Assembly: GCA_020444325.1 (NCBI GenBank)
Contig: JAHLLD010000005.1
Location: 62,001 to 126,000, forward strand
Direction of reading: 5' to 3'
DNA length: 64,000 nt
DNA from: a bacterium
GTDB taxonomy: Bacteria > Bacteroidota > Ignavibacteria > SZUA-365
In this document: positions 1-64,000 of the stretch, piece after piece
Layout: each line of letters starts with the position of its first letter
Position numbering within the stretch: the first letter of the stretch is position 1
The notes under the pieces: generated by a model
The model's database searches: none
What the model saw: the letters and a program-made list of their open reading frames with translations, nothing else
What the model was told of the DNA's origin: nothing
Program-made: the position numbers and the translations under genes

Positions 1-2912
1 CGCGCCGTGTGGCTGCCTGCGTGCAGGGTTGCACGGAAGACGTGACGGACCTTGCGGCCGTTGATGTCGTACAGAGCCATTTCCACGGGCATGCTGTTCG
101 CCACGTTGAACTCCACGGTGATGCCTTCGCCGGCTGAAGAAGCAGGCTGTGGATACAGTGAAGAGATACCGAGCTGCTGCGGCAGCTGCACGCCCGGTTC
201 GTCGACGTCGAGAACCTGGCGGTGGGGACTGGTGTAGCGGAATACTTCGATGCCAGCGGCATAGACCTTGGAAACGGCACCGTCATTCCACTCTGCGGCG
301 TCGCTGATGAAATCGAAATCCCACGGCGCGGGCTGCACTTCCCATGTGACGCCGACGTCCGTAGTCACGTAGGCATTATTGTCGGTGAACACCCAGAGTC
401 GTTCGCCGAAACGCTCCCAGACGATAGAGCCGTAAGGGACGTCGAGGTTGCTGACGATGGTCCAGTTCTCACCACCGTCGGTGGTGAGTGCCAGGGTGTC
501 AGTTCCTTCGTCGTTCTGTCGCGAGAAGCGTGCGGCGCCGACGAGTTCATCACGGAAGCTGATATCGATGGAATTCTTGCTGGGCGTCGGATAGCTCGTC
601 CACGTTTCGCCACCATCGACAGTTTTGTAAATGATACTGCTGTTGGTGCCGAACCAGCCGACGTTCTCGTTGACGAAATCATAGGAATTATTCCAGCCTG
701 CTTCTCCGCTGGCCGCTGTCAGCGGCGTGCTGACGGGTGACCAGCTGAAACCGCCGTCGGTGGTTTTTCCGATGGCCCAGTTGCCATCTTTCGGATCGCC
801 CTGGAACACGCCGTTTGCCTGTGAGAACATGTGAATCCAGTTGACGAAAGGCGTCATGTTCGAAACGCTGGAGCCCGACCACGACTGTCCGCCATCGGTG
901 GTGAGGTAGATCCCCGCGTTGCCGCTGACGGGACCCGTTCCTACCAGTGCGGTGAATTCATCGATACCGTCAATACAGTACACGCCTTCTCCGTTTGGAT
1001 AGCCTGTACCGAAGGCGAAGAGCCAGCTGTCACCGCCGTCATTACTGCGCACGGCGATATCCTGCGTCGGAACACTGTTTTCGGTGAAGTCGCCGGCCAC
1101 CCAGACCGTCCAGCGGTCAGGCGAGTCGATGGAATTCCACGGGTAGCGGAGATCGAGAACGGTATGCATCTCATCCGTCAGGTTCACGGTCACGCGGTCC
1201 ATGTCGAAATCCTGGTAGCTGCCGTCGGTGAAGCTCAGCATGATGGGCACATAGCCTTCCGAGAGCTTGCTGTCGGCATTCAGCGTAAACGTGAAGTTGA
1301 GCGTTTTCGTGTCCATGGTCTGCATGGCGCCGAGCGAGGCAGAAGTCATATCGAGGGTGCCGTACATCGGGTCGACGGAAACTGTCACGCTGGCGTCGGT
1401 GGTCGGTGCGAGACGGTTTTCGATGACCATTTCGATGTCGACGGTTTCACCTGCCTGCGTTACTTCATTACTGGAGGCGCCCATGACGGTGAACGATTTG
1501 ATGGCGAGCCCGGGGATATCGCTCATGGTCGCGTTCTGCGTAAGCGCATTCAGAGCGTTTGCGCGTCCATAATACGTGGCGTCGCGGCTGGTCCCGAACA
1601 TGTCCGAGGTCACGCGAATCTGCTGCAGCACCTGGTCGGGAGTCCAGTCGGGATGGATCGCGAAAATGAGTGCCGCGAGACCCGACATGTGCGGAGCGGA
1701 AAAACTGGTGCCGGTGACATTCTGATACCCGAAGCTCATCCGGGCTGCGGTGATGTCGGTTCCCGGCGCGCAGACATGAATGGAGGTGCCGTAGGCGGAC
1801 CAGGTTGAAGCCTCACCATTTTTTTCGACGGAGCTGACGGCGAGTACGTGATCGAGGCTGGCGGGAACGAAGGGATTGATGTCGTTGTCGATCGCGGAAT
1901 TACCCGCGCCGCCGACGACCAGCACGCCGTTCGCGTGCGCATAGTTGATTTCATCCTGCAGCACCTGGCTGATCAGCGCATTGCTGCCCCAGCTGGCATT
2001 GATGATCTTGCAGCCCATATCGACGGCGTAGCGGATCGCGTTGTAGCCGGCGATGCCGGAGGAAGCGTCATCATTCTGCGCTTTGAGAGCGAGAATCTTC
2101 GTGTTATATCCCACACCGGCAATGCCCTTGCCATTGTTGGTACGCGCCGCTGCAATGGACGCGCCGCTTGTCCCATGTCCATCGAAATCCATGGGATCGT
2201 TGTCGGGATTCGGCGTCTGCGTCGTGCCGTTGCCGAGGAAGTCCCATCCATGCCAGTCATCGACATACCCGTTGTTGTCGTCGTCGATGCCATTATTGCT
2301 GAGCTCGCCATTGGTGCCGTATTCGTCCACATTGATGAACAGGCTGCCGACGAGATCCTCATGATTGTAATTGACACCGGTATCGATGTAGCCGATGACG
2401 ATCGTGGAATCACCCTTGGTGATATCCCAGGCATCTTCCATTTTAAGCATGCTCAGGGCCCACTGCTGCGACAGACGCGGATCGTCGGGCGTGTGCAGGA
2501 GACGGAAATTGAGATAGGGTTCCGCGTACTCCACCGCGGGATCGCGCGCGAGTTCCTGCGCGAGCATGCGGGGAGAAGCATCGGTATCGTAACGCACGAG
2601 CATGATACGGGCGAGACTCGCTTCTTCACTGCTGCGATAGCTCTTGCGCAATGCAAGCTGCCGGTGCAGCGGTTCGATCGAGGTCGCACCGACGCGCTGA
2701 AGGATGCGGTCGAGGCTGCTGATGCCGAAAGCCGTAGCTCCCGGCTGCACGTTGTTGTGATCTTTGAGTTTTACAAAGACGAGGCCCGGTACGATGTCCG
2801 CATCTTTCACAGCGGCGCTGGAGGAGGAGGGACGCTCCACTTCCTTGGCGAAAACGCTGGAGGTAAACGCGAACAGTACGAGCATTGCGAGAATTGGTAC
2901 GGCTTTTCGCAT
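1..2912 (-). CDS. Secreted subtilisin-like serine protease (S8) with Asp-box repeats and C-terminal sorting domain; 3' end outside window
   Basis: About 970 codons are open without a stop to the left edge, so the C-terminus is missing. The ATG at 2912 begins a signal peptide (Met-Arg-Lys, a hydrophobic core, then Phe-Ala-Lys). The S8 catalytic triad is visible: Asp in GYIDTGVN near residue 177, His in DGHGTSG near 245 and Ser in GTSFSAPHMSG near 405. After the protease come Ig-like segments and at least four Asp-box motifs (TTDGGxSW, TVDGGETW, TTDGGENW), as in sialidase or YCF48-like propellers. The last visible stretch (PQPASS, then ALYDINGRKVRHVF) matches a type IX secretion/FlgD-like sorting domain. 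Likely an exported, cell-surface or released protease. Transcribed divergently from the S9 peptidase gene. Confidence 0.9.
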   Translation of the reverse strand, partial: MRKAVPILAMLVLFAFTSSVFAKEVERPSSSSAAVKDADIVPGLVFVKLKDHNNVQPGATAFGISSLDRILQRVGATSIEPLHRQLALRKSYRSSEEASLARIMLVRYDTDASPRMLAQELARDPAVEYAEPYLNFRLLHTPDDPRLSQQWALSMLKMEDAWDITKGDSTIVIGYIDTGVNYNHEDLVGSLFINVDEYGTNGELSNNGIDDDNNGYVDDWHGWDFLGNGTTQTPNPDNDPMDFDGHGTSGASIAAARTNNGKGIAGVGYNTKILALKAQNDDASSGIAGYNAIRYAVDMGCKIINASWGSNALISQVLQDEINYAHANGVLVVGGAGNSAIDNDINPFVPASLDHVLAVSSVEKNGEASTWSAYGTSIHVCAPGTDITAARMSFGYQNVTGTSFSAPHMSGLAALIFAIHPDWTPDQVLQQIRVTSDMFGTSRDATYYGRANALNALTQNATMSDIPGLAIKSFTVMGASSNEVTQAGETVDIEMVIENRLAPTTDASVTVSVDPMYGTLDMTSASLGAMQTMDTKTLNFTFTLNADSKLSEGYVPIMLSFTDGSYQDFDMDRVTVNLTDEMHTVLDLRYPWNSIDSPDRWTVWVAGDFTENSVPTQDIAVRSNDGGDSWLFAFGTGYPNGEGVYCIDGIDEFTALVGTGPVSGNAGIYLTTDGGQSWSGSSVSNMTPFVNWIHMFSQANGVFQGDPKDGNWAIGKTTDGGFSWSPVSTPLTAASGEAGWNNSYDFVNENVGWFGTNSSIIYKTVDGGETWTSYPTPSKNSIDISFRDELVGAARFSRQNDEGTDTLALTTDGGENWTIVSNLDVPYGSIVWERFGERLWVFTDNNAYVTTDVGVTWEVQPAPWDFDFISDAAEWNDGAVSKVYAAGIEVFRYTSPHRQVLDVDEPGVQLPQQLGISSLYPQPASSAGEGITVEFNVANSMPVEMALYDINGRKVRHVFRATLHAGSHTA

Positions 2913-3153
2913 AAGCAATCCAGAATACTATGTGGAGAAACATGAGCTGTATTGCGATAATATAGTGTATGCGCGAGACAGACGTAAGAGCTTCCATGGA
3001 GGATTCCGTGGAAAAATTGGTACCCGGATACAGTCCCTGCCTCAGCACAGGCTGTGGCGAAGAGAGAGCTTGCGGATCGCTCGGCTTCATTTCCTTCACG
3101 CTTTGTCACTATTTTAGAGAATGACCATCTATTCTACGCATAGAGGAAACCTC
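2913..3153. other. Divergent intergenic region between S8 and S9 protease genes
   Basis: About 240 bases lie between two divergently transcribed protease genes and must carry both promoters. I see no convincing -35/-10 pair, RNA gene or strong hairpin. The only clear signal is the ribosome-binding sequence AGAGGAA just before the S9 start. Confidence 0.4.
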
Positions 3154-5268
3154 ATGAACAGAAAACCATATTTCCTTTTTCTCATCTTCTTCCTGCTGGC
3201 CGGTTCGATGGCCGCGCAGGAGGGGGTCACCAAGCGTCCCATTCCCGCCGATCTTCAGCAGAAGCTCAAGGAAAAGATCGAGGCGGAGACAAAGGAGAAG
3301 ATGCACCTGATCACCGCCGAAGAGCTGCTGGCTCTCAAGCGGGTGTACGCGCCTTCGGTTTCACCGGATGGCAAATGGGTGCTGTACGGTGTCACCACAC
3401 CGGATATCGAGGAGAACCGCAGCAACAGCGATCTTTACCTCGTTTCGGTGGACGGCAATACCACGAAACAGCTGACGACATCACCCGCAGCCGATTACAA
3501 CGGCGTGTGGTCGCCGGATGGAAAACAGATCGCTTTTCTTTCCACACGTGAGGGTGCGCCACAGGTGTACGTGATTTCCCTCAGCGGAGGTGAGGCTCGT
3601 AAAGTCAGCGACATGGAGAACGGCGTGTCGAATCTCAGCTGGTCGCCCGACGGCGCGTACTTCGCGTTTACGTCGGACGTAAAGATGGATGAAACCGTTG
3701 CGGAGAAGTATCCCGATTACGCGAAGGCCAACGTGCGTATTTATGACCACATCCCGGTGCGTCACTGGGATGAATGGAATGACGAAAAATACCGGCACCT
3801 GTTTATTCTCCCGGCGGAGGGTCACGGTGAGGCACGTGACCTGATGGCAGGAGAACGCTATGAGACGCCGCTCAAACCGTTCGGCGGAGCCGAGCAGATT
3901 GCCTGGGCACCCGACGGCAGCGAAATCGCGTACGTATCGAAGAAAGTGGCGGATTACGCGGAAAGCACGAACTCCGACATTTATGTGGTGGATATTGCAA
4001 GCGGGAATACGCGCAACGTCACGGAAGGGATGCAGGGCTTTGATCGCGATCCCCTCTATTCACCCGATGGCCGCTGGATGGCCTTTCATTCGATGAAGCG
4101 TGCGGGACACGAGGCGGACAGGAATCGGCTCATGCTGCGCGACCGTTCGTCCGGTACCATCTCCGAACTCTCGAAAACCCTCGATCAGTGGGTGGGACAC
4201 ACGGTGTGGGCACCCGGCAGTGATGCGTTGTACTTCGCGGCGGAAGACGGCGCGACCGTGCAAATCTACCGCATGGAAGTCAGTGACGGCTCGTGGGAAA
4301 TACTCACAGGCGGAGTGTACAATCATGACGGCGGACTCGATGTCACTCCCGATGGCGACATGCTCGTCTATGGACGCAGAAATTTCAATGCTCCCACGGA
4401 AATATATATGCAGGAAGCGGAGAAAGGCGCGCGCGCCTGGCCGCTGACCAGTCAGAACACCGCCAAGCTCATGACGCTGCGCGATGTGCGTATAGAAGAG
4501 CGCTGGATTACCAGCACCGACGGAAAGAAGGTGCAGACCTGGGTGGTGTATCCGCCGGACTTCGATCCCGCGAAAAAATATCCCCTGATCACGTACTGCC
4601 AGGGGGGACCCCAGGCAACGGTCAGCCAGTTTTTCAGCTTTGCCTGGAATTTCAAACTCATGGCCTCGAAGGGATATGTCGTCGTTGCGCCGAACCGGCG
4701 GGGACTCCCCGGGTTCGGGCAGGACTGGAATGATGCGATCAGCCAGGACTGGGGTGGCATGCCCATGCAGGATATTCTGGCTGCGACCGACGTCATGCTT
4801 GCGGAACCCTATATCGACCGCAGCCATGTCTCCGCCATCGGTGCCAGTGCGGGCGGCTACGCCGTCTTCTGGCTGGCCGGGAATCATGAAGGACGCTTCA
4901 GCAGCTTTGTTTCCCACTGCGGGGTGTTCAACCTCGAAAGTATGTATGGCGCCACGGAAGAATTGTGGTTCACCAACTGGGAAAACGGTGGTCCCTACTG
5001 GGATGCAAAGTTCAAGGCCAACTACGACAAGCATTCCCCGCATCGCTACGCGCAGAACTGGGACACCCCGATTCTCATTATTACAGGCGAACACGACTTC
5101 CGTGTGCCGTACACCCAGAGCCTCGAAGCATTCACCGTCGCACAGGTGAAAGGCATTCCTTCCGAGCTCATCGTCTATCCCAATGAAAATCACTGGGTGC
5201 TGCATCCGCAGGAGCAGCTGATCTGGTTCGATGAATTTTTCGATTTCATCGGGACGTATAAAAAGTAA
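3154..5268 (+). CDS. Secreted S9-family (prolyl oligopeptidase-like) peptidase
   Basis: 704 residues. An in-frame ATG exists at 3121, but the start at 3154 is preferred: it follows AGAGGAAACCTC and opens a signal peptide (MNRKPYFLF ... GSMAAQ). The N-terminal half carries WD40-like/PD40 propeller blades (SPDGKWVLYG, SPDGKQIAFL, APDGSEIAYV, SPDGRWMAFH). The C-terminal alpha/beta-hydrolase domain has the nucleophile in GASAGGYAV (Ser near 565), Asp in GEHDFRVPY (near 648) and His in ENHWVLHP (near 680). The family is of dipeptidyl aminopeptidase/acylaminoacyl-peptidase type, cleaving peptides in the periplasm. It stands alone and is followed by a hairpin terminator. Confidence 0.93.
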   Translation: MNRKPYFLFLIFFLLAGSMAAQEGVTKRPIPADLQQKLKEKIEAETKEKMHLITAEELLALKRVYAPSVSPDGKWVLYGVTTPDIEENRSNSDLYLVSVDGNTTKQLTTSPAADYNGVWSPDGKQIAFLSTREGAPQVYVISLSGGEARKVSDMENGVSNLSWSPDGAYFAFTSDVKMDETVAEKYPDYAKANVRIYDHIPVRHWDEWNDEKYRHLFILPAEGHGEARDLMAGERYETPLKPFGGAEQIAWAPDGSEIAYVSKKVADYAESTNSDIYVVDIASGNTRNVTEGMQGFDRDPLYSPDGRWMAFHSMKRAGHEADRNRLMLRDRSSGTISELSKTLDQWVGHTVWAPGSDALYFAAEDGATVQIYRMEVSDGSWEILTGGVYNHDGGLDVTPDGDMLVYGRRNFNAPTEIYMQEAEKGARAWPLTSQNTAKLMTLRDVRIEERWITSTDGKKVQTWVVYPPDFDPAKKYPLITYCQGGPQATVSQFFSFAWNFKLMASKGYVVVAPNRRGLPGFGQDWNDAISQDWGGMPMQDILAATDVMLAEPYIDRSHVSAIGASAGGYAVFWLAGNHEGRFSSFVSHCGVFNLESMYGATEELWFTNWENGGPYWDAKFKANYDKHSPHRYAQNWDTPILIITGEHDFRVPYTQSLEAFTVAQVKGIPSELIVYPNENHWVLHPQEQLIWFDEFFDFIGTYKK

Positions 5269-5340
5269 CCGCATCTGCGTCGCGGAAGCTGACGCGCAAT
5301 GCAGCGAACGCAGCCTGCCGATGAACGTACAGGATACAAA

Positions 5341-5383
5341 AATGCCCCGTTTCCGCTCATGAACACGACGGATTCGGGGCATT
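5341..5383 (-). terminator. Hairpin terminator between convergent S9 and CxxCH protein genes
   Basis: A 9-bp perfect stem (AATGCCCCG 5341-5349, CGGGGCATT 5375-5383) with a 25-nt loop. Read on the minus strand it is followed by a T-run, as expected for the end of the 5408-6094 gene. On the plus strand the T-run is missing, so it would act less well for the S9 gene. Confidence 0.55.
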
Positions 5384-5407
5384 CCTGTGCATGGACTGCC
5401 AGTGGTG

Positions 5408-6094
5408 TTACTTGAGCAGCACCATGCGCCTCATGGAATAAAACTCGTTGGCGCGTAGTCGGTAGAAATACACCCCGGAGGCAAGAAGCCGTCCATCGCC
5501 GTCGCGTCCGTTCCAGGTCGTGTTGTAGACACCGGCTTCAAGCTGCCGGTCGACAAGCACGCGCTGAAGTGCGCCGTTGGCGTCGTAGACATCGAGTCTT
5601 ACGCTGGACGCCTGCGGCAGTTCAAAACGAATGGTCGTACTGGGATTGAAAGGATTGGGATAGTTACCGTCGAGGCTGTAGCCATGTGCCGCGGCATCAA
5701 GTCTCTCGACAGCGGTCGTCGAAGGAAAATCCGTAGGGTCGCCGGGATTGGTCACCAGGGAAGGGTCGCCCGGGAAAGGCTGTCCGATACGCCAGCTTCC
5801 GTCCGGATCCTGCAATTCCTCACCGTTGGTGAAACCGTCTCCATCAGAATCAAGCGCAGCCAGCGCTTCATTCCATTCAACCTGTCCGGCCGAACCGGGA
5901 ACAGAGAGATGATTCGCTTCAACTTCCTGGCCGAAGGCGTTGCGCGGTCCGCCCCCGCCGGGATTGACGTGGCAGTTCGCACACGATTTCAGGGTGCCGT
6001 TCGGGATCTGCGGCGCGCGGAAGCCGCGGGCAACAAGAAATGTTGCCGAAGCGAAGACCATCAAAGCGGCAACAAGAAGAAACCGTTTGTACAT
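5408..6094 (-). CDS. Small secreted CxxCH (putative monohaem c-type) protein with Ca-binding motif and sorting domain
   Basis: 228 residues. The start at 6094 follows GGAGTTGAT and opens a signal peptide. One CANCH motif near residue 38 fits covalent haem attachment. Next is DSDGDGFTNGEEL (about 83-95), a thrombospondin-3/EF-hand-like calcium loop, and then NYPNPFNPSTTIRFELP, which begins a typical type IX secretion C-terminal domain ending in ASGVYFYRLR...MVLLK. No enzymatic domain is recognisable. A haem protein carrying a surface-sorting signal could be an electron-transfer or binding protein outside the outer membrane; that role is inference. Confidence 0.85.
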   Translation of the reverse strand: MYKRFLLVAALMVFASATFLVARGFRAPQIPNGTLKSCANCHVNPGGGGPRNAFGQEVEANHLSVPGSAGQVEWNEALAALDSDGDGFTNGEELQDPDGSWRIGQPFPGDPSLVTNPGDPTDFPSTTAVERLDAAAHGYSLDGNYPNPFNPSTTIRFELPQASSVRLDVYDANGALQRVLVDRQLEAGVYNTTWNGRDGDGRLLASGVYFYRLRANEFYSMRRMVLLK

Positions 6095-6179
6095 ATATCA
6101 ACTCCGTGCAGTATGTGTGAGAAAACGAGCCATACCGAACGCTCCTCATTTCACATTGCGGAAGGCAGCATCCGGGTGC

Positions 6180-6263
6180 GCAGCAACGAACAGGAAAACC
6201 TCGAGACGAGAGGAGAAAGCTGCTGTTTGATCTGAAGATTTGAGGCGTCCTGTTCGTTGCTGC
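6180..6263. repeat. 16-bp perfect inverted repeat with 52-nt loop
   Basis: The left arm GCAGCAACGAACAGGA (6180-6195) is exactly complementary to the right arm TCCTGTTCGTTGCTGC (6248-6263). It lies upstream of the CxxCH protein gene and could form a long-stem leader structure in its transcript. No U-run follows, so it is not a simple terminator. Confidence 0.75.
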
Positions 6264-6410
6264 AACCGGAAAATAGCTGCATGGTACAACCCGCGTGCCG
6301 CGTTGACCATGGCTGAGTTCGACAGATGGCGGCAGAATACTCCCAGTCAGGCAACGAAGGATTCGCCGCTTGCGTAACAGATCGTTTGGCTCAGGATGTT
6401 CGTTACACCG

Positions 6411-6454
6411 GAATTTTAATTTGAATTAATTAAAATTCAAAGGAAATTTTTTTT
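6411..6454. repeat. AT-rich 11-bp palindrome with adjoining T-run
   Basis: GAATTTTAATT (6411-6421) and AATTAAAATTC (6428-6438) form a perfect inverted repeat with a 6-nt loop, followed by eight T residues on the plus strand. No plus-strand gene lies upstream, so it may be an operator, or a weak transcription stop for the minus-strand NUDIX operon ending at 6525. Confidence 0.5.
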
Positions 6455-6524
6455 GCCCCGCTGGGAATGTAACTTTTCCCCAATTCAGGATATATGGGGT
6501 CCGGGTTTGGGATGGAAGGGGAGA

Positions 6525-6959
6525 TCAGCTGATGAAGCGGTCAAGATTTTTCAGGAAACGTTTGAGCATGCGGCGCAGGGCTTTGCGGTCTATCAGGTTG
6601 GCCGCCTCGCTCGCAGGCACCCAGAGGCGCTTCCGGTCGCGTTCTTCCTCCCAGTGTTTCTGTGTGCGTGTGACCTCCATCGCGTAGACCTGGATACGGC
6701 AGGTGCCGTTCCATTTTTCGCGATGGTATTCGCCGACAGCCTCCTGATGCACGACACCCTCGACGCCGGCTTCCTCGAGAGCTTCTTTTCGGGCGGAGGC
6801 GCGGGGTGAGAGTCCCGGTTCGATCACGCCTTTCGGGAAGATCCAGTGCTTTTTCCCTTTGCTGGTGATAAGGAGTATTTCCACACCGTGTTTCCCGCTG
6901 CGGAAAGGTATGACAGAGGATTGTTCATAGAACCAGGAAGGGACGGACGGTCGTGCCAT
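6525..6959 (-). CDS. NUDIX hydrolase
   Basis: 144 residues. The frame is open further upstream, but the ATG at 6959 overlaps the stop of the preceding gene by one base (TAATG), so coupled translation decides the start. The Nudix box is readable as GVIEPG, then ARKEALEEAGVEG near residues 48-70, with Lys in place of the usual Arg before the first catalytic Glu. The segment KKHWIFPKG before the box resembles bacterial relatives of diphosphoinositol-phosphate or diadenosine-polyphosphate hydrolases. Substrate unknown. It is the last gene of a three-gene unit with two membrane proteins. Confidence 0.9.
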   Translation of the reverse strand: MARPSVPSWFYEQSSVIPFRSGKHGVEILLITSKGKKHWIFPKGVIEPGLSPRASARKEALEEAGVEGVVHQEAVGEYHREKWNGTCRIQVYAMEVTRTQKHWEEERDRKRLWVPASEAANLIDRKALRRMLKRFLKNLDRFIS

Positions 6960-7291
6960 TAGATGAGATAGAGAAGAAGAAAGATGAGATAAAACAGCAG
7001 AGTTACCACTGCGGCTACGGCCAGATTGCGTCCGAGCTGCTTCCATGGCGTCGCACCGAGGGCGAAGCCGTAGCGGGCAGCGATGCCCCCGGTAAACAGC
7101 ATGATGCCGGCGTAGCCGATTGTGGCAGCCCCGAGTGCGGGGAAATCCGCCAGCAGTGCGAGGGCAGGACCAAGAAAAAACAGCAGCACGCCCGCGCCCG
7201 CGCAGATAACGTAGATCCGGGAGTCAGCATGATCGGTGCGGGAGTCAGCATGATCGGTGCGGGAGTCAGCATGATCGGTGCGTGCGGTCAT
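6959..7291 (-). CDS. Small membrane protein with N-terminal heptad tandem repeat
   Basis: 110 residues. The start at 7291 overlaps the upstream stop as ATGA. The N-terminus has three copies of a Asp-Ser-Arg-Thr-Asp-His-Ala heptad, encoded by three identical 21-nt units. About three hydrophobic segments follow (roughly residues 27-48, 55-72 and 88-109). I do not recognise the family. Overlapping starts and stops tie it to the membrane protein before it and the NUDIX hydrolase after it. Confidence 0.75.
   Translation of the reverse strand: MTARTDHADSRTDHADSRTDHADSRIYVICAGAGVLLFFLGPALALLADFPALGAATIGYAGIMLFTGGIAARYGFALGATPWKQLGRNLAVAAVVTLLFYLIFLLLYLI
7219..7281. repeat. Three perfect 21-nt tandem repeats inside a coding region
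   Basis: Units 7219-7239, 7240-7260 and 7261-7281 are identical (GGGAGTCAGCATGATCGGTG plus C). The length is a multiple of three, so gain or loss of a unit keeps the frame of the small membrane protein. Confidence 0.95.
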
Positions 7292-8232
7292 TCCGCCTGT
7301 CCGCTGTTATCGACATCGCTGTGGTCGACATCGCTGTGGTCGACAGCGCCGCTGTCCTGCATGGCCGGCTGCGTGGCCGGCTGTTCGGGAGGTGCGGATT
7401 CAAGGGCTTTCTGCCGGTCGAGTTCGCGGTAGTCGATCTCCGATCCCATCATGCTGTGGGGAATGAGGAAGATGAGCAGCATGACCACCGATGCGCCCAC
7501 GACGGCCCAGCGGCGCGCAGGATGTTCGCGCAGGCTGTCGGCTTTCCAAATTGTCGCCAGTGCGATCAACCACGCGACCAGTGCGATCAGCGTTTTATTA
7601 TCCGTGAGATCCATGCCGAAGGGGAAACCCGTCCAATATGCACCAAATGCATATTTCTGGACGATGGGACCGAAGATGAAGCCTCCGATGATCAGGAACA
7701 CCAGCGTGGAATACAGGAGTTTGCGCGGTTTGCCTTCGCGGCGAATTGCTTCGAGTCCCGCCCTCGTAGAGATCAGCATGGCAAGAAACATGGCGATGAC
7801 ATGGGGAAGCAGAACACCGATCGGCACGGCACCTTTAAAGCGTGTCACCACGGTCTCTTTTCCCGGCACGCGGACAATCCCGTCCTCATGCTCGAGTTCG
7901 ACGAAGTATTCGAGTTTTCCCGCCGGGGGCTGATGCGGCAGACTGCCCAGCAGCGAATCCCCCTTCTGCACGAGTGCAACTCTGCTCCAGGGATCATCGG
8001 TTTTATAGCGGCGGTATACGACGCTGCCCGTCACTTCGCCACTCGGACTCCGCATGGGGATGACCTGGTCGCCATCTCCACCATGTGTGCGTGTCAGGGA
8101 GTAATCGACGGATTGTGTTCCCAGCGTCACGCTGCCGTCCACCGGATAGGTGGGACCGGTGGTTCGCTGGTAGTAGGCGGATGCGAGCGTGATGATCAGT
8201 GCCAGGATCCAAAGGAGAATACTTCGTGCCAT
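7288..8232 (-). CDS. Conserved membrane protein with one extracytoplasmic beta-rich domain
   Basis: 314 residues. The frame extends upstream to 8808 across the divergent lipoprotein gene; the ATG at 8232 (MARSILLWILALIITL) is chosen because it starts a membrane segment and leaves an intergenic space. One transmembrane helix is at about 5-22, then a roughly 120-residue polar region, then four helices (about 145-165, 180-200, 215-235, 250-268). The tail is Asp/His/Ser-rich (VDHSDVDHSDVDNS). I do not recognise the family. First gene of the unit with the small membrane protein and the NUDIX hydrolase. Confidence 0.75.
   Translation of the reverse strand: MARSILLWILALIITLASAYYQRTTGPTYPVDGSVTLGTQSVDYSLTRTHGGDGDQVIPMRSPSGEVTGSVVYRRYKTDDPWSRVALVQKGDSLLGSLPHQPPAGKLEYFVELEHEDGIVRVPGKETVVTRFKGAVPIGVLLPHVIAMFLAMLISTRAGLEAIRREGKPRKLLYSTLVFLIIGGFIFGPIVQKYAFGAYWTGFPFGMDLTDNKTLIALVAWLIALATIWKADSLREHPARRWAVVGASVVMLLIFLIPHSMMGSEIDYRELDRQKALESAPPEQPATQPAMQDSGAVDHSDVDHSDVDNSGQAE
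7311..7340. repeat. 15-nt direct repeat encoding the Asp/His tail
   Basis: CGACATCGCTGTGGT occurs twice in tandem (7311-7325, 7326-7340), followed by a degenerate third unit. It encodes the HSDVD repeat at the C-terminus of the upstream membrane protein, about 30 bases from the 21-nt array of the next gene. Confidence 0.85.
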
Positions 8233-8367
8233 GCTGCCTCTCAGTCTAACGGTTATCGTGCAATATCGTGCTGAAAGGCCGTTGAGTGCAATGTCATGCA
8301 GTGGAATTTCACGCGATGGTCCGTATTTTGCCAGATGCATGAACAAGTCTCTCACAAGGAACCGAGG

Positions 8368-10440
8368 ATGTACATGAGAATCCGCTCCGCGTATGTGCTC
8401 CCGCTGCTCATTCTTCTGCTGGCAGCGTGCACGCGCACTACAGAACAACCCCAGGATATTCCCGCCAAAAGCATCATGGAGAACACCATCAACGAAACCA
8501 TTCGACTGCTCGTCGAAGATCATGGAGAAGCCCACCGTGAACGCATCGAACAGGGGGTCAGGCAGACCGCCGCGATGTGGCGGGAAGACGACGGCAGCGC
8601 AGACCTGTTCACCGAATTCTGCCGGGCGCAGTTTATCACCGATGAAGATCAGCTGTTTGAAACCTTTCAGCGTTTCCAGCATAATCTCATGCTGATCGAC
8701 GGGTATCTGACGGAAATGAACCGCGATCTCACCATTCCCCTGCAGCTCGATACCGGTCCCATCATGCCCGTGGACTACCTCTTCGGGGAATTCGCACCGC
8801 ATGCCCATGTGAGCGAGGACATGTTCAGCACGAAGCTCGCTTTCGTGGCACTGCTCAATTTCCCGCTCACCACCCTCGAGCAGCGCCTGGAGAAAGGCGA
8901 CGACTGGAGCAGGCGCAAGTGGGCGGAAGTGCGGCTGGCGCAGCGCTTCGGTACGCGTGTGCCCTCAGCCGCATCCCAGGCCGTGGCGGCAGCATACACG
9001 ACGGCTGACACCTACATCAGCAGCTACAACATCGTCATGCACAATGTGGTCAACGCTGAGGGCGAACGCCTGTTTCCTGAAGGACTCAAGCTGATCTCCC
9101 ACTGGGGACTGCGCGATGAGCTGAAGGCGCAGTATGCGAAGCCTGACGGACTCGCGCGGCAGAATCTCATCTACGAAATCATGGAGCGCATCATCGCACA
9201 GGAAATCCCCGCCGATGTCATCGACAATGATGACGTCGACTGGTATATCGACAACAACGTCGTCGTGCCAGCAGGGACTGCGCCGGATGCCGACGCCAAA
9301 GCCGCCGAACGCGAAGCGGATACCAGGTATGCCATGTGGCTCAAAGTATTCCAGGCCGAACGGCATGTAGACCCCTACCACCCGGACAATCCGACACACA
9401 TTGCGCGGCGCTTCAACGATGATCGCGAAATACCGGAGGAGCAGGTCGAGCAGCTGCTGACGTCCGTGCTGAGTTCGCCGCTCATTGGCGAGACCGCGAA
9501 GCTCATCAAGGCACGCCTGGGACGCGATCTGCTCCCGTTCGATATCTGGTATCCGGGCTTCAAGAGCAAACCCCCGCTCACCGAAGACGAACTCGATCGC
9601 ATCGTCGGAAAGAAATATCCTGACGTGCAGTCCTTCGAAGCGGATATCCCGAATATTCTCGGGAAGCTGGGCTTCGCACGCGAGAAGGCACAGTATCTCG
9701 CCTCCAAGATCAGCGTCGACGCTTCACGCGGCGCGGGACATGCGATGGGTGCGGGACGACTTGTCGACAATGCGCATCTGAGGACGCGCGTCCCTGAAGG
9801 CGGGATGAAATACAAGGGATACAACATCGCCGTGCATGAACTCGGCCACAATGTCGAGCAGGTGATGTCTTTCCAGATGATGGATTACCCGATGCTGCGA
9901 GGCGTGCCGAACACGGCATTTACGGAAGGATTCGCCTTTGTCTTCCAGTCGCGCGATCTCGACCTGCTTGGCCTCCGTGCACATGACCCAGACGCCGAGG
10001 CTACGAATGTGCTCGACATTCTCTGGTCGACCTACGAAATCGCAGGCGTTGCCCTGGTGGACATGCGCAGCTGGCGCTGGATGTATGATCATCCCGACGC
10101 TTCCCCGGCACAGTTGCGCGAAGCGGTCACCTCCATCGCAAAGGAAGTATGGAATGCATATTTCGCTCCGGTACTGGGAATGAAGGATGAACCGCTGCTC
10201 GCCATCTACTCACATACTATCGATGCGGGACTGTATACCCCTGATTATCCCATGGGACATATCATCGCCTTCCAGGTGGAAGAGTATCTCAAGGACAGGA
10301 AGCTCGCCGATGAAATGGAGCGCATGTGCAAGATCGGGAATCTGTCACCCGACCTGTGGATGCGCAAGGCCGTGGGTGCTCCCATCTCAGCGGAACCTCT
10401 GCTTGAGGCCGCCGCCACGGCACTGCAGCGACTGCGCTGA
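8368..10440 (+). CDS. Lipoprotein zinc metallopeptidase (HExxH, gluzincin-like)
   Basis: 690 residues. The ATG at 8368 follows AAGGAACCGAGG; a second ATG six bases later is also possible. The lipobox is LLLAAC, so the protein is membrane-anchored. The zinc site is HELGHN near residues 490-495, with the third ligand probably Glu in TEGFAF about 30 residues later, the spacing of gluzincins such as M3 peptidases. The rest is mostly helical. Probably a periplasmic oligopeptidase, but the exact family is uncertain. It is divergent from the membrane-NUDIX unit and ends at a strong terminator. Confidence 0.82.
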   Translation: MYMRIRSAYVLPLLILLLAACTRTTEQPQDIPAKSIMENTINETIRLLVEDHGEAHRERIEQGVRQTAAMWREDDGSADLFTEFCRAQFITDEDQLFETFQRFQHNLMLIDGYLTEMNRDLTIPLQLDTGPIMPVDYLFGEFAPHAHVSEDMFSTKLAFVALLNFPLTTLEQRLEKGDDWSRRKWAEVRLAQRFGTRVPSAASQAVAAAYTTADTYISSYNIVMHNVVNAEGERLFPEGLKLISHWGLRDELKAQYAKPDGLARQNLIYEIMERIIAQEIPADVIDNDDVDWYIDNNVVVPAGTAPDADAKAAEREADTRYAMWLKVFQAERHVDPYHPDNPTHIARRFNDDREIPEEQVEQLLTSVLSSPLIGETAKLIKARLGRDLLPFDIWYPGFKSKPPLTEDELDRIVGKKYPDVQSFEADIPNILGKLGFAREKAQYLASKISVDASRGAGHAMGAGRLVDNAHLRTRVPEGGMKYKGYNIAVHELGHNVEQVMSFQMMDYPMLRGVPNTAFTEGFAFVFQSRDLDLLGLRAHDPDAEATNVLDILWSTYEIAGVALVDMRSWRWMYDHPDASPAQLREAVTSIAKEVWNAYFAPVLGMKDEPLLAIYSHTIDAGLYTPDYPMGHIIAFQVEEYLKDRKLADEMERMCKIGNLSPDLWMRKAVGAPISAEPLLEAAATALQRLR

Positions 10441-10480
10441 CCGCGCGCGCAAGCAAGACGGATCGAAGTTTGATCAACAA

Positions 10481-10510
10481 AAAAAGGCGTCCCGGATGGG
10501 GACGCCTTTT
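10481..10510. terminator. Bidirectional hairpin terminator
   Basis: A 12-bp stem (AAAAGGCGTCCC, loop GGAT, then GGGACGCCTTTT) flanked by A and T runs on both strands. It serves the lipoprotein peptidase (plus) and the convergent gene ending at 10568 (minus). Confidence 0.85.
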
Positions 10511-10567
10511 GCGTTTCACTGTTTCCTGCGATTCTCCGTGTCCTGGGAATTCGCTGTTTCCCGCGAA

Positions 10568-11392
10568 TCAGGACTGCAGCAGGATGAGATTTTCACTTCC
10601 GCGCACCGTCGTGATGCGGAGGAAGTACAGACCGGGCTGCAGCTGCGCTGTCCCGAACGGGATGATGTGGTGTCCCGCTTCCATCGGGGCATTGTTCAGC
10701 AGCGTGCGAAGCGGCTGTCCGAAGCGATCGAGAAGGGTGAGCGTGACGTCCGTCTGCTGATCGAGACCGAACGACACCGAACCATAATTCTCGAAGGGCA
10801 TGCTGGAATTTTTCCAGATGCTGAAGGATTTCGGAACATTGTCCGGCGTGACCGAAATGACAGGGGAGACGATGTCCGTGCCACGTGCGCCGATCTGGCG
10901 CAGACGGTAGTACACCACCCCGTCGTCATGCAGCCGGTCATTGAACACATAGTTCCTCGCCACGCGCTGCCGGACGCTGTTCCGGAAATATTCGATACGT
11001 TCCCATGTGGGATGAGACTGTGTGCGACGCTCAAGCTCAAAACCCACCGACGCATTGTGCGTCGTCGTTTTCCACTCAAGCTGCACGAAATTACCGAAGC
11101 GTACTCCCGTAAATACGTGGAGGGCAGCTTCGTGTACGTTTCCAAGCGAACCCGACACATCGAATACCGGCTGCGCTTCAATGCCGCGGAAGCTCACGGG
11201 CTCACGAACGGCGGCGGCAGGGTGTGACGGGGTGCTGGCAGGCGAACCGCTCCACTCGGGCGCCTTGACGGTTGCAGGTTCCTCTGCGTGCAGCTCTGCA
11301 ATCAGAGGAGCAGTGATGCTCTGGTCGAACGCCTGCGCTTTTGAAAGCACCGGCAGAAAGAGCAGCAAAGCGATAATTCCATGGCGAAACAT
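10568..11392 (-). CDS. Secreted protein of unknown function with C-terminal sorting domain
   Basis: 274 residues from the ATG at 11392, which opens a signal peptide (MFRHGIIALLLFLPVLSKAQA). The middle segment VQLEWKTTTHNASVGFELERR...YYRLRQIG resembles the fibronectin-like module that often precedes type IX secretion signals. The end (VSFGLDQQTDVTLTLLDRFGQPLRTLLNN...PGLYFLRIT) is the sorting domain itself. No catalytic domain is seen. A longer frame reaches 11506 but would bury the signal peptide. Confidence 0.8.
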   Translation of the reverse strand: MFRHGIIALLLFLPVLSKAQAFDQSITAPLIAELHAEEPATVKAPEWSGSPASTPSHPAAAVREPVSFRGIEAQPVFDVSGSLGNVHEAALHVFTGVRFGNFVQLEWKTTTHNASVGFELERRTQSHPTWERIEYFRNSVRQRVARNYVFNDRLHDDGVVYYRLRQIGARGTDIVSPVISVTPDNVPKSFSIWKNSSMPFENYGSVSFGLDQQTDVTLTLLDRFGQPLRTLLNNAPMEAGHHIIPFGTAQLQPGLYFLRITTVRGSENLILLQS

Positions 11393-11706
11393 GACAGTAA
11401 TGTCCTTCGTCTGTGAATGTAACCGTTCGCTGGCAGGCAAACAGGTTGTACCAATACGTGTGTGGAGAGAGTGACGTAATGTACAACATATCTGGAATGA
11501 ATCCAAATAATTTCATCGCGACATGCGAAAAATGTGCGGACTCTCATCAGGCAGGCGATTGAGACATCTCGCGATGACAGTTGAAGGAATGCAATCGCTG
11601 TGCCAATATGCAGAAACTGCATAAAACAGGTTGAAATGGGCAATCCACTGCTGGGCGTAGCGTTCGGAATCCGGACGCGGGACAAATGCGTGTTTGTAAT
11701 CCGCAC
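11393..11706. other. Intergenic region upstream of the secreted protein
   Basis: About 310 bases without a supported gene. It holds a 17-bp palindrome at 11607-11623 that recurs upstream of the uridylyltransferase gene. No tRNA-like or riboswitch-like fold was recognised. Confidence 0.5.
11607..11623. promoter_or_regulatory. Palindromic operator candidate TATGCAG-N3-CTGCATA
   Basis: Perfect 7-bp arms around AAA, in the context AATATGCAGAAACTGCATAAA apart from one base. An almost identical site (centre ATA) lies at 47557-47573. Probably a binding site for a dimeric regulator; the regulator is not identified. Confidence 0.5.
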
Positions 11707-11738
11707 AAAAAAAAGGACCGGATTGCTGCTCCGGTCCT
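11707..11738 (-). terminator. Rho-independent terminator after the isomerase gene
   Basis: On the minus strand a 9-bp stem AGGACCGGA / TCCGGTCCT is followed by an eight-T run, 24 bases past the stop of the sedoheptulose isomerase gene. Confidence 0.9.
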
Positions 11739-11761
11739 CATAATCGACGAAAAAACAATAT

Positions 11762-12361
11762 TTATTTTTCGTAAAGCTGCGGAAACAGCGCGCGTTCCAC
11801 GGTTTCGATGACGATATGGATGATCTTGATATGCAGTTCCTGGATGCGGTCGCTGGTGCTGCCGGGCACGATGATGGGGAGGTCGCAGAGTGGAAACAGT
11901 TTGCCTCCACCTTTTCCCAGCAGTCCGACGGTATACACGCCGCGATCCCTCGCTTCTTCGGCGGCGCGAATGAGATTCGGGGAATTTCCGCTCGTACTGA
12001 GCATGAGCAGCAGATCGCCCTCTCTGCCGAGTGCCTCGACCTGGCGCGCAAAAACCTCCGCATAGCCATAGTCGTTCGCCACGCAGCTCATGTGTCCCGG
12101 ATCGCTGAATGCGAGTGCGGGAAGAGGGGGACGCTCACTGCGATAGCGACCGCTCCACTCTTCGGCGAAGTGCATGGCGTCACTCATCGAACCGCCATTG
12201 CCGCAGGACATCGCTTTTCCGTTCGCACGAAAGGTCGCGGCCAGTTTATCGGCAAAGAGCTGGACGCGGGGAAACTGCTCCCTGTCGGCCATAAAAAGTT
12301 CGAGGCAATCGCGTGCTTCTGTAAAGGACTGTTCCACCGTCGTCATGCTGTTTCCTGTCAT
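11762..12361 (-). CDS. gmhA: Sedoheptulose-7-phosphate isomerase
   Basis: 199 residues, normal for GmhA. The SIS fold carries CGNGGSMSDAMHFAEEWSGR near residues 52-72, TSGNSPN near 121-127 and QELHIKIIH near 173-181, the family's phosphosugar-binding and catalytic segments. It converts sedoheptulose 7-phosphate to D-glycero-D-manno-heptose 7-phosphate, the first step to ADP-heptose for lipopolysaccharide. The start overlaps the fumarase stop as ATGA, so the two are cotranslated. No other heptose genes are nearby. A strong terminator follows. Confidence 0.9.
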   Translation of the reverse strand: MTGNSMTTVEQSFTEARDCLELFMADREQFPRVQLFADKLAATFRANGKAMSCGNGGSMSDAMHFAEEWSGRYRSERPPLPALAFSDPGHMSCVANDYGYAEVFARQVEALGREGDLLLMLSTSGNSPNLIRAAEEARDRGVYTVGLLGKGGGKLFPLCDLPIIVPGSTSDRIQELHIKIIHIVIETVERALFPQLYEK

Positions 12362-13884
12362 TGTAACACATCCAGCTGCAATCCCTCGAGACGCTGTGCT
12401 GAATCATCCAGTACTTCCGCGTGCAGGGAATTGCCGTGGCTGTCCATGGTAACAATTGCGGCGAAGTCTTCGGTTTCAAACTGCCAGAGCGCTTCCGGGA
12501 TGCCGAATTCCTCGAGGAAATTCACGCCGGTGACCTTTTTGATGGTCTCCGCATAATACTGTGCTGCGCCGCCGATGGCGTTGAGATACACCGCACCGAA
12601 ATCCTTGAGTCCATCGAGCGTGCGCGGACCCATTCCACCCTTCCCGATAATCGCGCGCAGACCGAATTTCTTGATGATATCCGCCTGGTACGGTTCTTCA
12701 CGGATACTGGTCGTGGGTCCCGCGGCCATGACGTGCCATTCGCCACTGTCATCCTGCAGCATGACAGGCCCGCAGTGATACAGCACGCCCCCGCTCAAAT
12801 CCACCGGCGCATCGTGATCCATCAGATATTTGTGCAGGGCATCGCGTCCGGTGAACATTCTGCCGCTGATCAGTACGATGTCGCCTACTTTGAGGCTGCG
12901 CACCTGCTCTTCGGTGACCGGAGCCTGCAGACGCACTTCCTTTCCGGTAAGCGGAATTCCTTCGCTTTTCGCCATGCTGCGGGGATCGGCGTCCCGGTAC
13001 AACCAGTCGTTGATCGCGCCGCTTGCAGGATCGACACGGACACCCAGGCGGCGGAAGGCCCAGCAGTCATAGGCGACCGAAACGAAGAAGCTCGCCGGCA
13101 GACGGTGATAGCTCCCGATCTTGCAGCCGATCAGCGTACTCGCGCCGCCGAAGCCCATCGGACCGATGTTGAGCTTGTTGGCGTTCTCCATGATATCCGC
13201 TTCGAGTTTTGCAAGCACGGGATCCGGGTTTGTGTCGTCGAGCTCGCGGAACAGCTGCTGTTTTGCCCCGGCATATCCGCCGGCGCGGTCGGATCCGACG
13301 GCAACGCCAATGGCGCCGACCGAACACCCCTGTCCCTGCGCCTGCCAGACGGCGTGCAGAATGCATTTGCGTACGCCTTCCAGGTCGCGGCCGGCTTTCC
13401 CGAGATGCTCCAGCTCCATCGGAAGGGAGTATTGAATATTTTTGTTCTCGCAGCCGCCGCCTTTGAGCACGAGCTTCACTTCGATGTCATCGCGCTCCCA
13501 TTGCTCCCAGTAAAAGATGGGCGCGCCGCTACCGATGTTGTTGCCGCTGTTCTTCCCGGTGATCGGGTCCACCGTATTCGGCCGCAGCTTGCCGCGGCGC
13601 GTGGCCTCCTCGATCGCCCAGAGAATGTCTTTTTTCATCTCGAGCTGGTTGACGCCCACCGGTGTCTTGATTTTGAACGTCGGCATGCCGGTGTCCTGGC
13701 AGATCGCGCCCTCGTTTTCACAGGCCATGTCGATATTCCGTGCAATGGTCGAAAGCGCCATGGCGGCACGAGAGCCCTCTTCCTCACCGTCGAGAATGCC
13801 GTTCATCGCGCGGCGAACGTCAGCCGGAAGGTTGGTGGAAGTCTGAATGACAAGATCGAGCATGCTTTGACGAAACTGTTCCAT
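12358..13884 (-). CDS. fumA: Fumarate hydratase, class I (iron-sulfur, single chain)
   Basis: 508 residues, the length of single-chain class I fumarases (alpha and beta domains fused). Candidate [4Fe-4S] ligands are Cys in ICQDTGMP, in GGGCENKN and in YHCGPV. It interconverts fumarate and malate in the TCA cycle. The frame is open to 13947, but the ATG at 13884 has GAGG six bases upstream and is preferred. It overlaps gmhA by four bases. A TTGATT-N17-TATCAT promoter lies upstream. A MarR-family gene is transcribed divergently; control of fumarase by it is only a possibility. Confidence 0.93.
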   Translation of the reverse strand: MEQFRQSMLDLVIQTSTNLPADVRRAMNGILDGEEEGSRAAMALSTIARNIDMACENEGAICQDTGMPTFKIKTPVGVNQLEMKKDILWAIEEATRRGKLRPNTVDPITGKNSGNNIGSGAPIFYWEQWERDDIEVKLVLKGGGCENKNIQYSLPMELEHLGKAGRDLEGVRKCILHAVWQAQGQGCSVGAIGVAVGSDRAGGYAGAKQQLFRELDDTNPDPVLAKLEADIMENANKLNIGPMGFGGASTLIGCKIGSYHRLPASFFVSVAYDCWAFRRLGVRVDPASGAINDWLYRDADPRSMAKSEGIPLTGKEVRLQAPVTEEQVRSLKVGDIVLISGRMFTGRDALHKYLMDHDAPVDLSGGVLYHCGPVMLQDDSGEWHVMAAGPTTSIREEPYQADIIKKFGLRAIIGKGGMGPRTLDGLKDFGAVYLNAIGGAAQYYAETIKKVTGVNFLEEFGIPEALWQFETEDFAAIVTMDSHGNSLHAEVLDDSAQRLEGLQLDVLQ

Positions 13885-13928
13885 GCGAAGCCTCATAGAT
13901 TGAGTCGGGATAGCGGATTCATGTAGAA

Positions 13929-13957
13929 ATGATACGACAAGCGGCAATCTGAATCAA
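13929..13957 (-). promoter_or_regulatory. Sigma70-like promoter of the fumarase-gmhA operon
   Basis: On the minus strand TTGATT (13957-13952), 17-bp spacer, TATCAT (13934-13929). It lies about 45 bases upstream of the chosen fumarase start. Confidence 0.5.
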
Positions 13958-13990
13958 ACGTGCAGGTCCGGAATGTCATATAAATCACAA

Positions 13991-14056
13991 AAAGAGCTTT
14001 AAATGCTCTTGACATTTATTTGTCATAAAGATAAGTTGATAATAGCAAACTGTTAT
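13991..14056 (+). promoter_or_regulatory. Promoter/operator region of the MarR gene
   Basis: TTGACA at 14009-14014 is a possible -35. Three dyads surround it: AAGAGC/GCTCTT (13992-14010), TGACA/TGTCA (14010-14025) and the imperfect ATAATAG/CTGTTAT (14039-14056). MarR proteins usually bind such palindromes near their own promoters, so autoregulation is likely, but no site is proven. Confidence 0.4.
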
Positions 14057-14068
14057 ACGTGAGAACCC

Positions 14069-14542
14069 ATGGAGCACGTAGACATTCAAAAACAAGCAGA
14101 ACAGCTCGCGGATCTGACGCTGGGACTGGTTGGCACCTGCCACCGGAAACAGGAACGCATCGCGGAACGGGCAAATATTTCTCTCTCCGAGTTCAAGTGC
14201 CTCCGGGCCTTCCGGAACGACACGGAACTTTCGGTGAAAGATATCGCTCACCGTATGAGCCTGACCAGCAGCCGCTTGACACGTATTATTGACGGTCTCG
14301 TCAAGAAACGCTTCGTCACCCGGCACATTGATCCCGAGGACAGACGCATCATTAACGTTCGACTGACCAAGCAGGGCGAAATTATCGCGCGCAAGGTCAG
14401 CAACGACTGCACGCACATCTATGAACAGGTGCTGCAGACTGTCAATCCCGGGGAGCATGAAACGATAATCACCGCTATCTCCCAACTCTTCGACGCCATG
14501 CAAATTCGCACGGATTTCCTCGAGGAGTACACAGATAAGTGA
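14069..14542 (+). CDS. MarR-family transcriptional regulator
   Basis: 157 residues. The winged helix-turn-helix is clear: SLSEFKCLRAF, then LSVKDIAHRMSLTSSRLTRIIDGLVKKRFVTRHIDPEDRRIINVRLT (about residues 39-100), with the wing DPEDRR typical of MarR. Flanking helices form the dimer interface. No ligand is predictable. It stands between a divergent fumarase operon and a convergent symporter. The start is uncertain by a few codons because no strong ribosome-binding site is present. Confidence 0.88.
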   Translation: MEHVDIQKQAEQLADLTLGLVGTCHRKQERIAERANISLSEFKCLRAFRNDTELSVKDIAHRMSLTSSRLTRIIDGLVKKRFVTRHIDPEDRRIINVRLTKQGEIIARKVSNDCTHIYEQVLQTVNPGEHETIITAISQLFDAMQIRTDFLEEYTDK

Positions 14543-14593
14543 ATACCACAATAGTTGCAATTCGCAACTAATCGGTTCCTCAAATGTTTATGG

Positions 14594-14626
14594 ACGCACC
14601 CATTCTGAAAGGAATGGGTGCGTTGT
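14594..14626. terminator. Terminator shared by the MarR gene and the symporter
   Basis: A perfect 12-bp stem (ACGCACCCATTC, loop TGAAAG, GAATGGGTGCGT) sits between the two convergent genes, with a short T-rich stretch on the plus side. Confidence 0.8.
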
Positions 14627-14627
14627 T

Positions 14628-16037
14628 TCATGAGCGCAGGCGACGTGTCCAGGCGTACACGTACACGAGCGTGGTGGCGGTGAGTCCGCCGTACATCGGC
14701 TCGATTCCGAGAGGGTACATCGGCGCACCATCGGCTGTGAGATGCAGCTGACCGGCGAGAAACGCGGTGCCGCTCAGAAGCAGTCCGGCGAGCATGGCGA
14801 CGAAGGTCGGGGTTGCACCGATGGCGAGACGGGGATAGTAGCTCGTGGCGAGTGGGAGCAGTAGTGGAGGAATAAACAGCGTTCCGATCACATACCAGAG
14901 ACTAATGATCGACGGGAACAGGAGCACGGCGGCAATCGAGAATGCGGCAGTGAACAGTATGCCCAGCTGCGTGTAGCGGGTGACGGACGCGTCATCGGTG
15001 CGTCCTGTCAGCGTTGCGAGTATATCGCGTCCCGCGGTCATTCCCGCGATGAAAGTCAGTCCGTCTGTCGTGGACATGACGGTGGCGAGCATGCCGATGT
15101 AAAACAGTCCTTTCGCCACCGACGGCAGTACTTCTTCCGCCAGCAGGGGAAAGGCCATCGAAGGCTGCGCAAGGTCAGGGAGCAGAGCGCGGGCATAGAG
15201 ACCGGAGAGCGTTGTAATGCTGTCGAAGATGAACCAGCAGGCGACGGAGACATAGATGCCTCGCCGCGCAGTTTCCGGTGAACGCGCACTGAGCGTGAAC
15301 TGATGGAACTGCGGTGCTACGAGCGTCCACAGCGCGATGAAGAACCAGACGAGGATGTACTGCCAGCTGTTGCCGCCGGTGAGTGTCAGGTGGGATGCGG
15401 GGAGGGCATCGGAGAGGAACGGCGCAATACCATGCACGGGAATGAGAAAGAGCAGCAGTATGAAAAATCCTGCAAACATGAGGAGGAATTGCAGGACGTC
15501 GGTACGCACGACGGCACGAAAGCCCCCGGTGAAGACATAGATGACGGACACCGCGGTGCCGACGAGCAAAGCAGGAAGAAGCGGCCAGCCGGTCACGACC
15601 TGCAGCAGCACGGCCAGCATGAGGACGTATGGTGCGGGCGAACTGTTGAAGAAAACCAGAACGGATCCGAGCAGTCCCGTCTTGCGGTCATACACCTGGT
15701 AGAGCTGGTCGGGGATGGAATAGCGCTCTGTCTTGCGAACCCGGTGCGCGAGGACGAGGGCGAAGACAATGGCGAAGATGTAGTACGGGAAGCCGAACAC
15801 GAACCAGTTCGCGATGCCGTAGCGATACGTGAATTCGCCGACACCCAGAATGCCGCCGTACCAGGTACTGACCAGGGCGGCGACAAACGCCGGAAGCGTG
15901 AGCATGCGTCCCCCCAGAATGAATTCCTCGGAACTCCCCCTGTTTTTTGCTGCCCCGCGAAAACCGAGGTACAGCAGGAACAGGAGATATGCGGAAACGA
16001 GTATCCAGTCGACTGGGGAAAAATGAAGAAGGGTCAA
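14628..16037 (-). CDS. Sodium:solute symporter (SSS family)
   Basis: 469 residues with about 13 hydrophobic segments, as in the SSS/SLC5 family. The first helix (VDWILVSAYLLFLLYLGF), FILGGRMLTLPAFVAALVSTWYGGILGVGEF (about 39-69) and the later STTDGLTFIAGMTAGRDI loop are typical of these transporters. It should import an organic solute with sodium across the inner membrane; the substrate cannot be read. It is monocistronic and convergent with the MarR gene. Confidence 0.9.
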   Translation of the reverse strand: MTLLHFSPVDWILVSAYLLFLLYLGFRGAAKNRGSSEEFILGGRMLTLPAFVAALVSTWYGGILGVGEFTYRYGIANWFVFGFPYYIFAIVFALVLAHRVRKTERYSIPDQLYQVYDRKTGLLGSVLVFFNSSPAPYVLMLAVLLQVVTGWPLLPALLVGTAVSVIYVFTGGFRAVVRTDVLQFLLMFAGFFILLLFLIPVHGIAPFLSDALPASHLTLTGGNSWQYILVWFFIALWTLVAPQFHQFTLSARSPETARRGIYVSVACWFIFDSITTLSGLYARALLPDLAQPSMAFPLLAEEVLPSVAKGLFYIGMLATVMSTTDGLTFIAGMTAGRDILATLTGRTDDASVTRYTQLGILFTAAFSIAAVLLFPSIISLWYVIGTLFIPPLLLPLATSYYPRLAIGATPTFVAMLAGLLLSGTAFLAGQLHLTADGAPMYPLGIEPMYGGLTATTLVYVYAWTRRLRS

Positions 16038-16094
16038 GACAGATATATCTCAGATGTCATGCAATGCACATGCAAAATCAGGAGGAGGAGGGGA

Positions 16095-16125
16095 AAAAAC
16101 AACGGGGCGTCCGTCGGACGCCCCG
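16095..16125 (-). terminator. Terminator of the small Cys/His protein gene
   Basis: On the minus strand CGGGGCGTCCG and CGGACGCCCCG form an 11-bp stem with a very short loop, followed by TTGTTTTTT. Confidence 0.85.
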
Positions 16126-16149
16126 CTGCCAGCGAGTGAACGCTGATCA

Positions 16150-16476
16150 TTACCGTAAGATGGTCTTGAGAATTTTCTTCTGAGCGGGATGCCGTTCACG
16201 GTAAAGGCGTTCCGAAAGCTGCTTGCTGTGCCTGTCGCTGTCGATCGTGATAAACACCAGTTTCTCCATGCAATGCTTGCATATACGTACCTTTTGCTCG
16301 CCCTCCATGTCGAGGAATTTCTTGAAGTACAGATCCTCGGCAGGAATGGGGTGACCGAATGCACATTCATGTTCCTTTTCGGAAACACCGGTGTGCCATT
16401 CGTACTGCTGGGAGGAGAGAGCGTTAAACCGTTTCAGGGAACGGAGAAACTCTTTTTCGGAATGATATACCGCCAT
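16150..16476 (-). CDS. Small protein with putative zinc-binding Cys/His motifs
   Basis: 108 residues. The start at 16476 follows GGAGTTGAT, the same leader as the CxxCH protein at 6094. Two Cys/His pairs are seen, CAFGH near residue 38 and CKHCMEK near 67, which could bind one zinc. The protein is charged and soluble with no signal peptide. I do not recognise the family. It has its own terminator. Confidence 0.75.
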   Translation of the reverse strand: MAVYHSEKEFLRSLKRFNALSSQQYEWHTGVSEKEHECAFGHPIPAEDLYFKKFLDMEGEQKVRICKHCMEKLVFITIDSDRHSKQLSERLYRERHPAQKKILKTILR

Positions 16477-16697
16477 AGATCAACTCCGGAATGTAACATG
16501 AGGTGGGACCAGCTCCCTGCATTCAGGCAAGAAGTGACGAGGATGCTGGCATGGACAGGCAATCTAACAAAAACAATGACAAATACGAGAGGCAGGAAAA
16601 TTTTTTCTTCGCTGTCACGAAAACACGCCAAAAGGATGAAATCCTCTTCCTAATCCACTATATTGAGCGCAAAGTGTCAGTATAAGTGAGATCAGCA

Positions 16698-19061
16698 ATG
16701 ATCAAATGGGTCATCTGCGCCGCGATATGCCTTCAGGCATGTGCGGCAGCCTCGGAACATGGAATGGAGTCAGCAGCAGCAGGCATGCGCGCCGAACTGC
16801 GGTCTGAGCATGCGGTTCACATTCTGCACGATGTGAACGCATCGATTTCCGGGGAAGCCGGAGATTATCTCCTGCTGCGAGCGGATGGCACACGCATCCC
16901 GATCACATCCACAGAACGGGTAGCGGAAGGTGAACTGCAGCTTATACCGGCGTCGCCCATCGACATCCGGCGTGTGCATTATCTGCAGATCAAGGGACGC
17001 GAAGGCAGACTGCTCTGCCGTTTCGACGGATGGCTGCGCCATTGTGCTTCGGAGAAAAGACTTGGGGCGTGGTTCGACGAGAACCAGCACCGGACCATCG
17101 TGCGGGTATTTTCGCCGCGGGCCGACAGCGTACGGCTGTATCTCTACAAGCAACGCGCAGGAGGAGCCGCAGCGTCTGTGCACGCGATGGCAAGGGACGA
17201 GGATGGGATCTGGGAAATCACGCTCCCCCGGAATTATGAAACATGGTGGTATGACTTCACCGTCCATGGACCGGATGACCCGGGTAATGAGTTTTTCGAA
17301 CAGGTGCCCGTGCATGTGACCGATCCCTACGCGCGGGTGTCGGACGACAGCTTCGGACGCGCCTGCATCTGGCCGCGCTCCGAGCCCGCACCGCCACTGG
17401 CGAGCGGTATTCCGCCGATGGAGGATCTTATTTCCTACGAAGTGCATGTGGAGGATTTTACGCTGGGGCTTCCGGGACTCGATCCTGCCCTCAGGGGCAG
17501 CTTCGCGGGGTTTGTCACGCCGGGACTCAGGAATAGCCGCGGTGAAGCTGTGGGCTTCGATTATCTCACCGATCTCGGGATCAATGCCGTGCACCTGATG
17601 CCCGTGCAGGAGTTCCTGCACTTTCCCGACAGCGAATGGCAGGCGGCGTTCGCAGACAATGATTACATGCGCGAACAGATGATAGACAGCAGTAATTATC
17701 AGTGGGGATACCGCACCACGCATGCCTTTGCTCTCGAAACACGCTACAGGCGCAAGGGCACGGAACGGGGCTCACAGAACAGGGATTTTCGCGACCTCGT
17801 CGCGGCGTTTCATGCGCGCGACATCGCCGTGATTGTCGACCTGGTGTTCAACCATACCGGGGAGCGCATGGATGGACGCGAGATGTATTTCAACTTCCGC
17901 GTTTTCGGCAAACATGCATATTACCGCACGAATGAAAACCTGGATTTCATTGGCGATTACGGGACCGAGACCAAGTCGGAAGATCGACCGATGACCGCGC
18001 GATGGATTTACGATCAGTGCCGCATGTTTGTCGATGAGTATGGTGTGGATGGCTTCCGCATCGATCTGGCGGGACTGACCGACGAGCAGACACTGCGCGA
18101 ACTGCGCCGGAGACTGGGACCGGATATCATCATCTACGGAGAGCCGTGGATTGGATCTTCCGATCCTGCCTTTGAAGCCAATCCGGCATGGGACTGGTAC
18201 AAGGAGGATGCACCGATCACCTATTTCCAGGATGACACGCGCAATGCACTGTGTGGTCCGCCTGACAACCCGCGCGACAAGCGGCACGACCGCGGATACG
18301 CGGGCGGCAATGGCGGACGCGATGCTGCGATGCATGCGATAGCCAACAGCTTTCGCTTTGAAGACAATCCCAACGAGGGTATCAACTATCTCGATATCCA
18401 TGACAACTGGGCGCTGGCCGACAGGTTTGCAACGCGGGACTGGAATGGACTCGAAGGCGTGGATGAAGCTCGCGTACGTATCGCCGCCGCAATGCTGCTT
18501 ACCTCACTTGGTCCCATCGTGCTTCATGGCGGAACGGAGATGCTGCGCAGTAAATCCGCGACACCGCTGGTGGAACTCATCGAACACACGGCGAGCGGTC
18601 CCATCTACATTCACGGCAAGCGTGATACGTACAACCTGCGCCGTCCCAATCTTTTTCTCTGGGAAACGGTGGGACAAAACACCGAAGATGGCGCTGCCTG
18701 TGACTACGGACGCATGCATGATTACTGGAGGGGACTGATACGCCTTCGCCGCAGTGACGACGGCAGCATGCTGCGCAGGGGAGAGCCGGTGCCGGAGGAT
18801 TACATACAGTGGATTCTTCCTGATGACCCGATGCAACTGGGATATGTCATCGATGAAAGGATGGCTGTCCTTATCAATACGGACGACCGGGAGGCGGTCT
18901 TCAACGGTGTGGTACTGCCGGAAGGACGCTGGGAGCTGGTCGCTGCCGGAGACCGTGCGGGAACAGCGCTTCTCGGACAGGTTGAAGACAATGTGCTCGA
19001 AAGCGGCCGGCACGATCTTCGGCTCAACGCTACGGATGTGAAAATCTGGATACGTCGGTAG
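16698..19061 (+). CDS. Lipoprotein pullulanase (GH13, type I)
   Basis: 787 residues. An upstream in-frame GTG exists at 16686, but the ATG at 16698 starts a lipoprotein signal with lipobox LQAC. An N-terminal starch-binding/N-domain region and a CBM48-like segment (KRLGAWFDENQHRTIVRVFSP) are followed by the GH13 barrel. The barrel shows YQWGYRTTHAF (the pullulanase YNWGY signature), VDLVFNHTG, nucleophile Asp in GFRIDLAG (456), acid Glu in IYGEPW (482) and Asp in IHDNW (569). It hydrolyses alpha-1,6 links in pullulan, glycogen or starch, here anchored in the envelope. A universal stress gene follows after 30 bases. Confidence 0.93.
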   Translation: MIKWVICAAICLQACAAASEHGMESAAAGMRAELRSEHAVHILHDVNASISGEAGDYLLLRADGTRIPITSTERVAEGELQLIPASPIDIRRVHYLQIKGREGRLLCRFDGWLRHCASEKRLGAWFDENQHRTIVRVFSPRADSVRLYLYKQRAGGAAASVHAMARDEDGIWEITLPRNYETWWYDFTVHGPDDPGNEFFEQVPVHVTDPYARVSDDSFGRACIWPRSEPAPPLASGIPPMEDLISYEVHVEDFTLGLPGLDPALRGSFAGFVTPGLRNSRGEAVGFDYLTDLGINAVHLMPVQEFLHFPDSEWQAAFADNDYMREQMIDSSNYQWGYRTTHAFALETRYRRKGTERGSQNRDFRDLVAAFHARDIAVIVDLVFNHTGERMDGREMYFNFRVFGKHAYYRTNENLDFIGDYGTETKSEDRPMTARWIYDQCRMFVDEYGVDGFRIDLAGLTDEQTLRELRRRLGPDIIIYGEPWIGSSDPAFEANPAWDWYKEDAPITYFQDDTRNALCGPPDNPRDKRHDRGYAGGNGGRDAAMHAIANSFRFEDNPNEGINYLDIHDNWALADRFATRDWNGLEGVDEARVRIAAAMLLTSLGPIVLHGGTEMLRSKSATPLVELIEHTASGPIYIHGKRDTYNLRRPNLFLWETVGQNTEDGAACDYGRMHDYWRGLIRLRRSDDGSMLRRGEPVPEDYIQWILPDDPMQLGYVIDERMAVLINTDDREAVFNGVVLPEGRWELVAAGDRAGTALLGQVEDNVLESGRHDLRLNATDVKIWIRR

Positions 19062-19091
19062 CATTTCTCTCTTCACAACGAGGAGATTGCC

Positions 19092-19928
19092 ATGAGTAAA
19101 CGCATTGTTGTGGGCCTCGACGGCTCATCGTATGCACAGAGCGCCCTGGAAATGGCGATGCGCCGTGCCAGGGTGTACGGGTCGACGATCATCGGCATGG
19201 CAGTCATTGATCGCCCCAGTATTGAACAAATCGCGGCGGGTGCGCAACCCGGGGCATTTCAGATGTCGGAAGTCACCGTGTCTTCCATGCTCAATGACGC
19301 CAAGCAGCATGCCGAGGAACTGATACTCCGCTTCCGCGAAACCTGCGACGGAGAATCCATCGCGCATGAGGACATCATTTACACCGGGACGCCGTGCCAG
19401 GGACTGCAGGAAGAGGCGAAAACGGCAGACCTGATCGTTATCGGTCTCCGCACCTTCTTTCACTATCCGACCAGGGAGGGTCCGGGCGATACGCTGGAAC
19501 AGCTACTGAAGGATCCTGTCTGTCCCGTCCTGGCGCTGCCCGAAAAACACGCCCTGCCGCAGAATGTGATCATCGCCTACGATGGTTCGAATGGCGCGGC
19601 GCGGGCACTGCAGGCTTACGCGCATATCACGCCCGACATCCCGGAAATTTACCCGGTGACCCTGCTCTGCGTCGCATCGGATTATGACAAGAACAAGTAT
19701 CATCTCGAGAAGGCCGCACGTTTCCTTCACGCGCACGGCATCGAAGCCCGGATGATGCTTCGGACCGGGAAACCATCGGAAGCCATCAAACAGGTGATCA
19801 AGGAATTGCATCCCGCGCTGGTCATTCTCGGACAGCCGCTGCGCCGCGGGCTATCCGAATACCTCTTCGGCAGTACCGCGCGCAGTATCATCCGCGACGG
19901 TAATATCCCCGTGTTCGTATACCACTGA
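19092..19928 (+). CDS. Universal stress protein with two Usp domains
   Basis: 278 residues, twice the length of a single UspA domain. The first domain begins KRIVVGLDGSSYAQSALEMA (residues 3-22). The second begins VIIAYDGSNGAARALQAY near 157 and ends with GQPLRRGLSEYLFGSTARSIIRDGNIPVFVYH, the nucleotide-binding type of C-terminal motif. It follows the pullulanase gene closely behind a good ribosome-binding site (GAGGAG), so the two are probably cotranscribed. Function beyond stress-linked nucleotide binding cannot be stated. Confidence 0.9.
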   Translation: MSKRIVVGLDGSSYAQSALEMAMRRARVYGSTIIGMAVIDRPSIEQIAAGAQPGAFQMSEVTVSSMLNDAKQHAEELILRFRETCDGESIAHEDIIYTGTPCQGLQEEAKTADLIVIGLRTFFHYPTREGPGDTLEQLLKDPVCPVLALPEKHALPQNVIIAYDGSNGAARALQAYAHITPDIPEIYPVTLLCVASDYDKNKYHLEKAARFLHAHGIEARMMLRTGKPSEAIKQVIKELHPALVILGQPLRRGLSEYLFGSTARSIIRDGNIPVFVYH

Positions 19929-19971
19929 TCCTGGGCCGCAGGATCCTGGGCCGCACCCGGGCACGATTTCG

Positions 19972-20679
19972 TCAGTGCCGCGGGGGACGCGCAACTGCGA
20001 GCATGCGCACATCACGCACACCGTGCGCGTTGAGCAGATGCACGCAGCTGCTCATGGTCGCACCCGTGGTGATGACATCGTCGAGCAGGATGACCGGACG
20101 CTCTCCCAGCTGCTCCAGCGCCCGCGTATCCACTGCGAACGCATTGCGCACATTCACCTGTCGCTCTTCAATACTCAGTTTTGATGCCGACTGCGAAACG
20201 GTGTACAGGGGACGCCGAAGCAGGGTTGGCAGCAGTGCACAGCCGCTCTCCCGGCTCACCCCGTCGCAGATACAGGCGGCCTGATTGTAGCCGCGTTCGA
20301 TTTGGCGGACGCGGTGCAGGGGAATGGGCAGAAGGACGGGTTCACCCGTGAGCAGGGGTGTGCCGAGCAGACGCTCACCGAGCAGGCGTCCCAGCCAGAT
20401 TCCCACGCTGTGCATGCGGCGGTATTTGAGTGCATGGATGCAGCGCTCGATCACGCCGTCTTCCTCGAACTCATATCCCACATACATCATCGTGGCATCA
20501 CAGACACATTGCAGCGAAGCAATATTCTGTTGTGAATGTTCAGCCGTCAGGGGCAGCGGATGCAGCTCGAGCATGCAATGGGGACAGAGGACGTCCCTCG
20601 CATGAAGACGCCGGTCGCAGCCGAGACAGCGAGGCGGAAACAGCACGTCGCAGAGCGCGTGCCAGATGAAAGGCAGCAT
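19972..20679 (-). CDS. comF: ComF-family phosphoribosyltransferase-fold protein
   Basis: 235 residues. The N-terminal zinc finger has Cys18, Cys21, Cys32 and Cys35 (CLGC...CPHC). The C-terminal phosphoribosyltransferase fold shows VILLDDVITTGAT, the PRPP loop. The family acts in DNA uptake during competence, though many members have no proven role. The start follows GGGAG. It is downstream of ispG on the same strand with a 76-base gap. Just past its stop a 14-base direct repeat (GATCCTGGGCCGCA twice, about 19927-19955) is seen. Confidence 0.88.
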   Translation of the reverse strand: MLPFIWHALCDVLFPPRCLGCDRRLHARDVLCPHCMLELHPLPLTAEHSQQNIASLQCVCDATMMYVGYEFEEDGVIERCIHALKYRRMHSVGIWLGRLLGERLLGTPLLTGEPVLLPIPLHRVRQIERGYNQAACICDGVSRESGCALLPTLLRRPLYTVSQSASKLSIEERQVNVRNAFAVDTRALEQLGERPVILLDDVITTGATMSSCVHLLNAHGVRDVRMLAVARPPRH

Positions 20680-20755
20680 ATTTCTCCCTATGCTTGCGCG
20701 GCGCCATTATACGGGAGGCGCCACTGTTACCCGTGCGGTCCGTGCCGGACCACGA

Positions 20756-21910
20756 TCAGTCCTGGGCCTGTGCGGCCTTTTCCTTCTCTTCTTCTGGAAC
20801 GAACTTCATCGCTTCTTCATACACCGCGTCGATGATTTCGTCTTCTTTCAGACGGCGTACCACCTCGCCCTTGCGGTAGAGAATACCCACGCCCTTGCCC
20901 GCGGCGATGCCGATGTCGGCCTCGCTGGCCTCACCCGGTCCGTTGACCACACAACCGAGGAGTGCGATTTTTACCGGCTTGCGAATGCCGGCAAGACGCT
21001 CTTCAAGTTCGTTGGTGATGCGGAAGAGGTCGACTTCCAGGCGTCCGCAGGTGGGGCATGCGATAATTTCCACGTTGCGGGAAGCGAGTCCGAGCGAACG
21101 GAGAATTTCTTTTCCTACTTCAACTTCCCTGTACGGCTCGTCCGTCAGCGAGACGCGAATGGTATCGCCGATGCCTTCGGCCAGCAGTGTGCCGATGCCG
21201 ACGGCAGACTTGATCGAACCGACGCGCGATGTGCCCGCCTCCGTAACGCCGAGGTGCAGCGGATAATCGGTGCGCTCGGCCAGCAGGCGATAGGCCTCGA
21301 TCATCAGGCGCACGTCCGTGGATTTCACGGAAATGATGATATCACGGAAACCGAAATCTTCGCAGATGGTCGCATGCCGCATGGCGCTTTCGAACAGTGC
21401 CTCCGCGGTGGGATAACCGTGCTTTTCGAGGATGTCCTCTTCGAGGGATCCGGAGTTCACGCCGATGCGGATGGGAACGCCGCGATCTTTCGCCGCCCCG
21501 AGCACCTGGTGGATGCGATCGATGGAACCGATGTTCCCGGGATTGATGCGCACCTTGGCGACACCGGCCTTGATGGATTCCAGCGCGAAAATGTGATTGA
21601 AGTGGATATCGGCAACGACGGGAATGGGTGAGCCTTTCACGATGTCGGCCATCGCGGCGGCGGCTTTCTTGTCGTTGACGGTAATGCGGACGATGTCGCA
21701 TCCTTCTTCCGCTGCGCGGTTGACCTGTGCGAGCGTCGCATCAACATCCGAGGTTTTCGTTTTTGTCATCGTCTGCACCGAAATCGGCGCATCGCCGCCG
21801 ACCGGGATGTCGCCGATCCAGACCTTGCGTGTGTTACGACGCACGGTTTTTACCTGTGGCGGCTGCCACACCGGCGCATTCGGATCCTGTATGACGGGAA
21901 TATCAATCAT
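20756..21910 (-). CDS. ispG: 4-hydroxy-3-methylbut-2-en-1-yl diphosphate synthase
   Basis: 384 residues, the compact bacterial form. The TIM barrel begins TRKVWIGDIPVGGDAPISVQTMTKTKT, with DIVRITVND and VVADIHFNH. The [4Fe-4S] ligands are in IACPTCGR and in LLGCVVNGPGEA. It reduces methylerythritol cyclodiphosphate to HMBPP in the MEP isoprenoid pathway. It lies 45 bases after the rhomboid gene and before comF. The Asp/Pro-rich N-terminus suggests the start at 21910, though the ribosome-binding site is weak. Confidence 0.95.
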   Translation of the reverse strand: MIDIPVIQDPNAPVWQPPQVKTVRRNTRKVWIGDIPVGGDAPISVQTMTKTKTSDVDATLAQVNRAAEEGCDIVRITVNDKKAAAAMADIVKGSPIPVVADIHFNHIFALESIKAGVAKVRINPGNIGSIDRIHQVLGAAKDRGVPIRIGVNSGSLEEDILEKHGYPTAEALFESAMRHATICEDFGFRDIIISVKSTDVRLMIEAYRLLAERTDYPLHLGVTEAGTSRVGSIKSAVGIGTLLAEGIGDTIRVSLTDEPYREVEVGKEILRSLGLASRNVEIIACPTCGRLEVDLFRITNELEERLAGIRKPVKIALLGCVVNGPGEASEADIGIAAGKGVGILYRKGEVVRRLKEDEIIDAVYEEAMKFVPEEEKEKAAQAQD

Positions 21911-21955
21911 CGGTTTCGCTTTCTTTCTGTTGTGCTTATTCCGCTTCCGGCGTCC

Positions 21956-22879
21956 CTACTCCGCATCCTTGTCGGGATGTATACGCTTGCTGGCGTCGAG
22001 CAGGATGCTCTTTTCCTTTTCGGTCAGGCTTCCATATCCCGAAACACTGATTTTATCGAGAATTTCGTCAATGGCAGACTGGGACTCGTTGAACTTCTTG
22101 TCTTCGGTCTTCTTCCGCCCGCTCTCCTTGAAGTCGTAGAACTTCGCTTCGCGGGGTGAATTGTCCCATGAAGCCCGCTGTTTGGCGGATTTCCGCGCAT
22201 CGATCTTCGCGAAAAATGAGTCCAGACGTCCTTTGCGATCGAGCAGCACCCATGCGATACCGAGCAATGCGCCCCCGAGATGCGCGACATGCGCGATGCC
22301 GTCGGCGGTTCCGGTCACGCCGTTGTAAACTTCGAGCAGCAGGAAAAAGCTGATCATGTACTTGGCGCGGACGGGGAAGAAGAAATACAGGTACACGTAG
22401 CGATCGGGGAAGATCATCGCGAAGGCGACCAGCACGGCGTACACGCCGCCCGAAGCGCCGATGGTCGGGCCCGTACCGGTGAACAGGGGTGCGATGAACA
22501 GGTTGGCGAGTCCGGCGGTGATACCGGCGGCCAGGTACATGCTCAGAAACTTTCGCGATCCCCAGATGTTTTCAAGTTCCATGCCGAACATCCAGAGCAG
22601 CAGCATGTTGAAAAAGATGTGCATGAAACCGCCATGGAGAAACATGTACGTGATCAGCTGCCATGGCATGAAACCCGCATCCAGCGGATGGAGGTACAGG
22701 TAGCGGATAATCCAGTAATTGAGCGGGACGCCGCCGAAGACAAGACCGCTGTCCGCGACGAGCTGTATCAGGAACATCGCCACGTTGATCATGAGCAGAT
22801 TCTTGATCACGGGAGGAAAAAAACTGAATCCGCCAAACTGGGGCCGATAGTTACCGAAGGATCCTGGATAGGGTGACAT
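21956..22879 (-). CDS. Rhomboid-family intramembrane serine protease
   Basis: 307 residues. Six helices span about 25-215. Active-site Ser143 lies in GASGGVYA and His200 in HVAHLGG; the family's HxxxxHxxxN segment appears as HGGFMHIFFNMLLL. It cleaves substrates within the inner membrane. A charged tail of about 85 residues ends with a DnaJ/UVR-like stretch (LTEKEKSILLDASKRIHPD). The start follows AAGGAAACC. It leads the unit rhomboid - ispG - comF. Confidence 0.92.
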   Translation of the reverse strand: MSPYPGSFGNYRPQFGGFSFFPPVIKNLLMINVAMFLIQLVADSGLVFGGVPLNYWIIRYLYLHPLDAGFMPWQLITYMFLHGGFMHIFFNMLLLWMFGMELENIWGSRKFLSMYLAAGITAGLANLFIAPLFTGTGPTIGASGGVYAVLVAFAMIFPDRYVYLYFFFPVRAKYMISFFLLLEVYNGVTGTADGIAHVAHLGGALLGIAWVLLDRKGRLDSFFAKIDARKSAKQRASWDNSPREAKFYDFKESGRKKTEDKKFNESQSAIDEILDKISVSGYGSLTEKEKSILLDASKRIHPDKDAE

Positions 22880-22905
22880 GGTTTCCTTGTGTACTGTACT
22901 CTAGA

Positions 22906-22944
22906 GAAAAAACAGCCTCCGATCAGCGAACGTTCCGCCTGAGG
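22906..22944 (-). terminator. Probable terminator after pgk
   Basis: On the minus strand an imperfect stem (CCTC ... GCGGAACGTTCGC ... GGAGG) is followed by CTGTTTTTTC, 16 bases past the pgk stop. Confidence 0.5.
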
Positions 22945-22959
22945 GGAGGAGAGGGACTT

Positions 22960-24159
22960 TTACCCTCTGTCCGTCAGCGCTGCGACACCGGGAAGCGTTT
23001 TCCCTTCGAGGAATTCGAGGGATGCTCCTCCACCGGTGGAAACGTGTGAAACGCGGTCTGCAAGTCCGATCTGATTGATGGCTGCCGCGGAATCGCCACC
23101 GCCGATCACGGTCACCGCACCGTCATCCGTCGCCTCGACCAGCGCGTTGGCGATGGCCATGGTGCCTTTCGCGAAATTCGGCATCTCGAAGACGCCCATC
23201 GGACCGTTCCACACCACGGTTTTGCTCTCCTTGATATGACGCGAGAACAGCGCAATGGTTTCAGGTCCGATATCGAGTCCCATCATATTCGCCGGGATAT
23301 CCGCCGCGCGGACGGTGTGGAATTCTGTGTCATTGTCGAATTTTTCGCCTACCACGGTATCGACCGGGATGACCAGCTGCTTGTTGCGCTGCATGGCCAT
23401 TTCCATGATCTGCCGTGCGAGTTCCAGCTTGTCTTCCTCAAGCAGGGAATTACCGATTTCCATGCCCTGCGCCTTGAGAAAGGTAAACATCATCCCGCCG
23501 CCAATGAGCAGCACATCCACCTTTTCGAGCAGACTGGTGATGACATCGATCTTGCCGGAAATCTTTGCGCCGCCGAGAATGGCGGTGTAGGGACGCGCGG
23601 GGTGTCCGACGGCCTGGCCGAGATACTCGATTTCCTTTTCCATCAGGAGTCCGGCGAGATTCAGGTCCATGAAATGCGTCACACCTTCGGTGGATGCATG
23701 CGCGCGGTGCGCGGTGCCGAACGCGTCGTTGACGTACACATCGCCGAGCGCCGCCAGCTTCCTGGCAAAGTCTTCGTCGTTAGCAGTTTCCTCCGCATGG
23801 AAGCGCAGGTTTTCGAGCAGCAGCACCTGTCCCTTCTGCAGGGATGCAGCCATGCCGCGCACCGTATCGCCGATACAGTCGCCGGCAAAGGCCACCTCGC
23901 ATTCGAGCAGTTCGGCAAGGCGAGTGGCAACGGGACGCAGGCTCATTGCAGGCTGGACCGTACCCTTGGGGCGTCCGAGATGACTCATCAGTATCACGGC
24001 CGCGCCTTTTTCGAGCAGTGCGTGAATGGTGGGCAGCGATGCCCTGATACGGGTGTCATCGGTGATTTCCTGCCGGTCGTTGAGCGGGACGTTGAAGTCC
24101 ACACGCGTCAGTACGCGCTTTCCCTGAAGATCGGCATCCGATATCGTGCGTTTGTTCAT
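22960..24159 (-). CDS. pgk: Phosphoglycerate kinase
   Basis: 399 residues, full length. It begins [26 protein letters not shown] (the PGK signature) and has [10 protein letters not shown] near 59-68, [11 protein letters not shown] near 150 and the nucleotide loop [11 protein letters not shown] near 350. It makes ATP from 1,3-bisphosphoglycerate in glycolysis. The ribosome-binding site AAAGGAGC precedes the start. It follows gap on the same strand, separated by a terminator-like hairpin, so part of its transcription may be read-through. Confidence 0.97.
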
Positions 24160-24210
24160 GGGGAGCTCCTTTGCGGTTGCGATGCGAGAGCCCGGTACTG
24201 CTGGGCGGAA

Positions 24211-24243
24211 ACGAAAAGTGAGGCCGAATGCCTCGGCCTCACT
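24211..24243 (-). terminator. Hairpin terminator between gap and pgk
   Basis: On the minus strand an 11-bp stem AGTGAGGCCGA / TCGGCCTCACT is followed by TTTTCGTTT. Lying within the glycolytic pair, it may lower pgk expression relative to gap. Confidence 0.75.
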
Positions 24244-24266
24244 ATATAATGTACGGGAAAAATCTG

Positions 24267-25283
<1,017 letters not shown>

Positions 25284-25309
25284 TCAGTGAAATTACTGCT
25301 CAGAACATC

Positions 25310-25338
25310 AAATTATTTCCCACGGGTGAGAATGTCAA
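25310..25338 (-). promoter_or_regulatory. Sigma70-like promoter of gapA
   Basis: On the minus strand TTGACA (25338-25333), a 17-bp spacer, then TAATTT (25315-25310), giving a leader of about 45 bases before the gapA start. Confidence 0.6.
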
Positions 25339-25364
25339 TTTTCGGACCTCGCGGGTAGGGATTT

Positions 25365-26777
25365 TTACGGCTGCTGCCGCAGCACACCCCGCTGAATGAG
25401 CAGATCTTCCGCTTCGCGTGCGGACCGCACGGCATCGGCGTTCGCCGTCTGTCCGAGCTTGCGGTACGCGAATTCCAGCAGCGAGGTCAGGGTGTCGCGG
25501 ATGCCGATACGGCTCTGTTCGTCCTGTATCTGCAGCCAGGCGTGCTGTTCGTTGAGTCTGCGCAGGCGATACACGATTTTCCCCGGGTGCGTGCTGTCGC
25601 GCATGGCGCGCGTGTAGACGCGGCGGAGGTAGGCGGCGACATTCGGTGAGTCGCCGTTGCTGCCAAGACGGCGTTCCACGCGTGCGAGCGTATTGTGGAT
25701 GGTGCTCGAATCGGCGACCATCTCCTTGAGCCGGATATTATTTCCGGGAGGCATGCGCAGCCGCACGGCATCTTCGCGATGCTGCGGGAAACCGCGCTTC
25801 TTGAGATTGTACACCAGTCCGAGACAGAAATCCTTGGTCAGATTGGTTGTCAGGAAATTGAGTCCCGCGGTAATGATCATATCTCCCGTGGCGCCGGTCA
25901 GCAGGGGAAATTTCCCGATGAGGTTCTGCCGCATGAACAGTGCCTGATTGTGTGCGCGCTGAATGTCGCCACCCGGCAGTGTGCGCCTTGTCCGCAGAAA
26001 CTGCAGCGTACTGACCGGATCGCGGTATCCGAGAATCTCCATAATGCCCATCGCCTGACTGAAACCCACTTCCACGAAGTAGTTGACGGGTCCGCGCTGC
26101 GCGATTTTGGCAACCTTGCGCAGCAGGCGCTGGTTGTCGGTGGTCTTCGCGTTGGCAATGATGTTGAACGTCGTGGTGTCGGGGTAGCCGAGATCCGAGT
26201 ATGTATCGCGGGGAATGGACATGATTTCCACGACGGCGCTGTCGGGATTGATGCTGACAAGATGCAGGGCGTCGGCGCGGGCATCGCGTGCGGAGAGACG
26301 GGAGTCGATGCCGATGATGAGGATGTTGATCAGGCGTCCGCCGACCGGGGGACGACGGGAGAGCCGCTGCAGTTGGGCATGCAGTGCGGAATCTCCTTCG
26401 ATGGGACGCACAGGCAGACGGGCACGGCGCTCGTCTGTCAGCCGTTCGGCGTCTGATACCAGGGTGTCGCTGCGCGGCTGCTCCACTGCGGCGCTGCGCA
26501 CACGATCCGCCACTTCCTCGAGATGCTCCTCTTCTGCCCACTGATACATCCCATCGGTCACATCCTTGGCAAGATACAGGGTCTCGCGCAGCACGTCACC
26601 CGGTCCGGGGATGCTGTGTATGGTGGAAGAGACGAACCACCAGGCGGTGATCACGACGGCGCTCCAGAAAAGGAAACGACCCATGAATCCCAGGAAACGG
26701 CGGAAACTGCCCTTCCCTTTCGTTCTTGCGTTTCCTGTGCTTTCGGTGCTCTCGGCGTTGTGGCCGCTATCTGACAT
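25365..26777 (-). CDS. LytR-CpsA-Psr (LCP) family envelope protein
   Basis: 470 residues. A single transmembrane anchor lies at about residues 32-50 (FLGFMGRFLFWSAVVITAWWFVSS). The LCP domain spans about 145-310: NILIIGIDSRLSARDARADALHLVSINPDSAVVEIMSIPRDTY carries the conserved Asp and Arg residues that bind polyprenyl pyrophosphate. LCP enzymes transfer undecaprenyl-linked glycopolymers to the envelope; the acceptor in a diderm is unclear. The start overlaps the end of the metH-like gene by 11 bases. Confidence 0.85.
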   Translation of the reverse strand: MSDSGHNAESTESTGNARTKGKGSFRRFLGFMGRFLFWSAVVITAWWFVSSTIHSIPGPGDVLRETLYLAKDVTDGMYQWAEEEHLEEVADRVRSAAVEQPRSDTLVSDAERLTDERRARLPVRPIEGDSALHAQLQRLSRRPPVGGRLINILIIGIDSRLSARDARADALHLVSINPDSAVVEIMSIPRDTYSDLGYPDTTTFNIIANAKTTDNQRLLRKVAKIAQRGPVNYFVEVGFSQAMGIMEILGYRDPVSTLQFLRTRRTLPGGDIQRAHNQALFMRQNLIGKFPLLTGATGDMIITAGLNFLTTNLTKDFCLGLVYNLKKRGFPQHREDAVRLRMPPGNNIRLKEMVADSSTIHNTLARVERRLGSNGDSPNVAAYLRRVYTRAMRDSTHPGKIVYRLRRLNEQHAWLQIQDEQSRIGIRDTLTSLLEFAYRKLGQTANADAVRSAREAEDLLIQRGVLRQQP

Positions 26778-28551
26778 TGAAATAACGTGCTTCGGAATGG
26801 TGAACGATAATTGCGCTGGTGCTCTGTTCGGGGACCAGCTGGAATTCCTCCGTCAGGGAGATATCAGCGCGCTCGGGGCGCAGCATGTCGAAAAGCTGCA
26901 CCTGGTCTTCCAGGTTGGGACATGCCGGGTAGCCGAAGGAATAGCGCGATCCCTGGTATCCTTGCGAAAAGAGACGCTTGAGATCAGCGGCGTCACTGCC
27001 GGCGATGCCAAGTTCCTGACGGATGATTTTATGCCAGTATTCCGCCAGCGCTTCGGCGCATTCGACGCCGAGTCCATGGACATACAGATAATCCTGGTAA
27101 CGATCCTGAGCGAACAGTGAAGCGGCGTATTCCGTGGCGCTGCGTCCCATTGTGACGATATGGAAGGCACAGATATCGGGGCCGCCTTCCTCCGCGGTGC
27201 GAAAATAATCCGCAAGACAAAGATAACGGTCGCGTTCCTGACGTGGAAATGTAAAGCGCTGCCAGGGTACAAGCTGTTCGATCGCATACTGCTTCCGGGG
27301 CCAGACCTCGTGCAGTGCGCTGCCATCGAGATCCGCGGGACGGTAGATGATCAGGTCGTCGCCTTCCGCGTGGCAGGGGAAATACCCGTACACCACGGCA
27401 GGCTGCAGCACGGCGTCGCGCTTGAGCTGCAGCTTCAATGCGGCGAGACGGGGATACACGATCTCGTCAAGCTCGCGCTGCACTTCCTCCGCATCGCGTC
27501 CGCTGCGGCGGAACTGCCACTGTCCGCGAATAAGCGCGCTCTCGTTGATGTATTCATAGACTTTCTCAAGCGCCACGTCTCGCACGATTTTACTGCCCAG
27601 GAACGGCGCGTCAGGCACGGGCACGTTTCGTGCCACCGCCGAGCGCCTGGGCGCCCCCGCAGGTACCGACGGCGGAATCCTGTCTGCCTCCTGCTTGCTC
27701 TGCACGCGCTCGGCGGCCGCGATTTTCGCCTCCATTCCCGTCAGTTCTTCCTCTTCGGCAGCTCCGTCGGCAGCGGAAGCGATGGTACCTCCTGCGATAT
27801 CCTCCATCAGCCGCAGTCCGTCGAAGGCGTCCCGCGCATAGCGGAGTTCGCCGCCGTAGAGGGGACGCAAATCCTCTTCCACATAGCGGCGGGTGAGTGC
27901 GGCGCCGCCGAGAATGACTGGCAGCTGCAGTCCGCGCTGCTGCATGATTTCGAGATTCTCTTTCATGATGAGCGTCGATTTCACAAGCAGTCCGCTCATG
28001 CCCAGTGCATCTGCCCTGTGTTCGCGTACCGCGGTGAGCATGGTCTCGGCGGGCACCTTGATGCCGAGATTCACCACCCGGAAGCCGTTGTTCGTCAGGA
28101 TGATGTCGACGAGATTCTTGCCGATGTCGTGCACGTCACCTTTGACCGTGGCCAGCACGATGCATGCCTTCTCGCTCTCCTCGCTCCTGTCCATATGCGG
28201 TTCGAGGAAGGTCACCGCGGCCTTCATGGTTTCTGCCGACTGCAGCACGAACGGCAGCTGCATCTGTCCCGAGCCGAACAGCTCGCCGACGGTTTTCATC
28301 CCGTCGAGCAGGATGCTGTTGATAATTGCGAGTGGCGGGTGCTCACGCAGGGCCGCTTCAAGATCGGCGTCGAGTCCGATGCGGTCTCCGTCGACAATAC
28401 GCCGCTTGAGCCGCTCTTCGACCGGTGCATTCTCATCGGTTTCGCGTTCCTGCTGCATCGACTGTCCCGCCGCGTAATGTTCCATGAAGGCGACAAGGGG
28501 GTCGTAGCTGCAGGTACGGGAGGAACCGGTGCTCTTTGCGCGTTCGCTCAT
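26767..28551 (-). CDS. metH: Methionine synthase C-terminal half: cobalamin-binding and activation domains only
   Basis: 594 residues against about 1,200 for full MetH. A helical cap (LKRRIVDGDRIGLDADLEAAL) leads to the B12 domain with the base-off ligand His141 in DVHDIGKN and GMSGLLVKS/VILGGAALT. The C-terminal SAM-binding reactivation domain shows YGYFP, VTMGRSATEYA and GSRYSFGYPACPN. The N-terminal homocysteine and methyltetrahydrofolate domains are absent, so activity would need a separate N-terminal protein. The start at 28551 follows AAGGA with non-coding sequence upstream, so this is not a window artefact. Confidence 0.9.
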   Translation of the reverse strand: MSERAKSTGSSRTCSYDPLVAFMEHYAAGQSMQQERETDENAPVEERLKRRIVDGDRIGLDADLEAALREHPPLAIINSILLDGMKTVGELFGSGQMQLPFVLQSAETMKAAVTFLEPHMDRSEESEKACIVLATVKGDVHDIGKNLVDIILTNNGFRVVNLGIKVPAETMLTAVREHRADALGMSGLLVKSTLIMKENLEIMQQRGLQLPVILGGAALTRRYVEEDLRPLYGGELRYARDAFDGLRLMEDIAGGTIASAADGAAEEEELTGMEAKIAAAERVQSKQEADRIPPSVPAGAPRRSAVARNVPVPDAPFLGSKIVRDVALEKVYEYINESALIRGQWQFRRSGRDAEEVQRELDEIVYPRLAALKLQLKRDAVLQPAVVYGYFPCHAEGDDLIIYRPADLDGSALHEVWPRKQYAIEQLVPWQRFTFPRQERDRYLCLADYFRTAEEGGPDICAFHIVTMGRSATEYAASLFAQDRYQDYLYVHGLGVECAEALAEYWHKIIRQELGIAGSDAADLKRLFSQGYQGSRYSFGYPACPNLEDQVQLFDMLRPERADISLTEEFQLVPEQSTSAIIVHHSEARYFNVR

Positions 28552-28675
28552 ACAAATCCTTCGGGGTTTTTTTATCTGAAACTTTAAATATATGATTTGA
28601 TGTTGTATTATCTGTGGTCACTCGATGGAGCAGAATTACCACGCGTCATTCCCGCATGAGTTTTTTACGCAGGAC

Positions 28676-28704
28676 TTGACAAATCCGAAAAAAGCTCTTA
28701 CATT
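28676..28704 (+). promoter_or_regulatory. Sigma70-like promoter of the Rrf2 gene
   Basis: TTGACA (28676-28681), 17-bp spacer, TACATT (28699-28704). The stretch after it (AAAAGGTAATCAAATC) is AT-rich and could hold an Rrf2 site, which I cannot define. Confidence 0.55.
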
Positions 28705-28765
28705 TCCTACAAAAAGGTAATCAAATCTTTATTTATTAATTGCCCACCATCAAGGAGCGGTTGAC

Positions 28766-29293
28766 GTGTTATACTCAAAGACAGCCCAGTACTCGATCCA
28801 GTCCATGTTGTTCATCGCGGCGAACAACTCCGAACAGAACATTCTCGTGCGCGACGTAGCAAAGGAACTGGGGTTGCCCTCATCGTTTCTGAGCAAAATC
28901 CTGCAGACGCTCAGCCGGTACGGTTTTCTCAATTCGGTCAAGGGACCCAAAGGCGGCTTTTCGCTTTCGGAGAAGGGCGCCGCATCGTCCATTGCGGAAC
29001 TCGTCGCCGTTGTTGACGGTCCGATGAATTTCGACATGTGTCTCGCCGGGTTCAGCCCCTGCAGCGAAGAGAATGCCTGTCCGTTCCATAGCGAATGGAA
29101 ACGTATTCGTGAAGAAATCCGTGAGCTGGTAAACAGCAAGAGCATTTTCGAACTCGCGAAGGAAATGCCCATCCGCTACCGTACGCTGCTGACCGGCGTT
29201 GCCGAGGAAGCTCCCGCAAAGAAGAAAAAAGCTGCGAAGAAGGCTCCCGCAAAGAAAGCAGCGAAAAAGGCGACCGCAAAGAAGAAGAAATAA
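28766..29293 (+). CDS. Rrf2-family iron-sulfur regulator with Lys/Ala-rich tail
   Basis: 175 residues from a GTG start preceded by AAGGAG. The winged helix (VRDVAKELGLPSSFLSKILQTLSRYGFLNSVKGPKGGFSLS, about 28-68) is typical of Rrf2/IscR/NsrR. Three cysteines (Cys92, Cys99, Cys105, in CLAGFSPC...CPFH) match the [2Fe-2S]-binding set. After residue 147 the family domain is followed by a tail of about 28 residues made of Ala, Lys and Pro, like a histone H1 or HU-type tail, not usual for Rrf2. It should sense iron-sulfur, NO or redox state. A terminator follows. Confidence 0.9.
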   Translation: MLYSKTAQYSIQSMLFIAANNSEQNILVRDVAKELGLPSSFLSKILQTLSRYGFLNSVKGPKGGFSLSEKGAASSIAELVAVVDGPMNFDMCLAGFSPCSEENACPFHSEWKRIREEIRELVNSKSIFELAKEMPIRYRTLLTGVAEEAPAKKKKAAKKAPAKKAAKKATAKKKK

Positions 29294-29316
29294 CACTTCT
29301 CTGCCATCAGATTGTG

Positions 29317-29350
29317 AAAACCGGACCCGCTCGCGGCGTCCGGTTTTTTT
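29317..29350 (+). terminator. Rho-independent terminator of the Rrf2 gene
   Basis: A 9-bp stem AAAACCGGA / TCCGGTTTT closes into a seven-T run 24 bases after the stop codon. Confidence 0.88.
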
Positions 29351-29402
29351 ATGCCCGCAATGCGGGAAACAGACCGTATGCCGCAGGTGCGGAAACTCTC
29401 TA

Positions 29403-29431
29403 TTGATTCTGCCAATCTGACTATCTATTTT
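29403..29431 (+). promoter_or_regulatory. Possible promoter of the miaB operon
   Basis: TTGATT (29403-29408), a 17-bp spacer, and TATTTT (29426-29431), about 55 bases before the miaB start. The surrounding sequence is AT-rich. Confidence 0.35.
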
Positions 29432-29487
29432 ACTAATCTATAAATTTTTCGCGCCGAAACCACTGACATTTTGACATACAGTACAGC

Positions 29488-30813
29488 ATGCACAGATCCA
29501 TATACATAGAGACTTACGGCTGTCAGATGAACTTCGCTGACACCGAGATCGTCAACGGCATTCTGCGTGAGCAGGGCTACGAGCTTTCGACGGAACTGGA
29601 AAGCGCGGATGCCATTTTCATGAACACCTGCGCGATACGCGATAACGCCGAGCAGAGGATTTACGGACGGCTTTCGAACTTCGAGCACCTGAAGAAGAAA
29701 AATCCGCATCTCGTCATCGGCATCCTGGGCTGCATGGCCGAGCGTCTGCGCAGCGATCTTCTCGACAGCAATGCATCGGTGGATATCGTGTGCGGACCGG
29801 ACGAGTACCGCAGGCTGCCCGCGTTGATCGATGCTGCGTTTGAAGGTGAGAAGGGGATTCGCACGCAGCTTTCCCGCGTCGAGACGTACGACGACATCGT
29901 ACCCCTGCGTACCGAAGGTATCAGTGCCTGGGTCGCCGTGATGCGCGGCTGTGACAAGTTCTGTACGTTCTGCGTCGTGCCGTTTACCAGGGGACGCGAA
30001 CGCAGCCGGTCACTCGATGGTGTGGTCGGCGAGGTACGCGACCTGGTAGGCCGCGGCTTCCGCGAGGTGACGCTGCTGGGACAGAATGTGAACTCCTATA
30101 TCGATGAGGGACGCGATTTCGCGGATCTGCTCATCGCGGTTTCCGAAATCGACCCTGCCCTCCGCGTTCGTTTCACGACCTCGCATCCGCAGGATATGTC
30201 CGACCGCCTGATCGCCGCCATTGCCGAACACGATAATATCTGCAACTATATTCATCTGCCGTTCCAGTCCGGCTCCGATCCGGTGCTCGAGGCCATGAAC
30301 AGGACGTACACCCGCGAGCATTATCTGGGACTGGTGCGAAAAATCCGCGCCGCCATTCCCGATGTCGCACTGTCCACCGACGTCATCGCCGGCTTCCCGG
30401 GCGAGACGGAAGAGGACCATCAGCTGACGCTTTCGCTGATGGAGGAAGTTCGCTTCGACGGGGCGTTCATGTTCAAGTACTCGCCGCGTGAAAAGACGCG
30501 TGCCTGGAAAATGGGTGATACCGTTCCCGACGATGTCAAAGGCAGGCGCCTGGAAGAAATCATCGATCTGCAGCGCAGGATTTCCTATGAAATCAACCGC
30601 GAACAGATCGGTAGCGTCGAGGAAATCATGCTCGAGGGACCGAGCAAGCGCTCGGTCGAAGAGTGGATGGGACGTACCGGTACCAACAAAACCGTGATCG
30701 TGCCGCGCGGCGACTATCGCGCCGGTGACACGCTGCAGGTGCGTATCAAGAGCGCAACCTCTGCCACGCTGTTTGCTGAGGCTGTTGCCCGGCAGCAGGT
30801 CGAAGCCGCCTGA
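29488..30813 (+). CDS. miaB: tRNA-2-methylthio-N6-dimethylallyladenosine synthase
   Basis: 441 residues, typical length. The N-terminal UPF0004 domain holds cluster ligands in YGCQMN (Cys12), NTCAIRDNAEQ and GCMAER. The radical-SAM motif is CDKFCTFC (Cys155, Cys159, Cys162) with PFTRGRERSR after it. A C-terminal TRAM domain ends the protein. It methylthiolates i6A37 in tRNA. It opens a plus-strand run with SPOR, MBL, sigma54 activator and LptE genes. Confidence 0.96.
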   Translation: MHRSIYIETYGCQMNFADTEIVNGILREQGYELSTELESADAIFMNTCAIRDNAEQRIYGRLSNFEHLKKKNPHLVIGILGCMAERLRSDLLDSNASVDIVCGPDEYRRLPALIDAAFEGEKGIRTQLSRVETYDDIVPLRTEGISAWVAVMRGCDKFCTFCVVPFTRGRERSRSLDGVVGEVRDLVGRGFREVTLLGQNVNSYIDEGRDFADLLIAVSEIDPALRVRFTTSHPQDMSDRLIAAIAEHDNICNYIHLPFQSGSDPVLEAMNRTYTREHYLGLVRKIRAAIPDVALSTDVIAGFPGETEEDHQLTLSLMEEVRFDGAFMFKYSPREKTRAWKMGDTVPDDVKGRRLEEIIDLQRRISYEINREQIGSVEEIMLEGPSKRSVEEWMGRTGTNKTVIVPRGDYRAGDTLQVRIKSATSATLFAEAVARQQVEAA

Positions 30814-30838
30814 AACCAAACAGAGTCACTGCAAGACC

Positions 30839-31492
30839 ATGCGTAACGCATACCTGATCCTCTTCGCCCTCTGTCTCCCCGCCCTTGTGCATGCGCAGGC
30901 GGGACGCAGTCTCGAAGCCCTGCTTGATCGTGTACGCGCCGGAGACCGACAGGAAGTGTCCGCCCTGCTGCCCGATCTGAAAAAAACACATGCCGACAAG
31001 GCAGGGGTGCTGTTCCTTGAAGCGCTGTGCGAAGAAAACGCCGAAAAGGCGCTCGATCTGTATCAACGCATTGTTGACGAACACCACGGCAGTTCCTGGG
31101 CGGATGATGCATTGCACCGGCTCTACCAGTACAGTTATGCAGTCGGTGCATATCGCACCGCACGCAGCTACCAGGAGCGACTCGACAAGGAGTACCCGCG
31201 TTCGCCCTACGCCTCGGCCAAAGCGACCGCGGCTGCGGAGGAAAAAAACGCGTCCGGCGCGAAGCAGTATTCGGTGCAGATCGGCGCATTCACGAAGAAG
31301 GAAGATGCGCAGCGCCGTATCGATGAATTGAAGAAGAAAGGATACACTGCGTATCTGCGTGAGAAAAGCGTGAAAGGTAAAACCGTGCACGCGGTTTGGC
31401 TGGGGATATTCCCGGAATACTCCCAGGCCCAGGCCTATGCCCGGAAATTCAAGGAACAGCAGGGTATCGACGCACTCGTGGTGCGGCGGTAA
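30839..31492 (+). CDS. SPOR-domain protein with TPR-like region
   Basis: 217 residues. The start at 30839 opens a signal peptide (MRNAYLILFALCLPALVHAQA). A helical, TPR-like region covers about 25-125 (VLFLEALCEENAEKALDLYQRI, WADDALHRLYQYS). The C-terminal SPOR domain begins YSVQIGAFTKKEDAQRRIDELKKKGY near 143. SPOR domains bind denuded peptidoglycan glycan at division sites, which suggests a periplasmic role in septation. It sits 25 bases after miaB and 4 bases before the MBL gene. Confidence 0.88.
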   Translation: MRNAYLILFALCLPALVHAQAGRSLEALLDRVRAGDRQEVSALLPDLKKTHADKAGVLFLEALCEENAEKALDLYQRIVDEHHGSSWADDALHRLYQYSYAVGAYRTARSYQERLDKEYPRSPYASAKATAAAEEKNASGAKQYSVQIGAFTKKEDAQRRIDELKKKGYTAYLREKSVKGKTVHAVWLGIFPEYSQAQAYARKFKEQQGIDALVVRR

Positions 31493-31496
31493 ACCG

Positions 31497-32300
31497 ATGG
31501 CGATGGAACTGACGTTCATCGGAACGGCATCGGGCGTTCCCGTCCCTCACCGGCGCCACAGCGCCGCACTGCTCCGTCACCGCGATAGCGCCGGACACGA
31601 CACCGTGCTTTTGATCGATTGCGGTGAAGGAACGGCGGCTGCAATGACGGCACAGGAGCTGCAGCCGGATGCATTATGCACTATCTGCATAACGCATACG
31701 CATGCGGACCACGTGGCGGGACTTCCGATGTTGCTGCAGGGTCTGCATCTCGCGAAACGGACGGCGCCCCTTGATATTTTTGTGCCAACGGGACGCGAAG
31801 ACTGGTTCCGCAGCATGCTCACGGGCATGTATATCCTGCCCGAGAAATGGTCTTTCCCGGTGCGGCTTCATCCTCTCGAGGATACGCAGCTGTCCGGCGG
31901 CAATCTTCGGATGCTGCCGCTGCCCAACCGTCACCTCGAACGCGTCCGCCCGCTGGCGGCGCAGCATCATATTCCCGCAGGGTCGTTTTCCCTGCGCTTT
32001 GAAAGTAAGGAGGAACGCCTGCTGCTCTCCTCCGATATTGCAGGAGTGGAGGATATCGCGGCGCATGCCGCACGGGTGGACATGCTGGTGATCGATTCCA
32101 CGCATGTCCCTTTTGAAGACATCACACAGCTTGCAGACAGCAATGCGGAACTCGATATCGTCTGCACGCATATTCCCCCGGAGCTCGAAGTCGGGCTGCC
32201 CGCACTCGCGCAGGAAACGCGCGAGCGCTACGGTGGCCGCATCCGCTTCGCGGAGGACGGAATGCAAACGCACATCAAGCGGAAGCACGTATGGAAGTGA
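31497..32300 (+). CDS. Metallo-beta-lactamase-fold hydrolase (RNase Z-like)
   Basis: 267 residues. [17 protein letters not shown] at the start and [11 protein letters not shown] (His67, His69, Asp71, His72) are the RNase Z/ElaC-type MBL features. Further ligands probably lie in LLLSSDIAG and in CTHIPPEL. It is shorter than canonical RNase Z and its substrate is uncertain; tRNA 3' processing or phosphodiesterase activity are possible. An alternative start is six bases in. The end overlaps the sigma54 activator start by 10 bases. Confidence 0.85.
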
Positions 32301-33445
32301 CAGGAGGAGGACATAACATTGCGGCGGCTGATCGTCTGACCTTTCAGCGCAGGCATGGCATCATCGGCAAGTCGGTGGAAATGCGAGAGGTGGTCGAAAC
32401 CATCATGCAAGTCGCACCGACCGATATCACCGTGCTCATCACCGGAGAAAGCGGTACGGGGAAGGAAGTTATCGCCAAGGCCATTCACAACGCGAGCCAG
32501 CGCAGTCACCGGAGATTCATTCCGGTCAACTGCGGTGCCATCCCCGAAGGAATTCTCGAAAGTGAATTGTTCGGCCACGAAAAAGGCGCCTTTACCGGTG
32601 CGGTCGAAGCGAGAAAAGGATATTTCGAGCTGGCGGACGGTGGGACGATTTTCCTCGATGAAATCGGCGATACCCCGATCTCAACCCAGGTCAAGCTGCT
32701 GCGCGTGCTCGAGAGCGGTGAATTCATGCGCGTCGGCTCGTCCGAGCCGCGGCATACCGACGTCCGTGTCATCGCGGCGACGAACAAGAATCTCGAGGAG
32801 GAAGTCCGTGCCCGCCGTTTCCGGCAGGACCTCTTCTTCCGCCTCCGTTCGGTCAACCTGCGTCTGCCGCCGCTTCGCAACCGTCGGGGCGACATTCCCC
32901 CGCTCGTCGAAGTCTTCCTCGCCGAACAGAATAACGCGGGCAGGGAAATCATGATTACCGATGACGGCATGAACGCCCTGATGCGGCACAGCTGGCCGGG
33001 GAATGTACGCGAGCTGCGCAATGTCATTGAAAGTGTCGCTGTGCTCGAGCGCGGCAACGTGGTCGACGAACAGACCGTGTCCAAATACATCCATGCCATC
33101 GAGGAGCCCCTCGATGACCGCGCGCTGCCCGTTCCCCTCGGAAAATCTTCGGAGCAGGCCGAGCGGGAGCTGATTTTCCGCATGCTTGTCGGACTCAAAA
33201 GCGACATCCAGGATCTGCATGAGCTGCTTGAGGATTTTCGCCATCAGCGACCCCTTTCCCTCCCCGTGCGCGAAGAGCAGCACGGGGATGAGATCCACCT
33301 CGACGGACACACGCTCCGCAGCCTGGAAGAGTCGCTGATTACCCGCACACTCGAACGATTTCACGGAAACCGACGCCTCGCTGCAGAGGCACTCGATATA
33401 AGTGAACGAACTTTGTACAGAAAAATCAAAGATTACGGACTCTAA
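32291..33445 (+). CDS. Sigma54-dependent transcriptional activator without a receiver domain
   Basis: 384 residues. The AAA+ domain is complete: GESGTGKE Walker A (52-59), GAFTGA sigma54-contact loop (99-104), [11 protein letters not shown] Walker B and the VRVIAATN sensor. A Fis-type helix-turn-helix ends it ([21 protein letters not shown]). Only about 24 residues precede the AAA+ domain, so there is no receiver, GAF or PAS domain; control must come from expression level or a partner. It is coupled to the MBL gene before it and overlaps the LptE gene by one base. Confidence 0.95.
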
Positions 33446-33969
33446 TGCATAGCTTGCGTTCGTTTCAGATTTCCTTGTATCTTAGTCTCATTATATTCAG
33501 TGCGGCCATCCTGGGTGGCTGCGCCTATTCATTTACAGGCGCTTCCGTCCCGGCTCACTGGAAAACGATTGCGATCCCGTTGTTCGACGACGACAGCGGT
33601 TTCGGACAGCCATCACTACGCGAGGATGTGACGAACATCCTGATTCAGAAGTTTCAGCAGGACAACACGCTGCAGATGGCCGACCGTCAGAATGCCAACG
33701 TCGAACTCAAGGGTGCCGTTACATCCGTTATCGCGGATCAGCCCATAGCCGTAGGTGAAGGAACGCAAGCGTCCCGCCTGCAGCTCAGTCTCAAAGCCAA
33801 AGTCACGCTCATTGATCACGTAAAGAACAAGGAGGTCTGGAGCAAGGATTTCTCCGCCACGGGCGATTACGCTGCGTCGGAGGGGCAATCCGGACGTGAA
33901 AACGGCTTACAGCAAGCCATTGAAAACATTACCGATGACATCTTGCTGGAAACCGTTTCTGCGTGGTAA
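33445..33969 (+). CDS. lptE: LptE-family LPS-assembly lipoprotein
   Basis: 174 residues. The start overlaps the previous stop (TAATG). The signal ends in lipobox LGGC, and AYSFTGASVPAHWKTIAIPLF is the usual LptE beginning in Bacteroidota-type genomes. The C-terminal part (TVKVTLID-like VTLIDHVKNKEVWSKDFSATGDY) fits the LptE fold. It should plug LptD in the outer membrane for lipopolysaccharide delivery. Its neighbours (miaB, sigma54 activator) are its common neighbours in related genomes. Confidence 0.88.
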   Translation: MHSLRSFQISLYLSLIIFSAAILGGCAYSFTGASVPAHWKTIAIPLFDDDSGFGQPSLREDVTNILIQKFQQDNTLQMADRQNANVELKGAVTSVIADQPIAVGEGTQASRLQLSLKAKVTLIDHVKNKEVWSKDFSATGDYAASEGQSGRENGLQQAIENITDDILLETVSAW

Positions 33970-34011
33970 ATTTGAGTTTCCTTTTCACACGTGAGAGGTA
34001 ATACCTTTACT

Positions 34012-35472
34012 ATGGAAGAATTTATACTGGGTGCATACGTATTCTCACTGAGCATCCTGTTCCTGTTCGGATCACACGGCTTCGTGATGATCTACTATTA
34101 CTTCAAGAACAGGGACAAGCGTCCGGTGGGGAGGTCATCTATGGACGAGTTGCCCAACGTGACCGTTCAGCTCCCGGTGTACAACGAGCTGTATGTCGTG
34201 GAGCGTCTGATCGACGCCGTATGCGCTCTCGACTATCCCAAAGACAAGCTTGAAATTCAGGTTCTCGATGATTCCAATGACGAGACCGTCGAAGTCGTTG
34301 CCAGCGCTGTTGAGGCGAAGGTGGCTGCCGGATTCGACATCGTCCAGGTTCGGCGTGAGAACAGAGTCGGTTTCAAGGCCGGAGCCCTCCGCCACGGGAT
34401 GGCCATAGCCAAGGGTGAATTCATTGCCATTTTTGATGCCGATTTTGTCCCCAGGCCCAACTTCCTGCTCGATACGCTGCGTCATTTCACCAATGACCGC
34501 ATCGGTATGGTGCAGACACGATGGGAACATCTGAACAACGAGTTTTCACTGCTGACGCGTGCCCAGGGTATCGCTCTGGACGGCCATTTCGTTATCGAAC
34601 AGCAGGTGCGCAACAAGTCTGGCTTCTTCATCAATTTCAACGGTACCGCCGGCGTGTGGCGCCGCAGCTGCATCGAGGATGCAGGAAACTGGGAAGACGA
34701 CACGCTGACCGAGGATCTCGATCTGAGTTATCGTGCCCAGCTCAAGGGCTGGAACTTCATCTTCCTCAATGATGTGACCTCCCCCGCGGAGTTGCCGTCT
34801 GAAATCAATGCGCTGAAATCGCAGCAGTTCCGCTGGACCAAAGGCGCCATCGAAACATCGAAGAAGATTCTCCCGAGAGTCTGGAAGTCCAAACTTCCGC
34901 TGCGCGTAAAATTGCAGTCGACCGTACACCTCACCAACAACCTCGTTTTCCCGTTCATTCTCCTGACAGGCATTCTCAACGTGCCGCTGGTGTTCATCAA
35001 GTCTACCGGCCGCCATGAGACCTTCTTTGCCTTCATGTCCATTTTCGTGCTGGCATTCATCAGCTCCTTCCTCTTTTATCTGTATTCGCAGAAGGATGTG
35101 TATACGGACTGGAAGAAGCGGATTTTCCTCTTCCCCCTCTTCATGTCGGGGAGCATGGGCTTTTCGGTAAACAATACCCGCGCGGTGCTTGAAGGACTCT
35201 TCAACCGCAAGAGCGCGTTTATCCGTACGCCGAAATTCCGCATCGAGAATGAGAAGGACACCTGGAAGAACAAGAAGTACCGGGCATCGACGAAGATTTC
35301 CCTCTATGTGGTCTTTGAAATCGTGCTCGCCTTGTACTGTTCCGTCGGCGTGGTTGCCTCACTCTGGTTCCTGGAAATCGCCGCCCTTCCGTTCCAGCTG
35401 CTCTTTTTCCTGGGCTTCGGACTGGTGGGCTATCTCTCCATTCGTCACGCGCTTTCGCCGCAGAGCACCTGA
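34012..35472 (+). CDS. Processive family 2 glycosyltransferase (cellulose-synthase/CslA-like)
   Basis: 486 residues from the ATG at 34012; a GTG at 33991 is possible but has no ribosome-binding site. One N-terminal helix, then the GT2 domain with LPVYNELYVVERLI, Asp in LDDSND, DADF, TEDLDLSYR and QQFRWTKG, i.e. the D,D,D,QxxRW set of processive beta-glycan synthases. Four further helices lie at about 300-400 and 430-480. It probably polymerises or transfers a beta-linked sugar at the inner membrane. Substrate unknown. It follows lptE by 42 bases. Confidence 0.9.
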   Translation: MEEFILGAYVFSLSILFLFGSHGFVMIYYYFKNRDKRPVGRSSMDELPNVTVQLPVYNELYVVERLIDAVCALDYPKDKLEIQVLDDSNDETVEVVASAVEAKVAAGFDIVQVRRENRVGFKAGALRHGMAIAKGEFIAIFDADFVPRPNFLLDTLRHFTNDRIGMVQTRWEHLNNEFSLLTRAQGIALDGHFVIEQQVRNKSGFFINFNGTAGVWRRSCIEDAGNWEDDTLTEDLDLSYRAQLKGWNFIFLNDVTSPAELPSEINALKSQQFRWTKGAIETSKKILPRVWKSKLPLRVKLQSTVHLTNNLVFPFILLTGILNVPLVFIKSTGRHETFFAFMSIFVLAFISSFLFYLYSQKDVYTDWKKRIFLFPLFMSGSMGFSVNNTRAVLEGLFNRKSAFIRTPKFRIENEKDTWKNKKYRASTKISLYVVFEIVLALYCSVGVVASLWFLEIAALPFQLLFFLGFGLVGYLSIRHALSPQST

Positions 35473-35554
35473 CACGCATTGCGTCGCGCCAGGCGGTGCT
35501 GGACGCAGGAGGAAAGAGTACCGGACCTTGAAACTGATCTTCAATTGAAACACG

Positions 35555-35588
35555 ATTCGCCACGGTGGAACGCACTACCGTGGCGAAT
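35555..35588 (+). terminator. Stable hairpin after the glycosyltransferase gene
   Basis: A perfect 12-bp stem ATTCGCCACGGT / ACCGTGGCGAAT with a 10-nt loop. No T-run follows, so it may be a weak terminator or an RNA-stability hairpin. An in-frame GTG of the next gene lies inside the stem, which argues against that start. Confidence 0.5.
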
Positions 35589-35621
35589 TGCGTTCCACGC
35601 AAAATTCCCGATATTGAAGCA

Positions 35622-36440
35622 ATGCAGGAATCTTACAACGGCATACTGACGGATATTCCCGGACTGGAACGCCATGTGGCGGCGCAGCCTGCGTCCCCGT
35701 TGTTCGCCCGGCTGGCATCCGCCTATATCAATGCGAATCGTCCCACCCAGGCCCTCAAGGTGTGTCTGCAGGGACTGCGATACCATCCCGGGTATCCGAC
35801 GGGACTGCTGCTGACGGCGCGGGCGCAGGTCATGCTCAGGCAATACAGCGATGCCCGACAGAGCCTGCGTGAACTGCTGCGCATTCTGCCGGTATGTCCC
35901 GCGGCGCAGGCCCTGATGGAGCGGATGAAAGAGCTGGAACTGCAGTACCCGCCCTTTACCGCGGTCGCGGGCTCAAGCTTCGCGGAAACACCGGTGGAAC
36001 GCATAGGGGAGCGGGAAGAGAAATGGAGCCGCAAGGAAGACATCCTTCCCGGTTTTGAAGTGCGTCGCCGCGAATCCGAGACGATAGCGGAGTCCGATCC
36101 GGCAAATGAACCTCTGCCGTCCACCGGAGGGACGCTGGACCTGGCAGGACTCGCAAGCCGCCTCGAGACCGCGCGCATCCCTGCACTGCCCGAAGAGGAT
36201 ATGCAGGAAGAGGTCGAGGAAGCTGGTCATGCAGAGATCGAAGAAGTGAATCTCGAAGGGAGACCGGTCACGGAAACGCTTATCATGATTTATGTGCAGC
36301 AGGGCAAGCTCAGGGAAGCCATCGATGCCTATCGCCGTCTTGCCGCGGTCAACGAAAATCGCCGCGCCGAGTTCGAGGAAAAAATCAGTCAGCTCGAGCT
36401 GCAGCTTCAACAGCAACGTCAAAACGAAAATCCAACATAG
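35622..36440 (+). CDS. TPR-like protein of unknown function
   Basis: 272 residues from the ATG at 35622; a GTG at 35565 lies within a hairpin and is less likely. Two helical repeats at about 20-100 (PLFARLASAYINANRPTQALKVCLQGLRYHPGYPTGLLLTARAQVMLRQYSDARQ in outline) are tetratricopeptide-like. An acidic, low-complexity linker follows, then another helical unit (TETLIMIYVQQGKLREAIDAYRRL) and a coiled coil of Glu/Gln. No signal peptide, so a cytoplasmic scaffold is likely. Confidence 0.78.
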   Translation: MQESYNGILTDIPGLERHVAAQPASPLFARLASAYINANRPTQALKVCLQGLRYHPGYPTGLLLTARAQVMLRQYSDARQSLRELLRILPVCPAAQALMERMKELELQYPPFTAVAGSSFAETPVERIGEREEKWSRKEDILPGFEVRRRESETIAESDPANEPLPSTGGTLDLAGLASRLETARIPALPEEDMQEEVEEAGHAEIEEVNLEGRPVTETLIMIYVQQGKLREAIDAYRRLAAVNENRRAEFEEKISQLELQLQQQRQNENPT

Positions 36441-36455
36441 AGAAAGAGGTCACGC

Positions 36456-36995
36456 ATGTTGACGACAGAACATGCCATGCTGCTCGTCATCGACGTGCAG
36501 GGCAAGCTGGCGGAGCTTGTACACCGCTCCGGCCAGGTGCAGAACAACACCCGTATTCTTATCGAGGGCAGCAAAGTGCTCGGACTCCCCGTTGTTGCCA
36601 CCGAACAGTATCCGAAAGGACTCGGTCACACGGTCGACGCGGTAGCCTCCGCACTGGGCGACGCCCCGGTGATAGAGAAAAGCAGCTTCAGCTGCTGCGG
36701 TGAGCGTGATTTCGATCTCAAGCTCAATGAGCTTCACAAGACGGATATCATCGTGTGCGGCATCGAAACGCATGTCTGCGTGTACCAGACCGTACGCGAT
36801 CTGCTGGCGCTTGGCTACAACGTGCACATCGTCACCGATGCCGTCTCGAGTCGCACCGAGGAGAACTGGAAACTGGGTGTTCGCAAATGTGAAACCCTCG
36901 GCGCGAAACTGACCAGTACCGAAATGCTGCTGTTCGAGCTGCTGCAGGTATCGGGTACCGAGCAGTTCAAGGCGATCTCGAAGCTGGTCAAGTAA
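36456..36995 (+). CDS. Isochorismatase-fold cysteine hydrolase
   Basis: 179 residues. The catalytic triad is readable: Asp13 in VIDVQGKL, Lys75 in IEKSSFSC and Cys108 in GIETHVCVYQT. This is the YcaC/nicotinamidase-like group, whose substrates cannot be predicted from sequence alone. It follows the TPR-like gene by 15 bases after an AAAGAGG ribosome-binding site, and ends at a strong terminator. Confidence 0.9.
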   Translation: MLTTEHAMLLVIDVQGKLAELVHRSGQVQNNTRILIEGSKVLGLPVVATEQYPKGLGHTVDAVASALGDAPVIEKSSFSCCGERDFDLKLNELHKTDIIVCGIETHVCVYQTVRDLLALGYNVHIVTDAVSSRTEENWKLGVRKCETLGAKLTSTEMLLFELLQVSGTEQFKAISKLVK

Positions 36996-37006
36996 GCAAT
37001 TCCCCC

Positions 37007-37075
37007 CGAAAAAAATCGTCCCTCTGATCCCGGCGCTTCCGATTCGCGGAAGACAGGTGATCAGAGGGACGTTTT
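37007..37075. terminator. Long bidirectional terminator
   Basis: A 13-bp perfect outer stem (CGTCCCTCTGATC 37017-37029, GATCAGAGGGACG 37059-37071) encloses a second hairpin (CTTCCG/CGGAAG). T-runs follow on the plus side (TTTT) and on the minus side (ATTTTTTTC). It separates the hydrolase gene from the convergent M16 gene. Confidence 0.88.
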
Positions 37076-37123
37076 CAGTTCAGGTACTGTGGAATACCGT
37101 GTGCCGGTATTCCGCCTGCTGCA

Positions 37124-39244
37124 TTAGTTTGCCGAGTAGGTAAAGATGCTTTCGTCGACGTCGATGTTGTGCTTGTAGGAAGTAACATCGGCGTTCATGG
37201 TCATCATCGGATTCTCGACAGTCATGTGATACGGAAGCATGACGCCATCGGTATCGCGGTAGTCGGAGTAGCGGTTCATGGTGGTGATCGGGCCCTGCGG
37301 CGTTTCCGCCGTTGTCGACTTTCCGATCAGCAGATAATTATCCGCATCGATGTACCATTCCTCCTGGGAATGCTGCTTCTGCATTTCGACGACGTAGACG
37401 ACGCGTTTGTCCATGGATTTCTTCGCCTTGACCGTTGCGGTCCAGCCGAGTTCAGCCATGCGCAGTACGGGATTGAACTGTTCGTCTTCGATCATCGAGG
37501 CGAGTTCTTCACCGCTCATTTTCTGTGCTGGCTGACCGGGCTGCTGCACGGCGGCATGCACACCGTCGACCCACTGCTTGCTCTCCAGCATGCGCGTCTG
37601 ACCGCCCATGTCGACGGAAAGCGTCACGGTCTGGAACTTCTTGCCGGGGGCCATGGTGGTTTCGCTGAGCACGCCCTCTGCCTGCGCCATGCCGAAATCG
37701 AGACTGACGTTCGCTTCCATCTGACGCGACGTGACGTCCTCGAGCTTCTCGCGTCCGCCGATCGCCGCAATGTGCTTCTTGATCAGCGTCGGGGCGTCAA
37801 TGTCGACCTCGAAGGATTTCTCCGCCGAAACGGGGTGCATGTCGGTGTCGTACATCTTCACGGGACCGAACTGCTTGAGGCGGTCGGCGATGACGCTGGC
37901 GTCACCGACGGCAAGCAGCGCCACGTTCTGCGGGTCGAGGTATTTCTGCGCCATGTGCTGGACGTCATCGGTCGTGACGGCCATGAGGTTGCTGACGTAG
38001 TTACGGTAGTAATCGTCGGGCAGATCGTACAGATCGATATTCTGCACCATGGAGGCGATGCTGGAAGGATTCTCGAGACCGAGCAGGAAACGGCCACTGG
38101 CGTATTCCTTGTGCATGTCGAGAACGTCCTCATCCACTTTCTCATCCCGCATGCGATTCATTTCAAGAAGAATCTGCGTGAAGGCGGAATCGGTTGCGAT
38201 GCGGCGGACCGATGCTGTGGCGTTCCACATGCCCGCGAAGCGGCGTCCTTCGATGCTGCTGTATGCGCCGTAGGTGAAGCCGTGCTTCTCGCGGAGGTTC
38301 GCGAACAGGCGTCCGCTGAAGCCACCGCCGAGGATCGAGTTCATCATCGACAGGGGAATGTAGTCCGGGTTGTTGCGCTGAATGCAGGAGGCGCTGACGG
38401 AAATCTCGGTCTGTGTCTGCGTTTTACCGAGATCCACCAGGTGCACGTCGCGTCCCATGATCACTTTCGGATCAGGGAAATTGTTCGTCGGCATGTTGCC
38501 CTGTTTCCAGTCGCCGAAATACTGCTTGACAATGGGAAGGATTTCATCCGGCGTCACATCACCAACGATGGCCAGCGAGGCGTTGTTGGGAATGAAGTAC
38601 TTGTCGTGGAAGGAAACCAGGTCGTCGCGCGTGATGGCTTCAACGTCGGCTTCCGTCTGGAAATTCGAGTAGGGATTGGGGCTGTAGCCCACGGTGATCT
38701 GCAGGCGGCTCATGACGGCGTCGGGACTCTTATGCACGGTCTTGAGTCCACTCAGCGTCTGCTTCTGCAGCTTCTCGAGTTCATCCTGCGGGAAGCTGGG
38801 ATTGTACAGCGCGTCGGTCATCAGTCCGAGCAGCTTTTCCATATGCTTTTTGAGGCCGGAGCCGTAGACGGACATCTGATCATCGGCAGCGGATGCGCCG
38901 ATATTGAGTCCGAGGAAGTCGGCGGCCTTTGCGAATTCGAGTGAGCTCATGGATTTCGTACCCGAAGTCATCAGGTCGGTCGTGAATTCGGCGACACCGG
39001 AATGTGCGCCGTCATTCTCGCTGCCCGACTTGACGAGCAGGCGGAAGTTCACCACGGGCTCCGCGTGATTGGAGACGACGAAGACCTTCAGTCCGTTGTC
39101 GAGCTGCGTCTCATAGTATTCCGGGAAGGAGGCCTTGGGGGCCGGACCGGGTTCCGGTTGTTTTGATCGGTCGATCTGTGCCGTTGCCTGTCCTCCGACG
39201 AGAAGCAGGACCGCGGCGACGATGAATATGCGTAAGTGTTTCAT
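37124..39244 (-). CDS. M16 peptidase-like protein lacking the zinc motif, with extra C-terminal domain
   Basis: 706 residues. The start at 39244 opens a signal peptide (MKHLRIFIVAAVLLLVGGQATAQ). Two M16 halves span about 45-460. At the place of the HxxEH motif it reads HSGVAEFTTDLM (81-92), so the zinc site is lost, while the Arg/Tyr substrate-binding pair of the second half is kept (LREKHGFTYGAYS). This is the non-catalytic partner of heterodimeric M16 proteases. A further 230 residues at the C-terminus form a lipoprotein-carrier-like beta domain. It follows the catalytic subunit after a 31-base gap. Confidence 0.9.
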   Translation of the reverse strand: MKHLRIFIVAAVLLLVGGQATAQIDRSKQPEPGPAPKASFPEYYETQLDNGLKVFVVSNHAEPVVNFRLLVKSGSENDGAHSGVAEFTTDLMTSGTKSMSSLEFAKAADFLGLNIGASAADDQMSVYGSGLKKHMEKLLGLMTDALYNPSFPQDELEKLQKQTLSGLKTVHKSPDAVMSRLQITVGYSPNPYSNFQTEADVEAITRDDLVSFHDKYFIPNNASLAIVGDVTPDEILPIVKQYFGDWKQGNMPTNNFPDPKVIMGRDVHLVDLGKTQTQTEISVSASCIQRNNPDYIPLSMMNSILGGGFSGRLFANLREKHGFTYGAYSSIEGRRFAGMWNATASVRRIATDSAFTQILLEMNRMRDEKVDEDVLDMHKEYASGRFLLGLENPSSIASMVQNIDLYDLPDDYYRNYVSNLMAVTTDDVQHMAQKYLDPQNVALLAVGDASVIADRLKQFGPVKMYDTDMHPVSAEKSFEVDIDAPTLIKKHIAAIGGREKLEDVTSRQMEANVSLDFGMAQAEGVLSETTMAPGKKFQTVTLSVDMGGQTRMLESKQWVDGVHAAVQQPGQPAQKMSGEELASMIEDEQFNPVLRMAELGWTATVKAKKSMDKRVVYVVEMQKQHSQEEWYIDADNYLLIGKSTTAETPQGPITTMNRYSDYRDTDGVMLPYHMTVENPMMTMNADVTSYKHNIDVDESIFTYSAN

Positions 39245-39275
39245 TTGCTCTTTCCTGATATGCTCGTGAAGGATA

Positions 39276-40604
39276 TTAGCTGTTTTTGTCCATGACGACG
39301 TACTTGACCACGTTCTTGCGGTTGGGTTTGAGATATTTCTGAGCAACGCGCTGAATATCTTCACGCGTCACATCCATGTACTTCTCAAGTTCCGTATTGA
39401 CGAGATCGGTGTTGCCGTAAAACAGCGAATAGGAAGCCAGGCTGCGGAGCTTGTTATCGAGCGACAGGAAGCCGTGCGTAAACGACGTTTCCTTCGCATT
39501 GCGCACCTTGGTGAATTCCTCTTCGGTAATTCCTTCCTTCTGTACTTTCTGGATTTCATCGGTAATCGCGTTCTGAATGGTCTCGAAGTCGACCCCTGCG
39601 TTGGCGATGGCGATGAAACTGAACATGCCCGATTTGTCGAGCGGCATGCCGAAACTGGAAGCCTGCAGCGCGATCTGATCGGTATCGACCAGGCGCTGAT
39701 ACAGACGGGAGCTCTTGCCGTTCGAAAGCACGTCGCCCAGCAGCTCGAGCGCGTACGCATCGTCATTGCGATAGTCGACGGTGATATACGATTCGATGTA
39801 TGCCGGAAGCGGGGTGACTTCTTCTTCAACGATCACTTCACGCGGTTCGGTCTGCTCGGGGATGACAACTTTGACGCGCTCCGGCTTGGGTCCGGCGGGA
39901 ATGGAACCGAAATACTCTTTAATCCACTTCTTGGTCTGCGCGACGTCGAGGTCGCCGCCTACTACCAGGCAGGCGTTGTTGGGGATGTAGAACTTGTCGT
40001 GGAATTCACGGAATTCCTCGATGGACGCATTGTTGATGTCCTGCGCCTGACCGATGGGCATCCACTCGTACTGCGTGCCCTTGAAGGTGGTCTTGAACAG
40101 GTTGTCACCCAGCGTGCCGAAGGGACGTCCCTCATAGCGCTGCTTGAGTTCTTCCTTGACGACTTTGCGCTGGGTCTCGACGCCGAGGGAATCGATGACG
40201 AGATGCATCATGCGCTCGGATTCGATCCACAGTGCCAGCTCGAGCTGGTGGATCGGCACCTTGAAGAAATAATCGGTCTTGTCGAAGGAAGTGGACGCGT
40301 TGAGCACGCCGCCGGCTCCGGTGACCAGTTTGTCGATGGTGCCGCGCTTGATGTTTTCGGTGCCCTCGAACATGAGATGCTCGAAGAAATGGGCAAAACC
40401 GGTGCGGCCTTCGACCTCGTCCTTGGATCCGACGCGGTAAAGGCAGTAGGTCATGGCCGTCGGCGCGGTGCGGTCGACGTGCAGAATGACGCTGAGCCCG
40501 TTATCCAGCTTGTACTCTTCGTACTTGATGGGGGTGAAATCCTGCGCACTCGCGCTCGTGGCGAGCAGGAGGAGCAGGAGCAGAGAAAAAAGACGTTGTG
40601 TCAT
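39276..40604 (-). CDS. Secreted M16 zinc metallopeptidase, catalytic subunit
   Basis: 442 residues. Signal peptide MTQRLFSLLLLLLLATSASAQ. The inverted zinc motif is HFFEH (His72, Glu75, His76), with the distal Glu in KEELKQRYEGRPFG. The second half has NGKSSRLYQRLV. It forms a clam-shell peptidase that degrades peptides in the periplasm, most likely together with the zinc-less protein encoded just downstream. The ribosome-binding site AGAGG precedes it. Confidence 0.94.
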   Translation of the reverse strand: MTQRLFSLLLLLLLATSASAQDFTPIKYEEYKLDNGLSVILHVDRTAPTAMTYCLYRVGSKDEVEGRTGFAHFFEHLMFEGTENIKRGTIDKLVTGAGGVLNASTSFDKTDYFFKVPIHQLELALWIESERMMHLVIDSLGVETQRKVVKEELKQRYEGRPFGTLGDNLFKTTFKGTQYEWMPIGQAQDINNASIEEFREFHDKFYIPNNACLVVGGDLDVAQTKKWIKEYFGSIPAGPKPERVKVVIPEQTEPREVIVEEEVTPLPAYIESYITVDYRNDDAYALELLGDVLSNGKSSRLYQRLVDTDQIALQASSFGMPLDKSGMFSFIAIANAGVDFETIQNAITDEIQKVQKEGITEEEFTKVRNAKETSFTHGFLSLDNKLRSLASYSLFYGNTDLVNTELEKYMDVTREDIQRVAQKYLKPNRKNVVKYVVMDKNS

Positions 40605-40643
40605 GTGAACAACCTCTGATGAAAAGAAAATGTATCGTGTCGT

Positions 40644-41297
40644 CTATTGTTCCTGGCGCCGAAACAGCCGGAGCCCCGGCAGTTCGCGGATTTCATGAAT
40701 GATGATATCCGCCAGTCCGAGATACTCGCGTCCCAGCGTACTCTCCACCGCGACGCAGGTCATGCCCGCGTTTTTGGCGGACTCGATACCGAGCGGGGCG
40801 TTTTCAACCACCACGCATTCGGCAGGTTCGAGCTGCATGTGCTGCATCGGGGCGAGATAGGGATCGGGATTGGGTTTGGCGCGGTGGACTTCGTCACCGG
40901 TGATGAGGAAATCAAACAGTGCGCGGCGCTCGGGCGGCAGGGCGGCTTCCATGTTCTTTGTCGAAGATGCCGTCACCAGCGCCGTGCGGAAACCGCGATC
41001 GCGCATTTCCGCGATGACCTCGAACACATGCGGGAAATACTGCATGTTCACGATGGAACGATAGTACGCGCGCTTGCGCTCGATGAAATCTTCATGCTCT
41101 TCCGGGGGCAGCTGCACGCCGGCCTCCTCGAGAAAGGTCGGAAGAATTTCGCGTGAGGCGCGTCCCTCATGCAGCAGCACCGAATGTTCGGATACCGAAC
41201 CACCCAGCTCCTGGAACATCTTGTCCCATGCCAGATAATGATAGTGGAGGGTATCGGCGATGACGCCGTCGAGGTCAAAAAAAACCGCCTGAATCAT
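40644..41297 (-). CDS. HAD-superfamily hydrolase (beta-phosphoglucomutase-like)
   Basis: 217 residues. Motif I is FFDLDGVIADT with nucleophile Asp8 and acid/base Asp10. The helical cap follows, motif II is LVTASS, motif III Lys lies in HRAKPNPDPYL, and motif IV is VVVENAPLGIESAKNAGM. This is the group of beta-phosphoglucomutase and sugar-phosphate phosphatases. It lies 39 bases before the M16 pair on the same strand, but a functional link is not evident. Confidence 0.9.
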   Translation of the reverse strand: MIQAVFFDLDGVIADTLHYHYLAWDKMFQELGGSVSEHSVLLHEGRASREILPTFLEEAGVQLPPEEHEDFIERKRAYYRSIVNMQYFPHVFEVIAEMRDRGFRTALVTASSTKNMEAALPPERRALFDFLITGDEVHRAKPNPDPYLAPMQHMQLEPAECVVVENAPLGIESAKNAGMTCVAVESTLGREYLGLADIIIHEIRELPGLRLFRRQEQ

Positions 41298-41423
41298 ATC
41301 TTCAGTGTCCGGTGAAACAATATGCGGCGCTGCAGAACAGCAGGAAATCCCCGCACATCCATCAAGATACGAAGAATGGGCAAAAAAGTTATAGGGAGAA
41401 AACGGGTAGTATTTCGTGGGATA

Positions 41424-42053
41424 TCAGATGAAAGGAAGGACGAAACGCAGCAGCAGCCAGGCCTGCAGGGAGGTGAAAAGGACGCCAGCGGCCGTGCCTG
41501 CAAGCACCTGCGGCAGATCGTGCGATCGCAGTGTGATGCGTGCCCAGCCGAGTGCCACGAGCAGAGGCAGCAGCCAGAGCAGCTGCCATCCGAAAACGGG
41601 AATCAGGAAGATGACGGGTCCCGAAAGTCCCATCATATGCGCACTTATCTTCCAGCGCAAATTGATGGCATAGAGCAGCAGCGTGTTGATGGTATAGCAC
41701 CACATCAGTCCCCACACGAACACCGACGCATCGAGAAAGAGCAGGAACATCAGTCCCCCGAAGCTGATCCCCGCGCTGAGCAGATAGGGCTTGGTGCGCT
41801 GCAGCCGCTCGGGCACGTCATAGGCCGTCACCTGCTCCATTCGCTGCAGGTACAGCACATACGCAATCTGCAGTCCCCCGCTGCATGCCGCCGCCACCAG
41901 CCATATCACCACACGGTGAAAGATGCTGCCATGCTCATACGCCGCCACCAGCACCGCAAACACCGCCGCCGCCACTACCGGCGGTACCAGCGCCACCGAC
42001 AGCCTGTGTGCGAATCGCTGCGTGCGTGTATCCGGTATCTGTGTTTCAGTCAT
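41424..42053 (-). CDS. PAP2-like integral membrane protein
   Basis: 209 residues from the ATG at 42053. Six hydrophobic segments. The stretch WKISAHMMGLSG near 115-126 and ARITLRSHDLPQVLAGTAAG near 165-184 resemble the second and third motifs of PAP2 (type 2 phosphatidic acid phosphatase) enzymes, with the catalytic His of the third motif kept. The first KxxxxxxRP motif is not clear, so activity is uncertain. It could act on lipid or isoprenoid phosphates in the inner membrane. Confidence 0.65.
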   Translation of the reverse strand: MTETQIPDTRTQRFAHRLSVALVPPVVAAAVFAVLVAAYEHGSIFHRVVIWLVAAACSGGLQIAYVLYLQRMEQVTAYDVPERLQRTKPYLLSAGISFGGLMFLLFLDASVFVWGLMWCYTINTLLLYAINLRWKISAHMMGLSGPVIFLIPVFGWQLLWLLPLLVALGWARITLRSHDLPQVLAGTAAGVLFTSLQAWLLLRFVLPFI

Positions 42054-42109
42054 GCGGTAAAATGCAGAAAATATCTGGATGGGCACAAAGACACGGAGGA
42101 AGTATTTGC

Positions 42110-42245
42110 CGCTTCGCGGCGGCGTTTGCGCTGCGCGCAGGTGTTTCGCCTTCGGCGAGGTGTTTTGCCCCGGTTCTTCGTCCCGCGTAGCGGGACAACC
42201 CCGTCCCGCGCAGCGGGACGCCAGCCGGAGCAACACCGCGAGAGC
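42110..42245. repeat. Cluster of GC-N3-GC hairpins (left)
   Basis: A chain of short palindromes: CCGCTTCGCGG, GCGCTGCGC, CGCCTTCGGCG, TCCCGCGTAGCGGGA and GTCCCGCGCAGCGGGAC, then AGCCGGAGCAACACCG. Most have the form arm-GC-NNN-GC-arm. It is preceded by GGGCACAAAGACACGGAGG at about 42080. The last two blocks recur in the right cluster. Confidence 0.7.
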
Positions 42246-42489
42246 CGAAGGCGCGAGCATATGACAGCTGTAACCAAATTCCGCTCACCGTGTCTTGAAT
42301 ATGTCCGCCCAAAACTTGAGCTGGGCGCAGCCCATTTCATTGAAAAGCTTTACCTGTCGCGGCATGCTGATGTATGGCATGTCTGCTGATGACATTGCCG
42401 ACCGGCATTCCATGATTCATTTGCAGCTCGGGTTGTACGATTGATTTGCAGGCCCATGGGAATGGAGGACCAGCAGCTGCAATACACGA

Positions 42490-42565
42490 CGGCGCCAGCC
42501 GGAGCAACACCGTCCCGCGCAGCGGGACGCAGGCCGGGGCAACACCGCGACGCGCAGCGGAGCAA
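42490..42565. repeat. Cluster of GC-N3-GC hairpins (right)
   Basis: It carries AGCCGGAGCAACACCG and GTCCCGCGCAGCGGGAC again, then a degenerate second pass (AGGCCGGGGCAACACCG and GACGCGCAGCGG). The blocks are in the opposite order to the left cluster, with the same orientation. Confidence 0.7.
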
Positions 42566-42640
42566 CTCCCTTGAATGCAGGGGTGGCAAGCGTTATTATA
42601 TGCTCTGGTTTCCTGCTATCAGCTTGATTACGGGGCGTTT

Positions 42641-45600
42641 ATGTATCGCGTGTTCCTGACATCTTTACTGCTTGCATCCTTCCTGATACTGGCGTTGCGT
42701 GGACCAGCGGTCGCGCAGACACCGGAGTATGGAACGGGGACGCTGGAGGCGGGAAGGATGACGCTGACGGTTTCGCGTGCGGGACAGATAGCGCCGACGA
42801 TTCAGGGTGTGCAGAAGGGATTGCTGTGGCCTGCGGGACCGGAGGGCACGCAGGAGGAGAACATTCGCATGCGCAGCATGCTGTTTTCCGCAACACCGGT
42901 GCTGGCAGGACGCGTGCGGGGGCAGCTGCGGGTCTCGGCAAGCTACTATCGGGACAATTATCTTCCCGGACCGATTCTTCCCGGACTCCGTACAGTCAAT
43001 CCCTATGATTCGCGATACCGCCCGTTTGTTATTCGCATCGGGGGTGAGGCGGACAGGGATTTCGTCGAATGGCCGTATGAACTGGGAGCACCGGTGGACT
43101 CGGCGTTCGCGCCCGAGTTCTACGGCTCTCCGCAGATGTTCTGGGTGATGAACGATCTCGACAGCGCGGCCATGCGCGAGAATATCGGGAACGATCCGAT
43201 GGGACTCGAACTGCGCTGCCTGGCTTTTCCGGCGACGGATCGGTCGTTCATCGGAACGGATGCCATGCTGCTGCAGTACACGTGGATCAACCACTCTCCC
43301 GATACCATCCACGATGCGTACGCCGGCTTTTTTGCCGACCCCGATCTGCGCGATGGCGGGGATGAGTACGCAGGCAGCGATTCGCTGGCGGCACTGGCAT
43401 ACGTGTACGACGATGATTACGTCGACCCGAAAGAAGAAGGCATGCCCACCGCATTCGGCATCTCCATGCTGCAGACGCCGGTCGTGCGTGGACTTCCTAC
43501 CGACAGCGCGCGATGGAGCGCCGGTATGCTGCATGGCTTCCGTAATATTCCGGTGACTGCGGCCATTGTGCCATGGAAATCCCCGATCACGAATCCCGCC
43601 GCGGAACCCGAGATCGGCGCCGGGGCTGATGGCTGGTATGCGCTGCTGCAGGGCGAGGGACGCGGAACGGCAATACGGAATCCCCTTACGGGAATGCCCT
43701 CACGGTTCTGGTATTCCGGCAATCCCCTCAGCGGGGAAGGCTGGCAGATGGAAGACGGACTGCTGTTCGATAACGGGGAAACCGCCGCCGACGGCAGACC
43801 GCATGATCAGCGCATCATGGTGTCTGCCGGACCGTTCACCCTGCTGCCCGGCGATACGCAGCAGGTTGTCATCGCGATGATCGCTTCCCGTGCCGCGACG
43901 GGCAGAGCCGCGGCCTACCAGCTCCGCGACCGTGCAGATTTCCTGCGCCAGTATTATCAGCGGCACAATGCCATCGATTCGATCACCGCTGCTTCCGTGA
44001 TTCCCGAAGCACTTCCTGCCGGTGGCGTGCGTCTGCGCTTCATCCTCCGCGGCGATGATGTGCTGGGAAGCGTACAGGGCGAGATCGTGTCTTCCGACGG
44101 CACGCTGCTGCAGCGCCTGCCGCTGACGGAAAGTATCAGCCAGGAATCCGCCAATTATTCCGGCAGCGTGGATATTCCCGAAGGCACCGACGGCGTCAAC
44201 ACGGCCTTTATCGTAACCATTGACGGCGAAACGCATCGGCTGCCCGGACGCGTTTCCATTCCTCTCGCAGGTGCCGTCGACGGTGGTGGCGCCGCTCTTC
44301 TGCAGGAGTATGATGGAAACGGCCGCATCGCGCCCGACGAAGATGCACACTGGATTCCCCGCCTGTATAACAGCACGCAGCTCCCGCTCGACCTTCGTCT
44401 CGAAGCCAGTCATCTCCCCTACACCGAGTGGATGAATTTCCCTGCATTGCCTGCGCGTACGACATCCCCGTCTGCTTCCTATCCCTGGCAGACGGAATAC
44501 GGGTACCGCACCGTCCCTGTCGATACCGACAACTGGGGCACGGTGTTCGACAGTGTGCGCTTCGAGTACGATCTCTATGACGTCGAGAAAAATTCGTGGT
44601 GGCGGCTCAGCAACTGGGTGCAGGTAGACAGCACGGCGGAGGAGTGGTACGACCTTCTCATGACGCCCGTCATCACTGCGAGCGAGCAGCGTCCAGGGTT
44701 GATTCTCGAAAATCTCGAAGCGCTGCGTGACCGCAGCTATCTCGCCCGTATCTCCGAGGGACGCATGCTCTCGCTCTACGACAGCGCCTCCGGCACGCTG
44801 CTGTTCGAGGATTTCGGTCTCGATGAATTCAACGGCATGGCACCGATCGTCGATGGATTTCGTGTGGTGCGCGGTACCATCGGATCCTCGCGACAGGGCT
44901 ATTTCTTCACCGATGTTGAGGGACTGCAGACTTCGGAATACGGGATGTGGCCGGCACCTGCGGGCACAAGTGTTTTCGCGAATGACGAACGAAGGGAATT
45001 CCGCATCGACTTCACGCTCGATGGACGCGAATACTGGCTTTTCGCGGACAGGGGATATGAGGGAAGGGTGCGCCTGCCGCTGCGTGCGTATATGAAAGAG
45101 GATGACGGGAGCTGGACGGCGGTGCAGGTGGCCCTGGTCGAAATGGGACCCGACATCCCCGATGGCGATCCGAATCCTGACGGCGGCGACTACCTGATGC
45201 TCTATCAACTTCCTTACCAGGCGGAGGGAAGACCCGATGTCGGCATTCTGCCGGAAAGTATAGCCGCATTTCCCGCCCCGCTGCTGCTGTACCTGAACGC
45301 TCTGCCCACCAGTGGTTCACTCAGCATCGAATATCCCATTCCTGTCATGCCGGGTGATGTGTTCGTGTTCAATCCCCGCCATGTGCTGCTCGCTGAAAGC
45401 AACAAGTCCCCCGAAGCCGCCACGCTGCATGCACCGACACCGATGCCTTTCACGCAGTGGACTTCAGTCGTTGTCGAACTGCAGCAGGCCGGGCAATTGC
45501 GGGCGGAGGTGTACAATACGCTGGGACAGCGGGTGGACGTTCTTTTCGATGGGATGCAGGAGAAGGGAAAACACCTGATGGTGTGGGATGGCTACTGGAA

Positions 45601-45691
45601 CGACGGACGTATGGCGGAATCGGGCATGTACCTGCTGCGCGTGGAAACGGGAGGAAGGGAAATTTCAAGGAAACTGCTTCTGCTGCGCTGA
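42641..45691 (+). CDS. Large secreted protein of unknown function with C-terminal sorting domain
   Basis: 1,016 residues from the ATG at 42641, which opens a signal peptide (MYRVFLTSLLLASFLILALRGPAVAQ). The body is beta-rich with many Asp, Tyr and Trp residues and no recognised catalytic motif. The segment ILENLEALRDRSYLARISEGRMLSLYDSASGTLLF and repeated GDTQQVVIAMIASRA resemble unnamed FCB surface proteins. The end (LRAEVYNTLGQRVDVLFDGMQEKGKHLMVWDG...GMYLLRVETGGREISRKLLLLR in outline) is a type IX secretion/FlgD-like domain. Convergent with the haem-binding gene, 15 bases apart. Confidence 0.82.
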   Translation: MYRVFLTSLLLASFLILALRGPAVAQTPEYGTGTLEAGRMTLTVSRAGQIAPTIQGVQKGLLWPAGPEGTQEENIRMRSMLFSATPVLAGRVRGQLRVSASYYRDNYLPGPILPGLRTVNPYDSRYRPFVIRIGGEADRDFVEWPYELGAPVDSAFAPEFYGSPQMFWVMNDLDSAAMRENIGNDPMGLELRCLAFPATDRSFIGTDAMLLQYTWINHSPDTIHDAYAGFFADPDLRDGGDEYAGSDSLAALAYVYDDDYVDPKEEGMPTAFGISMLQTPVVRGLPTDSARWSAGMLHGFRNIPVTAAIVPWKSPITNPAAEPEIGAGADGWYALLQGEGRGTAIRNPLTGMPSRFWYSGNPLSGEGWQMEDGLLFDNGETAADGRPHDQRIMVSAGPFTLLPGDTQQVVIAMIASRAATGRAAAYQLRDRADFLRQYYQRHNAIDSITAASVIPEALPAGGVRLRFILRGDDVLGSVQGEIVSSDGTLLQRLPLTESISQESANYSGSVDIPEGTDGVNTAFIVTIDGETHRLPGRVSIPLAGAVDGGGAALLQEYDGNGRIAPDEDAHWIPRLYNSTQLPLDLRLEASHLPYTEWMNFPALPARTTSPSASYPWQTEYGYRTVPVDTDNWGTVFDSVRFEYDLYDVEKNSWWRLSNWVQVDSTAEEWYDLLMTPVITASEQRPGLILENLEALRDRSYLARISEGRMLSLYDSASGTLLFEDFGLDEFNGMAPIVDGFRVVRGTIGSSRQGYFFTDVEGLQTSEYGMWPAPAGTSVFANDERREFRIDFTLDGREYWLFADRGYEGRVRLPLRAYMKEDDGSWTAVQVALVEMGPDIPDGDPNPDGGDYLMLYQLPYQAEGRPDVGILPESIAAFPAPLLLYLNALPTSGSLSIEYPIPVMPGDVFVFNPRHVLLAESNKSPEAATLHAPTPMPFTQWTSVVVELQQAGQLRAEVYNTLGQRVDVLFDGMQEKGKHLMVWDGYWNDGRMAESGMYLLRVETGGREISRKLLLLR

Positions 45692-45706
45692 ACCGGCGCT
45701 GGAGTC

Positions 45707-46129
45707 CTATTTGTCAGCCCAGGTATAGATGAGCTGTTTTTCATGCTGCGTCAGCTCCGCTTCGCCATGCATAATGAGGTAAATCTGCAGTGGCATCTCA
45801 TCCTCTTTCAGTACGTCGACAATCTCGCCCTTGACGTGATACTGCTTCCGTGCCTCGTAGGAAGACCACTCCGAAAAGTTCAGATGCTTGCGTCCTTCGA
45901 CGACGTCATGACTGACCTGCCAGGCGATGGGGTTGATGTAGCTGTACCAGGGCCAGTTGGTCTCGTTGGAATGGCAATCGTAGCAGGCTTTGCGGAGAAT
46001 GGTCTGTACCTCAGTTGAAACCTGCAGATCCCCGGTGACGGGAGGATTGCTGCGCTCGGGCTGCGGAATCTGCAGCAGCAGAATCATCAGAATGCCCCCG
46101 TAGAAAAAATACTTGATACCGCGATTCAT
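45707..46129 (-). CDS. Haem-binding domain protein (single CxxCH)
   Basis: 140 residues. An N-terminal membrane anchor (KYFFYGGILMILLLQIP) precedes a domain with CYDCHSNETNWPWYSYINPIAW near residues 49-70, the hallmark of the haem-binding domain family seen in Bacteroidota. It probably carries one covalent haem on the periplasmic face. The start overlaps the stop of the uridylyltransferase gene by one base (TGATG), so they are cotranslated although no metabolic link is evident. Confidence 0.9.
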   Translation of the reverse strand: MNRGIKYFFYGGILMILLLQIPQPERSNPPVTGDLQVSTEVQTILRKACYDCHSNETNWPWYSYINPIAWQVSHDVVEGRKHLNFSEWSSYEARKQYHVKGEIVDVLKEDEMPLQIYLIMHGEAELTQHEKQLIYTWADK

Positions 46130-47535
46130 CAGCTCTCCAATCTGCTTTCGTCCGCAATGTGCCGCTGTTCGCCATCAGGGACGCTGATGCGTACGTCGCC
46201 CTTGCAGCGGACCTCACTGCCGAAATATACATCGCCTTCTATGCGTAGGGAAGAACAGTGCAGCAGTGAGGGTGCGCCTGATGGAAAATGCGACTCGAGT
46301 TGGGATACGAATTTGTAGTGCTGTTTGTCGAGGACGATGTCGATGGTCGGCAGCGTCCGCACGGGATTCTGTACGATGCGATAGTCTTCTGTGAGCACGT
46401 AGGCGTCGGACCACACGGCGAGCAGATCGTCGGTGGTCTTCACCGGGGCGAAACGGCTGCGGGGCACCCGCAGTGCGGCTGCATTCTCGAAGAGTGAGAT
46501 GGCCGCCCCCATGGCAGTTTCGAGCTGATATACCGCCGGCGAATCGGCGTTGCGGGGATCCAGCGTCTTGCTGTTCCGTATCAGCGGAAGCGGGAGAATG
46601 TTGTCATACCGCTCCAGTGTTTCCTTGAGTGCGCGCAGATCCAGCCAGAGTGAATTGGTGTTGAAATACCGGAACAGCGCGATATTCTGGAAATCATCTT
46701 TTTCGTCATCCGGACACTGTGCGCTCTCGCGGAGGGTAAGGCGCCCGTCTTTCAGCAGTGCCAGGTGTCCGCCCTTGCGGTCCGCCGGCGTGCGATCCGC
46801 CACTTCCATCATGAACGGAAGATTCTCGGCAGCGAAATACCCGAGAATGTCGATGTCGATGACAGCACCGAGATTGTCGGCGTTGCTCACGAAGGCATAG
46901 CGGATATCCATCGCCAGCAGTTGGTCGAGCAGTCCCGACGTCACCAGCGCGGTATAGATATCCCCATGTCCCGGGGGACACCATTCCAGGTCAGGCGTTT
47001 CTTCATGCATCGCAGGCTGCAGGTCTTCGACCAGCACCTTGGGGACGCGATGCTGCAGAAAGTCCAGCGGCAGCTCCCCGCGCAGCTCATCGTAGCCGGC
47101 AAGGGCTTCCAGGCTGTCTTCATGCGTGGCGAAACTGTTCATCAGCAGCAGCGGCACGCGGTGATTATGCACTTTCTGCATATGCAGCAGCTGCCGCGCT
47201 ATCACATCGATGAAGCGCAGCTCATCCTTGACCGGGATAAGACTCTTCGCCCTGTCGAGCCCCATGCTCGTTCCGAGTCCGCCATTCAGCTTGATCACCA
47301 CCGTATGTCCGAGAGCGTTTTCCCCCGCTTCCGTATATCCGCTCAGTTTTTCAGCATCCGGCACATCGTCGACCGGATCGATCTGCGATCGTGAAATGCT
47401 TCCCGTCGAACCGCTGAGCAGCTGCAGGAAATTCCTCTTGAACATGGTCGTGACCAGCGGATGCATGCCGGCCTCACGCATCTTCATTTCAAAGCTGCGA
47501 AAACTGTTGAGTCGTTCTCCCGGGTATTCGGACAT
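46129..47535 (-). CDS. UTP-glucose-1-phosphate uridylyltransferase, eukaryotic (UGP2) type
   Basis: 468 residues, the length of UGP2/UDPGP type 1 enzymes and unlike bacterial GalU (about 300). The nucleotide loop is KLNGGLGTSMGLDRAKSLIPVK near 80-100, with EWCPPGHGDIY, FVSNADNLGA and RFAPVKTTDDLLAVWSDAY in order, and a C-terminal beta-helix. It makes UDP-glucose for glycans. A palindrome shared with another locus sits 22 bases before the start. It overlaps the haem-binding gene downstream. Confidence 0.92.
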   Translation of the reverse strand: MSEYPGERLNSFRSFEMKMREAGMHPLVTTMFKRNFLQLLSGSTGSISRSQIDPVDDVPDAEKLSGYTEAGENALGHTVVIKLNGGLGTSMGLDRAKSLIPVKDELRFIDVIARQLLHMQKVHNHRVPLLLMNSFATHEDSLEALAGYDELRGELPLDFLQHRVPKVLVEDLQPAMHEETPDLEWCPPGHGDIYTALVTSGLLDQLLAMDIRYAFVSNADNLGAVIDIDILGYFAAENLPFMMEVADRTPADRKGGHLALLKDGRLTLRESAQCPDDEKDDFQNIALFRYFNTNSLWLDLRALKETLERYDNILPLPLIRNSKTLDPRNADSPAVYQLETAMGAAISLFENAAALRVPRSRFAPVKTTDDLLAVWSDAYVLTEDYRIVQNPVRTLPTIDIVLDKQHYKFVSQLESHFPSGAPSLLHCSSLRIEGDVYFGSEVRCKGDVRISVPDGEQRHIADESRLES

Positions 47536-47556
47536 CGGCGAAAGGTCTTTGGTGAA

Positions 47557-47573
47557 TATGCAGATACTGCATA
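47557..47573. promoter_or_regulatory. Palindromic operator candidate TATGCAG-N3-CTGCATA (second copy)
   Basis: Perfect 7-bp arms around ATA; flanking AA and AA also match the copy at 11607-11623. It sits between the LamG protein stop and the uridylyltransferase start, and overlaps a possible -10 (CATATT on the minus strand). Confidence 0.5.
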
Positions 47574-47591
47574 AAGTACGAAATGAGACCG

Positions 47592-49658
47592 TTATTTCAC
47601 CACGATGAAGCGTCGTGTCCTTAATTGGCTGGGTGTTTTGAGCAGCAGGAAATACACGCCGCTGTTGAATTCGTTAACGTTGAAATTGTGCACATGCACA
47701 CCGGGAGAAAGCGGCTCATGCAGAACGGTTCGAATAATTCTTCCGGCCGCATCATATATGATCAGTGAAGTCCTGCCTTCCTCGATGGTATGAAAGCGCA
47801 CCTGCATGCTGCCGTTTCCCGGACTCGGATGAGGAGCTTCGAGAGACAGGAAACGTGAACCATCGAACAGTCGGGTGCCTCCGTCCTGGCAGAGGCCGGT
47901 CACTGCGGCATTGGACGCAGTGCCCGTCAGAGCAAAGGGACAGCTGCTCTGGATGGAGTCTACCCGCCAGGTCAGGGCGCAGGTCGTGTCGGTGCCGAGA
48001 AGGAAGAGAAAAGGAAGCATTGCCACAGTATCACTCTGGCCGGAAAGCTCCGCCTGCAGCGAGATCGTGCGAGTTGGCGCATCCCATGTGCCGCCGTCAC
48101 CGAAGAGGGGATACAATGCGTGGCAGTCGATCTGCAATTGCCCATACACGACGGTGTTCTCCACGAGCAAGAAGCTGTCCCACTGCCTGATGCGGAGGGG
48201 AATCCACACCGTGTCGCCCGGCGTCCCGGTGACGGGGGGAATGTCGAGTGTGGCGGTCTGAAGTTCAGGACAGGCGTAGGCCGTGATTTCTCCAGCCGTT
48301 TCACAGTTGTCGATGATCAGTTGGATATCCGCAGACACAGTCCCCGTGCCTTCGGGATTGAACTGTATCTCTACATCCCGGGTGGACGAAGGAGGGATAT
48401 TCATCGGTACCGGGGTCAGCAGCGTGAGGTTGTCGGAAGGCGTCATCCTCACTTCGAGCAGCACAGCGTTCTGCGTGCTGGAATGATTGATCAGATGCAG
48501 GCGCTGGGTGTCAGGGAGTCCATCCACCGAACGAAAGGTCATGGGAAGAGCGTCGATTTCCACGAAAGGACCGTCATACCGGGCTTGGATGGGGACGAGT
48601 GTAGTCGAATCCTTTCCGACGATGTTCAGGATAGCGCTGCGCAAGCCTGTGTCGGTAGGACGAAAAACCATGGTGATGTGAAGGCTGTCATGTGCCTGCA
48701 GAAGCCGTGGCGCGGGATTGTTGACAAGTGTGAACTCGTCGGCATTGCTGCCTGTCAGATAGAGTTCCTGTAGCGTGTAAAGCTCCGAGGTCGTGTTGTG
48801 CAGGACCACATCCGCTGTAAACACCGAATCGTCGAGACAGGGTCGCCGGGGGAATACAGGTCCCGTCCACTCAAGCGCGGGTGTGACCGGGGGCAGGATG
48901 TCACATGCGAGCGCTTCCGGGAGTCCGGTAACCACTTCGGGGGCTGTGACGCCGGTGGCCTCCAGGTCGTGTCCATAGCCGCTCGAATCTGCAAAGTTTC
49001 CGCAGAAGCTCCAGTAGCCCACGAGTCCGTCGCGTTCATCGAGCGGCAGACGATGGTTCATGTTTCTGCGGATTTCCGCTTCATTGAGATTCCGGCGCCA
49101 GTAGCGCACCTCATCGATCTCACCGACGAGGTAGGAGCCGCTCGGACTGTTGTAATAACCGCCAACGGCGAGTCCGGTACTTGCGTCGAAGCTTCGCGGA
49201 GAGAAGGTGGGACGTATACTCAGCTCACCGTCGATATACAATTCGGCGTAGCCGGCGGGACCATTGACGACAAGTGCGAGATGATACCAGCGCCCGGGCA
49301 TGATCGACCCGGTCGGTGTGTAGAAATAAGAGTCCGGTGGGGACTTGGCCGTGATGAACGCCACACGCTGATTCTCATACCAGAGCTGCCAGTCGGACGG
49401 CTCTCCGGTGGAAACGTCTCTGGTAAGCAGAAGTCCGCTGCCGAGCACCCGTGTCCAGCATTCGATGGTGAATGACGGCAGCGCGAGATCCGGGGTGTCC
49501 CTGACCTGCAGCCACTGGCCTGAGCCGAGTGTCTTGAAGGCTTCGTTGTCACCGTATTCCTGTGCCTGTGCAAGCACGGGCGCAGCGGCAGCGAGCATCA
49601 GAGCAAGGAGTAAAACTCGTGCGCAGCGGAAGAGTGTTGTAGCGTAATTGCGCATCAT
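47592..49658 (-). CDS. Secreted LamG-domain protein with Ig-like repeats and sorting domain
   Basis: 688 residues. A signal peptide (to about residue 33) precedes a LamG/concanavalin-like domain at about 45-220 (FTIECWTRVLGSGLLL, RWYHLALVVNGPAGYAELYIDG, EVRYWRRNLNEAEI). Two Hydin/ASPM-type Ig-like repeats follow (TLQELYLTGSNADEFTLV...VFRPTDTG; VEIQFNPEGTGTV). The end (LIIYDAAGRIIRTVLHEPLSPGVHVHNF) is a type IX secretion domain. LamG domains bind sugars or proteins, so a surface adhesin or binding role is likely. Confidence 0.88.
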   Translation of the reverse strand: MMRNYATTLFRCARVLLLALMLAAAAPVLAQAQEYGDNEAFKTLGSGQWLQVRDTPDLALPSFTIECWTRVLGSGLLLTRDVSTGEPSDWQLWYENQRVAFITAKSPPDSYFYTPTGSIMPGRWYHLALVVNGPAGYAELYIDGELSIRPTFSPRSFDASTGLAVGGYYNSPSGSYLVGEIDEVRYWRRNLNEAEIRRNMNHRLPLDERDGLVGYWSFCGNFADSSGYGHDLEATGVTAPEVVTGLPEALACDILPPVTPALEWTGPVFPRRPCLDDSVFTADVVLHNTTSELYTLQELYLTGSNADEFTLVNNPAPRLLQAHDSLHITMVFRPTDTGLRSAILNIVGKDSTTLVPIQARYDGPFVEIDALPMTFRSVDGLPDTQRLHLINHSSTQNAVLLEVRMTPSDNLTLLTPVPMNIPPSSTRDVEIQFNPEGTGTVSADIQLIIDNCETAGEITAYACPELQTATLDIPPVTGTPGDTVWIPLRIRQWDSFLLVENTVVYGQLQIDCHALYPLFGDGGTWDAPTRTISLQAELSGQSDTVAMLPFLFLLGTDTTCALTWRVDSIQSSCPFALTGTASNAAVTGLCQDGGTRLFDGSRFLSLEAPHPSPGNGSMQVRFHTIEEGRTSLIIYDAAGRIIRTVLHEPLSPGVHVHNFNVNEFNSGVYFLLLKTPSQLRTRRFIVVK

Positions 49659-49699
49659 GCCCCCCGGGAGACGATTCTACATCTGATACAGAATCTATG

Positions 49700-49728
49700 G
49701 AAAACGCCCCGGGCGCGAGCCCGGGGCG
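49700..49728 (-). terminator. Terminator after hemL
   Basis: A 10-bp GC stem CGCCCCGGGC / GCCCGGGGCG with loop GCGA is followed on the minus strand by TTTT, just past the hemL stop. It closes the haem cluster. Confidence 0.85.
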
Positions 49729-49733
49729 GATAA

Positions 49734-51026
49734 TCAGCCGTTATTCTTGATAGCCTTGAGACTCTCGCGGTTGGCTTCGATGGTGCGGGCAATGTCTTCA
49801 TCCGAATGCATGATGGAGACGAAGGCTGCTTCAAACTGCGCAGGAGCAAGATAGATGCCACGCTTGAGCATCTCGGAGAAGTAGCTGCCGTAGAGGCCGG
49901 TGTCGCAGGTTTTCGCGTCGTCCCAGTTCTGCACCTTCCGGTCGGTGAAGAACAGCGTCATCATCGAGCCCACACGGTTGCTGGTGTAGGGGAGTCCGAG
50001 CTCATCGACATTTGCCTGAATACCCTCGGCCAGCTTGCCCGACTGTGCGTCCAGTTTCAGATACAGCTCGGGATCTTCGGTGAGCAGGCGCAGGGTTTCG
50101 AGTCCCGCTGCCATTGCGAGGGGATTGCCCGAGAGCGTGCCGGCCTGGTACATGGGTCCTGCCGGAGCGACCATTTCCATGATATCGCGTCGACCGCCGT
50201 ATGCGCCGACCGGGAGTCCGCCACCGATGATTTTCCCGAGCGTGGTCAGATCCGGTGTCACGCCATAAAGCTGCTGTGCGCCACCGGCAGAGACACGGAA
50301 GCCGGTCATGACTTCATCGAAGATCAGCAGGATGCCCTCACGTGTGCACAGCTCGCGCAGTCCGGTCAGGAATCCATCAACCGGCGGAACGCAGCCCATG
50401 TTGCCCACGATGGGTTCGAGGATGATGCAGGACACCTGCTCGGGGAATTCCTTGATCAGCGCTTCGACGGAAGAGATGTCGTTGTAGCGCGCCGTCAGCG
50501 TGTCGCCCGCAGTGGCGGGAGTGACGCCAGGGGAGTCGGGGAGTCCGAGTGTCGCTACGCCCGATCCCGCCTTGATGAGAAAGGAATCGCCGTGACCGTG
50601 GTAGCAGCCTTCGAACTTGATGATTTTGCTGCGCCCCGTGTAGGCGCGGGCGAGACGAATGGCGGACAGCGTGGCTTCGGTGCCGCTGTTGACCATGCGT
50701 ACCATCTCGATGCTCGGTACGGTATCAATGATTTTCCGGGCGAGCAGATTCTCGATTTCCGTGGGGGCACCGAAACTGGTGGCGCGGTCGAGCTGCTCAT
50801 GCAGCGCCTTGACCACACGCGGGTGTCCGTGACCGAGAATGAAGGGACCCCAGCTGCCGATGTAGTCGATGTAGCTGTTGCCGTCGACGTCGTAGAGATG
50901 ACATCCTTCGGCACGTTCGAAAAACACGGGGTCGCCGCCCACGGCGCGGAATGCGCGCACGGGGGAATTGACACCGCCGGGCATGAGATTCACTGCTTCG
51001 GAAAAGAGTTGTGTACTGCGAGTCAT
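49734..51026 (-). CDS. hemL: Glutamate-1-semialdehyde 2,1-aminomutase
   Basis: 430 residues. The class III aminotransferase fold with PLP-binding Lys265 in [18 protein letters not shown], plus NSGTEA near 113 and FDEVMTGFR near 236. It turns glutamate-1-semialdehyde into 5-aminolevulinate, the second committed step of the C5 haem route, directly after HemA. It is the last gene of the haem cluster, 81 bases after yceH, with a hairpin between them. Confidence 0.97.
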
Positions 51027-51059
51027 GAGTATGGAGCTATGTTCGTGAGAAAACGGTAG

Positions 51060-51083
51060 AAAACGGCAGGGATAACCCTGCCG
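51060..51083 (-). terminator. Hairpin between yceH and hemL
   Basis: On the minus strand CGGCAGGG / CCCTGCCG (8 bp, loop of four) is followed by TTTTC. This could end a hemB-yceH transcript or lower hemL expression. Confidence 0.65.
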
Positions 51084-51107
51084 CGAAATGTGGGAAACGA
51101 AATGGCG

Positions 51108-51809
51108 TCAGGACATCCCGGCCATGTCGTCGTCGTAAAGATCTTCCTGCATGCCCATGACATCACCCTGTATCGCAGTCAGGATATTGCGGAGATACGT
51201 GATGTCTTTCTGCATGAAATGGATGGTTTCCTTGAGTCCTTCGATTTCCTTGCGCAGGGTACGGTGGGACTCTGGAGCCTCGTCAGCGCCTTCCTCGCCT
51301 TCTTCGTAGGTGTAGAAGAGATGGCGATAGCGCACTTCCTTTTGTCCCACCATGCGCGGCGCTTCTTCGAGGAAAGGCGTTTCCTTTTCAATGAGGCTGT
51401 TGATGCTGTGCTGCACCGCCTCACTGCTGGGGAAGTTGAACTGGCGTCCTGATTTGGCTTTGACTTCGGCTGCGGTCTGCGGTCCCCGCAGCATGATGAT
51501 GCTCATCACCGTCGCCTGTGCGGGCGAGAGTCCGAGTCCATTTTGTCCCGCGCGGTGCATGTACTTGAGTGAGCGGCCGGTGCCCGATGCGAATGCCACG
51601 AGTCCCTTGCTGCGCAGATCCGTCAGCGCATCCTCCACCGTGATCTCATCATACGCGACGACGGGCTCCCTGCTGGTCTTCTGATTGCAGGCTGTCACCA
51701 GCGCGTTGAGTGTCATGGGGTAGTACTCGGGCGTCGCCTGGCTTTTCTCGATCAGGCAGCCGAGGACGCGGACTTCCTCGGGTGTCAGTGCGGGCAGTTG
51801 CTGTGTCAT
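51108..51809 (-). CDS. yceH: YceH-family (DUF480) winged-helix protein
   Basis: 233 residues from the ATG at 51809, chosen because GAGGAGCGT precedes it; the frame opens 24 bases earlier. The family start LTPEEVRVLGCLIEKSQATPEYYPMTLNALVTACNQKTSREPV is clear, and a second winged helix follows near 90-150 (LSPAQATVMSIIMLRGPQTAAEVKAKSG). A C-terminal coiled coil ends in acidic residues. Function is unknown; the fold suggests nucleic-acid binding. It lies between hemB and hemL in the haem cluster. Confidence 0.9.
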   Translation of the reverse strand: MTQQLPALTPEEVRVLGCLIEKSQATPEYYPMTLNALVTACNQKTSREPVVAYDEITVEDALTDLRSKGLVAFASGTGRSLKYMHRAGQNGLGLSPAQATVMSIIMLRGPQTAAEVKAKSGRQFNFPSSEAVQHSINSLIEKETPFLEEAPRMVGQKEVRYRHLFYTYEEGEEGADEAPESHRTLRKEIEGLKETIHFMQKDITYLRNILTAIQGDVMGMQEDLYDDDMAGMS

Positions 51810-51928
51810 ACGCTCCTCAGATGTGTTCACCAACCCTTCTCAGCTCTATCACCAACGAATTGTCTCATTCCATGCCCGCATGCAGTGCGCACGGATTGCG
51901 GACGCCGTGCTGCGTGCAATCGCGGCCG

Positions 51929-52930
51929 TTACTTCTTCAACAGCGCCGCGGCATCCATCGCGAAGTATGTCAGTATCATATCGGCGCCTGCGCGCTTGAT
52001 GCTCATCAGCGATTCGAGCATGACGCGGTCGTGGTCGATCCAGTTGTTCATCGCACCGGCCTTGATCATCGCGTACTCACCGCTCACCTGGTAGGCGGCC
52101 GTGGGCATGCCGAACTCATCCTTCACCCGGCGGATGATATCGAGGTAGGGTCCCGCCGGTTTGACCATGACGATGTCGGCACCTTCTTCGATGTCGATGG
52201 CGACTTCACGCATGGCTTCATTACTGTTCGCGGGATCCATCTGATGCGAGCGGCGGTCGCCGAAAGCCGGGGCCGAGTCGGCCGCGTCGCGGAAGGGACC
52301 GTAGTAGCCGGAGCTGTACTTCGCGGCATACGACATGATGGGAAGATTCGTAAAGCCGTTGTCGTCGAGTGTCTCGCGAATCACGGCCACACGCCCGTCC
52401 ATCATGTCCGACGGAGCCACCATGTCCGCACCCGCTTCCGCATGCGACAGCGCCTCACGCGCCAGCAGTTCCAGTGTTGCATCGTTGACGATCTCCTCAC
52501 CGCGCACGATGCCGCAATGTCCATGCGAGGTGTATTCGCACATGCACACATCGGTGGTCACCACCAGCTCGGGCACGGCTTTCTTGATTTTTTTCACCGC
52601 CTGCTGCACGACGCCATGGGGATCCCAGGCCTCGGAGCCCACTTCATCCTTATGCTCCGGAATGCCGAAGAGAATCACCGACGGAATGCCCAGTTTGTAC
52701 ACCTTGCGGCATTCCTTGACCGCTTCGTCCACGCTCAGGTTGAACACGCCGGGCATGGAAACCACTTCCTTGCGCACGCCCTTGCCGGGCACCACAAACA
52801 GCGGGTAAATGAAATCATGCGGCGTCAGCACGGTTTCCCGCACCATCGACCGCAAACCTTCCGTCATGCGCGTCCTGCGCGTACGGATGAAATTTGTATA
52901 CGGGGTGTAAATGGAATCGCCTGTCTGCAT
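51929..52930 (-). CDS. hemB: Delta-aminolevulinic acid dehydratase (porphobilinogen synthase)
   Basis: 333 residues from the ATG at 52930; the longer frame would need a TTG at 52975. Zinc-type site: Cys129, Cys131, Cys139 in [13 protein letters not shown]. The two active-site lysines are Lys204 in [17 protein letters not shown] and the Schiff-base Lys257 in [11 protein letters not shown]. It condenses two 5-aminolevulinates to porphobilinogen. Between it and hemG lies about 240 bases containing repeat copy A, so it may have its own promoter. Confidence 0.96.
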
Positions 52931-53043
52931 GGGGTATGTCGTCGTATATGTGGGAAAATCGGTATCTACGCGCAAAGTACGGATTCACGGAGTATTGGGA
53001 AAGCTCTATCGAAAGATGGAATGATGGAATAATGGAAATACTC

Positions 53044-53159
53044 ATCGTCCCCACGCTCTGCGTGGGGACGGGACATTCCCGCCGCTCTGCGGCGATTCGC
53101 GTATTGAATGAACGCAGAGCGTTCCGGATTTGCGTCCCCACGCAGAGCGTGGGGACGAT
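53044..53159. repeat. Four-hairpin repeat element, copy A
   Basis: A 116-base element between hemG and hemB. Four palindromes: 53046-53070 (CGTCCCCAC-GCTCTGC-GTGGGGACG), 53080-53094 (CGCC-GCTCTGC-GGCG), 53110-53124 (GAAC-GCAGAGC-GTTC) and 53133-53157 (CGTCCCCAC-GCAGAGC-GTGGGGACG). Every stem closes on GCTCTGC or its complement; the outer two are also inverted copies of each other. Confidence 0.95.
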
Positions 53160-53170
53160 GATGACGATAT

Positions 53171-54559
53171 CTACCGCTCCAGGAGCTTGTCAACCACTGC
53201 ATGGGCGGACTTCACGCAGTCGCCGACGGAGATGCCGCCGCGGTAGTTGGCGCAGTAGTGGAGTCCTGCAAAGCGCTCTTCGACGGACTCGACCTGGGAC
53301 ATGCGTTCGAGGTGTCCGTGCACGTACTGCGGGATGGCGTGCTTCCAGGCGGTGACGTATGAGAAGTCCGGCTGCATGGGTGTACCGAGCAATGCGCGCT
53401 GCTCTTCGAGCGCAGTCTGCAGAATTTCCTCATCGGGCTTCAGCGCTTCTTCGGGCTGACGCATGCCGCCCACAAAGGTGGTCAGATGCACGCGTCCCAC
53501 GGGTGCGCGATGCGTAAAAATCGTACTCGAGAAAATTGTGCCGAGTATCCGGCGCTGCTCCACTTTCGGGATGAGGAAACCGAAGCCGTCGAGCGCATGC
53601 ATGTCCGGGGTGGGAGTAAAGCCGGTGATGACTTCCGCCACGGCGGGATAGGGGATAGCGGCGAGAGTCTCCTCCAGTTCAGGAGCGAAGTCGCGGCTCA
53701 AGGCGCCGGCGGGAGCCGCGGGCGTTGCAATGATGAGCGCAGGAGCGGTGAATACTTTTTCCTCACCGTCATGCAACGCTTCGATGCGATAGCTGTTCCC
53801 TGCGTCCGTTTTTTCCACCCGTATGTGCTGCACGTCGACGGAATGCAGTTTCTGCGGCAGCTTCGCGGCCAGCGCATCGGTGAGCGTCTGCATGCCGTCG
53901 ACAAACGAGAACATGCGCGCGCGCTGCTTTTCCGCCTCGCCGCTGCGCTTGCGTTCGCGAGCGCCGCGTATCTGTCCCTTGATCAGTCCACCATATTTCT
54001 GCTCCAGCGCGAACAGCTTCGGGAAGGCCGCACGCACGCTGAGCTGATCGGGATCGCCTGCATACACGCCGGCGACGAAGGGATTGATGGCGTAGTCGAG
54101 AAATTCCTGTCCCAGTCGGCGGCGGACGAACTCGCTGACCGTTTCCTGTGAATCGGGTGCCGAGGCTTTGCGGAAAGGCTCGCCAAACAGCGCGAGCTTG
54201 GCGCCGAGGGAAAACAGCTTCGTGGAAAGGAAGGCGGGGGGAGACATGGGTAAGGGACGCAATTCTCCGTCGCGCAGGATGAACCTGTTCTTCGAGGCGT
54301 CCGATGCGTAGAGCTTGCGGTCTTCCACCCCGGCATCGCGAATGAGTTCGGTGAGCAGCGGCGTGGTTTCCAGCGTGGAGTTGGGGCCGGCTTCGATCAG
54401 CCATTCCCCGTCGCGATCGCTGCGGATGGCGCCGCCGAAACGCGGGGCTTTTTCGAGGAGAAGGACGCGGCGTCCCGCCTCCTGCAGCCGATAGGCGCAG
54501 GTGAGTCCGGAAATGCCGGCGCCGATGACAATGACGTCGGGCTGTGATGTGTCGTTCAT
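53171..54559 (-). CDS. hemG: Protoporphyrinogen oxidase (HemY-type, FAD)
   Basis: 462 residues. N-terminal FAD site VIVIGAGISGLTCAYRLQEAGRRVLLLEKAPRFGGAIRS, in outline GxGxxG then Glu36. Then GPNSTLE, the PLPMSP segment near 103, and the C-terminal GLHYCANYRGGISVGDCVKSA FAD contact. It oxidises protoporphyrinogen IX to protoporphyrin IX with oxygen, so the cluster's last steps are aerobic while HemN is oxygen-independent. The start overlaps hemH as ATGA. The gene is also named hemY in Gram-positive bacteria. Confidence 0.93.
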   Translation of the reverse strand: MNDTSQPDVIVIGAGISGLTCAYRLQEAGRRVLLLEKAPRFGGAIRSDRDGEWLIEAGPNSTLETTPLLTELIRDAGVEDRKLYASDASKNRFILRDGELRPLPMSPPAFLSTKLFSLGAKLALFGEPFRKASAPDSQETVSEFVRRRLGQEFLDYAINPFVAGVYAGDPDQLSVRAAFPKLFALEQKYGGLIKGQIRGARERKRSGEAEKQRARMFSFVDGMQTLTDALAAKLPQKLHSVDVQHIRVEKTDAGNSYRIEALHDGEEKVFTAPALIIATPAAPAGALSRDFAPELEETLAAIPYPAVAEVITGFTPTPDMHALDGFGFLIPKVEQRRILGTIFSSTIFTHRAPVGRVHLTTFVGGMRQPEEALKPDEEILQTALEEQRALLGTPMQPDFSYVTAWKHAIPQYVHGHLERMSQVESVEERFAGLHYCANYRGGISVGDCVKSAHAVVDKLLER

Positions 54560-55569
54560 AGGTGCTTCTTCTGTAATTCTTCCCTGCGCTGCATGCGCGT
54601 GATGATCTGCGACGAAAGCGCTTCGATATACTCGTCGGCGTCGTTGAGTGCGGGCATGATTTCGAAATGCTCGATGCCCGCCTGCATGGCGTCCTCTCGC
54701 AGATCGATGCCCAGCTCATGCAGCGTTTCAATGTGATCGGTGACAAAGGCAATGGGTACGACCAGCAGATCGCGCACGCCCGCAGCGGCGAGTTCTTTTG
54801 TTTTTTCCACGGTGTCAGGCGTCAGCCACTTGGCGGGACCCACTTTACTCTGGAAGCTCAGGTGATAGGGAAGTCCGTCATCGCGCCGCTGCATGACTTC
54901 TTCCATCGTTTCACGGATCTGGTGACTGTAGGGATCGCCTTCCTCGACCAGGCTTACGGGCGTGCCATGCGCGCTGAACAGCAGGGTGACGCCCGACCGC
55001 CTGTCGGCGGGAAAACGGGCGATACCTTCGTCGATGCGACGGTTCAGCGCCCGGATGAAGGCGTCATGCGTGGGATAGGCTTTCACGCTCTGCACTTTGA
55101 ACGCGCGATTGCCCTGTGCCCGGTGCAGATCGCGCCAGGTCTTGAAGCAGGATCCCGTGGTGGTTTTCGAATAATGAGGATACAGCGGCATGAGGAAAAC
55201 GCGGTCGTAGCCATCCTGCTGCAGCGACTGCATGGCTTCCTCAATGAAGGGATGCCAGTAGCTGAAGCCGACTTTCACGCGCACGCGGGTGCGATCGCCG
55301 TAGTGGGATTTCAGACGCTCTTCCAGCGCCAGCGCCTGCTGCTGCGAGAGTTCGGCAATCGGCGACTTCCCGCCGATCATCTCATAATTCTTTTTCACCA
55401 CTTCCGCCCGGCGTTTTGCAATGAAGCGCGCCAGCGGCTTGCGTGCGAATTCCATTGGACCGAAGGAAATGATCTCCCGGTCCAGGAAGAGGTTCTCCAG
55501 AAACGGCCGCACGCTCTCCAGCGACGTCGGTCCGCCCATGTTCAGTAGTATGACACCGAGGTTGTCCAT
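54556..55569 (-). CDS. hemH: Ferrochelatase
   Basis: 337 residues. It begins LGVILLNMGGPTSLESVRPFLENLF, with the metal-site His201 in LLFSAHGTPVS and Glu281 in FVTDHIETLHELG. It inserts ferrous iron into protoporphyrin IX to make protohaem, the last step of this pathway. It overlaps hemG by four bases. Repeat copy B lies between it and hemN upstream, and its own ribosome-binding site is weak. Confidence 0.96.
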   Translation of the reverse strand: MDNLGVILLNMGGPTSLESVRPFLENLFLDREIISFGPMEFARKPLARFIAKRRAEVVKKNYEMIGGKSPIAELSQQQALALEERLKSHYGDRTRVRVKVGFSYWHPFIEEAMQSLQQDGYDRVFLMPLYPHYSKTTTGSCFKTWRDLHRAQGNRAFKVQSVKAYPTHDAFIRALNRRIDEGIARFPADRRSGVTLLFSAHGTPVSLVEEGDPYSHQIRETMEEVMQRRDDGLPYHLSFQSKVGPAKWLTPDTVEKTKELAAAGVRDLLVVPIAFVTDHIETLHELGIDLREDAMQAGIEHFEIMPALNDADEYIEALSSQIITRMQRREELQKKHL

Positions 55570-55590
55570 AGGGTCGTTTATCTAAGGTAC

Positions 55591-55705
55591 ATCGTCCCCA
55601 CGCTCTGCGTGGGGACGCAAACATGAACGCTCTGCGTTCATCTGAACTGTGAATCGCCGCAGAGCGGCGGGGATGCTACGTCCCCACGCAGAGCGTGGGG
55701 ACGAT
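55591..55705. repeat. Four-hairpin repeat element, copy B (inverted relative to A)
   Basis: A 115-base element between hemN and hemH. Palindromes at 55593-55617, 55625-55639 (GAACGCTCTGCGTTC), 55655-55669 (CGCCGCAGAGCGGCG) and 55679-55703. The order of the inner two is reversed against copy A, so B is the reverse complement of A; only the spacers differ. Confidence 0.95.
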
Positions 55706-55727
55706 GAACACCAAAGACTGCGCCAAC

Positions 55728-57125
55728 CTACACGGTTTTAGAAAACAGCTGCTTCTCCAGCTGCTCGGGCAGGTAGGCGTCGAACGCCATGGCCACGTTG
55801 CGGATGACCAGCACGCCCATTTCGCTGGTGGTGATGCGGTCGTCAGTGATCTGCACGATGCCGTCGTCTACCAGCTCGGTGAGACGCGGATAGGCGTCTG
55901 CGAAATATTCGTCGAAGACGATGTTGTATTTCTTCTCTATTGCGCGCTTGTCGAGTTCGAAGTCGCACATGAGCGTCATGATCACATCGCGGCGCAGCAA
56001 GTCGTCGTCCGACAGACGGTAGCCGACATGGGTGGCGGGACGACCTTCATCCATCGCCTCGTAATACTCGGGCAGCGTCTTCAGGTTCTGCGCGTACATG
56101 CGGTCGAACTGCCCGATACTCGTGATACCGAAGCCGTAGAGATCCGCTCCGGCATGTGTCGTGTATCCCTGGAAATTCCGGTACAGCGAACGGTTAGCCT
56201 GCGCCACGGCAAGTTCATTGTCGGGCTTGGCGAAATGGTCCATTCCCACGTAGCGGTAACCCGCGGCGTTGAGCATCTCGATGGTGCGCACCGTGATGCG
56301 CAGCTTCTCTTCGGGCGTCGGCAGGTCTTCGGCCTTGATGAGGGACATATGCTTTTTCATCCACGGCACATGCGCGTAGTTGAACACGGCGATGCGGTCG
56401 GGATCGATGTCGATGATGCGCTCCAGCGTTTCCTCGAAGGTCTCCACGGTCTGGAACGGCAGTCCGTAAATCAGGTCGAGGTTGATGCTCTCGAAGCCCA
56501 GCTCGCGCGCCCAGTCAAGCACCTCGCGTGTCATATCCTCAGGCTGGATGCGGTTGACGGCTTCCTGCACGCGGGGATTGAAATCCTGCACGCCCATGGA
56601 CACCCGGTTGAAGCCGCCTTCCTTCAAGGCCACGAGATGATCGCGTGTCATTTCCCGCGGATCGATTTCCACCCCGGCTTCAATGTTTTCGGCGAAGGGA
56701 AAGAGCTTCTGCGTGTGGAAGGCCAGGTCGCGGATTTCGTCGGGATTCAGGTACGTGGGGGTGCCGCCGCCCCAGGCGATCTGCACGACCTCGCGGTCGG
56801 AGCGGATCATGGGACGCAGCATATCCATTTCCTTCTTCACGTACTGCACGTAGTTATTGATTTTTTTGCGGTCGCGCGTGACCATCATGTTGCAGCCGCA
56901 GAAATAGCAGAGGGTGTCGCAGAAGGGAATGTGGAAATACAGCGAAAGCGGCGGAGGATTTTCCGCGGCGTTCGTGCGTTCGACTTCCGCGAGGTAATCG
57001 TCGGAGGTGAAGTCCGTGGAAAACACCGGCGCGGTGGGATAACTGGTGTAGCGGGGACCCGGACGCGAATACTTCTTCAGCAGTCCGGTATCGAGATTCT
57101 GAAACTGATGTACGGCCGTACTCAT
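55728..57125 (-). CDS. hemN: Oxygen-independent coproporphyrinogen III oxidase
   Basis: 465 residues, full HemN length. Radical-SAM cluster ligands Cys69, Cys73, Cys76 in CDTLCYFCGC, plus Cys78, as in authentic HemN. The RPGPRYTSYPTAP start is also HemN-specific and separates it from HemW. It decarboxylates coproporphyrinogen III to protoporphyrinogen IX without oxygen. It follows hemE by 16 bases behind AAAGGACC. Confidence 0.97.
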   Translation of the reverse strand: MSTAVHQFQNLDTGLLKKYSRPGPRYTSYPTAPVFSTDFTSDDYLAEVERTNAAENPPPLSLYFHIPFCDTLCYFCGCNMMVTRDRKKINNYVQYVKKEMDMLRPMIRSDREVVQIAWGGGTPTYLNPDEIRDLAFHTQKLFPFAENIEAGVEIDPREMTRDHLVALKEGGFNRVSMGVQDFNPRVQEAVNRIQPEDMTREVLDWARELGFESINLDLIYGLPFQTVETFEETLERIIDIDPDRIAVFNYAHVPWMKKHMSLIKAEDLPTPEEKLRITVRTIEMLNAAGYRYVGMDHFAKPDNELAVAQANRSLYRNFQGYTTHAGADLYGFGITSIGQFDRMYAQNLKTLPEYYEAMDEGRPATHVGYRLSDDDLLRRDVIMTLMCDFELDKRAIEKKYNIVFDEYFADAYPRLTELVDDGIVQITDDRITTSEMGVLVIRNVAMAFDAYLPEQLEKQLFSKTV

Positions 57126-57141
57126 GAGGTCCTTCTTTCTT

Positions 57142-58200
57142 TTATTCCTGTTCTTCCGCGCGGAGTTCGGTGGAAATTTCTTTCACTGCTTCGATCATGG
57201 CTATCGCGTGTGCGGGCGGCACGGTCGGCAGAATGCCGTGGCCGAGATTGAAAATGTGTCCGGGATGATTCCCGAAATATTCGAGAATGCGGCGCACTTC
57301 GGCGCGAATGCTGTCGGGGGAGGAATACAGCGCCACGGGATCCATGTTGCCCTGCAGCGCCACATGCGCACCGATCAGCGAGCGCACCTCGCCGATGTCC
57401 ACGGTCCAATCGAGTCCCACCACATCCGCGCCGCTGCTGGCCATTTCCGCGAAACAGGCATTGGCGCCCTTGGCGAAAAGGATGACCGGCACGTCGCTGT
57501 TCGCTTTCACATGCTCGATGATCTGCATCATGTAGGGAAGGGAGAATTCGAGGAAGGCGTCCTTGCTCAGTATCCCCGCCCAGGAGTCGAAAATCTGCAC
57601 GATGTCCGCTCCTGCTTTTGTCTGCAGCACGAGGTATTCGCTGACAGCCTTCGTCAGTTTCTCGAGCAGCGCATGCAGGGCGGTGGGATTGTCGTACAGC
57701 ATGCCCTTCACGGTTTCGAAGTTTTTCGAACCACCGCCCTCGACGGCGTACGAAGCCAGCGTCCACGGTGCACCGGCAAAACCGATGAGCGGAACGCGGT
57801 CGTCGAGCTGCTTCTTGGTCAGCGCAAGCGCGTCGTACACATACTGCAGACGCTCGGGCGCCGCAGCGGCGTCGAGCTTTGCGATGTCGGCTTCCGAACG
57901 CAGGGGAGAGGGGAAACGCGGACCGCCTTTTCCTTCCTCCACCAGCAGTTCCATACCCATCGCTTCGGGAATGACGAGGATGTCGGAAAAAATGATCGCG
58001 GCGTCCACTCCCACGAGATCCACCGGCTGAATGGTGACTTCCGCCGCCAGCTCCGGCGTACGGCACAGCGTGAGGAAATCGGCCTTCGCGCGCACCGCGC
58101 GGTACTCGGGCAGATAGCGTCCCGCCTGCCGCATCATCCACACCGGTGTGCGTTCCGTTTTCTCCCGTCTCGCCGCCCTCAACAACAGATCATTCTTCAT
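57142..58200 (-). CDS. hemE: Uroporphyrinogen decarboxylase
   Basis: 352 residues. Near the N-terminus RTPVWMMRQAGRYLPEYR is the family signature with the substrate-binding Arg. GFAGAPWTLASYAVEGG near 140 is the second signature. It converts uroporphyrinogen III to coproporphyrinogen III. The start follows GGAATCTT. Upstream, a 166-base palindromic repeat region separates it from hemD. Confidence 0.97.
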   Translation of the reverse strand: MKNDLLLRAARREKTERTPVWMMRQAGRYLPEYRAVRAKADFLTLCRTPELAAEVTIQPVDLVGVDAAIIFSDILVIPEAMGMELLVEEGKGGPRFPSPLRSEADIAKLDAAAAPERLQYVYDALALTKKQLDDRVPLIGFAGAPWTLASYAVEGGGSKNFETVKGMLYDNPTALHALLEKLTKAVSEYLVLQTKAGADIVQIFDSWAGILSKDAFLEFSLPYMMQIIEHVKANSDVPVILFAKGANACFAEMASSGADVVGLDWTVDIGEVRSLIGAHVALQGNMDPVALYSSPDSIRAEVRRILEYFGNHPGHIFNLGHGILPTVPPAHAIAMIEAVKEISTELRAEEQE

Positions 58201-58202
58201 AA

Positions 58203-58375
58203 GATTCCATATTCCATATTACAGATATCAAATTGCAGATGTCAGATTACAGATTACAAACTCAGTAGGAGCAGGGATTGCTTCCTTCTGTGTGTTCAGG
58301 GGTGTTTACTCTTCCGCGGAAGCAATCCCTGAAAATTGCAATCTGTCATTTGCAATCTGCAATCTGTCATTCGTC
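58203..58375. repeat. Palindromic repeat region between hemD and hemE with degenerate ATCTG units
   Basis: A central hairpin (CAGGGATTGCTTCC 58272-58285, GGAAGCAATCCCTG 58318-58331, 32-nt loop) is flanked by runs of about 10-nt degenerate units. They read as CAGATTACAGATTAC-type on the left and GCAATCTGTCATTTGCAATC-type on the right, i.e. the flanks are roughly inverted too. The right flank reaches into the last codons of hemD. Confidence 0.75.
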
Positions 58376-59122
58376 CTGCATCGCCTCGGCGATGCTCTCC
58401 GCCAGGGATTCCGCGGTTTGTTGCGGGGCGATGATGTCGACCCGGAGTCCGCGGGATTCGGCTTCGGCCGCTGTGGTGTCGCCGATGACGGCGATGCGCG
58501 TTTCGAGCTGCGTCCACTGCGGGAGCGCCTCGCGAAACTGCCGCACGGCCGAGGGCGAAAAAAATGCGGCGCAGTCGAAAGCGTGCAGCGCGGCAGCCTG
58601 CTGCAGCTTCTCAATATCGGCGTCCAGTGCAGGCAGCGTACGATAGGCGGTGACCTGGTCGACGTCGGCTCCGCGCTCGCGAAGGACCTGCACGAGTTCA
58701 TCGCGAGCGATATCCGATGTCGGCTGTAGGTAGCGCTTGCCGCGTACGTCGGACATTTCCTCGGCCAGCGTTGCGCCGTAGTAGGAGGAGGGGATGTCCT
58801 GCGTGTGCAATCCTGCCTCTTTCACTGCTGCGGCGGTTTTGGCTCCCACCACATGCAGCGGTGGAAGCATATGCTCTTCAATCCCGCAGTCCGGCAATCG
58901 GCGCGCGAACCAGCGCACAGCCTGCACGCTGGTGAGAATAATGCCGTCGTACTCGGCGAGCCTCGCGAGCGCGTCATCCAGCGGCGACCACGACTCCGGT
59001 GCCGCGATGCGGATCAGCGGGATGCGCATCGCCGTGATGCCGGCGTCCCGCAGTATGCGCTCGAATGCGGGCGTCGCTTCGGGACGGGTGTAAAGGACGC
59101 TGTGCATGCCGTCCTTCGCCAT
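58367..59122 (-). CDS. hemD: Uroporphyrinogen-III synthase
   Basis: 251 residues from the ATG at 59122, four bases after the hemC stop; a longer frame upstream overlaps hemC and is rejected. A second ATG lies five codons in. HemD is poorly conserved, but SVLYTRPEATPAFERIL, DGIILTSVQAVRWFARRL, VVGAKTAAAVKEAGL and CAAFFSPSAVRQF...RIAVIGDTTAAEAESRGL show the two-domain pattern in order. It closes hydroxymethylbilane with ring D inversion. Its position after hemC supports the call. Confidence 0.9.
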   Translation of the reverse strand: MAKDGMHSVLYTRPEATPAFERILRDAGITAMRIPLIRIAAPESWSPLDDALARLAEYDGIILTSVQAVRWFARRLPDCGIEEHMLPPLHVVGAKTAAAVKEAGLHTQDIPSSYYGATLAEEMSDVRGKRYLQPTSDIARDELVQVLRERGADVDQVTAYRTLPALDADIEKLQQAAALHAFDCAAFFSPSAVRQFREALPQWTQLETRIAVIGDTTAAEAESRGLRVDIIAPQQTAESLAESIAEAMQDE

Positions 59123-59126
59123 CGCG

Positions 59127-60062
59127 CTAGCCCTGCTCCTTGCGGATGGCGTCGAGTATCTCGCGCGCGCCATTGGCGAGCAGCTTGCGTCCCACGCGCC
59201 TGCCCAGTGCAGCGGCGGTGGCGGGATTCTGCGTTGTGCCGCGCGTATCGAGGCGCACGGTGCCGTCGACAGAAGCCACCATGGCATCGAGCGTCAGTTT
59301 GCCGTCAATCATGCGCGCCCAGGCGCCGATCGGAATCTGGCAGCCGCCTTCGAGTTCGTGCAGCAGCGCGCGTTCCGCAGCGGCAGCGGCGGCGGTGAGG
59401 TCATGATTGAGCGCGCGCACATAGCGCGCCGTCATCTCGTCGTCGTCGCGGATCTCGATGCCGAGCGCACCCTGTCCCACGGCGGGAAGCATGAGGTCGG
59501 TTGGAATGATCTGCGCGATGCGATTGGCCCAGCCCATGCGTTCGACGCCGGCATAGGCGAGCATCATGCCGTCCCATTTCGATTCCCGGAATTTCTTCAT
59601 TCGCGTATTCAGGTTGCCGCGGATGTCGACGATTTCGAGATCGGGACGCAGGTGCTTGAGCTGCGCGGTGCGACGCAGACTGCCCGTGGCGATCACCGCG
59701 CCTTCGGGGAGGTCCTCAAGCGATTTCCATTTCTTCGAAATCAGCACGTCGTTGACCTTCTCGCGCGTAGTGATGGCCGCGATACGGAGTCCTTCAGGTG
59801 TCTCCGTCGGCAGATCCTTGAGACTGTGCACCGCGATATGCGCGCGTCCATCGAGCAGCGCATTTTCGATTTCCTTGGTGAACAGTCCTTTATCCCCGAT
59901 TTTCGACAGGGCCTGGTCGAGGATTTTATCCCCTTTCGTCTTGAGCTTGAGCAGCTTCACTTCGAGGCTGCGGAAGCGTTTCTGCAGGCGGTCGCGAACG
60001 TATTCGGCCTGCCAGAGGGCGAGTGCGCTGTCGCGCGTGGCGATGACGAGCTGTGTTTTCAT
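59127..60062 (-). CDS. hemC: Porphobilinogen deaminase (hydroxymethylbilane synthase)
   Basis: 311 residues. VIATRDSALALWQAEYV starts the protein; HSLKDLPTE near 79 holds the catalytic Asp, and Cys241 in ELEGGCQIPIGAW binds the dipyrromethane cofactor. It polymerises four porphobilinogens into hydroxymethylbilane. The start overlaps hemA as ATGA, and hemD follows four bases after the stop. Confidence 0.97.
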   Translation of the reverse strand: MKTQLVIATRDSALALWQAEYVRDRLQKRFRSLEVKLLKLKTKGDKILDQALSKIGDKGLFTKEIENALLDGRAHIAVHSLKDLPTETPEGLRIAAITTREKVNDVLISKKWKSLEDLPEGAVIATGSLRRTAQLKHLRPDLEIVDIRGNLNTRMKKFRESKWDGMMLAYAGVERMGWANRIAQIIPTDLMLPAVGQGALGIEIRDDDEMTARYVRALNHDLTAAAAAAERALLHELEGGCQIPIGAWARMIDGKLTLDAMVASVDGTVRLDTRGTTQNPATAAALGRRVGRKLLANGAREILDAIRKEQG

Positions 60063-61348
60063 GAATCCTGTGAAGCTTGGTTATCCGAAGCCGCATCCTC
60101 CTCGCTCAGGTCGAACAGGTCGCGCACGAGCTGAATGCGGTTGCTGAGTTCCCCACTGTCCTGCGCCGGCTTGCGTATGCCGACCATGGTGGGATGCAGC
60201 AGTTTATTGATGATGCGCCGTGTGAGCATTTCCACGGCGTCGACGGACTCGGGATCGATCTTGTTGAGGAAACGCTGCATCTCGGCGGCGCGCACCTGTT
60301 CGAATTTCTCGCGCAGCTGCTGAATGGTGGGCGTGGCTTCCAGCGAATTGTACCAGAGGAAGAAGTTGACCACTTCCTCGGTGACGATGGATTCTGCCCG
60401 CGGCAGTTCCTGCCGGCGCTGTTCGAGATTCTGATCGATGATGTTCTGTATGGCGTCAAGGTCCTTGAGAAACACGTTCCCCAGCGTATTGATCTTCGGA
60501 TCAATATCCCGCGGCACCGCGAGATCGAGCATGAGCAGGGGACGATTCTGCCGCTTCTTCATGGCCGACTTCACCATGTCGTAGGTGATCACCGGCTCAG
60601 TGGCCGAGGTGGCGGACACCACGATGTCGAATTCGGAGAGGACCTCACTGAAGCTTTCGAAGCGCAGCGGATGCGCATGCAGTTCTTCGGCCAGCGTGAC
60701 AGCAGTTTCCCAGGTGCGGTTGGTGATGCTCATACGCTCGGCGCCTTTGCTCAGCAGGTGCCGGGCTGCGAGGGCGGAAGTTTCGCCCGAGCCGACGATA
60801 AGCACATTCTTGCGATGGAGGTCGGAGAAAATCTTGGTGGCGAGGTCCACCGCCGCGAAGCTGATGGACACCGCGCCGATACCGATGGCGGTTTCCGCGC
60901 GCACGCGTTTGCCCGCATGCAGCGCGCCCATGAAGGCATGGTTGAAAATGTTGCCTACGCTGCCGCGTTCGGCCGAAAGCTCGTACGCATGTTTGACCTG
61001 CGCGAGAATCTGCATGTCTCCCAGGATCTGCGAATCGATGGCCGACGACACCTTGAACAGATGGGAAATCGCACCGCAGGTGAAGAGGCGGAAGAAATGT
61101 TCATCCTTCAGCTTCTCTTCGGGACGCAGCGCGCGCAACGCATCGATCAGGCGTTGTCCATCAGTCTCATCATCCATCGTCACCGCATACAATTCCGTGC
61201 GGTTGCAGGTGGAGACAATGCTCGCTTCCTGAAACAGCGTGCCCGTGTACCGCGCGAGGAAATCACCGATTTCCTCCTCGGTCAGATGCAGGCATTCCCG
61301 GAGTTCAACGGGAGCGGTGTGGTGATTGACGCCGACAGCGTAAATCAT
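60059..61348 (-). CDS. hemA: Glutamyl-tRNA reductase
   Basis: 429 residues. GVNHHTAPVELRE near 6-18 and catalytic Cys48 in VSTCNRTELYA are diagnostic; the NADPH domain has VLIVGSGETSALAARHL near 190, and a C-terminal dimerisation helix region follows. It reduces glutamyl-tRNA to glutamate-1-semialdehyde, the committed step of the C5 route and the usual control point. It is the first enzymatic gene of the cluster, 56 bases after the ccsA-like gene, and overlaps hemC. Confidence 0.97.
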   Translation of the reverse strand: MIYAVGVNHHTAPVELRECLHLTEEEIGDFLARYTGTLFQEASIVSTCNRTELYAVTMDDETDGQRLIDALRALRPEEKLKDEHFFRLFTCGAISHLFKVSSAIDSQILGDMQILAQVKHAYELSAERGSVGNIFNHAFMGALHAGKRVRAETAIGIGAVSISFAAVDLATKIFSDLHRKNVLIVGSGETSALAARHLLSKGAERMSITNRTWETAVTLAEELHAHPLRFESFSEVLSEFDIVVSATSATEPVITYDMVKSAMKKRQNRPLLMLDLAVPRDIDPKINTLGNVFLKDLDAIQNIIDQNLEQRRQELPRAESIVTEEVVNFFLWYNSLEATPTIQQLREKFEQVRAAEMQRFLNKIDPESVDAVEMLTRRIINKLLHPTMVGIRKPAQDSGELSNRIQLVRDLFDLSEEDAASDNQASQDS

Positions 61349-61404
61349 GCCCGAAGCCCTTTCTCCTCTACTGTCCTGTCATCTCGTGTGCGCACAATTT
61401 CCTT

Positions 61405-62238
61405 TCACATGAAACGGTGGAATTCACTGAGAAACGCATTGACGACCGTCATCGACACAATGGCGAAGGCGAAACCGCCGATGGCGATTTTCACGATGCT
61501 CTTTCCGTCGACTTTCATCACGTAATGCGCGAGCAGCATGGCGGCATACAGCAGCCAGGAAATGCCCGTCGCGATGAGTTTGGGGTCGTGATACGAGAAA
61601 TTATCATATACGAGCGGAAGCGAGATCACGCCGATGCCCATGGAGACAGTGAGGAAAAGGAATCCAACGAGGGACGAGAGCACCGTCATGTTCTCCAGGG
61701 TTTCGAGCGAGGGGAGGTTCTTGTAAATCGAACCGAAGCCGCCGCTTTTCAGCTCGCGATACATCAGCAGATACATCACGCCGTGCATGGCGCCGAGGGC
61801 GAAGCCCGCATAGCCAAAAATGGCGAAACTGACGTGGAATCCAACACCCATGTTGGAAAGCACGGGATTCGGATCGCCCGAGCTCGGCAGCTTCATGACG
61901 ACGGAGGACACCAGCTCCAGCACCGCAGCCATGGTGAGTATGAACACTCCCGTCCCACGCTCGCCCGTGCGCAGCTCCAGTACCGTATAGGTCAGCGCCA
62001 GCGTAAAGGCGATCAGCGACATGATTTCGAACGGTGTCGTCACCATGCAGCGTCCATATTCCGCCGTATGCATGCCGATATAGAGGAAATGCGTGGTCAC
62101 GGTGCCCAGCAGCAGCCGCGTCTTCCATTTCCCGGAAATCGCATCGCAGCGCTGGAAATCCATCGCATACATGAAGCTCGTCAGCACATATCCAACGGGC
62201 AGCAGCACTTCGGCTATACTATTTAAAAGATGTATCAC
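61405..62238 (-). CDS. CcsA/HemX-like cytochrome c assembly membrane protein
   Basis: 277 residues from a GTG at 62238, preceded by GGAAG; the frame is open into repeat copy C, so no earlier start is credible. About eight membrane segments. The family's WWD-like haem loop is not obvious, but the layout (THFLYIGMHTAEYGRCMVTTPFEIMSLIAF, HVSFAIFGYAGFALGAMHGVMYL) fits the CcmC/CcsA/HemX superfamily with conserved His residues. HemX, found before hemA in many bacteria, modulates HemA level; CcsA ligates haem to apocytochromes. I cannot decide between these roles. Confidence 0.82.
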   Translation of the reverse strand: MIHLLNSIAEVLLPVGYVLTSFMYAMDFQRCDAISGKWKTRLLLGTVTTHFLYIGMHTAEYGRCMVTTPFEIMSLIAFTLALTYTVLELRTGERGTGVFILTMAAVLELVSSVVMKLPSSGDPNPVLSNMGVGFHVSFAIFGYAGFALGAMHGVMYLLMYRELKSGGFGSIYKNLPSLETLENMTVLSSLVGFLFLTVSMGIGVISLPLVYDNFSYHDPKLIATGISWLLYAAMLLAHYVMKVDGKSIVKIAIGGFAFAIVSMTVVNAFLSEFHRFM

Positions 62239-62322
62239 GTACGCTTCCGTAATTCGGATACTGTAAATCAGAATAAAGTACGGAAAAATAGCAAAATAAT
62301 GCAGTGCAATCCTCCGCACCTC

Positions 62323-62497
62323 ATCGTCCCCACGCCCCTTCGTCCCCACGCTCTGCGTGGGGACGGGCATTCCCGCCGCTCTGCGGCGATTGCCGGAATA
62401 TATGAACGCAGAGCGTTCAGGGTTTGCGTCCCCACGCTGGAGCGTGGGGACGATGCATGGAGCGTGGGGACGATGCATGGAGCGTGGGGACGATGCA
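62323..62497. repeat. Four-hairpin repeat element, copy C, with local duplications
   Basis: The core 62341-62452 has the same four palindromes and order as copy A (62341-62365, 62374-62388, 62404-62418, 62427-62452). The last loop has changed from GCAGAGC to GCTGGAGC. A half-arm (CGTCCCCACGCCCCTT) is added on the left, and a 20-nt unit (TGGAGCGTGGGGACGATGCA) is present three times at 62438-62497 on the right. Confidence 0.92.
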
Positions 62498-62551
62498 CAA
62501 TCTGTGATCTGCATTCTGTCATCTGCGATCTGTAATCTGTAATTTGCGATC
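62498..62551. repeat. Run of degenerate ATCTG units abutting the AraC gene start
   Basis: About five imperfect 10-nt units (CAATCTGTGATCTGCATTCT, then GTCATCTGCGATCTGTAATC and so on) resemble the flanks of the hemD/hemE repeat region. The run extends to the last base before the AraC-type start codon, leaving no ribosome-binding site. Confidence 0.7.
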
Positions 62552-63730
62552 ATGGAACAGATCAACAACGTGGCATTAATCCTGGGCATCGCGCAGAGCG
62601 CGTTCCTGGCGCTGCTGCTGAGGCGGCGGCACTGGAAGCTGTATGCGAACCGGGTGCTGGCGGCGCTGATGGCGCTGTATGGATTGATACTGCTGAATCT
62701 GCTGCTGCAGGACGTCGGCGCGTTCGAGGCGCATCCGAAGCTGTGGCTGCTGCTGAGCGGATTACCGCTGGCCACGGGTCCGCTGCACTACCTGTACGCC
62801 CGGCACCTGATCCATCCCGAGCGGCGGCTGCGTCCTGCGGACGTCATCCATCTCATTCCCTTCTTCCTCTACAAATTCTCCGAAGTCCCTCTGCTGTTCG
62901 CGACGGATGCGGCCATGGGACGGCTGCTGGCGGACGTGGCGGCGAGCGGACTCCCCACGCGCTTCCTCTATTTCAACTGGATCATCATCGTGCAGGGGGT
63001 GGGATATCTGAGCGGGACACTGCTCATGCTGCAGCGGCATGCGCACGGACTCGAAGATGTGGTTTCCTCCGCCGATCAGCTGCGCCTGACCTGGCTGCGC
63101 AATATCACGCTGCTCGCCCTGCTCGCCTGGCTGCTGTTCATGACAGAGTACATTTTCTATCTCAACGACATCCTCCTCGCCGAGCGCTTCGGTATTTCCG
63201 GTATTCTCGGCGGCGTGATGGTGTATGCGATGGGGTATATGGGACTCTCACGCTCCGAAGTGCTCGAGGCCCCGGCAATGTCCGCTTCAATGGAAGCCCT
63301 CTCGCATTACCGGGAAGCGGGTCCCACCGTCGTCGTTCCCCCGGCGTATGCGCGATCGGGACTCGCCGAAGAGCGCGCCATCGCCGCGGAAGGCGTGCTG
63401 CATGCGCTGCTGGAAGAGGAGCACGTGTATCGCGACAGTGGACTCACACTTCCTGCACTCGCCCAGCGCATGGAAATCTCTCCGCACAACCTCTCGGAAG
63501 TCATCAACACCCGCTTTGGACAGAATTTCTCGGATCTCATCAACAGCTATCGCGTGCGCGAGGTCAGCGAACGCCTCGCCGACCCGGAATCGCAGCAATT
63601 CACCATCCTCGCCATCGCTTTCGACGCCGGTTTCAATTCTAAAACCTCCTTCAACACCATTTTCAAGCGCCATACCGGCATGACGCCCTCCACCTGGCGT
63701 GAAACCCGTCTCAAATATGGCAGTGACTAG
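62552..63730 (+). CDS. Membrane-bound AraC-family regulator
   Basis: 392 residues. The N-terminal half (about 1-240) has seven hydrophobic segments in the 7TM-sensor layout (VALILGIAQSAFLALLL, VLAALMALYGLILLNLL, LYFNWIIIVQGVGYLSG, ITLLALLAWLLFMTEYIFYL). The C-terminal AraC domain holds LTLPALAQRMEISPHNLSEVINTRFGQNFSDLINSYRV and FTILAIAFDAGFNSKTSFNTIFKRHTGMTPSTWR. It should sense an envelope or extracellular signal and bind DNA from the membrane. Divergent from the haem cluster. No Shine-Dalgarno sequence is seen before the start. Confidence 0.9.
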   Translation: MEQINNVALILGIAQSAFLALLLRRRHWKLYANRVLAALMALYGLILLNLLLQDVGAFEAHPKLWLLLSGLPLATGPLHYLYARHLIHPERRLRPADVIHLIPFFLYKFSEVPLLFATDAAMGRLLADVAASGLPTRFLYFNWIIIVQGVGYLSGTLLMLQRHAHGLEDVVSSADQLRLTWLRNITLLALLAWLLFMTEYIFYLNDILLAERFGISGILGGVMVYAMGYMGLSRSEVLEAPAMSASMEALSHYREAGPTVVVPPAYARSGLAEERAIAAEGVLHALLEEEHVYRDSGLTLPALAQRMEISPHNLSEVINTRFGQNFSDLINSYRVREVSERLADPESQQFTILAIAFDAGFNSKTSFNTIFKRHTGMTPSTWRETRLKYGSD

Positions 63731-63782
63731 CCAGTTCTATAAATGACTCGCCAGTCATTATTCTGACCAAGCGGTCATTCGC
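63723..63782. promoter_or_regulatory. Three tandem 20-nt operator-like repeats after the AraC gene
   Basis: Three units in exact 20-base register each carry a small palindrome: TGACT-AGCC-AGTTC (63724-63737), TGACT-CGCC-AGTCA (63744-63757) and TGACC-AAGC-GGTCA (63764-63777). The centres are 20 bases apart, about two helical turns, as for AraC-type half-sites. The first unit overlaps the stop of the AraC gene. They lie upstream of the next plus-strand gene. Confidence 0.7.
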
Positions 63783-63883
63783 CGAAAATTCACTCAAAAC
63801 GCCCCCGAAATCTTGTATCCAGCCGATTTTCTTGCGATGTTTGGCGGAACGCATCCTTCCACGCATCCGGGGGACGAAGCTCA

Positions 63884-64000
63884 TGCGCCATATTTCCATC
63901 CTTCTACTTTTCCATCTTTCCATTTTCCTGCTCACGCCCCAGCTCCAGGCCCAGCGGGTGAAGAAGGATACCGTGCCGAGGGATCCGGCCGGGACGTCGA
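63884..64000 (+). CDS. Start of a secreted protein; continues beyond the window
   Basis: 39 codons are visible from the ATG at 63884, preceded by GGGGGACGAAG. The N-terminus MRHISILLLFHLSIFLLTPQLQAQ is a clear signal peptide followed by a charged stretch (RVKKDTVPRDPAGTS). The family cannot be told from this fragment. Its position behind an AraC-type regulator and an operator-like array makes it a likely target of that regulator. Confidence 0.7.

Follow-up and report, generated by a model that had tools for sequence, protein, structure and literature searches.

The window (the whole 64,000-nucleotide stretch of DNA that was analysed) carries the gene of an Rrf2-family regulator, located between a divergent gene related to methionine synthase and a downstream gene of the MiaB type. 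The 175-residue protein begins with VLYSKTAQYS, and its GTG start codon is preceded by an AAGGAG ribosome-binding sequence at 28752-28757. The features of the locus are the following.

26767-28551, minus strand: C-terminal half of methionine synthase (MetH-C), divergent neighbour (PF02607, PF02310, PF02965)
28676-28704, plus strand: sigma-70-type promoter of the rrf2 gene, TTGACA-17-TACATT, 10 of 12 consensus matches
28698-28737, plus strand: conserved element of about 40 bp, TTACATTTCCTACAAAAAGGTAATCAAATCTTTATTTATT, lying across the -10 and start region; putative operator for self-regulation, or leader element
28766-29293, plus strand: Rrf2-family regulator gene (rrf2)
29039-29089, plus strand: putative Fe-S ligand segment, with the codons of Cys92 (29039), Cys99 (29060), Cys105 (29078) and His108 (29087)
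29198-29290, plus strand: Lys/Ala/Pro-rich, H1-like tail, predicted disordered, residues 145-175, net charge +12
29316-29348, plus strand: intrinsic terminator (hairpin followed by T), -21 kcal/mol, z -3.8
29488-30813, plus strand: MiaB-type radical SAM protein, downstream neighbour (UPF0004, Radical_SAM, TRAM)

The divergent gene encodes B12-binding and activation domains without methyltransferase domains, and it adjoins rrf2 in 11 of the 12 genomes sampled from the family of the source organism (f1, counting the source genome, G000), not being seen there in G007. The MiaB gene lies downstream of rrf2 in all 12, about 1.0 kb off in G005 and about 1.4 kb off in G007, and a SPOR-domain gene is also found downstream. 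At the ortholog loci of the sister family f3, neither MetH-C nor the MiaB gene was detected within the 1.5 kb examined. The terminator 3' of the gene, absent from the list of a simple consensus scan, is probable, and rrf2 is therefore probably transcribed alone. A second conserved block was observed at 28574-28585, immediately upstream of metH, the divergent gene; it is ATCTGAAACTTT on the plus strand and reads TCTGAAACTTT in 10 of 10 family genomes of the g1, g3 and g5 groups.

Residues 4-132 of the protein matched the Pfam Rrf2 family (PF02082; 89.2 bits, cut-off 30; E 3.3e-25), and the score against the NCBIfam Rrf2 superfamily model TIGR00738 (99.1 bits) exceeded its cut-off of 73.3. The scores against the NCBIfam equivalog models were all below their cut-offs, namely those of IscR (65.8 against 207.55 bits), NsrR (36.4 against 182), CymR (51.8 against 195), RirA (47.8 against 193) and the SUF regulator (66 against 110.65). 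Cys92, Cys99, Cys105 and His108 were invariant across 16 aligned sequences, the window protein and distant family members included, and this alignment together with the Pfam match confirmed the Rrf2 domain with cysteines at 92, 99 and 105 that had been proposed from the DNA sequence. An AlphaFold2 model built on the 16-sequence alignment (mean pLDDT 77.8) was confident in the Rrf2 core, with block means of 77-93 before residue 142, and had a conventional winged-helix Rrf2 fold that matched CymR, NsrR, RsrR and IscR with E-values of about 5e-8 to 7e-7; the same four proteins were the best matches in a profile comparison of the core. The winged-helix core, the three cysteines and the IscR-position histidine are thus held in common with IscR, NsrR, RsrR and CymR, although the equivalog cut-offs of IscR, NsrR and CymR are not reached. 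The cluster ligands of Escherichia coli IscR are given as Cys92, Cys98, Cys104 and His107 (PMC5411485), to which the window protein presents a matching Cys3-His set with a spacing that is off by one residue, whereas Asp8, described by the same source as a cluster ligand in Streptomyces coelicolor NsrR, has Gln as its counterpart at position 8. The protein is probably an IscR-like regulator, whose three cysteines and one histidine would hold an Fe-S cluster.

Two promoter-like sites were identified in the region against 0.7 expected, and the -35 hexamer TTGACA of the rrf2 promoter was found in 13 of 14 aligned loci, with G008 reading TTGCTA. The conserved element has hardly changed across 10 of the 12 family genomes, but cannot be recognised at the rrf2 loci of G005 and G007, both of which encode a tail. 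Genome-wide searches covered the ten family genomes other than these two. The strict search (3 mismatches) returned 11 places, comprising the ten rrf2 promoters, one in each genome, and a single place elsewhere in G008, against none for a reversed-pattern control, whereas the relaxed search (2 mismatches) returned 16 places, six of them outside rrf2 promoters, which is no excess over the 15 obtained in the control. Neither search of the ten genomes named a regulon, and no inverted repeat of at least 7 bp was found in the element. Its overlap with the -10 fits repression of the regulator's own gene, and from the sequence the regulator probably controls its own promoter through this candidate element. 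Because the element has no recognisable copy in G005 and G007 and no inverted repeat of that length, its role may instead be that of a promoter or leader element, with no operator function; the step of autoregulation is weakened by the two divergent loci, which leave the claim regarding the tail unaffected.

From residue 145 the protein continues as VAEEAPAKKKKAAKKAPAKKAAKKATAKKKK, in which 27 of 31 residues are Lys, Ala or Pro, and pLDDT values below 50 over residues 142-175 predict disorder. The Lys/Ala/Pro tail noticed initially was thereby borne out, charge and predicted disorder included, and it shares with H1-like and HupB-like tails a Lys/Ala/Pro-rich, disordered and strongly basic character as well as PAKK/KAAK-type units. 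The Pfam model of H1-like nucleoproteins, HC2 (PF07382), had no match in the source genome. It did match the rrf2 tails of G003, G006, G010 and G011, with only that of G010 above the cut-off (43.6 bits against 40), and we read these matches on the relatives' tails as compositional. The tail is no simple repeat at the level of DNA, since tandem repeat analysis (TRF) identified only about two imperfect copies of a 27-mer and its lysine and alanine codons are mixed. The 4.65-Mb source genome contains five Rrf2-domain matches, all located, and the four other proteins are without a C-terminal Lys/Ala/Pro tail, indicating that the tail is a trait of this ortholog and not a habit of the Rrf2 proteins of this genome.

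Some Rrf2 match was detected in at least 98 of 100 related genomes, and orthologs with 62-98% identity were found in all 11 other sampled f1 genomes, four of the same genus and seven from four other genera. Alignment of these orthologs revealed a basic tail in all 12 family genomes (five genera, the window's own protein counted), with 29-72 residues and a net charge of +10 to +26. The original prediction had named two observations that would speak for repeat slippage without selection, absence of the tail from close orthologs and free variation of its length; the former was found in none of the 12 f1 genomes, and of the latter only the range of lengths was seen, since the basic, acid-poor composition is retained. 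The tails of G005 and G007, which belong to two genera, contain 59% and 47% Lys/Ala/Pro, where the remaining ten have 78-95%, and are richer in Arg, Thr, Ser or Gly. Of three genomes from the sister family f3, which belongs to the same order, two encode an ortholog (59-60% identity) that is tail-less, extending six residues beyond the core, while only paralog-level matches were obtained from the third f3 genome (36%; genome 70% complete) and from the single f2 genome (34%; genome 74% complete). Within this sampling the tail is thus a trait of the family, present in 12 of 12 f1 genomes and absent from the two f3 orthologs.

No Lys/Ala tail was seen at the C-terminus encoded by any of 16 further loci (L020-L035). 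Among the matches listed from 100 relatives and 392 genomes of the phylum, most of those outside the family stop before query residue 145; G078, G039, G057, G079, G099 and a paralog in G005 reach residues 146-154 without a stop, and others do so only through a stop. Examination of the C-termini of the Rrf2 proteins of G078, G039 and G443 found no Lys/Ala tail. As a local match may end short of a tail, and further matches may lie beyond those listed, tailed Rrf2 proteins may also occur elsewhere, outside the family. Plasmid records with a match numbered 222, all below 60% identity, and seven of them span at least 80% of the query. A description of a Lys-tailed Rrf2 protein was not found in the literature searched, which most subscription journals lay outside.

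To these distributions we added an analysis of the substitutions in the tail, with pN/pS computed over ten genomes (all but G005 and G007), corresponding to 45 non-independent pairs. Pooled over these pairs, the tail had a pS of 0.82, with synonymous sites near saturation, and a pN of 0.27. In ten pairs, pN/pS was 0.03-0.08 in the core and 0.03-0.39 in the tail, so that evolution is faster in the tail than in the core, though the tail is clearly constrained; tail pS in the ten pairs was 0.59-0.95, which makes recent copying alone an insufficient explanation. In the closest pair (G000 and G002), the tails differ by 19 synonymous and two non-synonymous changes. Lysine codons pooled over the 12 tails comprised 110 AAG and 87 AAA, against 12 Glu codons, and past tail position 8 acidic residues accounted for only 2 of 426 across the 12 tails. 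Because K-to-E and AAA-to-AAG are the same type of single transition, few Glu codons beside a mixture of AAG and AAA count in favour of selection. MAFFT pairs Lys with Lys, which lowers the apparent K/E counts in the codon alignment, whereas the pooled codon counts are alignment-independent.

A neutral simulation of the window tail (0.5 changes per site, 2000 runs), restricted to point changes so that re-expansion of repeats is outside its model, retained a mean of 12 of 31 residues and a mean of 5.6 lysines, with a maximum of 11; the observed counts are 14 for the window tail and 13 for that of G002. The neutral runs gave a mean of 3.4 acidic residues, against two in the window, and a net charge of up to 13, against 12, so that neither measure is discriminating for the window tail by itself. 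Recent repeat expansions are possible in G003, G010 and G011. As judged from these comparisons, the composition of the tail is under purifying selection in family f1, with clear constraint.

Other proteins rich in Lys and Ala were observed in the family. A gene of the source genome that lies outside the window, about 60 kb ahead of rrf2 (L046:1234-2112, minus strand, G000:C5), encodes a 292-residue protein in which about 175 N-terminal Lys/Ala/Pro-rich residues are fused to an ArsC-family (ArsC/Spx-like) domain. In 9 of 12 family genomes, a DksA/TraR zinc-finger protein (L051:852-2093, minus strand, G000:C3; also L096 and L098-L105) has a Lys/Ala-rich N-terminal extension of 215-325 residues, measured up to 90 before its zinc finger; the reading was cut or unclear close to contig ends for G010 and G011, and G002 matched a different zinc-finger protein only. 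A third protein (L047:1917-2483, minus strand, G000:C1) combines a weak, below-cut-off match to a Cro/C1-type HTH with an internal stretch rich in Lys, Ala, Arg and Pro.

The explanation that we favour, and hold to be somewhat better than an even chance, is that the window protein is an IscR-like and probably self-regulating Rrf2 factor whose polybasic disordered tail serves as a non-specific DNA-binding arm. In such a factor, the Fe-S cluster or its loss would set the shape of the dimer, which would bind the element over its own -10, and the sequence-independent affinity of the tail, by analogy with known tails, would shorten the search and lengthen the residence. By raising affinity for any DNA, the tail would keep a scarce dimer on the nucleoid, where it would find its operator faster and leave it more slowly.

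Basic tails as a concept are already familiar from Fur, HU, topoisomerase I and AlgP, and PgFur, HupB and AlgP are the analogies that make affinity for DNA the most likely role here. The lysine-tailed PgFur (Har) of Porphyromonas gingivalis is the best precedent, a metalloregulator from the Bacteroidetes whose short C-terminal Lys/Ala/Pro tail, KKAADKAAPKKKK, increases non-specific binding to DNA and is required in vivo. Loss of these last 13 residues is reported to give the null (deletion) phenotype, and during purification the full-length protein retained DNA and the truncated one hardly did, a statement given in that source as data not shown (PMC6613475). The same source reports that PgFur bound its specific promoter in vitro with or without the tail, so that binding to an operator in vitro may be independent of such a tail. 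Butler et al. describe the lysine-rich tail as confined to Bacteroidetes among Fur homologues and used tail-less Har to reduce non-specific DNA binding (PMC4222909). PgFur differs in belonging to the Fur family and not to Rrf2, and in a tail about half as long (13-16 residues removed in the two studies). In mycobacterial HupB, a PAKK/KAAK tail is reported to be required for association with DNA and the nucleoid in vivo (PMC5676037), although HupB has an HU core and is a major nucleoid protein. Fragments of the tail of Pseudomonas AlgP bind DNA, according to PMC9239181, and AlgP and PhaF resemble the window protein in a KPAA-type disordered tail; AlgP differs in a disordered domain of 195 residues, a predicted helical N-terminal domain and its association with granules. 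Actinobacterial topoisomerase I likewise carries lysine repeats in its C-terminal domain, but it is an enzyme and not a regulator, and the repeats are reported to confer high processivity (PMC7398561).

The original prediction went further and proposed a redox-tuned nucleoid-associated or DNA-bridging regulator that would act through its tail at many loci or at long range, which we regard as unlikely. The requirement of similar tails for nucleoid binding by HupB in vivo (PMC5676037) speaks for it, and the lack of further copies of the element would fit binding elsewhere that is not sequence-specific. Against it stand the shortness of the window tail (31 residues), the conventional winged-helix Rrf2 fold of the core and the single conserved local site, which is the signature of a specific regulator. 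As the sole conserved regulatory signature found is that of its own promoter, the evidence suits an ordinary local regulator no less than a nucleoid protein. In place of the nucleoid or long-range role first proposed, we favour a site-specific regulator that has an arm for non-specific DNA binding.

It is similarly doubtful that the tail is a sensor arm for polyphosphate, binding it through its lysines, such that polyphosphate made under stress would titrate the tail and move the regulator off DNA or alter its stability. AlgP, with its KPAA tail, is reported to sit on polyphosphate granules and to need the tail to space them (PMC9239181), and non-covalent binding of polyphosphate to lysine-rich protein sequences has been described (PMC12077175). 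All 12 tail-bearing genomes have a PP_kinase domain and the three f3 genomes, whose two orthologs are tail-less, have none, but the domain also occurs in the single f2 genome, where the search gave no ortholog, and in half of the control genomes (7 of 14). Since the f3 genomes are 70-96% complete and form one phylogenetic contrast, the co-occurrence of tail and PP_kinase counts about once.

Polybasic disordered tails can bind any polyanion, and the tail might accordingly bind RNA or ribosomes, or be a target of lysine acetylation that tunes binding, and not be mainly a DNA arm. This we consider rather improbable. Acetylation of the Har tail has been suggested by Butler et al. (PMC4222909); against this reading, DNA would be the polyanion nearest to the tail, since the tail is attached to a DNA-binding domain.

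Two of these roles could be joined in a two-input switch, in which the Fe-S cluster would set operator specificity while the H1-like arm would sense free DNA versus polyphosphate, with stress polyphosphate lifting the regulator off the nucleoid. Such a switch, which we judge very unlikely, would account for the joint presence of tail and polyphosphate kinase in the family and for the lack of both in the sampled sister-family genomes.

Neutral repeat slippage, by which the tail would be a harmless low-complexity extension, is suggested by the range of lengths (29-72), the variable repeat register and the identical APAKK or PAAKK runs of some orthologs, but is highly improbable and was largely rejected on account of the retention of the tail in 12 of 12 family genomes, of the retained Lys/Ala composition with acidic residues nearly absent beyond the first tail residues, of lysines that persist while synonymous sites are near saturation, and of the loss of Lys in the neutral simulation.

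If the tail of this IscR-like factor is indeed a non-specific DNA-binding arm, Rrf2 would join Fur, represented by PgFur, among the site-specific metalloregulators that have acquired an H1-like arm, and such arms would be a reusable means of tuning bacterial transcription factors, beyond nucleoid proteins. The natural series of tails of 29-72 residues on a conserved core, together with the tail-less orthologs of the sister family, would then be a ready experiment on how the length and charge of a tail relate to search speed and specificity.
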